Positions 1 to 36,993 of a stretch of 36,993 nt of DNA are shown in pieces. Within the stretch, counting starts at the first letter, position 1, and each line of letters begins with the position of its first letter. This DNA is from Aliarcobacter sp. GTDB lineage: Bacteria > Campylobacterota > Campylobacteria > Campylobacterales > Arcobacteraceae. The notes under the pieces were generated by a model that did not search any database, was not told the DNA's origin, and saw only the letters and a program-made list of their open reading frames with translations. The translations under genes were made by a program, and so were the position numbers. Location: contig JAGOIF010000013.1 of assembly GCA_017995775.1 (NCBI GenBank), positions 1 through 36,993 on the forward strand, in the 5' to 3' direction.

Positions 1-820
1 CCATATCTTGAATACCAATTATTAAATCAGCTTTAAATAGTTCTAAACAAGCTTCTAAAAGTAATTTTTCAGTAAATGGATCTCCAACTTGAACAGTTGG
101 TCTTTTTGATTCAGAATCTTCTGTAAACGCAGCAGAACTCATAACCGCACCACCTAGTCCATCACGTCCTGTTTTACTTCCAACATACATTACAGGATTC
201 CCTAAACCTTCTGCTTTTCCTAGGAAAATTTCATCAGATTTTGCAAGTCCAATTGTAAATGCATTTACAAGATTATTTCCAGCATAACACTCTTCAAATG
301 TAGTTTCTCCACCAATAGTTGGAACTCCCATACAGTTTCCATATCCACCAATACCAGCAACAACACCTCTTAAAAGGTATCTATGTTTTTGTGCTGTTTC
401 GCTATTTCCTTCGATTGAAGCAAATCTAATTGAATTCATATTAGCGATTGGTCGTGCACCCATTGTAAATACGTCTCTTAAAATTCCTCCAACACCCGTT
501 GCAGCTCCTTGATAAGGTTCAATAAAACTTGGATGATTGTGTGATTCCATTTTAAATACAGCAGCATATCCATCTCCTATATCAATAACTCCAGCATTTT
601 CTCCTGGACCTTGAATAACCCATGGTGCTTTTGTTGGGAAACCACTTAAATATTTTTTACTTGATTTATAAGAGCAGTGCTCAGACCACATAGCAGAGAA
701 GATACCAATTTCAACATAATTTGGTTCTCTTCCTAAAATTTCCTTGATATTTTCAAATTCTTCAAGTGTTAAAGAGTGTGCAAGTGCTATCTCTTGAAGG
801 TTCATCTCTTGTTTTTGCAT
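1..820 (-). CDS. purL: Phosphoribosylformylglycinamidine synthase subunit PurL (5' part, runs off the window)
   Basis: PurL catalyses the ATP- and glutamine-dependent conversion of FGAR to FGAM in de novo purine synthesis in the cytoplasm. About 273 N-terminal residues are visible; small-type PurL proteins are about 730 residues, so the rest lies beyond base 1. Recognisable family stretches are the N-terminal [12 protein letters not shown] block, the [10 protein letters not shown] substrate/metal-binding block, [16 protein letters not shown], and [15 protein letters not shown]. The ATG at 818-820 is preceded by AAGGCGAAAG; a second in-frame ATG lies five codons downstream. The leader between the upstream csd6-like gene and this start contains a perfect 12-bp inverted repeat that buries the ribosome-binding site (listed separately). 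Identity is secure. Confidence 0.95.
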
Positions 821-824
821 CTTT

Positions 825-855
825 CGCCTTAAAATATGGTTATTATTTTAAGGCG
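825..855 (-). promoter_or_regulatory. Perfect 12-bp inverted repeat covering the purL ribosome-binding site
   Basis: CGCCTTAAAATA (825-836) and TATTTTAAGGCG (844-855) are exact reverse complements with a 7-nt loop. Read on the minus strand, the hairpin ends four bases before the purL ATG, and its 3' arm contains the AAGG ribosome-binding core. No T-tract follows, so it does not look like an intrinsic terminator. It could be a translation-controlling hairpin, or an operator for a dimeric regulator. Sequence alone does not decide between these. Confidence 0.6.
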
Positions 856-884
856 ATTATACCTAAAAAGAGTTAAATTTACTT

Positions 885-1856
885 TTAATCTTCAGACAGA
901 ATTTTAACTTCATTATTTGCAATTTCTAAAAATAGCTCTTTTTTACCGTTAAAAGTAATTGTAGGGCTTAAATACTCTTCATCCATCATAGCTCTATACA
1001 TATTTTTACCAAATGAGTTAGGATAAGGCGAAATATCAATATTTGAAAATTTAATAGTTTTTCTCTCATTTTTAGAAAAAACCCTTTTCTTATATTCATT
1101 GAATTCATTAATTCCTGATTTATCAGCTTTTTTAAAATCTTTAGAATAAAAATTCAAATATTCATTAATATCAGAATATTTCCAAGCGTCTCTCCATTTA
1201 AAAATAGTACTTAGAATTGATGCAATATCATCCTTTGATGCTTTTTTAAACTCATTATTAGTTGTTATTAAAATTGTTTTTTGAATATCTAAATTTTTTT
1301 CTAAAGTTTCTAAATCAGTATTATCTAAGGCTATACAACCTTTAGTGAACTTTTCTCGTTCTGAATTATATGGCATACCATGAATCCAAATACCTGAACC
1401 ATTTTTATTTAAACTTTGATCAAAAATATTAGGATATGAAGTAACCAAAGCAAATGGTCCATAAAACTGATCTAAATTTGTCTTTTTCTCAATTAAATCA
1501 TATGAACCTTCAGGAGTTTTTTTATCACCTTCTGTGTATTTATCTCCTTGATTTTCACCAACAATTACATTATTTCTTAAAATTAATTTTTTATCATTCC
1601 CAACAACTTCAAATAAAGAGAGTTCTAATTGTTCTTTTTGAGCTAAAAGTATAAATTTTTTATATTCATAATAACCATAATCTACATCTTTATCTTGTAA
1701 ATATGTCTTCCAATAATTAACATCTTTTAACGTGTTTTCTATCTCATTTTCTACTGAATTAATGCCTTGAAATCTATATATATTTACTAAATCTTTCGCA
1801 TATATGTTTGTTATAATCATTAAAAAAACTATAATTTTAAACAATTCTTTCTCCAT
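885..1856 (-). CDS. csd6: Csd6/Pgp2-like L,D-carboxypeptidase (YkuD fold)
   Basis: A 323-residue exported protein. Residues 1-20 form a signal peptide ending NIYA. A YkuD/L,D-transpeptidase domain follows, with the catalytic signature GIWIHG...KGCIALDN (His159, Cys174). The C-terminal third, from about residue 208, looks like the NTF2-like domain found in Helicobacter Csd6 and Campylobacter Pgp2. In those relatives the enzyme trims peptidoglycan tetrapeptides to tripeptides in the periplasm and is needed for helical cell shape. Domain order and length match that family rather than ordinary L,D-transpeptidases. The next gene, divergently transcribed, encodes the Csd3/Pgp3-type endopeptidase, which supports a peptidoglycan-shape role. 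purL follows 64 bp downstream on the same strand. The enzymatic specificity is inferred. Confidence 0.85.
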   Translation of the reverse strand: MEKELFKIIVFLMIITNIYAKDLVNIYRFQGINSVENEIENTLKDVNYWKTYLQDKDVDYGYYEYKKFILLAQKEQLELSLFEVVGNDKKLILRNNVIVGENQGDKYTEGDKKTPEGSYDLIEKKTNLDQFYGPFALVTSYPNIFDQSLNKNGSGIWIHGMPYNSEREKFTKGCIALDNTDLETLEKNLDIQKTILITTNNEFKKASKDDIASILSTIFKWRDAWKYSDINEYLNFYSKDFKKADKSGINEFNEYKKRVFSKNERKTIKFSNIDISPYPNSFGKNMYRAMMDEEYLSPTITFNGKKELFLEIANNEVKILSED

Positions 1857-1880
1857 GTTAATCTTTAAGTTGCGCCATTG

Positions 1881-1886
1881 TATAAT
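1881..1886 (+). promoter_or_regulatory. -10 box TATAAT for the csd3-like gene
   Basis: TATAAT preceded directly by TG, about 40 bp before the chosen ATG at 1926. A TTTAAGTT stretch lies at the usual distance upstream, as in Campylobacter sigma-70 promoters. The position also argues against translation starting at the in-frame TTG at 1878. Confidence 0.5.
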
Positions 1887-1925
1887 AGTTACCCTAATTA
1901 TTTAATAAAAAAAGAGACTATATAT

Positions 1926-3113
1926 ATGAAAAGAATTACTTTATTAATTATTATTTTTTTTAACTTTTTATATTCAGCACAAGTTGAAGAATTACCATGG
2001 CCAAGAGGAGAAAGTTTTTTAACTTTTCTTGATAAATATTCAATTTCTCAAAAATTATATTTCGATTTAGAAAAAGAAGACAAAGAGTTATGTTCAGAAA
2101 TCGAAGCAGATAGAAAATATTATTTATACACAGAAGATGATGGCTCATTAAACCAAGTTTTAATACCTGTATCTGAGGATATTCAGCTTCATATATATAA
2201 AGACATAAACAATGAATTTAAATTTCAAACACTTCCAATTAATTATACAGAATATACAGAAACAGTGGCAATTGAAATTACAGAATCAGTATCCCATGAT
2301 ATTTTAAAAGCGACAGGAGATGTAACTTTAGCAGCTGTTTTAAAATCTCTTTTCAAAGATAGTGTTAATTTTAGAAAAATGCAAAAAGGTGATTTTATTG
2401 CTTTAAAATATACTCAAAAATCATATTTAGGTAAACCCCATGGACTTCCTGATTTAACAGCTGCAATGGTTGAGATTTCTAAGAAACCTTATTTTAGATT
2501 TAAGTATGAAAAAGATGAAAAATATTACGATGAAAAAGGTATCGGGTTTACAAAATCATATTTTTTCCAAGTTCCAATTACTTATCAAAGAATTTCAAGT
2601 GAATTTACAAAAAAAAGATGGCACCCTGTTTTAAAAAGATTTAGAGCTCATTTAGGAACAGATTTTGCAGCACCAAAAGGAAGAACAATTTTTGCAGCAG
2701 GTGATGGAAGAATCGAATTCGCTGGAATAAAAGGGGGATATGGTAAAACCATCATAATAAATCACGGTAACGGATATAAAACTCTTTATGCTCATCAAAA
2801 TGCTTTTGCAAAAGGTATTTCTCAAGGTCAAAATATAAAAAAAGGTGAACATATTGGTTATGTTGGAAATACAGGATTAAGTTCAGGTCCTCACTTACAT
2901 TTAGGTTTATATAAAAATGGAGCAGCTGTTGATCCTTTGACTGTTATTACTAAACCAAAAGTTGATGGTCTTGAAGAAAAAGAAAAAGCATCTTTTTTAG
3001 CAAATACAAAAAGTATTCAAAATAAATTTGAAAATGAAATAAAAAGTGAAACTAGAAATATTCCTACTAAATTAGATAGAACAACAGATAAAAGTGAAAT
3101 AAACGTTCTATAA
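1926..3113 (+). CDS. csd3: Csd3/Pgp3-like M23 (LytM) peptidoglycan endopeptidase
   Basis: A 395-residue periplasmic zinc peptidase. The ATG at 1926 is chosen because it gives a clean signal peptide (MKRITLLIIIFF...YSA) and follows an AAAGAGA ribosome-binding site; an in-frame TTG at 1878 would place 16 polar residues before it. The C-terminal M23 domain spans roughly residues 238-345. It has zinc ligands His242 and Asp246 (HLGTD) and His325 (GPHLHLG), plus the active-site His290 (LYAH). The region before it matches the two N-terminal domains of Helicobacter Csd3/HdpA, which cuts D-Ala-mDAP crosslinks and monomeric pentapeptides. The polar tail after residue 345 is probably disordered. It is divergent from the csd6-like gene, and transcription ends at a shared hairpin with folE. 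Confidence 0.87.
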   Translation: MKRITLLIIIFFNFLYSAQVEELPWPRGESFLTFLDKYSISQKLYFDLEKEDKELCSEIEADRKYYLYTEDDGSLNQVLIPVSEDIQLHIYKDINNEFKFQTLPINYTEYTETVAIEITESVSHDILKATGDVTLAAVLKSLFKDSVNFRKMQKGDFIALKYTQKSYLGKPHGLPDLTAAMVEISKKPYFRFKYEKDEKYYDEKGIGFTKSYFFQVPITYQRISSEFTKKRWHPVLKRFRAHLGTDFAAPKGRTIFAAGDGRIEFAGIKGGYGKTIIINHGNGYKTLYAHQNAFAKGISQGQNIKKGEHIGYVGNTGLSSGPHLHLGLYKNGAAVDPLTVITKPKVDGLEEKEKASFLANTKSIQNKFENEIKSETRNIPTKLDRTTDKSEINVL

Positions 3114-3130
3114 TAAATTAGGATTTAAAA

Positions 3131-3170
3131 TAAAACAATAGAGTAAAAACTCTATTATTTTATTTTCGTA
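3131..3170. terminator. Bidirectional terminator between csd3 and folE
   Basis: AATAGAGT (3137-3144), loop AAAA, ACTCTATT (3149-3156), followed by ATTTTATTTT on the plus strand and GTTTTATTTT on the minus strand. It lies between two convergent genes, and the folE stop codon sits in its T-rich flank. Confidence 0.75.
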
Positions 3171-3735
3171 AAGAAGAAGAACTTATTATTGATAAAAACT
3201 CATCTTTAGTTTTCTTATTTGATTTAAAAAGTCCTCTAAGTGCAGAGGTAACAGTTGTTGAACAAATCTTTTGAACACCTCTCATTTCCATACACATATG
3301 TCTTGCATCAATCATAACTGCAACACCTTTTGGTTTTAAATGTTCATTTAAAGCATCACAAATTTGCTCAGTCATTTGCTCTTGAATTTGTAGTCTTCTT
3401 GCAAAAACATCCACAACCCTTGGTATTTTACTTAAACCTATAACTTTACCATTTGGAATATATGCAACATGCGCTTTTCCAATAATTGGCAACATATGAT
3501 GTTCACAAAAAGAATAAAATTCTATATCTTTTACAACTACCATTTCGTCATTCGTTGAAGTGAAAAGTGCTTTTTGTATTATCTCTTTTGGATCTTTTGA
3601 ATAACCACTACACATAAACTCATATGCTTTTCTAACACGACTTGGTGTGTCTATTAGACCTTCTCTATTTACATCTTCGCCAATATGTTCTAAAATCTTT
3701 TTGATGGCATTTTCAAACTCTACTTCGCTACTCAT
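3160..3735 (-). CDS. folE: GTP cyclohydrolase I FolE
   Basis: A 191-residue cytoplasmic enzyme converting GTP to 7,8-dihydroneopterin triphosphate, the first step to tetrahydrofolate and to the queuosine precursor. The zinc ligands are visible as Cys77 and His80 (FCEHH) and Cys148 (RHMCMEMRG). The block [21 protein letters not shown] is the family core. Length is typical of bacterial FolE-IA. It sits 50 bp downstream of corA on the same strand; co-transcription is possible but not evident. The last codons lie within the T-rich flank of the shared terminator. Confidence 0.96.
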
Positions 3736-3785
3736 TAAACTTTTCCTTTAAAATTTATTATCTTTTTTTATTTTCTAAAAATTAA

Positions 3786-4739
3786 CTAAATCCAGCCTTT
3801 TTTCTTAAATATTAAAACTGGAGTAATCGCGGCTAATATCATAAACGATATTGAAAAAATATAACCATATTCCCAATGAAGCTCAGGCATAAAATCAAAG
3901 TTCATCCCATAAATACTTGCAATTAGTGTTGGCGGAAGAAATATTACATTTACAATTGTAAATATTTTTATAACTTTGTTTTGCTCAATACTTAATATAC
4001 CTATAAATATATTTTGTAAATAATCTAATCTTTCAAAATTAAAATTCGTATGTTCAATTAAAGATTTAATATCCTTTAACATAATTGGTAATTCATTTTT
4101 ATCATCACTAAATTTTTGTGATTTTAAAAGTGAATTTAATATTCTTTGTTTATCTGTTAAGTTTTCTCTAATTTTCATATTTAAATCTTCAAAGGTAGAA
4201 ATTTTTTCAAGAATCTCTTCATCATCATTTGAATAATCTGTAAATACGTGTTTTCTTATTTTTGTAATCTCTTTTGATAAATTCTCAATAGTATCAGCAT
4301 CAGCATCAATTCTAATATCAATAATTTGACAAAAAATCGAATATCCTGTTTTGAACTCCCTTGGAGAAATTAATAATTTTTTCGTAAATGTATTAAAACT
4401 TTCTAATTTTTTATATCTAACCGAAATTAAAAGTGGACCTTGTAAAATAAAAGATACGGTTTCGTTGAATGCTGATTTATTATCATTTATCAAAAAATAA
4501 CTATTTATTTCTATTCTATTATTTTCTTCCCAGTACCTTGAACTTAGCTCAATCTCTTCACTTTCTTGTTTTGTTGGAAACTTCATATCAAAAAGATTTT
4601 CAACGGCTTTTACTTCCTCAATAGTTGGAAGTAACATATCTATCCAAATTACACTATTTTTATCTTCACTACCTTCTAAAGAGTCAACTCCCTCAACTAC
4701 AAAAAGTTTATTTCCTTTTTTTATATAACAATTAATCAA
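3786..4739 (-). CDS. corA: CorA-family divalent metal (Mg2+/Co2+) channel
   Basis: A 317-residue protein with the CorA plan: a long acidic, mostly helical cytoplasmic N-terminal region, then two C-terminal membrane helices at about 258-277 and 292-311. The signature YGMNF (Gly278-Met279-Asn280) lies at the end of the first helix, and a short basic tail (FKKKGWI) follows the second. The family forms pentameric inner-membrane Mg2+ channels, and some members move Co2+ or Ni2+; the ion cannot be told from sequence. The gene starts only 12 bp after the secretion-type F gene ends, so it may be read from the same transcript, although no functional link is evident. Confidence 0.92.
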   Translation of the reverse strand: MINCYIKKGNKLFVVEGVDSLEGSEDKNSVIWIDMLLPTIEEVKAVENLFDMKFPTKQESEEIELSSRYWEENNRIEINSYFLINDNKSAFNETVSFILQGPLLISVRYKKLESFNTFTKKLLISPREFKTGYSIFCQIIDIRIDADADTIENLSKEITKIRKHVFTDYSNDDEEILEKISTFEDLNMKIRENLTDKQRILNSLLKSQKFSDDKNELPIMLKDIKSLIEHTNFNFERLDYLQNIFIGILSIEQNKVIKIFTIVNVIFLPPTLIASIYGMNFDFMPELHWEYGYIFSISFMILAAITPVLIFKKKGWI

Positions 4740-4751
4740 AAGTAACTCCTT

Positions 4752-5942
4752 TTAAACATTTATCATTGTTCCCATATTCCAAATAGGCATAAATATCGCC
4801 AATACAATCCAAAGTATTAAAGTCATCATAACAATCAAAAATACTGGCTGTATCAGTGATGTAAGTAAATTCATTTTATCATAAAACCTATTTTTATAAA
4901 TCTTCTTTATCTCATTTATTGTAATACTCAAGGAATTTGATATTTCTCCTGTGTTTATAAGATTTAAGACAATATCATCAAATATTTGCGTTTTTAAAAA
5001 AGAATCATTGATACTTTTTCCATTTTGTAATAAATTATCAATTATAAGCATTTTATCCAATAGATATTTGTTTTCTAATAAAATTTTTGAAGAAATGAAA
5101 GCTTTGTAAAATTCATAATTTGATTCTAACATAATATCAATAAGTAAAAATAATTTGTACATTTGCATATTAAAATAAACATCTTTTATTAAAAATATTC
5201 TTGTAACTAAAATCTTATGAATAAAATATCTAAACTTATTTTTTGATTTATAAAAATACATAATAAGTCCCATAAAAACAAGTAAAAATATTAATATAAT
5301 TATTGAATAATTTTCAAAAATATATTGTGTTTGTAATAATAGTTTTGTAGCAAGGGGAAGTTCTGCTGGATTTTGTTCAAAAATCATTTTGAATTTTGGA
5401 ATAACAAAAGAAAAAATTGAAATCAAGGAAAGGAAAAAACTACATAATAAAACAATAGGATAAGAAATCGATTTTATAAAATCTTTTTTTAATTGAGAAT
5501 TTTCAAGAAGCAATTGGCTTAAAGCTTTTATATTTAAAGCTATATTCCCGTTTTCTTGAGATATTTTTAAAAAAGCTATTACTAAATGATTCAGTTCAAA
5601 AGAGCTTAGATTTTCTTCTATTGGTTTTGCATTTGATAAAGAATATTTTATCGCTTTTAGAAATTTTAAGATATTTTTATCTTTTTTATTTTTTATTAAA
5701 ATATCAATGGCATCACTTATATTTATATTTGCTTGTAGCATTAAATTTAATTCATAAAAAAGTAAATTTAACTTTTTATCATTAACTCTTTTTTTAGGAA
5801 ATATATTAAAATCAAATCTTTTTTTAAACTCTTTAATACTAATAACATTTGAAGGTAAAGTTTCATTTGAGATATTTAAGCTTTCAATAATAAGTTCTTT
5901 TATCTCATTTTTATCTTGGTATTTTATTATATATTTTTTCAT
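4752..5942 (-). CDS. ctsF: Type II secretion/type IV pilus-type inner-membrane protein (GspF/PilC family; CtsF-like)
   Basis: A 396-residue member of the T2SS-F family. It has two helical cytoplasmic F domains, roughly residues 60-155 and 260-360. Membrane segments lie at about 161-181 (with FVIPKF at its end, typical of the family), 212-231 and 366-389. Family members form the inner-membrane platform contacted by the assembly ATPase, which is encoded directly upstream with a 1-bp overlap of stop and start codons. In Campylobacter the ctsE-ctsF pair is required for natural DNA uptake; that role is assumed here from the pairing and gene order. The family assignment is firm, but the Cts name is less certain because no pilin or secretin gene is present here. 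Confidence 0.8.
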   Translation of the reverse strand: MKKYIIKYQDKNEIKELIIESLNISNETLPSNVISIKEFKKRFDFNIFPKKRVNDKKLNLLFYELNLMLQANINISDAIDILIKNKKDKNILKFLKAIKYSLSNAKPIEENLSSFELNHLVIAFLKISQENGNIALNIKALSQLLLENSQLKKDFIKSISYPIVLLCSFFLSLISIFSFVIPKFKMIFEQNPAELPLATKLLLQTQYIFENYSIIILIFLLVFMGLIMYFYKSKNKFRYFIHKILVTRIFLIKDVYFNMQMYKLFLLIDIMLESNYEFYKAFISSKILLENKYLLDKMLIIDNLLQNGKSINDSFLKTQIFDDIVLNLINTGEISNSLSITINEIKKIYKNRFYDKMNLLTSLIQPVFLIVMMTLILWIVLAIFMPIWNMGTMINV

Positions 5943-7303
5943 TAATATGAAATAACTTTGTAAACTTCATCTAAAGAGGTAATTTTTAAATCAACTTTTT
6001 GTTTTCCATCATCTAAAATGGTTTTAAAATCAATACTTATTAAGTACTCTTTTATCTCATTCATTGAAGCTTTTCTGAATATAAAAGAACTCATTTTTTC
6101 ATCAATTTTTAAAACTTCTGCAATAGAAGATCTATCATAATATTTTGTAAAATTACACTTTTCACAACCTTGTGCTTCACAATAAGAACAATAATTCAAA
6201 ACTAATCTTTGTGCCATTATGATTTTTAAAGTACTTGATATCAAAAATGGATCAGCTTGTAAGTCAATAAGCCTTGAGATAGTCTCCAAAGCATTATTTG
6301 CATGAATACTTGCAATTACTAAATGTCCCGTTAAAGAAGCTTGTAACGCTATATCTAAAGAAAATTTATCTCTTATTTCACCTATGAATATAATATCGGG
6401 ATCTTGTCTTAAAATATTTTTTAAAACCAGCTCAAAGTTTAATCCTATTTTATTATTTATTGCAACTTGACAAATAGAATCTATTTTATATTCAACTGGA
6501 TCTTCAACGGTTATTATTTTTTTTTCTTCACTATCTAACTCTTTTAAAATTGAGTATAAAGTTGTAGTTTTACCACTTCCTGTTGGTCCTGAAATCAAAA
6601 TCAAACCTTGGGTTAATTTTAAAGCTTGACTCAAAATATCAAGTAAATTTTGCGACAAGCCTAAAGTAGAAAGACTTTTATCTATATTTTTATTATCTAA
6701 AATTCTTAAAACTATGGATTCACCATTTATCGTAGGCATGGTTGATACTCTAAAATCATACTTTTTTTCATTTATATTTAAAGAAAATCTTCCATCAAGT
6801 GGCATTCTAATTTGTGTCATATCTAAATTTGAAATTAATTTTATATAAGAAGATAAGAAGTTAAAAAACTCTTTTTTGAAATTAAAGAAAGTTTTTAATC
6901 TTCCATCAACTCTAAATTTAAACAAAACTAAATCCAAATAAATTTCAATATGTATATCACTTGAGCGAAGCTTAATTGCTAAACAAAGCAATTCATCCAA
7001 AAAATTGTTTATGTATTTTTCAAAACTATTTTGAAATATGGATTTTGATGCAAGAGAAAACAAAGATATTTTTTTATCAATATTACTTAGTATAAAAAGA
7101 AGATCAAGCTCATCGATTTGTTCAAAACTAATGAGTTTATTAAAATCATCTTTTATAGTATTTAAATTTGACTTTTTACAAATAGCTACTTTTAAACAAA
7201 TATTATCTTCATAAATTGGAACTATTTTGTTGTTTAGAAAATACTCTTTGTCATATTTTTCAAATAGTGAATAATCAATAAATGTTTTTAAGATACTCTT
7301 CAT
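5942..7303 (-). CDS. ctsE: GspE/PilB-type assembly ATPase (CtsE-like)
   Basis: A 453-residue secretion ATPase that powers pilus or pseudopilus assembly at the cytoplasmic face. Visible motifs are Walker A GPTGSGKTT (239-247), the Asp box TVEDPVEY (265-272), Walker B LRQDPDIIFIGEIRD (298-312) and the His box TGHLVIASIHAN (325-336). A tetracysteine zinc site follows (Cys372, Cys375, Cys380, Cys383). The N-terminal region is short for GspE/PilB proteins, suggesting a reduced N1 domain. The gene overlaps the upstream small membrane gene by 29 bp and the downstream F gene by 1 bp, implying tight co-translation. By analogy with Campylobacter ctsE it is a probable competence ATPase. Confidence 0.83.
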   Translation of the reverse strand: MKSILKTFIDYSLFEKYDKEYFLNNKIVPIYEDNICLKVAICKKSNLNTIKDDFNKLISFEQIDELDLLFILSNIDKKISLFSLASKSIFQNSFEKYINNFLDELLCLAIKLRSSDIHIEIYLDLVLFKFRVDGRLKTFFNFKKEFFNFLSSYIKLISNLDMTQIRMPLDGRFSLNINEKKYDFRVSTMPTINGESIVLRILDNKNIDKSLSTLGLSQNLLDILSQALKLTQGLILISGPTGSGKTTTLYSILKELDSEEKKIITVEDPVEYKIDSICQVAINNKIGLNFELVLKNILRQDPDIIFIGEIRDKFSLDIALQASLTGHLVIASIHANNALETISRLIDLQADPFLISSTLKIIMAQRLVLNYCSYCEAQGCEKCNFTKYYDRSSIAEVLKIDEKMSSFIFRKASMNEIKEYLISIDFKTILDDGKQKVDLKITSLDEVYKVISY

Positions 7304-7997
7304 TTGCTAACTCCAATTTTAAAATTTTTTCATCATTTTGTAAAAGCACATAATCTTTATTTATTTCAATTAATTTAAAATTATTTAAGTTCTCATTTTT
7401 TTTAATCCAAATATCATTAATCAAAACATAATCTGCAATTATTGCTTTTAGTTCATAAGTGATTTTTTCTTCAATAATAGATATTTTTATTTCTTTATTT
7501 TCATCAGACTTTTCTTGGGTTTCAGTTGCTTTAATATCTTCATCTTTTTCAATTCTTTTTAAATAGTATTTATTTAAATCAATTGTAAAATCTATCAAAT
7601 AAAAATCTAAATCATTTTTATCATAAATATTTATTGATGAAATATTTGTAAAATTATTTAGATTTTCTATTCTTTTTATTAATTTTGGAATATCTGTTAT
7701 TTTTGAATAAACTTTTAAATCAATGATATTTTTCTTATTATTTAGTGATTTAACTTGTATATTTAAATCTTTTGCATTTTTTTCAATTTGATTAAATAGT
7801 TCTAAAAAAGAGCCATCAAATTTTTTATTTTCAAATTGACTTATATTTACACTGTTTTTGATTTCATCTGTTTCACTATTGATTAAATTTTGAAAGGAAT
7901 AATAAATAAGATATAAAAGTAATAAGGGCAATAAATAAAACTCTATTTTAGTTTTTAAAGATAGATTTATAAACTTATTATTTAATTGATTTAGCAT
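7275..7997 (-). CDS. Small bitopic membrane protein of the secretion/competence cluster (PilO/PilP-like)
   Basis: A 240-residue protein not assigned to a named family with confidence. It has a single membrane helix at about 19-37 after a short cytoplasmic N-terminus, then a periplasmic region. The stretch around residues 60-150 has the alternating pattern of PilO/GspM ferredoxin-like domains. The last 60 residues (AIIADYVLINDIWIKKNENL...) resemble the small beta domain of PilP/GspC (L.A.I.....I.......K...V.L). It overlaps the ATPase gene by 29 bp and the upstream gene by 20 bp. Position suggests an inner-membrane alignment-complex subunit linking the ATPase/F platform to an outer-membrane channel. 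Function is inferred. Confidence 0.6.
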   Translation of the reverse strand: MLNQLNNKFINLSLKTKIEFYLLPLLLLYLIYYSFQNLINSETDEIKNSVNISQFENKKFDGSFLELFNQIEKNAKDLNIQVKSLNNKKNIIDLKVYSKITDIPKLIKRIENLNNFTNISSINIYDKNDLDFYLIDFTIDLNKYYLKRIEKDEDIKATETQEKSDENKEIKISIIEEKITYELKAIIADYVLINDIWIKKNENLNNFKLIEINKDYVLLQNDEKILKLELANEEYLKNIY

Positions 7998-8859
7998 AGG
8001 CTACCATCTCATATGTTTTTTTGTTTTCGTCAAATAAAATAGAGGAAGAGATAAGAGTTTCTTTATATTCTTTTAAAAATTGATATAAATCTTCTTTGTT
8101 TTTAGAAGCTAATGTTAATTTGATATTATTTTGTTTATATTCAAAAAGTACCAAATCTAAGTTATATAACTTTATATTTTTTAAAATATCATTTAAATCA
8201 TTTTCAACACTTACAAATAAATACTCATTTTTTAGTTTTTCGAAATGCAACGCTTCATTAATTACAACTTCTTCCTTGTGAAAAAAATCCGTATAATTAA
8301 AATAGAAATATAAAGAAGAAAAGAGTAGCAAAAATATATATACAAGATAAAATTTAAAACTATTGTCATTTTTTATATTTATATTTTTTAAAGTTGTTTT
8401 TGTATTTTTTAATAAATATTTTTCTTTTAACTCTTCAAGATAATCTTTTTCAATTTTTATATAATTATTTATTTTTGAGTTAAATTTTCTATTAATAAAT
8501 TCTAAAAAATCGTCAATACTTAAAGATATTTCAATAGCTTGATAGTAGTAAAATAATCCATCTTTGTATAAACAAAAAAAATCATCTCCTAAATACAAAT
8601 CCAAACCTTTTATTTCTTTATCATAAAAGAGTTCAAATATTTGAAAAAATAGATATTTATGGGCATTTGTACTTAAAAGAATTTGATATTGTTTTAGTTC
8701 TTCAATATAATTTATATATATTAAATCATTATTAGAAAAGTTTTTATTATTTAATTTTAAAGATGTAAAAGCAAAATCTTTTAGATTTTCTTTATCAATT
8801 TTTTCTGATACATCAATTTCTAGAGAAACTATATTTTTTACACAAGCGTAATTTGTCAT
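7978..8859 (-). CDS. Bitopic protein, first gene of the secretion/competence cluster (PilM-PilN/GspL-like, possibly CtsX)
   Basis: A 293-residue protein that I do not recognise by sequence motif. It has about 165 cytoplasmic residues, one membrane helix at about 168-188, and about 100 periplasmic residues. This resembles GspL or a PilM-PilN fusion, where a cytoplasmic domain docks to the ATPase. In Campylobacter the gene before ctsE is ctsX, so this or the next gene may be its counterpart. It starts the operon, with only 125 bp of AT-rich sequence separating it from the era terminator side. Lys/Asn/Ile/Phe content is very high, as in its neighbours, so there is no sign of recent transfer. Confidence 0.55.
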   Translation of the reverse strand: MTNYACVKNIVSLEIDVSEKIDKENLKDFAFTSLKLNNKNFSNNDLIYINYIEELKQYQILLSTNAHKYLFFQIFELFYDKEIKGLDLYLGDDFFCLYKDGLFYYYQAIEISLSIDDFLEFINRKFNSKINNYIKIEKDYLEELKEKYLLKNTKTTLKNINIKNDNSFKFYLVYIFLLLFSSLYFYFNYTDFFHKEEVVINEALHFEKLKNEYLFVSVENDLNDILKNIKLYNLDLVLFEYKQNNIKLTLASKNKEDLYQFLKEYKETLISSSILFDENKKTYEMVAYAKSIK

Positions 8860-8960
8860 AATTAAATATCCATATTATAATTTTATAGATTATTTAAATT
8901 AATATAATATTTAGCTTAATTTTGAGTGTTTAATAATTTTTTTATTTATTAAAATAAGAA

Positions 8961-8986
8961 GAAAATAAAAGAGGAAACCCTCTTTT
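8961..8986 (-). terminator. Intrinsic terminator of era
   Basis: AAAAGAGG (8967-8974), loop AAAC, CCTCTTTT (8979-8986). On the minus strand the hairpin is followed by ATTTTC and further T-rich sequence. The era stop codon lies inside the first arm. Confidence 0.75.
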
Positions 8987-9869
8987 AGAATGTTACGTCG
9001 TAACCTAAGTCTTTTAAACCTTGTCTATCTTTTGTCCAACCTTTTTTAATTGAAACAAAAAGTTCAAGATAACATTTTTTACCAGTTAATTTTTCTATTT
9101 TAACTCTAGCGTCTCTTCCAATTCTTTTAATTGCTTCTGCGCCTTTTCCTATTATCATACCTTTTTGAGTACTCTTTTGCACAATAATAGTTGCTTTTAT
9201 AACATCCACATTATCTTTTTCTTCAACTTTATTAATTAAAACGTCAGTTTCATAAGGTATTTCATCAGAAATATTTTCAAAAATTGATTCTCTAATAAAT
9301 TCTTTGAATAAATCTCTTAAATGTTCAGTTGTCATAATCTCTGGATCAAATAAATATGGATGAACAGGTAAATGTTTTACAACATCGTTTAATATATCAG
9401 AATGTTTTGTCTGTTTTAAAATAGAAATTGGAATAATTGCTTCATATCTATCACTAAATGATTCATATTCTTTCATTTTTTCTAACACTTCATTATTTGA
9501 TACAAAATCGATTTTTGTCAAAAGTAAAATATGTTTTACATTTTTCTTATTTTTTACTAAAAAATCTTCATAATATGTGATTTTATCAGTAACAGGTGCT
9601 AAGAATAAAATTAAGTCACAATCACCCATAGCTTTTAGTGCTTCATCAAGCATAAATTTATTTAAAAGTTTTTCCGTTTCGTGAATTCCTGGAGTATCTA
9701 CGAATACTATTTGATCATCATTGTGCATTACAATAATATTTGATCTTTTTCTTGTTGCGTTGGCTTTATGAGAAACCATTGCAATTTTTTCACCAACAAG
9801 CCAGTTTAATAACGAACTCTTTCCTGCATTTGGACGACCAACTACTGATACATATCCACATTTTGTCAT
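8985..9869 (-). CDS. era: GTPase Era
   Basis: A 294-residue GTPase that binds 16S rRNA near its 3' end during 30S maturation. The G domain shows G1 GRPNAGKS (11-18), G3 DTPG (58-61) and G4 TKID (118-121). The C-terminal KH domain includes GMIIGKGAEAIKRIG and KCYLELFVSIKKGW. Length and order are those of standard Era. It is the only gene between the competence cluster and comM, and it has its own terminator. Confidence 0.96.
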   Translation of the reverse strand: MTKCGYVSVVGRPNAGKSSLLNWLVGEKIAMVSHKANATRKRSNIIVMHNDDQIVFVDTPGIHETEKLLNKFMLDEALKAMGDCDLILFLAPVTDKITYYEDFLVKNKKNVKHILLLTKIDFVSNNEVLEKMKEYESFSDRYEAIIPISILKQTKHSDILNDVVKHLPVHPYLFDPEIMTTEHLRDLFKEFIRESIFENISDEIPYETDVLINKVEEKDNVDVIKATIIVQKSTQKGMIIGKGAEAIKRIGRDARVKIEKLTGKKCYLELFVSIKKGWTKDRQGLKDLGYDVTF

Positions 9870-9959
9870 TTATTCTCCTCAAGCTATTTTTAGCTTTATA
9901 TATGTCTAGATAATACCATTATTGTGTTTATAAAGTGGTAAAAACAAAAATTATAATTT

Positions 9960-11471
9960 TTATCTTTTTCTAAAACTTAGACTTTGGAGCAAATCATTTT
10001 TGCTAATTAAATCATTATCATTTAAATCTGCTATTGTTCTTGCTACTTTTAAAACCTTGTTTATACTACGAAAAGACAGCTGATAATTATGTCTTGCCTT
10101 TTGTAAAATTTCTTCAGATTCTAAATCTAAAAGACAATATTTTTTTATATCTGAATCACTTAATTTACCATTTAATTCAATTTGTCCTCTTAACTTTTGT
10201 TTTGTAAAAGCTTTAATCACTTTGTCATGTAGGTCTTTTGAACTTACAATATTTTTATTATCATTAAAGCTATCACTCATAACTACATACAAATCAATCC
10301 TATCCAAGAAAGGCTCACTTAAACGGTTTTTATATCTTTGTATTTCAAGCTCATTGCATTTACACTCTTTTACACTTGAAAGTAAATTTCCACAAGGACA
10401 AGGATTCATAGCTGATACAAAAATAAATTTTGTTTCATACATAATTTTACTATTTACCCTTGAAATAAGTATTTTATTATCTTCTAATGGTTCTCTTAAA
10501 GCTTCTAAGATTGATTTTGAAAAATGTGGTAATTCATCGAAAAATAAAATACCATTGTTACTTAAAGCAATTTCACCCATCTTTGCATTTGAACTTCCTC
10601 CTCCAAAAATTGATGACTTTGTAGAGCTATGATGTGGACTTCTAAAAGCACGAATAGGAAGAAAATCAATCTCTTTGTAATCAAGCGCTTGTAATTTTGC
10701 TTTTTCTAGAATCTCTTCTAAACTCATTGGTGTCATAATATATTTTAATCTCTTTGAAATCATAGATTTACCACATCCAGGGCTTCCTTCAAAAATGATA
10801 TTATGATTTCCAGCAGCACTTATTAGTGCTGCATTTTTTGCCATTTCTTGACCAATAACATCACTAAAATCTTCTAAATAATTTGTATCGTAGTAATATT
10901 TTTCATCATTTATTTCTATGGTCTTATAATTATTTTCTTTTTTAATATATAAATATTCTTCTTTTTTATTTGATTCAATAAAACTTATAGCTTCATGCAG
11001 ATTTTTAACACAATATATTTGTAAATTTGGAATATTTGATAATTTTTCAGCACTGCTTGGACAAACTAAAACTTTTTTAATAATGTTCTTTTTACACAAA
11101 GATAATATTATTGGAAAGATAGAGCTTGTATCTTTTATATTTCCATCAAGTGCTAATTCTCCAAAAAAATAAATATCTTCAAAGTCAATATTCTTTTTAT
11201 CAAACAAGGCAATTTGTAAGGCAATTGCTAAATCAAAATGAGTTCCTTTTTTATTTATTTCAGAAGGAGATAAATTAACTGTAATTTTTAAAGGAGGAAA
11301 TTTAAAACCATTTGTTAATAGTGCTGATTTAACTCTATCTTTTGACTCACTAATACTTGCACTTATCATTCCCACAATTGTAAAAGTAGGAAGACCTTTT
11401 GTAAATGTAGATTCAACATCTATACAAATAGCATCAATAGTGTCTAAAGATGCAGATTTTATAATTTTCAT
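9960..11471 (-). CDS. comM: ComM/YifB-family Mg-chelatase-like AAA+ ATPase
   Basis: A 503-residue protein with the YifB plan. The N-terminal ChlI-like domain reads IDVESTFTKGLPTFTIVG (about 18-35 in this numbering) and ends in PSEINKKGTHFDLAIAL. The AAA+ core has Walker A GSPGCGKS (about 229-236) and Walker B ILFFDELPHF. The C-terminal helical domain contains SFRSINKVLKVARTIADL. In Vibrio and other naturally transformable bacteria, ComM is a hexameric helicase that extends branch migration during integration of transforming DNA. The proximity to the Cts-like cluster, with era between, is suggestive. A GTG two codons upstream (11477) is an alternative start; ATG at 11471 is preferred because relatives begin MK. 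No strong ribosome-binding site precedes either. Confidence 0.9.
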   Translation of the reverse strand: MKIIKSASLDTIDAICIDVESTFTKGLPTFTIVGMISASISESKDRVKSALLTNGFKFPPLKITVNLSPSEINKKGTHFDLAIALQIALFDKKNIDFEDIYFFGELALDGNIKDTSSIFPIILSLCKKNIIKKVLVCPSSAEKLSNIPNLQIYCVKNLHEAISFIESNKKEEYLYIKKENNYKTIEINDEKYYYDTNYLEDFSDVIGQEMAKNAALISAAGNHNIIFEGSPGCGKSMISKRLKYIMTPMSLEEILEKAKLQALDYKEIDFLPIRAFRSPHHSSTKSSIFGGGSSNAKMGEIALSNNGILFFDELPHFSKSILEALREPLEDNKILISRVNSKIMYETKFIFVSAMNPCPCGNLLSSVKECKCNELEIQRYKNRLSEPFLDRIDLYVVMSDSFNDNKNIVSSKDLHDKVIKAFTKQKLRGQIELNGKLSDSDIKKYCLLDLESEEILQKARHNYQLSFRSINKVLKVARTIADLNDNDLISKNDLLQSLSFRKR

Positions 11472-11488
11472 AGTCACACCAAATAATA

Positions 11489-11529
11489 ATTTTATTAATT
11501 ATATCATATTTAATTAAAATTAATAAAAT
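11489..11529. repeat. AT-rich 12-bp inverted repeat between comM and the chemoreceptor
   Basis: ATTTTATTAATT (11489-11500) and AATTAATAAAAT (11518-11529) are exact reverse complements with a 17-bp spacer, upstream of two divergent genes. It could be an operator, or a chance match in sequence that is almost entirely A and T. Confidence 0.35.
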
Positions 11530-11641
11530 GCTTATTCAAAAAAATAATTTTTAAATAATATATTTTATATCAATTTCTATGATATTATTGCAATGAATAA
11601 ATAAACATTCAAATCGCTTAATTTACATATCTGGAGGATAT

Positions 11642-13426
11642 ATGACGACTAGCAAGAAACTACTTTTAAATATGTACTTTGCAATTATTGGATTAATATT
11701 AATAATTACAATCTCTTATTTCACAGCAGCTAAAAATATAAATTTAGTTATGGAAAATGACCTTGAGTCGATAGTAGATTCTTTAGAAAATATGATTTTA
11801 TTAAAAGCTGAAAAAGAACCTTTAGCTTATAAAGATGAAGAGTTCAAAAAAGCCATTAAAAGCATAAAAATTGGGAAAACTGGATATGTGTATTTAATAG
11901 ATAAAGAGGGGAAGTTAATAATTCATCCAAATAAAGAAGGTGTTTCTCTTATAAATGAAGAATTTATTCAAAAAATAGTCTCTGATAAAAAAGGAGGTTT
12001 AATATCTTATTATGCTGAAACTACTAATCAAAACAAAATAGTTGCATATAGATATATTCCAAAATGGGATATGTGGGTAGTTCCAGGTATTAATAAAGGT
12101 GATTATTTAGATGATGTACATAAAGACTTTTTATATTATATAGTTTTACTAGGAGTTATATTAATCATACTTCAAATTGTAATTTCTTTAAATATAAATA
12201 GAAGTATTAAAAATGGCATAGATGATTTTGTAAAATATTTCAATGAATTTCTATCTTTTATTACTTTTAAACAAAATCGAATTGAAAAAGTTATATCAAA
12301 AAATAATGATGAATTTTCAAAATTAACAATACAAATAAATAATGTAGTTGATGAATTTGATGCAAATTTTAAAGATGATATGAAAGTTATTGGAGAAATT
12401 GTATTAACAATGGACAAAGTTGAACAAGGTATTTTTAAATGCCGAATTAAATCTGAAACTAAAAATCCTATGATTTGTACACTTAAAAATACAATTAACA
12501 AATCTTTAGAATCTCTTGAATTTAGTATGAAAGATTTAGAAAGAGTAACAAGCTCTTATTCAAATAATAATTTTAAAGATACTATTGTTATTCCTTCAAA
12601 ACTAAAAGATAGACTTTTATCTGTTATGACAGGAGTTAATACTTTAGGAGTAACCTTAGGAAATATGGCTAAACAAAATCTTGATAACGGTCAATCATTA
12701 GATAAAGATGCAAGTACTATGAAAAAATCAATGCAGGATTTATCTACAAAAGCAAACCAACAAGCAGCATCACTTGAAGAAACAGCTGCTGCATTAGAAG
12801 AAATTACTTCGATCACTAGAAATAATGCACAAAATGCAGCAAAAATGTCAACTTTGGGAGAAACTGTTAAAAAAGCTGTGCTAAGTGGTCAATCACTTGC
12901 ATCAAAAACAGCTATTTCAATGGAAGAGATAAATGAAAAAGTAACTGCAATTAATGAGGCAATTACAGTGATTGACCAAATTGCATTCCAAACAAATATT
13001 CTTTCTTTAAATGCAGCAGTAGAAGCTGCAACAGCAGGAGAAGCTGGACGTGGGTTTGCAGTAGTTGCTGCTGAAGTGCGAAACCTTGCAAATAGAAGTG
13101 CTGATGCTGCTAAAGAGATTAAAGCATTGGTTGAAGATGCTAACTTAAAAGCTAACGCTGGAAAAGATATCTCAACTGAAATGATTGAAGGTTATGAAAT
13201 TTTAAATAAACATATTTCTGAAACTATTACTATTATTCATGATGTAAGTTCTGGTTCAAAAGAGCAAATGACAGGAATTGAGCAAATCAATGACACTGTA
13301 ACTATGCTTGATAGAGTTACTCAAGAAAATGCAAATAGCGCAAATCAAATTAGCTCAATTGCAAGTGAAGTATCATTAATGGCACAAGAACTTGTAAGAG
13401 ATGCAAAAACAAAACAATTTAACTAA
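11642..13426 (+). CDS. Methyl-accepting chemotaxis protein with a single Cache sensor domain
   Basis: A 594-residue chemoreceptor. Membrane helix 1 lies at about 9-29 and helix 2 at about 163-183. Between them is a roughly 130-residue periplasmic sCache_2-type domain containing [24 protein letters not shown], a pattern known from sensors of small organic acids. A linker follows, then a long cytoplasmic coiled-coil signalling domain with the hairpin-tip block [28 protein letters not shown] that binds CheA/CheW. A strong ribosome-binding site (GGAGG) precedes the ATG. The PAS gene begins 12 bp downstream, and both end at one terminator, so they are co-transcribed. The ligand is unknown. Confidence 0.92.
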
Positions 13427-13438
13427 AAAGGATAACTC

Positions 13439-13843
13439 ATGGCAAATGAAAAAGAAACAGTATTAGATGATTATGCATTTTTAGTTAGTGAAACAGATGC
13501 AAAAGGAAATATTCTTTTTGCAAATAATGATTTTTGTAAAATTGCAGAGTATGAAATAGATGAATTAATAGGTAAACCTCACAGCATGGTAAGACATAAG
13601 GATATGCCTAAAAAAGCTTTTAAATCTTTATGGGAAACTGTAAAAAGTGGTAATATTTGGACAGGATATGTAAAAAATGCTACAAAAAATGGTGGCTATT
13701 ATTGGGTATTTGCTACTGTTTATCCATTTGAATCATGCGATGGATCAAATGGTTATATATCTTGTAGAAGAAAGGCATCTACAAAAGAGATAGCTGATGC
13801 GGTAGAGTTATATAAAATTTGGAATAAAGAAGAATCTAAATAG
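13439..13843 (+). CDS. Stand-alone PAS domain protein (Aer/CetB-like)
   Basis: A 134-residue soluble protein that is essentially one PAS domain. The blocks DAKGNILFANNDFCKIAEY, IGKPHSMVRHKDMPK, FKSLWETVKSGNIWTGYVKN and NGGYYWVFATVYP match the FAD-binding PAS of the Escherichia coli Aer receptor and Campylobacter CetB. No output domain, membrane helix or HAMP is present, so it must act on a partner. The chemoreceptor gene 12 bp upstream is the obvious candidate, as in the CetA-CetB energy-taxis pair, where the PAS protein senses redox state and the receptor signals to CheA. Flavin binding is inferred from resemblance. Confidence 0.85.
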   Translation: MANEKETVLDDYAFLVSETDAKGNILFANNDFCKIAEYEIDELIGKPHSMVRHKDMPKKAFKSLWETVKSGNIWTGYVKNATKNGGYYWVFATVYPFESCDGSNGYISCRRKASTKEIADAVELYKIWNKEESK

Positions 13844-13859
13844 ATTTCTTCTTTTTTTT
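13827..13859 (+). terminator. Terminator of the chemoreceptor-PAS operon
   Basis: AAGAAGAATCT (13827-13837), loop AAAT, AGATTTCTTCTT (13842-13853) with one bulged T, running into a run of T to 13859. The PAS stop codon lies in the loop and right arm. Confidence 0.8.
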
Positions 13860-13908
13860 AGCGCTGTTTTTTCTTCTATTTTCTAACTTATTTTTTAACT
13901 TCACTTGC

Positions 13909-13914
13909 TATAAT
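13909..13914 (+). promoter_or_regulatory. -10 box for the zinc-ribbon membrane protein gene
   Basis: TATAAT with an upstream TGC (extended -10), 27 bp before the ATG at 13941. A T-rich stretch (TTTTTTAACTT) replaces a clear -35 box. Confidence 0.45.
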
Positions 13915-13940
13915 AACGAAAAATCTAGGAATCAAAATAA

Positions 13941-14318
13941 ATGTCAGAAATAACAAATTGCCCCGAATGCAATCATGAAATATTATCAAGACTAGGAACT
14001 GTATGTCCAAGTTGCGGTTATACAGTTGGATACTTTAATGGGGATAGTAAAAGAAAAGTTTATGGAAAGTTTTTTGCATTAACTGTTTTTGTTCCATTTA
14101 TATCACTTATAACTATTTTATTTGCCTCACAAAATAAATATACTATGATAATTGGAACTATTGTTTATATATTTTTAGCTGTAAAATCTTGTCCATTATT
14201 ATTTAAGGAAATCTTTTTTACAAAATTTGAAAAGTTCTTTTTCTGGTTAATTTGGATTTTAGCAAATAGCTTGATGTTTTCTTTAATATTTAATGTATTC
14301 AAAAAAGGTTTTGAATAA
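13941..14318 (+). CDS. Small membrane protein with an N-terminal zinc ribbon
   Basis: A 125-residue protein of unknown function. Residues 7-25 form a zinc-ribbon-like CPEC...CPSC motif (Cys7, Cys10, Cys22, Cys25). Hydrophobic segments follow at about 44-62, 67-85 and 98-118, suggesting three membrane helices with the zinc finger on the cytoplasmic side. No family name is assigned. It has its own -10 box and a bidirectional terminator, so it appears to be a single-gene transcript unrelated to its neighbours. Confidence 0.75.
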   Translation: MSEITNCPECNHEILSRLGTVCPSCGYTVGYFNGDSKRKVYGKFFALTVFVPFISLITILFASQNKYTMIIGTIVYIFLAVKSCPLLFKEIFFTKFEKFFFWLIWILANSLMFSLIFNVFKKGFE

Positions 14319-14329
14319 TACTCTAATTT

Positions 14330-14377
14330 AAAAAGCTAAAAGATAAAAATTACTTTTTCTCTTTTAGCTTTTTTTTC
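14330..14377. terminator. Bidirectional terminator between the zinc-ribbon gene and def
   Basis: AAAAAGCTAAAAGA (14330-14343) and TCTTTTAGCTTTTT (14360-14373) pair perfectly over 14 bp, and AAAAA/TTTTT extends the stem. T runs follow on both strands. The def stop codon (14350-14352) lies in the loop. Confidence 0.85.
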
Positions 14378-14865
14378 CACTCTTTTTCAAACTTTTTTCT
14401 TTTAATTATTGATAGGTTTTCAATAAATAAATGTCCTGAAAGATGTTCCATTTCATGTTGCCATGCAACTGCTAAAAAATCTTCACATTCCATTGTATGT
14501 TTTTCATTATTTCTATCATAATATTCAACTATTATATGCTGTGCTCTTGTAACATCTTCACTAAAACCAGGAACGCTTAAACAGCCTTCTGTAAATACTT
14601 GAGTTCCGTCTTTATGAGTTATTACTGGATTAATTGCTTCAATTAAATCTGCTTTATCTTGAATATCTTCTTCATTTGGAAGACTGATAATTAGCACATT
14701 TAAAGGAATTGCAACTTGAATTGCAGCTAATCCAACCCCATGTTGAGCCATCATAGTTTCGTACATATCATCTAAAAGAGTGTGCAATTCTTCATCGAAT
14801 TGCTCCACATCCTTTGACTTTAATCGAAGTAATTTATTTGGATAAGTTATAACTTCTCTAATCAT
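14350..14865 (-). CDS. def: Peptide deformylase Def
   Basis: A 171-residue metalloenzyme that removes the formyl group from nascent N-terminal fMet at the ribosome exit. All three family motifs are present: GVGLAAIQ (43-50), EGCLS (93-97; metal ligand Cys95) and QHEMEHLSG (His137 and His141 ligands, catalytic Glu138). It is the last gene of the tig-clpP-def operon, starting 8 bp after clpP ends. The C-terminal lysine-rich tail is encoded within the shared terminator hairpin. Confidence 0.97.
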   Translation of the reverse strand: MIREVITYPNKLLRLKSKDVEQFDEELHTLLDDMYETMMAQHGVGLAAIQVAIPLNVLIISLPNEEDIQDKADLIEAINPVITHKDGTQVFTEGCLSVPGFSEDVTRAQHIIVEYYDRNNEKHTMECEDFLAVAWQHEMEHLSGHLFIENLSIIKRKKFEKEWKKKLKEKK

Positions 14866-14873
14866 AATAATTC

Positions 14874-15464
14874 TTATTTGTGTTTAGCTATAACTTCGTC
14901 AATTAATCCATAAGTTTTAGCTTCATCAGCACTCATGAAATTATCTCTCTCTGTATCTTGTTCAATTTTTGAAACATCATGACCTGTTTGTTCTGCAATA
15001 AGTGCATTTAAACTATCTTTCATTCTTTGAATTTCTTTAGCTTGAATCTGAATATCAGTTGATTGCCCTTGTGCTCCACCTGATGGTTGGTGAATCATGA
15101 TTCTAGAATTTGGTAAAGAATATCTTTTACCTTTTGTTCCAGCTGATAATAAAAATGCACCCATAGATGCAGCTTGACCTATACAAATAGTACAAATATC
15201 AGGCTTGATATAATTCATAGTATCATAAATAGACATACCACTTGTAATCACTCCACCTGGAGAGTTGATATATAAATAGATATCTTTATCCGGATCTTCA
15301 GCTTCTAGGAAAAGTAACTGTGCAACTATTGTAGAAGCTACAGCATCATTTACCTCTCCACTTAACATAATAATTCTATCTTTTAGAAGTCTTGAATAAA
15401 TATCGTAACTTCTTTCTCCTCTACCGCTTTTCTCAACTACATATGGTATATAACTCATATTCAT
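14874..15464 (-). CDS. clpP: ATP-dependent Clp protease proteolytic subunit ClpP
   Basis: A 196-residue serine protease that forms the tetradecameric chamber served by Clp ATPases. The catalytic triad is visible as Ser100 (GQAASMGAF), His125 (MIHQPSGG) and Asp174 ([11 protein letters not shown]). The N-terminal [26 protein letters not shown] block is the axial loop and handle start. Either Met1 or Met3 could be the start. It lies 8 bp downstream of tig, and pairing of a chaperone with this protease is common in bacteria. Confidence 0.97.
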
Positions 15465-15472
15465 TCCTATAA

Positions 15473-16774
15473 TTATTTTCCTAATTTTTCATCTAATAAC
15501 TTAGAGATAACTTTCTCTTCAATCATAGACATTTTAATAGCTGGTAAGTATCCAGCTTCTTGATATTGTTTTACAACTTCTTGAGGATTTTGTCCCATTT
15601 GCATTGCTTCATAATATAAAACTTGCATAACTTCTTGATCAGAAACTTGAACACTTTCAGCTTTTGCAAGTGCATCAATAATAAATGTAGCTTTTACAGA
15701 ATTAACCGCATCTTCTTTTAATTCATTTCTCATTTCTTCAACTTTAGTAGGATCTTCTTGTAAAGCTTTGATTTCATCTTCGCTCATTGATCTTACTTTG
15801 TTATTTAATGCATAGTTAATTTCTTGATCAACTACTGAATTTGGTAAAGCAAATTGTAATTTTTCAACTAATGTTTCTAAATATGCAGGTTTTAATTCTT
15901 CTCTGTAATATGTAGCTTTTGCTTCTGCTTTCATTTGCTCTTTAATTTTTGCTCTTAAAGTTTCAATTGTTGCATTTTCTTCACCTGGTAACATTTTTTG
16001 TGCAAATTCGTCATTTAATTCAGATGCTACTTTTTCTTGAATTTCGTGTAAAGTTACTTTAAATGTAGCTTCTTTTCCTGCTAAATTAGCAGCTTGGTAA
16101 GCTTCTGGGAAAGTTACAAGAATATCTTTTTGCTCTTCATATTTCATACCAATAACTTGTTCTTCAAATCCTGGGATAAATGAACCTGAACCTACATGTA
16201 ATGGATATTTTTCAGCTTTTCCACCTTCAAATGCAATACCGTCAACAAAACCTTCAAAATCGATAACAGCATGGTCACCATCTTTTACAGCTCTTTTTTT
16301 AGCAAGTTTTTCTAACGGAGCTGAAGATTTAGCAATTTCTTCTAATCTGTCATCAATAATTTTTGCATCAATATCTTTATCTTCTATTACTGGAAGTAAT
16401 GATTTATAATCACCTAAATCAATTTTAGGTTTGCTTGCAACTGCTATTTCAACTTCAATTGAACCATCTTCTTTTTTATCAAATTTAGAAATATTTGGCT
16501 CTCCAATTAAATCTTCACTTGCAATATTTAATTCTTTAATACCATCATTTAATACTTTTCTTAAAGCTTCTGCTTCTGCATCTTCTAATAATTTATCTGC
16601 ATATCTTTGCTTAACAACGTTAACTGGAACTTTCCCTTTTCTAAAACCTTGAATATTCATAGTTTTTGCAGCTTGTTTAGCTACCTTATCTAAATTTGAT
16701 TCAACTGTTTCTTTTGTTATTGTAGCACTAACAAGTGCATTTGCTTCATCAACTCTTTTTGCGTTAAATTCCAT
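15473..16774 (-). CDS. tig: Trigger factor
   Basis: A 433-residue ribosome-associated chaperone and peptidyl-prolyl isomerase. The N-terminal ribosome-binding domain contains the signature GFRKGKVP (about 43-50). A FKBP-type domain follows at about 155-245 ([22 protein letters not shown]...[11 protein letters not shown]). The C-terminal helical chaperone arms run to the end. It is the first gene of an operon with clpP and def, all acting on nascent or misfolded chains. A TGCTAAAAT element about 40 bp upstream on the minus strand is a plausible -10 box. Confidence 0.96.
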
Positions 16775-16865
16775 TAAATTTACTCCGATTGTTATAATTT
16801 TAGCAACGATTTTATCTAAAAATTACTAAGGCTTTACTAAAATACTTTTTTTAAAGGAGTTTTAC

Positions 16866-18557
16866 TTGAAATTTATCTATCTTAATGTACTTTTTTTAAT
16901 GCTTATACCTAGTTTTATTTTAATGTATTTGATAATTACGAAACAAAGTAAATTAAGTTCTTATTTCTCAAAAAATGCTTTAGAAAAATTAAGTATCTCA
17001 AATCAATATTTCTCAAATAAAGCAAGAAATATCACACTTTTTTTAAGTCTTATTTTTATGATAATTGCTTTGGCAAGACCTGTTACAAATGAAAAAATAA
17101 ATGATGTTCAATCACAATTAAATGCTGTAATAATTGCATTAGATGTTTCAAAATCGATGAATGCAATTGATATTTATCCAAATAGATTTGAATTTGCTAA
17201 AAACAAATTATTAACTATTATAGATAGCTCAAAAACAGAAGCTATTGGCGTAATTTTATTTGCAAAATCAACATTTTTATTATCTGCTGTTACTCAGGAT
17301 TTTTCATCATTAAAACAATTAGTAAATAATCTAGATAAAGGAATAAACTTCGATAATGGTTCAAATATTTACTCAACACTTGAAGCTACGCAAAAGCTTC
17401 TAAAAGATTACAATAATAAAAATCTGATTTTATTAACAGATGGAGCTGATAATAGTGATTTTAATGAAGAGATTAAATTTGCAAATGAACATAATATTAA
17501 TATTTATACACTTGCAATTGCCACACCACAAGGAGCAGTTATAAAAGAAAATGATGGAAATTTTTTAACTGATTTAAATGGGAATATTGTAAATGTAAAA
17601 TTAAATGAAAATATCAAAGAATTGAGTTTAAAAACAAATGGTGGATACATAAATTATTCATTAAATAATGATGATATAAGTCAAATATTGAATGATATAA
17701 ATACAAAATCAAAAAAAGAAAAATTTGATGAGACTAAACACAAATCTTTTACAGAATTGTTTTATTATCCTTTAGCTCTTGGAATATTTCTACTTTTGAT
17801 TGCTTTTTCTTCAATTCCTAGTTTTTCAAAAAACAAGTCTTTACTTATGATATTAATTTCTTTATTTTTTTATTCAAATTCAAATCTTAATGCCTCATCT
17901 ATTTTAGATTTCACAACTATAAAAGAAGCAAAAAAAGCATATACTAATGAAGAATATGAGCAAGCAGCAAAACAATTTGAGAAACTAGATTCAAATGAAT
18001 ACAGAGATTATAATCTTGCTAATTCTTTATATAAATCAAATAATTTTGATAAAGCAATTGATTTATATAAAAATATTCAAAGCTCAAATAATGATTTAGA
18101 ATTTAAAAGATTACATAATCTTGCAAATTCATATGCAAAGAAGAATGATTTCCAAAATGCAATTTCAAATTATGAAAATGCATTAAAACTAAAAAATGAT
18201 AAAAAGACAAAAGAGAATTTAGAACTTGTTAAAAAAGCTTTAGAAGATCAAAATAAAAAAGAACAAGAAAATAATAATGATCAAAAAGATGAAGATAAAA
18301 AGCAAGAAAAACAAAAAGAAGAATCTCAAAACAATAATAAACCTGAGGAACAAAAAGAGCAAGAAAAAAAAGAAGCACAAGAAAAAAGTCAAAATATCAA
18401 TAAAAATTCACAAGATGAACAAAACAAAAATCAAGAGCAACAAATGTCAAACTACGAAGAAGAAAAATGGTTAAAACAAATAGAAAATCAAAAAACAAAT
18501 TCCTTACTAAAAAAAATGGAATCCTCAAAAAAGAATTCCATTTCAAATCCATGGTAA
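16866..18557 (+). CDS. VWA-TPR membrane protein (BatB/BatC-like fusion)
   Basis: A 563-residue protein resembling Bat aerotolerance-type proteins. Membrane helices lie near 5-23 and 55-71. A von Willebrand A domain (about 86-280) follows with the MIDAS residues DVSKS (Asp93, Ser95, Ser97) and the later TDGADNS loop. Further helices lie near 300-318 and 325-337. A TPR region spans about 355-455 (NLANSLYKSNNFDKAIDLYKN and a second repeat). The last 100 residues are a highly charged Lys/Glu/Gln/Asn tail with low complexity. Start is a TTG at 16866, well supported by AAGGAG 6 bp upstream, with no better ATG. BatB and BatC are separate proteins in many bacteria. The role is unknown; metal-dependent protein binding in the envelope is inferred. 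Confidence 0.8.
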   Translation: MKFIYLNVLFLMLIPSFILMYLIITKQSKLSSYFSKNALEKLSISNQYFSNKARNITLFLSLIFMIIALARPVTNEKINDVQSQLNAVIIALDVSKSMNAIDIYPNRFEFAKNKLLTIIDSSKTEAIGVILFAKSTFLLSAVTQDFSSLKQLVNNLDKGINFDNGSNIYSTLEATQKLLKDYNNKNLILLTDGADNSDFNEEIKFANEHNINIYTLAIATPQGAVIKENDGNFLTDLNGNIVNVKLNENIKELSLKTNGGYINYSLNNDDISQILNDINTKSKKEKFDETKHKSFTELFYYPLALGIFLLLIAFSSIPSFSKNKSLLMILISLFFYSNSNLNASSILDFTTIKEAKKAYTNEEYEQAAKQFEKLDSNEYRDYNLANSLYKSNNFDKAIDLYKNIQSSNNDLEFKRLHNLANSYAKKNDFQNAISNYENALKLKNDKKTKENLELVKKALEDQNKKEQENNNDQKDEDKKQEKQKEESQNNNKPEEQKEQEKKEAQEKSQNINKNSQDEQNKNQEQQMSNYEEEKWLKQIENQKTNSLLKKMESSKKNSISNPW

Positions 18558-18586
18558 AATCAAAAGATTAATAATCTTTCGATTTT
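18556..18586. terminator. Shared terminator hairpin of the VWA-TPR gene and the ppk2 operon
   Basis: AAAATC (18556-18561) and AAAGATT (18563-18569) pair with AATCTTT (18573-18579) and GATTTT (18581-18586) around one mismatch. Both convergent stop codons fall in or at the edge of the stem. Flanking T runs are short. Confidence 0.6.
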
Positions 18587-19692
18587 CTCATTTGTAAAAG
18601 TTCTTTTTGAACAGAGATATTTATCTCTTCATTTGCATCGAAATCTAATGAATAATTTCTTCCATCATAATCAACAGAATTTAAAATAATTTTCATAGCT
18701 TCAAGTCTAGCTTTATGTTTATCATCACTTCTTACAATATGCCAAGGAGCAGATCTTGAAGTTGTTCGTCTAAGCATTTCATATTTTTTCTCTGAGAATT
18801 CATCCCATAAATCTTGAGCTTGCATATCAACTTCTGAAAACTTCCATTGTCTAAGTGGATCTTCGATTCTTCTATCAAATCTTCTTTTTTGTTCTTCTTT
18901 AGAAACAGAGAAATAAAGTTTAATAACTATCATTCCTTGTCTTACTAAATCTTGTTCAAAATTAACAATATCTTCCATAAAAATTTCATGCTCTTCAGGT
19001 GTACAAAATCCAAATATTGGCTCAACCATAGCTCTGTTATACCAAGATCTATCAAATAAAACTATCTCTCCACCTGTTGGGAAACGTTCGATATATCTTT
19101 GTAAAAACCATTGATTTCTTTGTGTTTCATCAGGTTTACCAAGAGCTACGATTCTATAGTGCTTATTATTCATATATCTAGTGATTCTTCTAATAGCCCC
19201 ACCTTTCCCAGATGCGTCTCTTCCTTCAAAAAGAATAATCATTCTTTTATTTTCTTTTTCCAAATAGTTCTGAAGTTTAATAAGCTCAATTTGATATTTT
19301 TTCAAAGCTTCTAAATCATGAATTTTTTGAATTCCTTCTTCTAAAACTTCAGGTCTTAATTTTTCATAATCACCTAAAATTGACTTAAAAAAATCATTTT
19401 CTTCTTTTAGTTTTAATAAAACTTCATTGTCTTTATCTTTTATTGACACTTTTTTATCCTGCGTAGTTATTTTTTTATCAGCTTGATCAACTATTGAGTT
19501 TTTATATTTTTCCATCAAAGAAAAAGCATCTTTTAAAGATAGATTATCTTTATTTGTATATCCCAAGACTTTTACATATCTTTTTTTTTCATGTTGAAAT
19601 CTTGTTATATATTTTTTTCCAAATTTAGGATGAGAATCTTTTGAAAGATATAATCCTGAATAGTTTGTTATTTCAAAATCATTTAAATTCAT
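18568..19692 (-). CDS. ppk2: Polyphosphate kinase 2 family protein with an extra N-terminal domain
   Basis: A 374-residue PPK2-type nucleotide kinase, expected to move phosphate between polyphosphate and (d)NDP/NMP. The core shows Walker A GRDASGKGG (157-165), the lid region KPDETQRNQWFLQRY, and Walker B IVLFDRSWYNRA (210-221). About 110 residues precede the core. Their first 65 (GLYLSKDS...KKYITRFQHEKKRYVKVLGY...LSLKDAFSLMEKYK) look like the three-strand-plus-helix arm-binding domain of tyrosine integrases rather than anything usual in PPK2. A lysine-rich linker follows. The start ATG overlaps the stop of the upstream ppk2 gene (ATGA). Substrate class cannot be read from the sequence. Confidence 0.88.
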   Translation of the reverse strand: MNLNDFEITNYSGLYLSKDSHPKFGKKYITRFQHEKKRYVKVLGYTNKDNLSLKDAFSLMEKYKNSIVDQADKKITTQDKKVSIKDKDNEVLLKLKEENDFFKSILGDYEKLRPEVLEEGIQKIHDLEALKKYQIELIKLQNYLEKENKRMIILFEGRDASGKGGAIRRITRYMNNKHYRIVALGKPDETQRNQWFLQRYIERFPTGGEIVLFDRSWYNRAMVEPIFGFCTPEEHEIFMEDIVNFEQDLVRQGMIVIKLYFSVSKEEQKRRFDRRIEDPLRQWKFSEVDMQAQDLWDEFSEKKYEMLRRTTSRSAPWHIVRSDDKHKARLEAMKIILNSVDYDGRNYSLDFDANEEINISVQKELLQMRKSKDY

Positions 19693-20630
19693 TGGTCATG
19701 GCTCGTAAATTTATTTTCATGTTCCATACTAGCAATTTCAATTGTTGCTGGAATTAATATATCTTTATTAATTTTAAATATATCATCTTTTGTCTTATCT
19801 GCATAATCTATATTTGATAATATATGTCTAATACAATTTAATCTTGCACTTTTCTTGTTATCACTTTTAATCACCATCCATGGGGCAAGTTCTGTGTTAG
19901 AAGCCATTAACATAGAAAATTTTGCTATTGTATAATTATCCCATAAATTTTGAGACTCTTTATCAACAGGAGAAAGTTTATATTGTTTTAAAGGGTCTAT
20001 TTCTCTTTTTTTAAATCTTTTTGCTTGTTCTTTTTTTGAAACAGAAAAATAAAATTTAAATAATAAGATATCAGATTTAACTAACATTTTCTCAAATTCA
20101 GGAACTTCTCTTAAAAATTCATGATGTTCTTCTGGCGTACAAAATCCCATTACAGGCTCAACTCCAGCTCTGTTATACCAAGATCTATCAAATAAAACTA
20201 TTTCACCAGCACTTGGAAGATGTTGTGTATATCTTTGAAAATACCATTGAGTTTTTTCTGTCTCATTTGGTTTTTCTAAAGCTATTACTTTTGCACCTCG
20301 TGGATTTAAGTGTTCTGTAATTCGCTTAATCGTTCCACCTTTTCCAGCAGCATCTCTTCCTTCAAAAATCATAAGAATTTTAAGACCTTTTTCTTTTACA
20401 TGACTTTGTAATTTTAAAAGCTCAATTTGCAGTCTTGTTAGCTCTTTTTCATAATCTAAAGTATCTTTTCTAACCCAAATTCGAACTTTTTTTTGTCCAT
20501 TAACTTCTTTTTCTGGTAAAGCTTCTCTTTGTCTAGTTTTATCTTTATAATCATGTTTTATTGATTTATCAGTATCGATAACTTCCATATCTGAAAATTC
20601 TTGACTTATAACTTTTCTATTTCGCCCCAT
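19689..20630 (-). CDS. ppk2: Polyphosphate kinase 2 family protein
   Basis: A 313-residue PPK2 paralogue of the downstream gene. Walker A is GRDAAGKGG (91-99), the conserved KPNETEKTQWYFQRY and Walker B IVLFDRSWYNRAGVEPVMGFC (about 144-164) follow, and the C-terminal SPVDKESQNLWDNYT and APWMVIKSDNKKSARLN blocks are intact. The N-terminal 50 residues are polar and probably disordered. Single-domain PPK2 enzymes of this size use polyphosphate to phosphorylate nucleoside diphosphates, or run in reverse. The gene starts 9 bp after nspC ends and overlaps the second ppk2 by 4 bp, placing both at the end of a polyamine operon. Confidence 0.92.
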   Translation of the reverse strand: MGRNRKVISQEFSDMEVIDTDKSIKHDYKDKTRQREALPEKEVNGQKKVRIWVRKDTLDYEKELTRLQIELLKLQSHVKEKGLKILMIFEGRDAAGKGGTIKRITEHLNPRGAKVIALEKPNETEKTQWYFQRYTQHLPSAGEIVLFDRSWYNRAGVEPVMGFCTPEEHHEFLREVPEFEKMLVKSDILLFKFYFSVSKKEQAKRFKKREIDPLKQYKLSPVDKESQNLWDNYTIAKFSMLMASNTELAPWMVIKSDNKKSARLNCIRHILSNIDYADKTKDDIFKINKDILIPATIEIASMEHENKFTSHDQ

Positions 20631-20639
20631 ATAATTCTC

Positions 20640-21788
20640 CTAAGAAAGTCTCATTTTATAATCATTGTAACCGAAATTCTTCACAATTTCATAATTTTTT
20701 TCATCATGTTTTATAACAATTGATGGTAATTTAATTCCATTAAATGTAGTTGTTTTTACCATCGTATAATGAATCATATCTTCAAAAATAACTTTATCTC
20801 CAACTTCTAAAGGCTTATCAAAAGAGTAATCACCGATAATATCACCAGCTAAACAAGTATTTCCACCAAGTCTATATGTATGTTTTTTTTCTCCTGCAAC
20901 TCCAGAATTTCTAATCATCGCTCGATATGGCATCGCTAAAGTATCTGGCATATGAGCTTCTGCTGATGTATCTAAAATAACTAAATCCATACCATTATTA
21001 ATTACATCAAGCACAGTTCCCACTAAGTAACCAGTTTGCCAACCAATCGCTTCACCAGGTTCTAAATAAACTTTTAGGTGTGGGTATCTTGCTTTAAAAT
21101 CTTTTAAAAGTTTGATTAATCCCTCAACATCATAATCAGCTCTAGTAATATGATGTCCACCACCAAAATTTACCCATTTTAGTTTGTCAAAATATTGTGA
21201 AAAATTCTTTTCAAAAGCTGCTAACGCACCTTCTAGTGCATCAACATTTTGTTCACATAAAGCATGAAAGTGAAAACCATCTAAATACTCTAATTGTGTT
21301 TCATCAAAATTTGCTTTTGTTGTTCCCATTCTTGAAAATGGTGCGCAAGGATTATATAAATCAACCTCAACACTTGAGTATTCAGGATTTAATCTAATTC
21401 CTAAAGAAACTTTTCCATAAGCTTTATCTTTAAATCTTTTTACTTGATTAAAAGAATTAAAAACTAAATGATTTGATAAAGAAATAATCTCATCAATTTC
21501 ATCATCTTTAAAAGCAGCAGAATATGTGTGAACTTCTCCACCAAACTCCTCTTTTGCCAAAATTGCTTCATGAAGTCCTGATGCACAACAACCTTTTAAG
21601 TATTTTTTGCATAAATCAAAAGTTGACCAAAGAGCAAAACCTTTTAGTGCTAAAAGAATACTCACATCAGCTTCATCTTGAATTCTTTTTAAAAGAATTA
21701 AATTTTTTTCTAAAAGTTTTTCTTCACAAACATAACTTGGACTTGGTAGTTTTTCAAAACTATCTACTGTTAAATTATTAGTCTTCAA
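20640..21788 (-). CDS. nspC: Carboxynorspermidine/carboxyspermidine decarboxylase NspC
   Basis: A 382-residue PLP enzyme of the fold III (alanine racemase-like) group, removing CO2 from carboxy(nor)spermidine to give (nor)spermidine. The PLP lysine is probably Lys49 ([11 protein letters not shown]). Other family blocks are [45 protein letters not shown] and [16 protein letters not shown], the last holding the active-site cysteine. The only reasonable start is a TTG inside the end of the rubredoxin gene, an 11-bp overlap, with AGAGGA 11 bp upstream. The dehydrogenase making its substrate is encoded two genes upstream. In Campylobacter this pair makes spermidine. Confidence 0.93.
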
Positions 21789-21942
21789 GTGGCTTAAAAT
21801 CCTCTTTTGTTACACCACAATCTGGACATTCCCATTCAGTTGGAATATCTTCAAATGCAGTTCCTGGTTCAATCCCTGAATCGGGATCTCCTATTGCTGG
21901 GTCGTAAATATAGTCACATACAGTACAGATATATTTTTTCAT
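21778..21942 (-). CDS. Rubredoxin
   Basis: A 54-residue protein, [15 protein letters not shown]..., with the rubredoxin iron site formed by two CxxC(D/G) elbows: Cys6-Cys9 (ICTVCDY) and Cys39-Cys42 (CPDCG). The Tyr/Trp/Phe core ([14 protein letters not shown]49) is typical. It is a one-electron carrier, in anaerobes and microaerophiles often feeding oxygen- or peroxide-reducing enzymes. Start ATG at 21942 follows AGGAA. It sits 41 bp after the carboxynorspermidine dehydrogenase gene, and its 3' end overlaps the nspC start, so the genes are translationally coupled. Neither polyamine step is known to need a rubredoxin. Confidence 0.95.
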
Positions 21943-21983
21943 GAAAGTTCCTACTTGTAGAATTTATAAATTAGATAATTAAT

Positions 21984-23177
21984 TTATAATTCTAGAATTT
22001 TCCAAGGTAAACCTTGAGTCATTAACTCATCCATAAATGGTTTTGCATCAAACTCTTCTATATTAAATACACCTTTGTTTTTCCAAATACCTTTATAAAG
22101 TAATTTAGAACCAATCATCGCAGGAACTCCTGTTGTATAACTTACAGCTTGTGCTCCTGTTTCTTTATAACACTCTTGATGATCACAAACATTATAGAGG
22201 TAAACTTTTCTTGGTTTTCCATCTTTGATACCTTCAATAATACATCCAATATTTGTTTGTCCAACAGTTCTAGGTCCTAAACTTCCTGGATCTGGTAAAA
22301 GTGTAGTTAAAAATTCAATTGGTGTAATCATCACACCTTTATGCATAACTGGCTCTATTCCTAACATTCCAACATTTTGTAAACAATTCATATGTTGAAT
22401 ATAAGAATCTCCAAATGTCATAAAAAATCTAATTCTTTTTAAACCTTTGATATTTTTAACAAGTGATTCTAACTCTTCATGATATAAAAGATACGAAGCT
22501 TTTACACCAATTTCTGGATAATCATGATCAACTCTAATTTCTAGTGGAGTTGTTTCAATCCATTGTCCATTTTCCCAATATCTACCATTTGCAGATACTT
22601 CTCTTAAGTTAATTTCTGGATTAAAGTTAGTTGCAAATTTGTAACCGTGATCACCTGCATTGCAATCCATAATATCTATAGTGTGAATTTCATCAAATAA
22701 GTTTTGTTGAGCATATGCGCAAAATACTCCCGTAACACCTGGATCAAAACCTGAACCTAAAAGTCCCATGATTCCAGCTTCTTTGAACTGATTATCTCTA
22801 GCCCATTGTTCTTTGTATTCAAATTTCGCTTCATCTGGATGTTCGTAGTTTGCAGTATCTACATAATCAACTCCACATTTAGTACAAGCGTCCATAATTG
22901 TTAAATCTTGATAAGGTAACGCTACATTTAATACTAATTTTGGGTTTACTTTTTGAATTAATTTTACTAATTCATCTACATTATCAGCATCAACAGAAGC
23001 TACATCTATCTTTACACCTTGATTTTTTAAAATATCAGCAGCGATTATCTCACATTTTGAAATTGTTCTTGATGCTAATGTAATCTTTTCAAACGTGTCA
23101 ATATTCATTGCACTTTTAACAGTTGCAACCCTACTTACTCCACCTGCTCCGATAATTAAAATACCTTTTTTACTCAT
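21984..23177 (-). CDS. Carboxynorspermidine/carboxyspermidine dehydrogenase (saccharopine dehydrogenase family)
   Basis: A 397-residue NAD(P)H-dependent oxidoreductase. The N-terminal Rossmann motif is IIGAGGVSRVA (8-18). Family blocks VDYVDTANYEHPDEAKFEYKEQW, GLLGSGFDPGVTGVFCAYAQ and MDCNAGDHGYKFATNFNPEINLREVSANGRYWE are those of carboxynorspermidine synthases, which condense aspartate semialdehyde with a diamine and reduce the product. The product feeds NspC, encoded two genes downstream. It is the first gene of the minus-strand operon, and the divergent ssrA begins 149 bp away. In annotation pipelines it is often called lysine/saccharopine dehydrogenase; the gene context favours the polyamine role. 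Confidence 0.92.
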   Translation of the reverse strand: MSKKGILIIGAGGVSRVATVKSAMNIDTFEKITLASRTISKCEIIAADILKNQGVKIDVASVDADNVDELVKLIQKVNPKLVLNVALPYQDLTIMDACTKCGVDYVDTANYEHPDEAKFEYKEQWARDNQFKEAGIMGLLGSGFDPGVTGVFCAYAQQNLFDEIHTIDIMDCNAGDHGYKFATNFNPEINLREVSANGRYWENGQWIETTPLEIRVDHDYPEIGVKASYLLYHEELESLVKNIKGLKRIRFFMTFGDSYIQHMNCLQNVGMLGIEPVMHKGVMITPIEFLTTLLPDPGSLGPRTVGQTNIGCIIEGIKDGKPRKVYLYNVCDHQECYKETGAQAVSYTTGVPAMIGSKLLYKGIWKNKGVFNIEEFDAKPFMDELMTQGLPWKILEL

Positions 23178-23326
23178 TATTCACTCCGATATATTTTTAT
23201 GTATTTATTATACTATTTTTAATATTAGAAAGGTTGAAATAATTTAAAATAGTGGCTTTAGTAACAATTTGATTACAATTAACATAGTTTTAATAATTGC
23301 TTATGTAAACTTCCTTTTCGAGTTAT

Positions 23327-23715
23327 GGGGAAGTCCTGGCTTCGATTGGAGTGTTTCGGTTTTAGTTGCATGTCGGTATGAGCATATCGTTAAAAGGCTC
23401 AAAAATGTTTAAATGCAAACAATACAAATTACGCACCTCAAAGGGTAGCAGCTTAATTGCTCTACCCCCGCTCTCTGAATAGAGGCGGGTGTTGCTTCAC
23501 CTACAGATTATTCTGTTAGAGTAGGATTCGAAGTATAACAAACAAACAGATATATCTTAATTATTATCTTTTAAGTTAAGACTAACGCATAAAAGACAGT
23601 TTTATTAAAGTTTAATTGTACTTTTCTAAAATTAAATCGAACAATTAAAAAAGCATGTATAGATACTAAGGTCAAGCATTTTAAGACACGGGTTCGACTC
23701 CCGTCTTCTCCACCA
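23327..23715 (+). ncRNA. ssrA: tmRNA (ssrA)
   Basis: Transfer-messenger RNA that frees stalled ribosomes and tags the peptide for degradation. The 5' end GGGGAAG pairs with CTTCTCC at 23705-23711 (one G-U) to form the acceptor stem, followed by A and an encoded CCA at 23713-23715. The T arm GGGTTCGACTCCC lies just upstream. The tag frame runs 23415-23456, GCA to TAA, giving ANNTNYAPQRVAA. It starts ANN like Campylobacter tags and ends in AA, as Clp-recognised tags do. Length is about 389 nt. The sequence just after the CCA carries mobile-element debris, consistent with ssrA being an integration site. Confidence 0.95.
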
Positions 23716-23828
23716 ATACACAATCCAATGTAGTACAATATAGCTCAAATAGCTACCTAAATATGGGCCTTCAACCAACTTCACAGTTTTATACAGTTCT
23801 ATGTAATTCAATGTAAACTACTCAAAAA

Positions 23829-23871
23829 TGGCATATTATTTGGCATATTACTAAAAACACAAGTGGCATAT
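23829..23871. repeat. Three direct repeats of TGGCATAT next to ssrA
   Basis: TGGCATAT occurs at 23829-23836, 23841-23848 and 23864-23871, the last two extending as TGGCATAT(T/C)AC. Short directly repeated words close to a tRNA-like attachment site are what arm-type integrase binding sites look like. That reading is inference. Confidence 0.5.
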
Positions 23872-23931
23872 CACTTTTTACTTCATCTTAATTTTACAAA
23901 TTTCAAAATTCTTTTATTAATACAATGTGAT

Positions 23932-24114
23932 TCAATAGAATATCTTTTCCTCTTTATCCCATTCCACAATATACCAACTCCATGAGCTATCAGGTGTGAA
24001 GAATTTAATCTTTATTATCTTCTCTCCTGTAGCAATTTTCTTTGTTGCGTATAGTAGTGGTAGTGTTTTTTCTATTTCTTTTGGCTGAAATTGACAGTAT
24101 TTTAAGTTCGCATT
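23932..24114 (-). pseudogene. Truncated DUF2958 gene fragment
   Basis: A 60-codon open stretch on the minus strand with no ATG, GTG or TTG near its beginning, bounded upstream by a stop codon. It reads QFQPKEIEKTLPLLYATKK...IKIKFFTPDSSWSWYIVEWDKEEKIFY. The LP.LYAT and KFFTPDSSW.WY.VE blocks are the core of DUF2958, a domain of unknown function common in plasmids and integrative elements. Intact members continue past this point with an FFGYV-like strand, which is missing here. Both ends are therefore lost. It is best explained as a relic of an element inserted at ssrA. Confidence 0.75.
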
Positions 24115-24321
24115 CTAAATCTCTAAAGAGTTTTGAGTATTTTATGTTTCAAAGATAGGAAGTTGTAGAACAATTGAGTTGAAAAATATTAAGATAGATA
24201 AAAAGATTTTTATTATTTTATAAAATGATACTATTTTGGTACTTTTTTTATCTATACTTTACTATTGATAAATTACTAAGAATAAAAAATCACTTAGATA
24301 TTTTTAAAATAAAGTTTAAAA

Positions 24322-24352
24322 TTCTATTTATTAATTCTATCAATAAATAGAA
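24322..24352. promoter_or_regulatory. 11-bp inverted repeat in the leader of the second chemoreceptor gene
   Basis: TTCTATTTATT (24322-24332) and AATAAATAGAA (24342-24352) are exact reverse complements with a 9-nt spacer, ending 26 bp before the ATG. It could be an operator or an mRNA hairpin; no T-tract follows. Confidence 0.4.
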
Positions 24353-24378
24353 ATTAAATTAAAACTTAAAGGAATACA

Positions 24379-26271
24379 ATGGGAATAAACAATTTAAAAG
24401 TAAGTACGAAGATACATATTATTACATTAATGTCATTTCTTCTTCTTAGTTCAGTAACTGTTTTTTTATATAATGGAATGTCTAAAATACAAGAAGACTA
24501 TAAAAATACTTCTGCAATCTCAAATTTAGAGAATACTATTTTGATGACAATAGAACAGGGTTTACAATCAACCGCTGCACTAAGAGGTGTAGTTGTTAAT
24601 CCATTAGATCAAAAAGCAAGAGATAATTATATTTCTGCTGTAAGTAAATATGATAGTTTAATTAAAGAATTAAAAGAAACTTCAAATATTTCAAAAGGAT
24701 ATACACAATTTGAAATAGATAAGTTATATGATTCTCAAAAGATTTTACTTTATTCTTTAGTTGATAAATTAAAGAATACTGAATCGTTTACCCAAGATGA
24801 TAATTCAATATTTACAGAAAAATGGAGACCAATTAAATCAGCTTTAACAAAATGGCGAGAATTAAATCAAGAAAATATTAAAAAATTAGATCTATCTTTC
24901 AAAAATAATATATCTTCAACAACAATATCAGTTGTTGTTATTTTACTTTTAACTATTGTTCTTATAGCAATTTTAATACAATTCATTGCAAAAAATATTG
25001 TTCAACAAGTTACAATTTTTCAAAATGGCTTATTTGATTTTTTTAGATATTTAAATAAAGATAGTGCAAGTGTTTTACCTATTAAAATAAATTCAAAAGA
25101 TGAGTTTGGACAAATGGCTGCAATTGTAAATGAAAATATTCAACAAGTACAAAATATTATAAATCAAGATAATGAATTAATAGAAGATGCAAAAATAGTA
25201 ATGAAAAGAGTAAATAACGGTTGGTACAGCCAATATATAGAATCACATACTCAAAACACATCTCTTGAAGAATTTAAAGATAATGTAAATAAAATGATTA
25301 AAAGTACAAGAGAAAGATTTGTAGAAGTGGATGAAGTTTTAGAAGAGTATGCTAAACATAATTATATATCAAAATTAACACTAAAACCTAATGATGAAAA
25401 AGGTGGAGTTTTAGAAAGATTAGTTATTGGAATTAATGGTCTTCAAGGTTCAATTACACAAATGCTTGTTGAGAATAAATCAAACGGATTAACACTTGAA
25501 GATAGTTCAAAAATATTACTTACTAATGTAGATAAACTAAATGCTAGCTCAAATACAGCTGTTGCTTCTTTAGAAGAAACAGCTGCTGCATTAGAAGAGA
25601 TTACAAGTAATATTAGAAACAATACTCAAAGTATTTTTAAAATGTCTACTTTGGCTCAAGATGTTACAAAATCAGTAAAAGATGGTGAAGTTCTTGCTAC
25701 TGAAACTGTTAATGCAATGCAAGAGATAAATAATCAAGTACAAGATATTAATGATGCAATTGCAGTAATTGATCAAATTGCATTTCAAACAAATATTCTT
25801 TCATTAAATGCAGCTGTAGAAGCGGCCACAGCAGGAGAAGCAGGACGAGGATTTGCAGTTGTTGCACAAGAAGTAAGAAACCTAGCTTCAAGAAGTGCAG
25901 ATGCTGCTAAAGAGATTAAAAATATAGTTGAACAAGCTAGAAATAAAGCAGATGTAGGGAAAACAATTGCAAATAATATGATAATAGGATACGGAAGTTT
26001 AAATCAGAATATCACACAAACTATTGAACTAATTGAAAATATAGAACATGCATCAAAAGAGCAATTACAAGGAATTGAGCAAATTAATGATGCTGTAAAT
26101 GCACTAGATCAACAAACACAACAAAATGCAGTTGTTGCATTACAATCCCATGAAGTTGCAGTTATAACTGATAGTATCGCTAAATTAGTTGTAAAAAATG
26201 CAAATGAAAAAGAGTTTATAGGTAAAAACGCCGTTCTTAAAAAAGAATTAAATATAATTTTTGAAAATTAA
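24379..26271 (+). CDS. Methyl-accepting chemotaxis protein with a helical periplasmic domain
   Basis: A 630-residue chemoreceptor. Helix 1 lies at about 13-31 and helix 2 at about 183-204. The 150-residue region between them is predicted all-helical (four-helix-bundle type), unlike the Cache receptor earlier in the window. A HAMP-like and coiled-coil region follows ([19 protein letters not shown], then a second repeat near 330-345). The signalling hairpin has [46 protein letters not shown]. The signalling halves of the two receptors are near-identical over this tip. Start is supported by AAAGGAA 6 bp before the ATG. It sits beside a kinase/regulator cluster but has its own leader. The ligand is unknown. 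Confidence 0.93.
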
Positions 26272-26303
26272 GAAATTAGGCGATTATTAGTAAAGTTTAA
26301 TCT

Positions 26304-27359
26304 TTAAATAATTGATATTTTAATACTAAACTTTACTCCATTTTCTATATTTTCAACACTAATATCACCATTTAAATATTTTTCCATAATCATTTTACAG
26401 ATATATAGCCCTAGTCCCGTACCATTCTTTTTCTTTTTAGTTGAATAATAAGGCTTGAATATTTTATTAATATTAGCAAGAGGAATTCCTCCTGCATTAT
26501 CTTGTATTTCTATTATTTGAAAAGAATCATTTTGAGTAAAATTTATTTTTATTAGAGGATTCTCAACAGTATTTGTACCAAATGCATCTTTTGAGTTATT
26601 TAATATATTTAAAATAATTTGAATTAAATCATTTTTGCATAAATATATTTTTTCTAAAGGCTCTTGGATGTTTATTTCTAAACTAATTCCTTCTTCATCA
26701 AAATTATTTTTTACAAGTTTATATGTTTCTGTAAATACTTCATCTAATTTTATAAAATCTTTTTTATTATCAGTTTTTAAAAAATCTCTAAAATGATCAA
26801 TTGTATTTGACATATATTGAATATGATCATTAATTAAAGTTAGTTTTTCATCATATGTATTTATATCTATATCTTTTAGATTATATTTTAGTTTCAATCT
26901 TGTAATAATTGATCCTATTGTGCTTAAAGGCTGTCTCCATTGATGCGCAATTACAGAAATCATCTCTCCCATCGCTGCTAGTTTTGACTGCTCAAGGAGA
27001 ATTTTTTCATTCTTTTTCAATTCACTTAAATCTAAAATAGAAACCATTTTATAGATAGTGTTTTCTATTTGTAAATCTTTAATTTTTATGATTGCAGGAA
27101 TTGTATCGGCGTTTTTATTTAATAAGAATATCTCTTGAAACATCTTGCTATTGTATTGTATAAATTTTTCTTTTGAAGTTGGTATCAAAATTCCAACAGC
27201 TAGATTTCCTATTAATTCATTTTCATCTTCATAACATAAAATTTCCATTAAAGGTTTATTTACATACTTTATAAATCCATTTTCAATTATTACTATTCCT
27301 TCAATTGTATTATCAAATATTTGATGAATGTTATTAAAAAAGTTACTATTTGCAGGCAT
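26304..27359 (-). CDS. Soluble PAS sensor histidine kinase (HxWRQPL type)
   Basis: A 351-residue kinase without membrane helices, so it senses a cytoplasmic signal. A PAS domain occupies about residues 8-115. The phosphoacceptor region is SVIAHQWRQPLSTI (His139), the HWRQP subtype common in Campylobacterota. The ATPase domain has the N box (ILNILNNSKDAF), G1 (QDNAGGIP) and G2 (KKNGTGLGLYI). The ATG at 27359 is preferred over one at 27416, because the latter lacks a ribosome-binding site and overlaps the divergent promoter region, whereas TTGGAAAC precedes the former. It is divergent from an OmpR-type regulator, its likely partner. Confidence 0.9.
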   Translation of the reverse strand: MPANSNFFNNIHQIFDNTIEGIVIIENGFIKYVNKPLMEILCYEDENELIGNLAVGILIPTSKEKFIQYNSKMFQEIFLLNKNADTIPAIIKIKDLQIENTIYKMVSILDLSELKKNEKILLEQSKLAAMGEMISVIAHQWRQPLSTIGSIITRLKLKYNLKDIDINTYDEKLTLINDHIQYMSNTIDHFRDFLKTDNKKDFIKLDEVFTETYKLVKNNFDEEGISLEINIQEPLEKIYLCKNDLIQIILNILNNSKDAFGTNTVENPLIKINFTQNDSFQIIEIQDNAGGIPLANINKIFKPYYSTKKKKNGTGLGLYICKMIMEKYLNGDISVENIENGVKFSIKISII

Positions 27360-27416
27360 TTTGAAGTTTCCAATTAAATTTTGATTTGATTTTAGTATTA
27401 TAATTATTTTATACAT

Positions 27417-27422
27417 TATAAT
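27417..27422 (+). promoter_or_regulatory. -10 box for the OmpR-type regulator; overlapping -10 on the other strand
   Basis: TATAAT at 27417-27422 on the plus strand, and TATAAT read on the minus strand from 27420 to 27415. This compact divergent promoter region separates the kinase and regulator genes. Confidence 0.45.
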
Positions 27423-27460
27423 CTATATAAATAATTGTTTACTTTAAATGTGGAGAAAAA

Positions 27461-28204
27461 ATGCTTGATTATATACTTTTGAAAAAATACTCAAAAGATC
27501 TTTCAATTTTATTTGTTGAAGATGATATTCACATTAGAAATGAAACAAAAGAATTACTTGAAGAGATTTTTTCTGTTGTTCATGTAGCAGTTGATGGAAA
27601 AGATGGTTTAGAAAAATATATTAGTTTTTACGAAGAATATCAATATTATTATGATGTAGTTTTAAGTGATATTAAAATGCCAAATATGGATGGAATAGAT
27701 TTAATAAAAGCTATTTATAAAGAGAATAAAAATCAAATTATTTTAGTTCTTTCAGCTCATAATGATATTGAATATTTAATGGAACTAATAAACATTGGAA
27801 TTAGACAATTTATTTTAAAACCATTAAACTATAATAACTTCATAGATACAATTTTTAAAATAAACAAAGAATTATATTTTGAGAAAAATAAAGAAATAGT
27901 TCAAGATACAATAAAACTTTCGCCTAATCTATTCTGGCATAAGCACAATGAAGAATTAAGAGAAAACGATAAATTAATTAAACTTACAAAAAAAGAATTC
28001 TTATTAATTTCGCTACTTATAAAATCTCCTGAAAAAACTTATAGTGTTGAAAAAATTCTTTCTACTTTATGGAGAGATGATTTTAATCAAAATCCTGTCA
28101 TTACAAATCTTAAAAATATTATTTCTAGACTTAGAAAAAAGGTAGTATCTTTAAATATAGAAAATGTTCATAGTTTTGGATACAAGATTCATATATCTAT
28201 CTAG
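27461..28204 (+). CDS. OmpR-type response regulator (REC + winged helix)
   Basis: A 247-residue transcription factor. The receiver has the acidic pair Asp21-Asp22 (FVEDD), phospho-Asp70 (VLSDIKMPNMDG), Ser98 (LVLSAH) and Lys120 (FILKPL), so it should be phosphorylatable. The C-terminal winged helix (about 165-245) contains LTKKEFLLISLLIKSPEKTYSVEKILSTLW, NLKNIISRLRKK and VHSFGYKI, the OmpR/PhoB pattern. A GGAG ribosome-binding site precedes the ATG. The divergent HxWRQPL kinase is the likely cognate partner. Target genes may include the downstream lipoprotein and phosphodiesterase, but no binding repeat was identified. Confidence 0.92.
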   Translation: MLDYILLKKYSKDLSILFVEDDIHIRNETKELLEEIFSVVHVAVDGKDGLEKYISFYEEYQYYYDVVLSDIKMPNMDGIDLIKAIYKENKNQIILVLSAHNDIEYLMELINIGIRQFILKPLNYNNFIDTIFKINKELYFEKNKEIVQDTIKLSPNLFWHKHNEELRENDKLIKLTKKEFLLISLLIKSPEKTYSVEKILSTLWRDDFNQNPVITNLKNIISRLRKKVVSLNIENVHSFGYKIHISI

Positions 28205-28245
28205 TTATTTAATTAAAATGATACTTTTTTAATACTCTTTCTTGA

Positions 28246-28251
28246 TATAAT
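28246..28251 (+). promoter_or_regulatory. -10 box upstream of the small lipoprotein gene
   Basis: TATAAT 25 bp before the ATG at 28277. An AT-rich stretch lies in the -35 region. It may drive the lipoprotein and the downstream HD-GYP and kinase genes, which have only short gaps between them. Confidence 0.45.
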
Positions 28252-28276
28252 CGATTTTATATAAAAGGAGTTAATC

Positions 28277-28471
28277 ATGAGAACGTTAACTTTATCATCA
28301 TTGATTATATTAGTATTAACAGGATGTTTAAAAGATACAGAATCTTTAAGTAAAGAAGAATGTATAAAAAAAGGATTCATGTTTACAAGTGAAAAAAGAT
28401 TAAATTATAGAACAGGTAAATACGAAATGAAATTTATTTGCTTAGATAATATCAAGCCTAATAATTTATAA
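28277..28471 (+). CDS. Small putative lipoprotein
   Basis: A 64-residue protein with a short signal peptide ending in the lipobox LVLTGC (acylated Cys17). The mature part is about 48 residues, with two further cysteines (Cys29 in KEECIKKG and one in KFICLD) that could form a disulfide. AAAGGAG precedes the ATG. No family is recognised. It lies between a response regulator gene and an HD-GYP gene and may share their transcript. Confidence 0.75.
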   Translation: MRTLTLSSLIILVLTGCLKDTESLSKEECIKKGFMFTSEKRLNYRTGKYEMKFICLDNIKPNNL

Positions 28472-28498
28472 ATTAAAATATTAATAAAGGAATTGCAT

Positions 28499-29545
28499 AT
28501 GACAATAGAAAATATGCGAGTATTATCAATAGACGACAATCAAACTAACTTATTGATTGTTGAAAGTTATGCAAAGATGATTGGCTTAAATATAGAAAGC
28601 TGTTTAGACCCTAGAGATGCTATAAATAAAGCGGAATTAAATGAATATGATTTAGTAATAGTTGATTATATGATGCCTGAAATTAATGGTTTAGAATTTA
28701 TAGAGATATTTAGGAAAAGGAACAAAGTAACTCCAATTATAATGTTAACTGCTGTTGGAGATGATATGAAACTTCAAATAGATGCATTAGAACTTGGAGC
28801 AAATGATTTTTTAAGTAAACCTATTAATGCACCTGTATTTAAAGCAAGAATTATTAATATGCTTAAACTAAGAAAAGCTCAATTATTAATAAAAGACAAA
28901 GCATTACTTTTAGAAGAAGAAGTTATAAATGCGACAAGAAAATTAATAGATTCAGAACAAGAAACTCTACAAATGCTAGGTAAAATTTCAGAATATAGAG
29001 ATCCAGAAACAAGTGCACATACTCAAAGAGTTGCTTCTTATTCAAAATTTTTAGCAAAAAAATATGGTTTAGATGAAGAACAACAAGATATTATTTTTTA
29101 TGCATCTCCTTTTCACGATATTGGGAAAATTGGAATTCCTGATAATATTTTATTAAAACCTGGAAAATTAAGTGATGAAGAACTTATCTTTATGCATAAA
29201 CATTCAAGTATTGGATATGAAATTTTAAAAGATGCAAGAAGTAAATATTTAAAAGCAGGTGGAATAATTGCTTTAAATCACCATGAAAAATATGATGGAA
29301 ATGGTTATCCAAATGGTTTAAAAGGTGAAAATATACATATTTTTGGAAGAATTACTGCAATCGCAGATGTTTTTGATGCATTAACTTCAAAACGACCATA
29401 TAAAGATGCTTGGACTTTAGAAAAAGCATTTCTTTTTTTAGAAGAGGAAAAAGGAAAACATTTTGATCCCATATTAATTGATTTATTTTTAAAAAATAAA
29501 GAAAAGATTATTGAGATTTTTCACCAGTTTCAAGAAAAGGACTAA
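28499..29545 (+). CDS. Response regulator with HD-GYP cyclic-di-GMP phosphodiesterase domain
   Basis: A 348-residue two-domain protein. The receiver carries the DD pair (SIDDN), phospho-Asp56 (VIVDYMMPEING), Thr (IMLTAVG) and Lys107 (FLSKPI). The HD-GYP domain has SAHTQRVA (His174), the HD dyad in PFHDIGKIGIPD (206-207), HKHSSIGYEIL, and HHEKYDGNGYP with the GYP signature (269-271). These residues bind the metal centre that hydrolyses cyclic-di-GMP to pGpG or GMP. The ATG at 28499 is chosen because AAAGGAA lies 6 bp before it; an in-frame TTG six bases earlier is too close. It ends 5 bp before the haem-sensor kinase, so phosphorylation by that kinase is likely. Confidence 0.93.
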   Translation: MTIENMRVLSIDDNQTNLLIVESYAKMIGLNIESCLDPRDAINKAELNEYDLVIVDYMMPEINGLEFIEIFRKRNKVTPIIMLTAVGDDMKLQIDALELGANDFLSKPINAPVFKARIINMLKLRKAQLLIKDKALLLEEEVINATRKLIDSEQETLQMLGKISEYRDPETSAHTQRVASYSKFLAKKYGLDEEQQDIIFYASPFHDIGKIGIPDNILLKPGKLSDEELIFMHKHSSIGYEILKDARSKYLKAGGIIALNHHEKYDGNGYPNGLKGENIHIFGRITAIADVFDALTSKRPYKDAWTLEKAFLFLEEEKGKHFDPILIDLFLKNKEKIIEIFHQFQEKD

Positions 29546-29550
29546 GCTTA

Positions 29551-32500
29551 GTGTTTAAATTATTTTTTAAACTTTTAAAAGTTATCAAAAATCCAATTAT
29601 TGGTCCTATTGCTGTGGCAAGTATTACTTTGCCTATATTAATAATATTTTATTTACCTAGTTTATTTTTAGATAACGAGAAGAACAAAATTACTAAAGAA
29701 GCCCTTGCTGTTGTTGATAATCTAAAAACTTTTAGAACCTATTATGATAACTATGTTATTTCAAAAGTTACAAAGAATACAAATTTAGAAATAAATTTTG
29801 ATCATGAAAATAGTTTAAATACTATTCCTCTTCCAGCAACTATTATTCATAATTTAAGTAAAAAACTTCCTAATAAAGATGGTGTTTATATAAATTTTGT
29901 AAGTGATTTTCCATTTCCTAATAGAGCGGATAGAATATTGGATTCTTTTCAAAAAGAATCTATTGATTACTTTAGAAACAATAAAACTGACTATTATGTA
30001 AAAGAAGAAACAATTAACAATCAGAAAGTTTTAAGAGTCTCATTACCAGATATTATGGTAAATCAAAGCTGTTTATCTTGTCATAATACTAGAGCAGATT
30101 CCCCTAAAAAAGATTGGAAAATTGGTGATGTAAGAGGAATAATAGAAGTTATAATGCCTTTACAAAATCAATTTGTCTTAACTGTAAATCAAACTAAATT
30201 GATGATTATTTTTATGATGTTTATTTCATTAGCATTTATTTTGCATTATGGAATTCTTTATTTTAGAAAAGAAAAAGAAGCTCTTTTTCAGACAAAACAG
30301 TTAAGAAAAGAAGTTAAGAAACGTACAAAAGATTTAGAAGAGAGTAATGTATTACTTCAAGAATATAAAAAAGCTGTAGATGCAAGTGCTATTGTTTCAA
30401 AAACAAATCCTAAAGGAATTATCACTTATGTAAATGATGCATTTTGTGAGATATCTGGATATTCAAGAGATGAACTTATTGGAAAACCTCATAATATAGT
30501 GCGTCACCCTGATATACCAAAAGAGTTATTCAAGAAACTTTGGGAAACTATTCAAAATAAAAAAACTTACAAAAGTATTATTAAAAGTAAATCAAAAAAT
30601 AATCAAACTTATTTTGTAGCAAATACTATTGTTCCTATTTTAAATAAGAAAAATGAAATCATTGAATATCTTTCATTAAAATACGATATTACTGAGCTTG
30701 TAGATGCAAGAGAAAAAGCATTACAAGCTCAACAAACAAAAGGATTATTCCTTGCAAATATGAGTCATGAAATAAGAACTCCACTTAATTCAATTATTGG
30801 ATTTTCTAATATTTTATGCGAAAGTAATCTTGCCTTTAAAGATAAAGAACATGCCAAGATTATCTCTAAAAGTGCAAAGTCCTTACTTATTCTTATAAAC
30901 GATGTTCTTGATATTTCTAAAATTGAAAGTGGGAAACTTGTTCTTGAAGAAAAAAGTTTTTCTTTACTTAATCTAACAGAAGACGTGGTAGAACTATTTT
31001 CTATTAGTTCAATTGAGAAAAATCTTAAGTTTCTTTATACTGTTGATCCTAATTTAGATTTATTAATTAAAGGTGACTCAACCAGATTGAAACAAGTTAT
31101 TTCAAATCTTCTTAGTAATGCTATTAAATTTACTCCTCAAAAAGGAACAATATCTTTAGATTTAAGAATTTTGAAATTTGATGAAGCATCTAAAAGAATA
31201 AAAATAAAATTTACTATTAAAGATAATGGAATTGGAATGACTAAAGATCAATTAGCTCTTATATTTAAGCCATTTTCACAAGCAGATACAGGAATTAATA
31301 GGAAATTTGGGGGAACAGGTCTTGGACTTGCAATTTCATGGGATATTATAAAAGCAATGAACTCACATATTGAAGTTTCAAGCCAATATGGAAAAGGAAG
31401 TGAATTTAGTTTTGATTTAGATTTCAATATTGTTAAAACTAACAAAGATTATGTTAAAGATTCTAATCTGAAGATTGCTATTAGTTCATTAAATCAAGAT
31501 CAAGATAATTTAAAAATCAGTGTTAAAAACTATCTTCATAAAATAGGAACAGTTTGTGAATTAAAAGAAAATATAAATGCTGAGTTTCTATTTTGTTTTG
31601 AAAATAGTAATATTATTGAAGAAATTAAAATATTTAAAAAACAAAACCCTAAATCAAAAATTGTATTTATTGGTGAAAAAGACTTTTTAAGTCAAAATTG
31701 TTTAAATTTAATAGATTATCATTTAGGTTTACCAATATATGGTTCAAAAATCTACAATGTAATTAACCATCATTCAAAGATTCATTCTAATATTTTAAAA
31801 CAATCTTCTATTAATAAAAAAAGTTTTAATGCAAATGTTTTGGTTGCAGAAGATAATACAAACAATCAAAAATTAATTCAAATATTACTTGAAAAACTTG
31901 GTATTAATCCAACTATTGTTTCAAATGGTCAAGAAGTTATTGAAGCTTATAAATCAAACCTTTACCAATTGATATTAATGGATATAAATATGCCTATTTT
32001 AGATGGTATTAGTGCTACCAAAGAGATAATAAAACTTCAAAAAGAAAAAGACTATTATAAAGTTCCTATTGTTGCTTTAACTGCAAACTCAGTGGCTGGC
32101 GATAAAGAAAAATATTTAGATCAAGGTATGGATGAATATATCTCAAAACCTATTGTCTTTAATGAACTTATTGTAGTTTTAAACAAATTTTTAAAATCTG
32201 ATAATAAAGTAAATGATATTATAAAGCTAGATTCAAAAGTTGATATTGAAAAAATATCTAAAAATCTAGGTATTCCAATAAAGTTTGCGAATAATTTAGT
32301 AGATAGTTTTATGAAAAATATTTTAATTGATTTAGAAGAATTACATGAATATATAATTTTGGAAAAATCAGAAGAAATTTCTCAAAAAGCGCAATATATT
32401 AGAAATTCTTGTTTAAATATATCTTTAGACTTTGTTATTGAAGATCTTATTTATATAGAAAATAACAATGAAAATACGCAAAATCTTGAAACAATATATA

Positions 32501-32559
32501 TGAAAATTTATAAATATATAAAGGAAAATTTTGATTTAATAAAGGCTGAGAAAATATGA
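29551..32559 (+). CDS. Hybrid histidine kinase with periplasmic c-type haem (DUF3365-like) sensor and PAS domain
   Basis: A 1002-residue kinase. Helix 1 lies at about 16-40 and helix 2 at about 216-237. Between them is a DUF3365/Tll0287-like sensor with QSCLSCHNT, a CxxCH haem-attachment site (Cys174, Cys177, His178). A short coiled coil and an Aer-like PAS (275-385, with IVRHPDIP) follow. HisKA has phospho-His406 (NMSHEIRTPLNS), and HATPase has N, G1 and G2 boxes (to about 620). A degenerate receiver lies at about 636-745 without an acceptor Asp. An intact receiver (762-880) has Asp811, Thr844 and Lys866. The tail (about 890-1000) is Hpt-like, but the histidine position is Gln948. GTG start after AAAGGA. 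Overlaps the next kinase by 4 bp. Confidence 0.9.
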   Translation: MFKLFFKLLKVIKNPIIGPIAVASITLPILIIFYLPSLFLDNEKNKITKEALAVVDNLKTFRTYYDNYVISKVTKNTNLEINFDHENSLNTIPLPATIIHNLSKKLPNKDGVYINFVSDFPFPNRADRILDSFQKESIDYFRNNKTDYYVKEETINNQKVLRVSLPDIMVNQSCLSCHNTRADSPKKDWKIGDVRGIIEVIMPLQNQFVLTVNQTKLMIIFMMFISLAFILHYGILYFRKEKEALFQTKQLRKEVKKRTKDLEESNVLLQEYKKAVDASAIVSKTNPKGIITYVNDAFCEISGYSRDELIGKPHNIVRHPDIPKELFKKLWETIQNKKTYKSIIKSKSKNNQTYFVANTIVPILNKKNEIIEYLSLKYDITELVDAREKALQAQQTKGLFLANMSHEIRTPLNSIIGFSNILCESNLAFKDKEHAKIISKSAKSLLILINDVLDISKIESGKLVLEEKSFSLLNLTEDVVELFSISSIEKNLKFLYTVDPNLDLLIKGDSTRLKQVISNLLSNAIKFTPQKGTISLDLRILKFDEASKRIKIKFTIKDNGIGMTKDQLALIFKPFSQADTGINRKFGGTGLGLAISWDIIKAMNSHIEVSSQYGKGSEFSFDLDFNIVKTNKDYVKDSNLKIAISSLNQDQDNLKISVKNYLHKIGTVCELKENINAEFLFCFENSNIIEEIKIFKKQNPKSKIVFIGEKDFLSQNCLNLIDYHLGLPIYGSKIYNVINHHSKIHSNILKQSSINKKSFNANVLVAEDNTNNQKLIQILLEKLGINPTIVSNGQEVIEAYKSNLYQLILMDINMPILDGISATKEIIKLQKEKDYYKVPIVALTANSVAGDKEKYLDQGMDEYISKPIVFNELIVVLNKFLKSDNKVNDIIKLDSKVDIEKISKNLGIPIKFANNLVDSFMKNILIDLEELHEYIILEKSEEISQKAQYIRNSCLNISLDFVIEDLIYIENNNENTQNLETIYMKIYKYIKENFDLIKAEKI

Positions 32560-35500
32560 AAAATATAACAATAAAAACAAAATTAGTTCTATTATTTATT
32601 GTTATAAAAGTAATTCCTCTTTTACTCATTTCTTATATAGCATTTGAGGGAGTTAAGAAGCTTGAAGAATATGTAAATAAAAGTACAAGATCATTATTTA
32701 ATGATAATAAAGAAATTATAATAGCAACAGCTAATGCTTCTATTGAAGATAGTATTAAAAATCTAGATAAGAAATCTCAAACTTCTTTAGAAAAAGTATC
32801 TTATGAAATGGCAAAAAATGTTTCGGATTTCTTATATGAAAGAGATAAAGATATTTTATTTTTATCTAAACTTCCTCTTACTCAAGAAGTATTAGAAAGT
32901 TTTTATGAAACAAAAAATAAAGAAATCACTGAACATGGAGAATATCTTTATAATGATGAAAAGCAAATATTTGAGCCAAAAGATACTCAAATAACATATA
33001 AAAGAAAGTCTACAACAGCTTTATTGAAAGATAATGAAAAAGAGTTTAACTACATAGATCCAAATCTTTTTAAAACAAAAACTCTTCCTTTGTACAAAGA
33101 GATTAATTTCTTTGATCTACAAGGAAATGAGCTTTATAAAGTTTCAAGTATAAAAAAAGAAAAAACAAATGTTTTTGATTCTAAAAACACTTATGTAAAT
33201 GCAGAAAGCTATTTTAAAGAAGCAATAGATTTAAAAGAAGGTGAAATTTATGTTTCAGATGTAATTGGTGAATATGTTGGAACAAAAGTTATTGGAACTT
33301 TTACAAAAGAAAAAGCTAAAAATGCAGGGATTGAGTTTGAGCCTGAGAAATACGGCTATGCAGGAGTTGAAAATCCTCTAGGAAAAAGATTTGAAGGAAT
33401 TGTAAGATTCATAACTCCAGTTTTTAAAAACAATCAAAAAATTGGCTATATCTCTTTAGCACTTGATCATAGACACTTAAAAGAGTTTATTAATACTTCA
33501 AATCCAACAGGAATTTCTTCAAAACAAAATATTGCTGATGCAAGTTTGGGAAATTATGTTTTTATGTGGGATTATGAAGGGAAAAGTATCGTTCATCCAA
33601 GGGATTATTCAATAGTTGGCTATGATAAAAACACTGGAAAACTTGCTCTTCCTTGGCTTAGTAGTGATGTTGCTGAAAAGTTTTATGCTTCAAATAAACC
33701 AATTGATGAGTTTTTAAAAAGCTACCCTACTTTTGAAGATCAAGGCTTACATAAAAAACCAAATTTAAAACAGCTAAAAGAAGATGGATTAGTAGGTTTA
33801 GATTGCAAATACTTAAACTTTGCTCCACAATGTCATGGATGGATGGAATTAACACAACATGGTGGTTACGGTTCATTTATTATAAATTGGAGTAATGTTT
33901 GGAAACTTACAACTGCTGCAACTATTCCTTATTTTACTGGAAAATACAAAGATTCACCTCGTGGTTTTGGATTTATTTCAATTGGTGCTAATGTTGATGA
34001 ATTTCACGCAGCTGCAAATGAAACTAAAAAAAATGTTGATTTGATCTTAGAAACACAAACTAGTAAAATGAAAAATAATTTAGAAGAAAATAGTTTAGAA
34101 ATAAGTGTATTTATTAATAATCTTCTAAATGAATTATCAGTTGTTACATTTATTATGATTATTTTGATTATTTCAATTGCTTTATGGATGTCAAATTATG
34201 TTACTTCAAAAATAAATAATTTAATTGAAGGAACTAAAAGATTTACAAACAATGACTTTAGTTATAGAATAGAAGTTAGCTCAAATGATGAAATTGGGAA
34301 CCTTGAACAGTCCTTCAACCAAATGGCTTCAGAGATAAACTCCTTGATTTTAAAGCAAATAGAACTTAATGAAAAACTTGAAGATAAAGTTGATGAAAAA
34401 ACAAAAGAACTTTTAGAAATTAATAAAAATTTAGAATTAGTAATTGAACAAAGAACAAAAGATTTAAAACATTCTTTATTGAAATCACAAAATTCTGATC
34501 AAGTAAAATCAACTTTCTTAGCAAATATGAGTCATGAAATAAGAACTCCTCTAAATGCAATTATAGGATTTTCAGAAGTATTAAGTAGCAATAGTAAAAT
34601 TGATGAAGAGAGCCGTAAACAAGCCATAATTGTAGAAGATAGTGCTAAATCACTTTTAAATATTATCAATGATATTTTAGATGTTTCAAAAATTGAAAGT
34701 GGAAATTTTGAAATTAGTCTTATTCAAACATCATTAAAAGATATCTCAAAAAGTGTATTTGAACTTTACTTAAGTAAATCACAAAACAAACAAATCGTTT
34801 TTTCTTTTGATTTAGATGAAAATATACCATCTTGCGTTATAACAGATGCATTTAGAATAAAACAAGTTCTATCAAATTTAATAAGTAATTCATTAAAATT
34901 TACTCCTAATCATGGTCAAATTGAGCTAAGAATTTCTGTCTTAGAAAAAAGTGATTATAATGCTCGTATTAGATTCTCAGTAAAAGATAATGGTATTGGT
35001 ATTGCTTCAAATAAATTTGATAAAATTTTTGAACCCTTCGTTCAAGCAGATGACCGTTCAAATAAAAAATATGAAGGAACAGGTCTTGGTCTTAGTATTT
35101 GCCAACATATAGTTCAATCATTTAATTCATCTTTAAAAGTTGAAAGTCAGGTGGATGCTGGTTCTACCTTTTGGTTTGATTTAGATTTTAAGATATGTGA
35201 AGATGTAGCTAGTATAAACAATGATTTAAAAAAGACTGATTTTAAAGGAAATATTTTAGTAGTAGAAGATAATATTTTAAATCAAGAATTAATCAAATAT
35301 TTTCTAGAAGAGCTAAAATTAGATTTTACCCTAGTTGAAAATGGACTTGATGCCCTTGATAAGTTCAAAGAAAATAAATATGACTTATTCTTAATGAATA
35401 TAAATACATCTGGTTTAAAAGCGTTAGAGACTTTTAAACTATTAAGAGAATATGAAAAAGAAGATATGCTAAAGCCAGTGTTTATAACAGCACTAAGTAT

Positions 35501-35993
35501 AAATAGTTTAAAAGAAGAAGAAAAAGAGATATATTTAGAAGTAGGAATGAATGATTACTTACTAAGTCCTCTTTCATTTGAAGTTTTTAAAAAACTCATT
35601 TTAGAAGTTTTAGATAAAAGATTAGATGAAGATATTAATAAGGTAGAAATAAAACCTAAAAGAAAAATCATAGAAGTAAATTTTAGTAAATCAGAAACTA
35701 TGAAACAATTAGGTCTTGATGAAGATACTATAGATATGCTATTAGCTAATTTCTTTTCAACACTAGAGCATGATATTCAAAAACTTGAAAATGCTATTGA
35801 TTCTTCCATAGCTCAAGATATTGTTCAAGCATCACACTATTTAAAAAGTTCTTCTGTCAATCTGGTGATGAAAGAAGCTTCTTTGATACTTGAAAATATA
35901 GAAAAAGATGCAAAAAATGGCAAAGTTACTTTTGAAAAAAATGTGATTGAAGATTTAAAATACATATTTAAAAAAATCAAAGAGTCTATATAA
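32556..35993 (+). CDS. Hybrid histidine kinase with a large extracytoplasmic Cache-like sensor, HAMP, degenerate receiver and Hpt
   Basis: A 1145-residue kinase. Helix 1 lies at about 9-30 and helix 2 at about 527-546. A roughly 490-residue periplasmic domain of double-Cache type lies between them, with VRFITPVFKNNQKIGYISLALD, a conserved-looking block with CKYLNFAPQCHGW, and RGFGFISIGANVDEF. A HAMP domain (about 547-600) and coiled coil follow. HisKA has His660 (NMSHEIRTPLNA), and HATPase runs to about 878. The receiver (898-1015) keeps the acidic start (VVEDN) but has Asn948 for the phospho-Asp (FLMNIN) and Ser1004 for the Lys. The C-terminal Hpt (about 1045-1140) keeps His1094 (SHYLKSSSVNL). 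The ATG overlaps the upstream kinase stop (ATGA). Confidence 0.9.
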   Translation: MKNITIKTKLVLLFIVIKVIPLLLISYIAFEGVKKLEEYVNKSTRSLFNDNKEIIIATANASIEDSIKNLDKKSQTSLEKVSYEMAKNVSDFLYERDKDILFLSKLPLTQEVLESFYETKNKEITEHGEYLYNDEKQIFEPKDTQITYKRKSTTALLKDNEKEFNYIDPNLFKTKTLPLYKEINFFDLQGNELYKVSSIKKEKTNVFDSKNTYVNAESYFKEAIDLKEGEIYVSDVIGEYVGTKVIGTFTKEKAKNAGIEFEPEKYGYAGVENPLGKRFEGIVRFITPVFKNNQKIGYISLALDHRHLKEFINTSNPTGISSKQNIADASLGNYVFMWDYEGKSIVHPRDYSIVGYDKNTGKLALPWLSSDVAEKFYASNKPIDEFLKSYPTFEDQGLHKKPNLKQLKEDGLVGLDCKYLNFAPQCHGWMELTQHGGYGSFIINWSNVWKLTTAATIPYFTGKYKDSPRGFGFISIGANVDEFHAAANETKKNVDLILETQTSKMKNNLEENSLEISVFINNLLNELSVVTFIMIILIISIALWMSNYVTSKINNLIEGTKRFTNNDFSYRIEVSSNDEIGNLEQSFNQMASEINSLILKQIELNEKLEDKVDEKTKELLEINKNLELVIEQRTKDLKHSLLKSQNSDQVKSTFLANMSHEIRTPLNAIIGFSEVLSSNSKIDEESRKQAIIVEDSAKSLLNIINDILDVSKIESGNFEISLIQTSLKDISKSVFELYLSKSQNKQIVFSFDLDENIPSCVITDAFRIKQVLSNLISNSLKFTPNHGQIELRISVLEKSDYNARIRFSVKDNGIGIASNKFDKIFEPFVQADDRSNKKYEGTGLGLSICQHIVQSFNSSLKVESQVDAGSTFWFDLDFKICEDVASINNDLKKTDFKGNILVVEDNILNQELIKYFLEELKLDFTLVENGLDALDKFKENKYDLFLMNINTSGLKALETFKLLREYEKEDMLKPVFITALSINSLKEEEKEIYLEVGMNDYLLSPLSFEVFKKLILEVLDKRLDEDINKVEIKPKRKIIEVNFSKSETMKQLGLDEDTIDMLLANFFSTLEHDIQKLENAIDSSIAQDIVQASHYLKSSSVNLVMKEASLILENIEKDAKNGKVTFEKNVIEDLKYIFKKIKESI

Positions 35994-36007
35994 TAGTCTC
36001 TTTGATT
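35975..36007 (+). terminator. Possible terminator after the hybrid kinase operon
   Basis: AATCAAAGAG (35975-35984) and CTCTTTGATT (35998-36007) pair exactly, with CTAT/ATAG extending the stem after a T-T mismatch. The kinase stop codon is in the loop. There is no T-tract, so termination is uncertain. Confidence 0.45.
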
Positions 36008-36110
36008 CTAATAGACTTCTACATCATTCACATCCATTTTTAATCAAAAATATACTTTTGTATTTTAGTTACTATACAAATTATAAAATGAATTAGGGGA
36101 AAGAATAACT

Positions 36111-36806
36111 TTGGAAAAATTACATAAATGTTCAGTTTGTCAAAAAGATTTCAAAAGTACTGAGATGATAAATGCTGGAATTATTCGTGAGGGAATTTAT
36201 AAACTTATACAAAAAGACATTTTAACTTGGAACGAATCATCAGAAATTTGTAGGGATGATTTACATCTTTATCAAAATAAATATATTCATTCCATCCTTG
36301 AATCAGAAAAGGGTGAATTAACTACACTTGAACAACAAGTTTTACAAACTATGAAAGAACATGAACTTATCTCAATAAATTCTGATACAACCCTAGATCA
36401 CGAGTGGTCAAGGGGTGAACGAATTGCTGATAAAATTGCAACTTTTGGTGGAAGTTGGATGTTTATGGGATATTTTGCACTATTTTTAATTATTTGGATA
36501 GGCGTAAATGCCACTGTTATATTTTGGAAACCAGTAGATCCATATCCTTTTATTTTATTAAATTTATTACTTTCTTGTCTTGCTGCTATTCAAGCACCAA
36601 TAATTATGATGAGTCAAAATAGACAAGAAGCAAAAGATAGATTAAGATCTCAATATGATTATCAAGTTAATTTAAAAGCAGAACTTGAAATAAGACAACT
36701 TCATGAAAAAATGGATCATCTTCTTTCACATCAATGGGAAAGATTGGCTCAAATCCAAGAAATTCAAATTGATCTTTTAGAAGAATTACGACGAAAAGCA
36801 AAATAG
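36111..36806 (+). CDS. DUF1003 membrane protein
   Basis: A 231-residue protein. The N-terminus has CSVC (Cys7, Cys10) and a later Cys47 that may form part of a metal-binding finger. The DUF1003 core (about 95-200) includes WSRGERIADKIATFGGSWMFM, two membrane helices (about 115-133 and 146-166), the connecting VIFWKPVDPYPFILLNLLLS and APIIMMSQNRQEAKDR. The C-terminal 60 residues are a charged coiled coil. Start is a TTG at 36111 with GGGGAAAG upstream; no earlier ATG fits. The function of DUF1003 proteins is not established. The gene appears to be a separate unit after the kinase operon. Confidence 0.88.
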   Translation: MEKLHKCSVCQKDFKSTEMINAGIIREGIYKLIQKDILTWNESSEICRDDLHLYQNKYIHSILESEKGELTTLEQQVLQTMKEHELISINSDTTLDHEWSRGERIADKIATFGGSWMFMGYFALFLIIWIGVNATVIFWKPVDPYPFILLNLLLSCLAAIQAPIIMMSQNRQEAKDRLRSQYDYQVNLKAELEIRQLHEKMDHLLSHQWERLAQIQEIQIDLLEELRRKAK

Positions 36807-36875
36807 ATTTATTTAGTAACTTAGTTTATTTTCAATATTTACTCTTTTATTTATAACTTATTCGCCCAAAAGATG

Positions 36876-36881
36876 TATAAT
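36876..36881 (+). promoter_or_regulatory. -10 box for yaeQ
   Basis: TATAAT preceded directly by TG, 39 bp before the ATG at 36921, in the gap after the DUF1003 gene. Confidence 0.5.
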
Positions 36882-36920
36882 GCGTCTTCAAAAAAATTAC
36901 AATATAAAGCAAGGGTTCAA

Positions 36921-36993
36921 ATGGCTACTAAAGCTACCATTCACAAAGCATTTTTAAGTATTTCTAATATGGATACAAACTATTACAATGATC
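36921..36993 (+). CDS. yaeQ: YaeQ family protein (5' end only)
   Basis: The 24 visible codons read MATKATIHKAFLSISNMDTNYYND, closely following the start of YaeQ proteins (MALKATIYKA...D.DR..Y). YaeQ has a PD-(D/E)XK-like fold without a settled function. The ATG follows AAGGG. The gene continues beyond the window, so only the N-terminus supports the call. Confidence 0.8.
   Translation, partial: MATKATIHKAFLSISNMDTNYYND

Follow-up and report, generated by a model that had tools for sequence, protein, structure and literature searches.

What has happened at the 3' end of ssrA, the tmRNA gene, in this Aliarcobacter genome, and is the gene itself native to its place? We analyzed the window (the whole stretch of 36,993 nucleotides, from an assembly of 209 contigs and 2.5 Mb) against a genus sample of 31 genomes, one per species, from records named Aliarcobacter or Arcobacter. 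The results point to an explanation in two layers, which we consider likely: a decayed island scar lies at ssrA, and a class B tmRNA has replaced the native gene in place. A sequence-only reading of this DNA had proposed the island, and it missed the foreign nature of the ssrA allele itself. Genomes are given below by their handles in the sample, where G004 is Arcobacter caeni RW17-10, G009 is A. cryaerophilus gv. crypticus LMG 9065, and G021 and G022 are the metagenome-assembled genomes (MAGs) Aliarcobacter sp. STC_123 and STD2_58.

The ssrA gene occupies positions 23327-23715 on the plus strand, as called by ARAGORN and matched to Rfam RF00023 (138.9 bits, model positions 1-374). It has a tag frame, tRNA-like ends and a CCA terminus, and the tag reading frame, ANNTNYAPQRVAA, lies at 23415-23456 on the same strand (ARAGORN). 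Upstream, on the minus strand at 21984-23177, is a saccharopine dehydrogenase gene identified by Pfam. It is the native upstream neighbor of ssrA, is present in 29 of the 31 genomes and adjoins ssrA wherever inspected, and it was used as a vertical marker. Between the two genes, a putative promoter region (23267-23326, plus strand) is common in alignments to native and foreign alleles except for its last ~10 nucleotides, which read TTCGAGTTAT in class B.

Directly 3' of the tmRNA CCA, the CAATGTA/CAATATA-like words (repeat families D5 and D6) and the three TGGCATAT repeats that the earlier reading had described are indeed present. The latter start at 23829, 23841 and 23864 on the plus strand (span 23829-23871), and TGGCATAT occurs five times in the whole window against 1.0 expected, a count reached in none of 100 shuffles. 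Bases 23723-23942 align with the DNA directly 3' of tRNA-Cys in G018 and G008; shorter matches ranking below these two loci in the same search were disregarded. At both loci a gene for a 415-residue integrase, which we take to be a P4-type tyrosine integrase, lies 3' of the arm DNA. The G008 copy carries Arm-DNA-bind_3 and Phage_integrase domains, and two TGGCATAT repeats stand at the corresponding place between tRNA-Cys and the integrase gene in each genome. From their position and the arm-binding domain, the TGGCATAT repeats are probably integrase arm sites. One could instead regard the region as AT-rich intergenic DNA with chance repeats, given its G+C content of 24.6% and the frequency of weak AT-rich matches. 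This is extremely unlikely: the match begins only a few bases past the 3' end of the RNA gene in all three loci, it reaches 82% over 77 bases in G018 (E 5e-14), and the same repeats recur in G018 and G008. We conclude that the ssrA-proximal ~220 bp, at 23716-23938 on the plus strand, are evidently the remnant of the attachment arm (attL side) of an element with an integrase of this type, and that the integrase has been lost.

The sequence-only reading had also suggested a search for integrases with TGGCATAT repeats upstream, and such a pair was found in G018 and G008 only, that is, in two of the 16 matches that a query of the G008 type returned from 13 of the 31 genomes (E ≤ 1e-80). Among the other 14 matches, a tRNA gene (Arg, SeC or Cys) is close by in nine cases and ssrA in one (G012), and four have no RNA gene nearby in the available stretch. 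The window's own genome gave no match to the G008 integrase at E ≤ 1e-80, and seven query integrases found no integrase gene in the first 3 kb after the window's ssrA. As a side observation, related integrases in G030 (L232) and G026 (L224) stand beside tRNA-SeC, an uncommon island target.

Where the arm ends, a piece of a DUF2958 gene begins. The earlier reading had placed a junction near 23932, and alignment puts it at 23932-23938, where similarity to the G018 arm stops and DUF2958 similarity starts. The fragment itself lies on the minus strand at 23935-24084, within an open frame of 23935-24114, and its identification as a DUF2958 gene lacking both ends was upheld by one test and not by another. 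It matches an intact gene at 38 of 50 residues (76%), with the start missing and a cut after KIFY. The 60-residue fragment alone gave no match to DUF2958 (PF11171) in Pfam above the curated cut-off, whereas the intact relatives in G002, G009 and G029 score above it (E 1.4e-11, 1.3e-16 and 2.3e-13); the homology thus rests on the pairwise match. A failed HMM test of the DUF2958 similarity was one of the refuting outcomes that the sequence-only reading had named, and in those terms the fragment does fail. Low-identity AT-rich blastn matches beyond 24114 were disregarded. Separately, the tRNA-Cys island of G008 has a DUF2958 gene with an internal deletion (L118:8442-8588, ~6.3 kb beyond the integrase start), which fuses its first 24 residues in frame to its last 25.

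The orientation of the fragment is informative. The DUF2958 gene is directed away from the RNA gene in the G002 and G008 islands, but towards ssrA in the window. Plain internal deletion therefore cannot yield the junction, which requires an inversion or another source besides deletion, and no attR was found. The earlier proposal that the arm had been joined to internal sequence by plain deletion is thus not borne out. G010 and G011 have reverse-strand DUF2958-like genes at distances of 9.6 and 15.2 kb downstream of ssrA.

Nor was the insert simply removed. The A. caeni ssrA is followed, after 163 bp, by the start of a DUF1003 gene. Homology between the window and that genome restarts at 36062 and continues to 36993 (plus strand; 95% identical to the DNA directly 3' of the A. 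caeni ssrA), covering the DUF1003 gene (36111-36806) and the start of yaeQ, the downstream backbone gene shared by G002, G004, G029 and the window. Relative to A. caeni, 12.35 kb (23716-36061) still separates ssrA from the chromosomal backbone, so the idea of an island that was inserted at ssrA and then deleted holds only in part. The DNA absent from A. caeni holds the scar and, at 24379-35993, a chemoreceptor gene and a series of genes for histidine kinases and response regulators; the best matches of the chemoreceptor are 47-65% identical in 18 other genomes of the genus (E ≤ 1e-150). Its G+C content is 25.0%, against 26.4% upstream of ssrA, which makes composition uninformative on its origin. 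A displaced ssrA 3' end (attR) was sought in the window and not found. Part of the 12.35 kb may be remaining cargo of the scar element.

Together these features suggest how the scar arose. The element would have carried a P4-type tyrosine integrase of the subfamily that G008 and G018 have at tRNA-Cys, and it would have entered at the ssrA 3' end. Its left arm was probably kept while its integrase was lost, and the arm would then have come to abut the reversed DUF2958 fragment. The loss of the integrase and the placement of the arm against a reversed fragment argue for decay by rearrangement and not for clean excision.

Such elements are present elsewhere in the genus, in agreement with the premises of the sequence-only reading that ssrA is an integrase target and that DUF2958 genes travel on mobile elements: islands were found at ssrA, and DUF2958 genes were found in related islands. 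G002 has a 13.3 kb ssrA island with an integrase, a DUF2958 gene and a displaced ssrA end, and displaced ssrA-type ends of 13-21 nucleotides occur in G002, G003, G008, G027 and G030. A 12-nucleotide TTCTCCACCAAA in G009, at 14.5 kb, was considered as an island end and rejected, because it sits in DNA collinear with G007. In G020 (L049) we observed a displaced-end-like sequence followed, 1.6 kb after ssrA, by 695 bases with a cut integrase gene that match the sequence just 3' of the G003 ssrA (L045) at 97.7% identity, which looks like two islands in tandem.

The second layer concerns the tmRNA gene itself. One full tmRNA scored above the cut-off in 28 of the 31 genomes, and none had two. The native class A, with tag ANNTNYAPAYAKAA, is found in 21 genomes. 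Class B, with tag ANNTNYAPQRVAA, is found in G000, G004, G009, G021 and G025, the window's genome included. A third type, b', is found in G022 and G029 with tags ANNSNYVPMRVAA and ANNNTYMPQRVAA, and in three genomes when the b'-like end in G023 is counted; G024, likewise incomplete, has class A-type pieces, and G019 gave no match above the cut-off. Classes A and B are only 52-54% identical, b' and B 81-84%. A tmRNA tree of the order (70 rows) unites B and b' with full support; the stem of this group measures 0.62, and the closest tmRNAs outside it are 57% identical. In the b' genomes (G029, L036; G022, L037) the shared promoter region is separated from the tmRNA gene by ~35 additional bases, as though the b' genes had brought their own promoter along.

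At E ≤ 1e-20 the window's tmRNA was matched in 8 of 104 genomes of the family, all of this genus, and in 8 of 397 genomes of the phylum, two of these matches being weak and from another family. No close class B relative outside the genus was found among the 397 phylum genomes sampled. A 26-nucleotide class B pattern gave four stretches in the GTDB collection, all from Aliarcobacter or Arcobacter records. We also sought class B on plasmids, phages and viral contigs, and no carrier was found. A topology that unites all Aliarcobacter tmRNAs in one clade was not rejected for the tmRNA tree (p 0.25); class B may thus be a lineage that evolved fast within the genus, rather than one brought in from elsewhere.

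Evidence for replacement comes from comparing the tmRNA with its neighbor gene. In all ten class B pairs the tmRNAs are 99.0-99.7% identical, whereas the saccharopine dehydrogenase genes are 87.5-91.7% identical in nine pairs and 96.8% in one. Among class A pairs, 123 of 210 have a neighbor identity of 86-92.5%, and their tmRNAs are 83.6-99.2% identical (median 91.8%). One of the class A pairs, G020-G010, combines a tmRNA identity of 99.2% with a neighbor identity of 91.1%; high tmRNA identity alone is thus not unique to class B, and native class A alleles may have been exchanged too. The neighbor-gene tree (29 rows) implies at least six changes of tmRNA type and rejects a single clade of B and b' (p 3e-40, for groups named after the tree had been viewed). 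For example, G020 (A), G021 (B) and G029 (b') have neighbor genes 96-97% alike and three different tmRNAs. It follows from the tree that the tmRNA gene has evidently been replaced repeatedly within the genus.

Could these types instead be ancient paralogues that coexisted in an ancestor and were lost differentially, with no transfer at all? Such a history would accord with the single tmRNA per genome seen today and with the single clade that the tmRNA tree does not reject. We find it very unlikely, since class B is nearly identical across species in the nine pairs with divergent neighbor genes, the two types share one locus and its flanks, and none of the 31 genomes holds two tmRNAs. An assembly or binning error that introduced class B from a contaminant is a thought raised by the 209 contigs of the window's genome and by other carriers that are MAGs. 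Its probability is next to negligible, because the carriers include the strains LMG 9065 and RW17-10 and the single-contig genomes G025 and G029, and because ssrA stands beside its usual neighbor gene on the same contig.

The clearest case of replacement is provided by G009 (B) when compared with G007, where native flanks lie on both sides of the foreign allele. Upstream, the two genomes are 89-97% identical per 100 nucleotides across 2 kb. Between the matching flanks the tmRNAs are 53% identical, and from 500 bases past the tmRNA start identity returns to 91-98%. In the first comparison window after the gene it is 77%, and G009 has a ~20-nucleotide repeat there. The downstream match itself begins at the third base after CCA and extends for 14.9 kb at 95.6%. 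In G029 (b'), 14 nucleotides of a native-type ssrA end, GCACATCTCCACCA, are found 3.6 kb downstream, the kind of remnant expected of a displaced island end. This suggests that an island entered while the gene was still native, with the change of type taking place in that event or afterwards. A native-type end with one mismatch, at 9.2 kb in G025 (B), is only suggestive. Together the results show a foreign allele in the window's ssrA, with the native gene replaced whole and in place and the recipient's upstream gene kept.

As to how the exchange took place, class B, a strongly diverged tmRNA allele, would have spread between Aliarcobacter species, and we infer its agent from the edges of the foreign tracts. 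On the left side this would be homologous recombination, probably after natural transformation; A. butzleri is described as naturally transformable (PMC8308473). The left limits, judged by eye from alignments, lie close to the beginning of the dehydrogenase gene in G029, whose intergenic DNA resembles that of G022 and G025 and not that of its sisters, at about -80 to -50 in G021 and at about -64 to -30 in G009. That the limits differ between genomes fits a picture of separate homologous recombination events.

The right edge is where readings diverge. If the donor carried class B with matching flanks on both sides, homologous recombination alone could have sufficed, with no integrase or microhomology step. 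We take this possibility seriously while favoring another. The left edges and the competence of A. butzleri fit it, and similar arm DNA after ssrA in G021, G029, G018 and G001 offers possible right-hand homology. In G009, however, the right flank is native relative to G007 just after CCA, which leaves ~10 shared nucleotides for a crossover, and the foreign tract ends within TCTCCACCA or at the next base. Some 10 bases are scant for homologous recombination and the spot is the same as that of island insertion, so a site-specific or microhomology step at the right edge is likely. In this clearest case the right side would have been joined by an integrase or by microhomology at TCTCCACCA, which is also the attachment core of the islands.

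In a bolder proposal, class B ssrA moves as a cassette, with island integrases cutting its right end at the TCTCCACCA core. As the allele sets the attachment site, swapping ssrA could then evict islands or block them. We hold this to be unlikely. In line with it, an intact integrase beside ssrA was found in none of five class B genomes, in 7 of 20 informative class A genomes and in one of three b' genomes, by a search with seven query integrases that misses other kinds and with G018 dropped because only 56 bases follow its ssrA. These numbers are too small to count as evidence of a link between class B and the lack of an integrase.

The scar is of an ordinary, known kind. Integration of islands at ssrA, with one gene end restored and another displaced, is well documented in the Islander work (PMC4383910). 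The scar shares with those islands a tyrosine-integrase element at the ssrA 3' end and a restored gene on one side, and displaced fragments likewise occur in other genomes of the genus. Unlike them, it has lost both the integrase and the displaced fragment and retains only the arm, a reversed gene fragment and, possibly, cargo. The replacement of the whole ssrA gene may be new: in the open-licence literature, covered mostly by titles and the beginnings of abstracts, we found no report of whole-gene tmRNA replacement, and the main text of a 2025 tmRNA database paper uses the word "horizontal" 0 times (PMC11915505). Second ssrA alleles, some of them plasmid-borne, and phage tmRNA are on record (PMC4131195). 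Those cases resemble ours in that a tmRNA gene may move or occur as an additional allele. Class B differs in that it replaces the gene in place between native flanks, in several species, and a search for copies of it on phages or plasmids found none.

Xenologous gene displacement in situ, in which a foreign allele comes to lie between native flanks, is the broader category. The present case differs in that the gene encodes a ribosome-rescue RNA, brings another degradation tag and has been exchanged several times in one genus. The tmRNA is near-universal and usually single-copy, and as a partner of SmpB, ribosomes and proteases it is expected to be inherited vertically. Here the RNA body and the degradation tag switch between sister species, and the neighbor gene does not. 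The genus thus offers natural allele pairs with which to test which features of the tmRNA body and of the tag are indispensable. It may also be that the host gene itself is exchanged through the traffic of islands at ssrA.

Follow-up and report, generated by a model that had tools for sequence, protein, structure and literature searches.

The window analysed here, a 36,993-nucleotide stretch of an Aliarcobacter sp. genome (GCA_017995775.1, contig JAGOIF010000013.1), encodes two adjacent hybrid histidine kinases, HK1 and HK2, and raises the question of whether two such proteins, each deprived of a different phosphorelay residue, may operate as a single relay. A sequence-only reading of this DNA had proposed that neither kinase alone harbors an intact His-Asp-His-Asp chain and that together they hold every step. 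We recovered all the residues and codons on which this proposal was based (H406, D811 and Q948 in HK1; N948, S1004 and H1094 in HK2), as well as the 4-bp overlap of the two genes (Table 1), and the proposal agrees with both these residues and the inventory of Hpt domains in the genome.

Table 1. Coordinates of the kinase locus and of its predicted domains within the window
Feature	Position	Strand	Remarks
REC-HD-GYP response regulator	28493..29545	+	350 aa; adjoins kinase genes in most related loci
REC of REC-HD-GYP protein	28520..28852	+	DD/D/T/K intact
HD-GYP domain	28982..29470	+	motifs HDIGKIG and GNGYP present
HK1	29551..32559	+	1002 aa, GTG start; Tll0287-like sensor, TM, PAS, HisKA, HATPase, receiver-like spacer, REC, His-less Hpt
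Tll0287-like sensor domain of HK1	29680..30159	+	PF11845, 70.8 bits
CLSCH haem-type motif in HK1 sensor	30070..30084	+	motif match
HisKA of HK1	30739..30933	+	predicted phospho-His H406, codon 30766 (CAT)
Degenerate receiver-like spacer of HK1	31447..31815	+	between HATPase and REC; by eye, without Pfam match
Intact receiver of HK1	31837..32178	+	PF00072, 77.6 bits; D811 (31981, GAT), T844, K866
His-less Hpt of HK1	32239..32529	+	NSCLN type; Q948 (32392, CAA) at phospho-His position
HK1 stop / HK2 start	32556..32559	+	ATGA, 4-bp overlap
HK2	32556..35993	+	1145 aa; sensor region ~530 aa, HAMP, HisKA, HATPase, dead REC, intact Hpt
HisKA of HK2	34506..34703	+	69.9 bits; H660, codon 34533
HATPase of HK2	34845..35192	+	99.1 bits
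Pseudo-receiver of HK2	35253..35594	+	PF00072, 49.9 bits; phospho-Asp replaced by Asn948 (35397, AAT)
Intact Hpt of HK2	35739..35945	+	PF01627, 25.6 bits (cut-off 24.6); H1094, codon 35835 (CAC)

A Pfam scan of HK1 did not detect the Hpt family in its C-terminal tail. Against an alignment of sixteen Hpt domains that included it as one row, the tail scored 104.5 bits, and against a profile built from His-bearing relatives only, 65.1 bits. An AlphaFold model displays a helical bundle with Q948 in the middle of a helix (mean pLDDT 82); among the matches listed by Foldseek for the REC-Hpt model all were receivers, so that this search did not cover the Hpt part. Judging from the profiles and the model, the HK1 tail is an Hpt homologue devoid of the phospho-accepting His. 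The spacer that precedes the intact receiver carries a conserved LPIYGSKIY-type motif.

The kinase motifs of HK2 are intact and the kinase is not degenerate; its own kinase His, H660, was absent from the earlier account. Its receiver keeps the acidic ED pair, and the conserved Thr and Lys are both replaced by Ser, the latter as Ser1004 (35565, AGT), besides the loss of the Asp; by its residues, this domain cannot take phosphate at the usual position. The Hpt of HK2 and those of congeners in the KGSCANL group are of one type. As to the inputs, haem and Cache signals had been proposed. Haem is a plausible signal for HK1, given the Tll0287-like domain and its CLSCH motif, and a PDB sequence search with the 240 N-terminal residues found nothing. 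The Cache assignment is at most tentative: the HK2 sensor matches sCache_2 only weakly (14.9 bits, cut-off 25) and reaches 28.4 bits against PF21623 (cut-off 27). An AlphaFold model of this sensor, made with seven sequences, was poor and uninformative (pLDDT 38), and a PDB sequence search with the sensor profile returned no meaningful match.

Published base rates are 0.9% for Hpt domains without His and 2.0% for receivers without Asp (PMC12632262), from which the occurrence of both in one adjacent pair is ~2e-4 if independent; the paired loss is therefore more than chance. Both degenerate domains bear further changes (at the Thr and Lys positions of the receiver, and one residue inserted in a loop), and thus single base-calling errors do not explain it. 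A search of the source genome, 95% complete so that an unseen Hpt is possible, found no His-bearing Hpt beyond that of HK2 and one in the chemotaxis cluster, taken as that of CheA. A full relay starting from D811 therefore has only the Hpt of HK2.

The gene for the REC-HD-GYP protein lies directly upstream of HK1 in an operon-like order. Its position here and in most related loci fits the earlier suggestion that it could be the last acceptor; we consider it the probable final acceptor, and predict from its motifs that it is a c-di-GMP phosphodiesterase. REC-HD-GYP proteins occur in the nitric oxide systems NosP-NosK-NosR, which likewise encode the kinase and the REC-HD-GYP protein in one operon (PMC12570481). 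The window protein scores 147 bits against the NosR family NF053512, below the curated cut-off of 400, and its HD-GYP motif is intact whereas that of Burkholderia NosR is degenerate; the available text of that source mentions neither receiver nor Hpt in NosK, in contrast to the two kinases of the window (PMC12570481). Unlike these systems, the locus in the window is without a FIST gene. In three other surveyed genomes (G094, G100 and G009), a FIST (NosP-like) protein adjoins a kinase.

We assign a probability of about 0.6 to HK1 and HK2 forming one shared phosphorelay, in which the phosphotransfer is inferred. HK1 would autophosphorylate on H406 and pass the phosphate to its own D811, then in trans to H1094 of HK2, and from there to the receiver of the upstream-encoded REC-HD-GYP enzyme, changing c-di-GMP. 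The signal of HK2 would enter either by H660 phosphorylating D811 of HK1 in trans or by an altered performance of H1094. The two kinases can thus probably signal to the shared output enzyme only jointly. This reading draws on the residues, the lone His-bearing Hpt outside the chemotaxis cluster, the operon-like order with its 4-bp overlap and the proximity of REC-HD-GYP genes to these kinases in most loci, and also on the domain-matched decay, the second lineage and the Hpt-loss bias described below, and on the precedents of LadS/GacS, CblS/CblT and PvrS/RcsC. Note that the DHp helix following the His differs between HK1 and HK2 (a helix-1 value from four close species, used since a one-residue gap understates whole-HisKA identities), and the transfer from HK2 to D811 is therefore uncertain.

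In enterobacteria, the RcsC/RcsD/RcsB system combines a hybrid kinase carrying a receiver with a partner in which one part is degenerate and the Hpt intact. The degenerate part of RcsD is the kinase, whereas HK2 has an intact kinase and a dead receiver. A close likeness is with LadS/GacS/GacA of Pseudomonas aeruginosa, in which one hybrid kinase gives H1 and D1 and a second kinase gives the Hpt; the D1-to-Hpt transfer between them is proven in vitro, and H1-D1 cross-transfer, the kind that a step from HK2 to D811 would represent, was not seen (PMC4866733). The same sequence features are found in the window: HK1 has intact H406, D811 and K866 without an Hpt His, and the Hpt of HK2 is intact. 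As far as that source describes it, LadS works through H1 and D1 only, the GacS receiver still works, there is no reciprocal residue loss, and the output is a transcription regulator instead of a REC-HD-GYP protein (PMC4866733). A GacS-type H1-D1-H2 chain in the second kinase is absent from HK2, which has no working one of its own (N948, S1004). The Burkholderia kinases CblS and CblT likewise share one Hpt, that of CblT, and one response regulator, CblR, but CblT can signal alone, and the available accounts do not mention receiver and Hpt residues being lost reciprocally (PMC4866733, PMC3842833). In P. aeruginosa PA14, PvrS uses the Hpt of RcsC, a second kinase encoded in its operon, towards RcsB; unlike in the window, the main roles of RcsC are those of a phosphatase and a relay, and the PvrS receiver Asp is dispensable in the conditions that this source reports (PMC3842833).

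In an unlikely alternative, HK2 is the main kinase-Hpt hub, its kinase bypassing D811, and HK1 a LadS-like satellite that uses the HK2 Hpt. The HK2 receiver would then be a regulatory pseudo-receiver gating its own kinase or Hpt, as known for the hybrid kinases ShkA and CikA, and the DHp specificity helix of HK2 is still HK2-like. However, the intact HK2 kinase would then lack an intact receiver within its own protein ahead of the Hpt, and would need to skip the relay and phosphorylate the REC-HD-GYP protein directly.

We then asked how the split is distributed in a survey of 104 genomes of the family. The split is no fixed trait of the kinase pair: most orthologous pairs keep both kinases complete, among them those of G098, the sister species of the window, and of four other paired genomes. 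The order of the four close species, unresolved by rpoB alone, was resolved after adding the trigger-factor locus. From these comparisons, the split is derived and not conserved across the family, and losses of this kind occurred repeatedly, starting from ancestors with both proteins complete. The fully intact G098 is a point against the shared relay, indicating that the system does not require the split. Random retention of Asp and His among homologues had been named as evidence against the proposal; most homologues do retain both, but the pattern of loss is non-random, falling on the Hpt of the kinase adjacent to HK2 and on the receiver of HK2.

A second lineage of two species (G094/G100) displays a similar pairing. 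In the kinase directly upstream of HK2, Tyr stands in place of the Hpt His, the HK2 receiver is degenerate (EE, Thr replaced by Ser, a loop deletion) with Asp and Lys remaining, and the HK2 Hpt is conserved. With these two residues kept, this receiver may still be functional; its dN/dS of 0.28 is relaxed but not free, as is also possible for the pseudo-receiver of a kinase-Hpt hub. As G098 is intact and no accelerated REC branch common to the window and G094/G100 was seen, the two receiver decays look independent. To see whether the window HK1 is a simple chimera, we compared it with HK1a and HK1b of G094/G100: it is HK1a-like from sensor to spacer, with an ambiguous receiver and an Hpt nearer to HK1b and the NSCLN type. 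This suggests a tail exchange, of which the long branches leave us unsure and which we do not claim.

Across the survey, the Hpt was lost in 5 of 10 lineages of HK2-adjacent kinases and in 0 of 7 of solo kinases (p = 0.04, with few lineages and groups defined after the data were seen), either by replacement of the His (Gln in the window, Tyr in G094/G100, Asn in HK3 of G002) or by truncation (G092/G093, HK3 of G018). This repeated loss would equally suit satellites of an HK2 hub. In the window, branches are long for the HK1 Hpt (1.98) and the HK2 REC (1.84) and not for the HK1 REC (0.30) and the HK2 Hpt (0.53), and on these lengths the decay is confined to the matching domains of the two kinases. 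This bears on a further, improbable reading, a direct two-component route in which both HisKA domains phosphorylate the REC-HD-GYP receiver, and the tails with their receiver and Hpt domains are remnants in decay. HK2-type sensors are also found in kinases without REC or Hpt that adjoin REC-PAS-PAS-HD-GYP proteins, so that elsewhere this sensor does reach an HD-GYP by a direct route. Yet those kinases have another HisKA type (phmmer ~30 or no match), the decay is limited to one domain per protein with the partner domains conserved, and the constraint on the His-less Hpt of HK1b (dN/dS 0.17) is close to that on intact domains.

The least probable of the explanations considered is that a redundant pair is decaying at random towards the loss of one gene, with no functional meaning. 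The numbers are small, both kinases are complete in most paired loci, and some related loci lack HK1 or HK2 entirely, all of which such decay would allow. Against it, HK1 and HK2 each retain an open frame over the full length and an intact kinase core, the combined loss is rare by the base rates above, the second lineage has a similar loss pairing, and each surveyed cluster with at least two kinases retains at least one intact receiver and at least one intact Hpt.

Returning to the shared relay, the split would have originated by degeneration from two complete kinases already serving the same output, the spared domains remaining conserved. It is possible, and we advance it tentatively, that reciprocal loss made two complete one-output hybrid kinases obligate partners, with a very similar outcome reached independently by two lineages within a single genus; such pairing would be a domain-level subfunctionalisation within a phosphorelay, two sensors being coupled by phosphate flow. 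Trans relays between kinases are already known from LadS/GacS, CblS/CblT and PvrS/RcsC, and what is new here is the reciprocal loss of relay domains, apparently in two lineages. If true, this locus can be placed with its relatives in a natural series, from both kinases complete, through loss of the upstream Hpt, to loss of the upstream Hpt with a degenerate downstream receiver, showing how loss can give rise to a multi-sensor relay with a single c-di-GMP output in common. The series would then offer a clean system for how kinases become mutually dependent and for whether dead receivers and Hpt domains retain structural roles.

HK1 and HK2, the two overlapping hybrid kinases of the window, probably form a trans phosphorelay with reciprocal domain loss. 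HK1 comprises, in order, a Tll0287-like sensor carrying a CLSCH motif, then PAS, HisKA with H406 and HATPase, a receiver-like spacer, an intact receiver with D811, T844 and K866, and an Hpt-homologous tail with Gln948 at the phospho-His position. HK2 comprises a sensor region of ~530 residues, HAMP, HisKA (H660), HATPase, a receiver carrying Asn948 and Ser1004, and an Hpt carrying H1094. The anatomy given by the sequence-only reading is right, and each residue that it named was reproduced at its codon. A profile built from His-bearing relatives gives the HK1 tail 65 bits, an Hpt alignment that itself includes the tail gives 104.5 bits, and AlphaFold models it as a helical bundle (mean pLDDT 82); it is thus a genuine Hpt relative. 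Single sequencing errors are an unlikely cause of the degenerate residues, since the same domains carry several further changes. From survey rates of 0.9% for Hpt domains without His and 2.0% for receivers without Asp (PMC12632262), the two defects would meet in one adjacent pair with a probability of ~2e-4 if independent.

Features of the window and of related loci (L-numbers) from other genomes (G-numbers)
Feature	Position	Remark
PPK2-type polyphosphate kinase genes	18568-20630	two, adjacent; apparently a tandem duplication
tmRNA gene	23327-23715	tag ANNTNYAPQRVAA
PAS-type histidine kinase (-) / receiver-winged-helix regulator (+)	26304-28204	divergent pair, upstream
REC-HD-GYP	28493-29545	first gene of operon-like run, then HK1, HK2
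HK1	29551-32559	GTG start, 5 bp after REC-HD-GYP gene
HK1 receiver-like spacer	31447-31815	between HATPase and receiver; conserved LP[IF]Y[AG]SK
HK2	32556-35993	overlaps HK1 by 4 bp (ATGA)
G002 third kinase	L058 4588-6776	adjoins H-NOX gene; Hpt His replaced by Asn
G002 kinases with shared tails	L058 6786-13593	
G094 kinase beside FIST (NosP-like) gene	L052 5508-9493	Tyr at Hpt phospho-His
G053 kinases with shared tails	L064 5628-9242; L068 7512-10457	~1.3 Mb apart

The HK1 spacer lies where ShkA has its pseudo-receiver; such a spacer also occurs in HK2 of other genera and is absent from HK2 of the four close species.

The residues show, domain by domain, where phosphate can be carried and where it cannot. 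Within HK1, H406 would pass phosphate to D811, from where it would cross to H1094 of HK2 and then be handed to the receiver of REC-HD-GYP, which has its full set of catalytic residues. The shared relay with a cyclic-di-GMP output proposed earlier is plausible. A Pfam search of the window's genome (95% complete) returned two Hpt domains, that of HK2 and one on contig 37, in a presumed CheA whose gene adjoins a receiver-only gene; a profile of relatives' Hpt domains matched only those of HK2 and HK1. With no further candidate from these searches, D811 has no likely Hpt partner other than that of HK2. The D811-to-H1094 type of step has experimental precedent in LadS/GacS (PMC4866733), and two kinases are reported to share an Hpt in PvrS/RcsC (PMC3842833) and in CblS/CblT (PMC4866733). 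Use of D811 by HK2's own H660 is uncertain: the DHp helices of HK1 and HK2 are similar (68% over 25 residues) but differ after the His, and no H1-D1 cross-transfer was seen in LadS/GacS. A plausible haem input to HK1 rests on the Tll0287-like domain and CLSCH; a candidate Cache input to HK2 is unproven.

HK2 served as query against 104 genomes of the family and HK1 against 101 of these; the loci were extracted and their domains mapped. Within the genus, four species have a full-length HK2 orthologue: that of the window, G098, G094 and G100. Both kinases are complete in G098. In G094/G100, the order is REC-HD-GYP, a complete HK1-type kinase (HK1a), a FIST protein (NosP-like), a second HK1-type kinase (HK1b) whose Hpt has Tyr for His, and HK2. 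The receiver of this HK2 keeps Asp and Lys but has degenerated: ED has become EE, Thr has become Ser, and the loop carries a deletion. In G102, a fragment at a contig end covers the latter half of an HK2-like receiver together with the Hpt that follows, both intact. Degenerate receivers are confined to HK2 at the loci of the window and G094/G100, which are also those where the upstream neighbour has a His-less Hpt.

In the rpoB and trigger-factor locus tree (INDEPENDENCE), the window is sister to G098 (98/99 with codons, weaker with other codings), with G094/G100 outside. Receiver branches on a fixed topology are 1.08 (window), 0.38 (G098), 0.85 (G094/G100 stem) and ~0 (internal), compared with 0.54, 0.29 and 0.29 for the window, G098 and stem in the kinase domain. 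Because G098 is intact and no shared accelerated receiver branch is seen among these lineages, the receiver seems to have decayed twice, independently. The Hpt losses of HK1 and HK1b may be independent or may descend from a common HK1b-like ancestor; the Hpt tree unites the two, on long branches only. Between G094 and G100, dN/dS is 0.28 for the HK2 receiver and 0.07-0.17 for the other cluster domains, with 0.17 for the His-less HK1b Hpt, and the HK2 receiver differs at 28/120 residues, compared with 9/126 for that of HK1b, which is intact (p = 0.0006). The HK2 receiver is thus under relaxed constraint without being free of it, whereas the HK1b Hpt remains constrained, in line with a retained structural role.

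Kinases adjacent to HK2 lost the Hpt in 5/10 lineages, comparable kinases without this neighbour in 0/7 (Fisher one-sided p = 0.04) and HK2 itself in 1/16 (p = 0.018); the excess is suggestive, because groups were set after the data were seen, lineages were hand-counted and numbers are small. Two other related-type kinases, of G098 and G092, that end before the Hpt, away from HK2, were excluded from the solo count. HK1 stops ahead of the Hpt in G092 and G093, a third kinase of G018 lacks it, and one surveyed HK2 (G071) is truncated after the receiver. The gas-sensor clusters of G002 and G094, each with a kinase lacking the Hpt phospho-His, contain an HK2 with intact Hpt.

In G053 and G002, HK1 and HK2 share identical or near-identical kinase-receiver-Hpt tails under differing sensors, the result of recent gene conversion or domain exchange. 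At L072-L089, kinases of ~860 aa combine the HK2-type sensor with another type of HisKA, and most of them adjoin a REC-PAS-PAS-HD-GYP gene; in the majority of related loci, a REC-HD-GYP gene is the neighbour of HK1 or HK2. This sensor has thus been coupled twice to cyclic-di-GMP turnover, through the hybrid kinases and through those of L072-L089. The generality implied for the split is wrong: it arose within a single genus, from an ancestral pair that was complete, and elsewhere in the family both kinases are complete in most cases (G058, G067, G035, G002).
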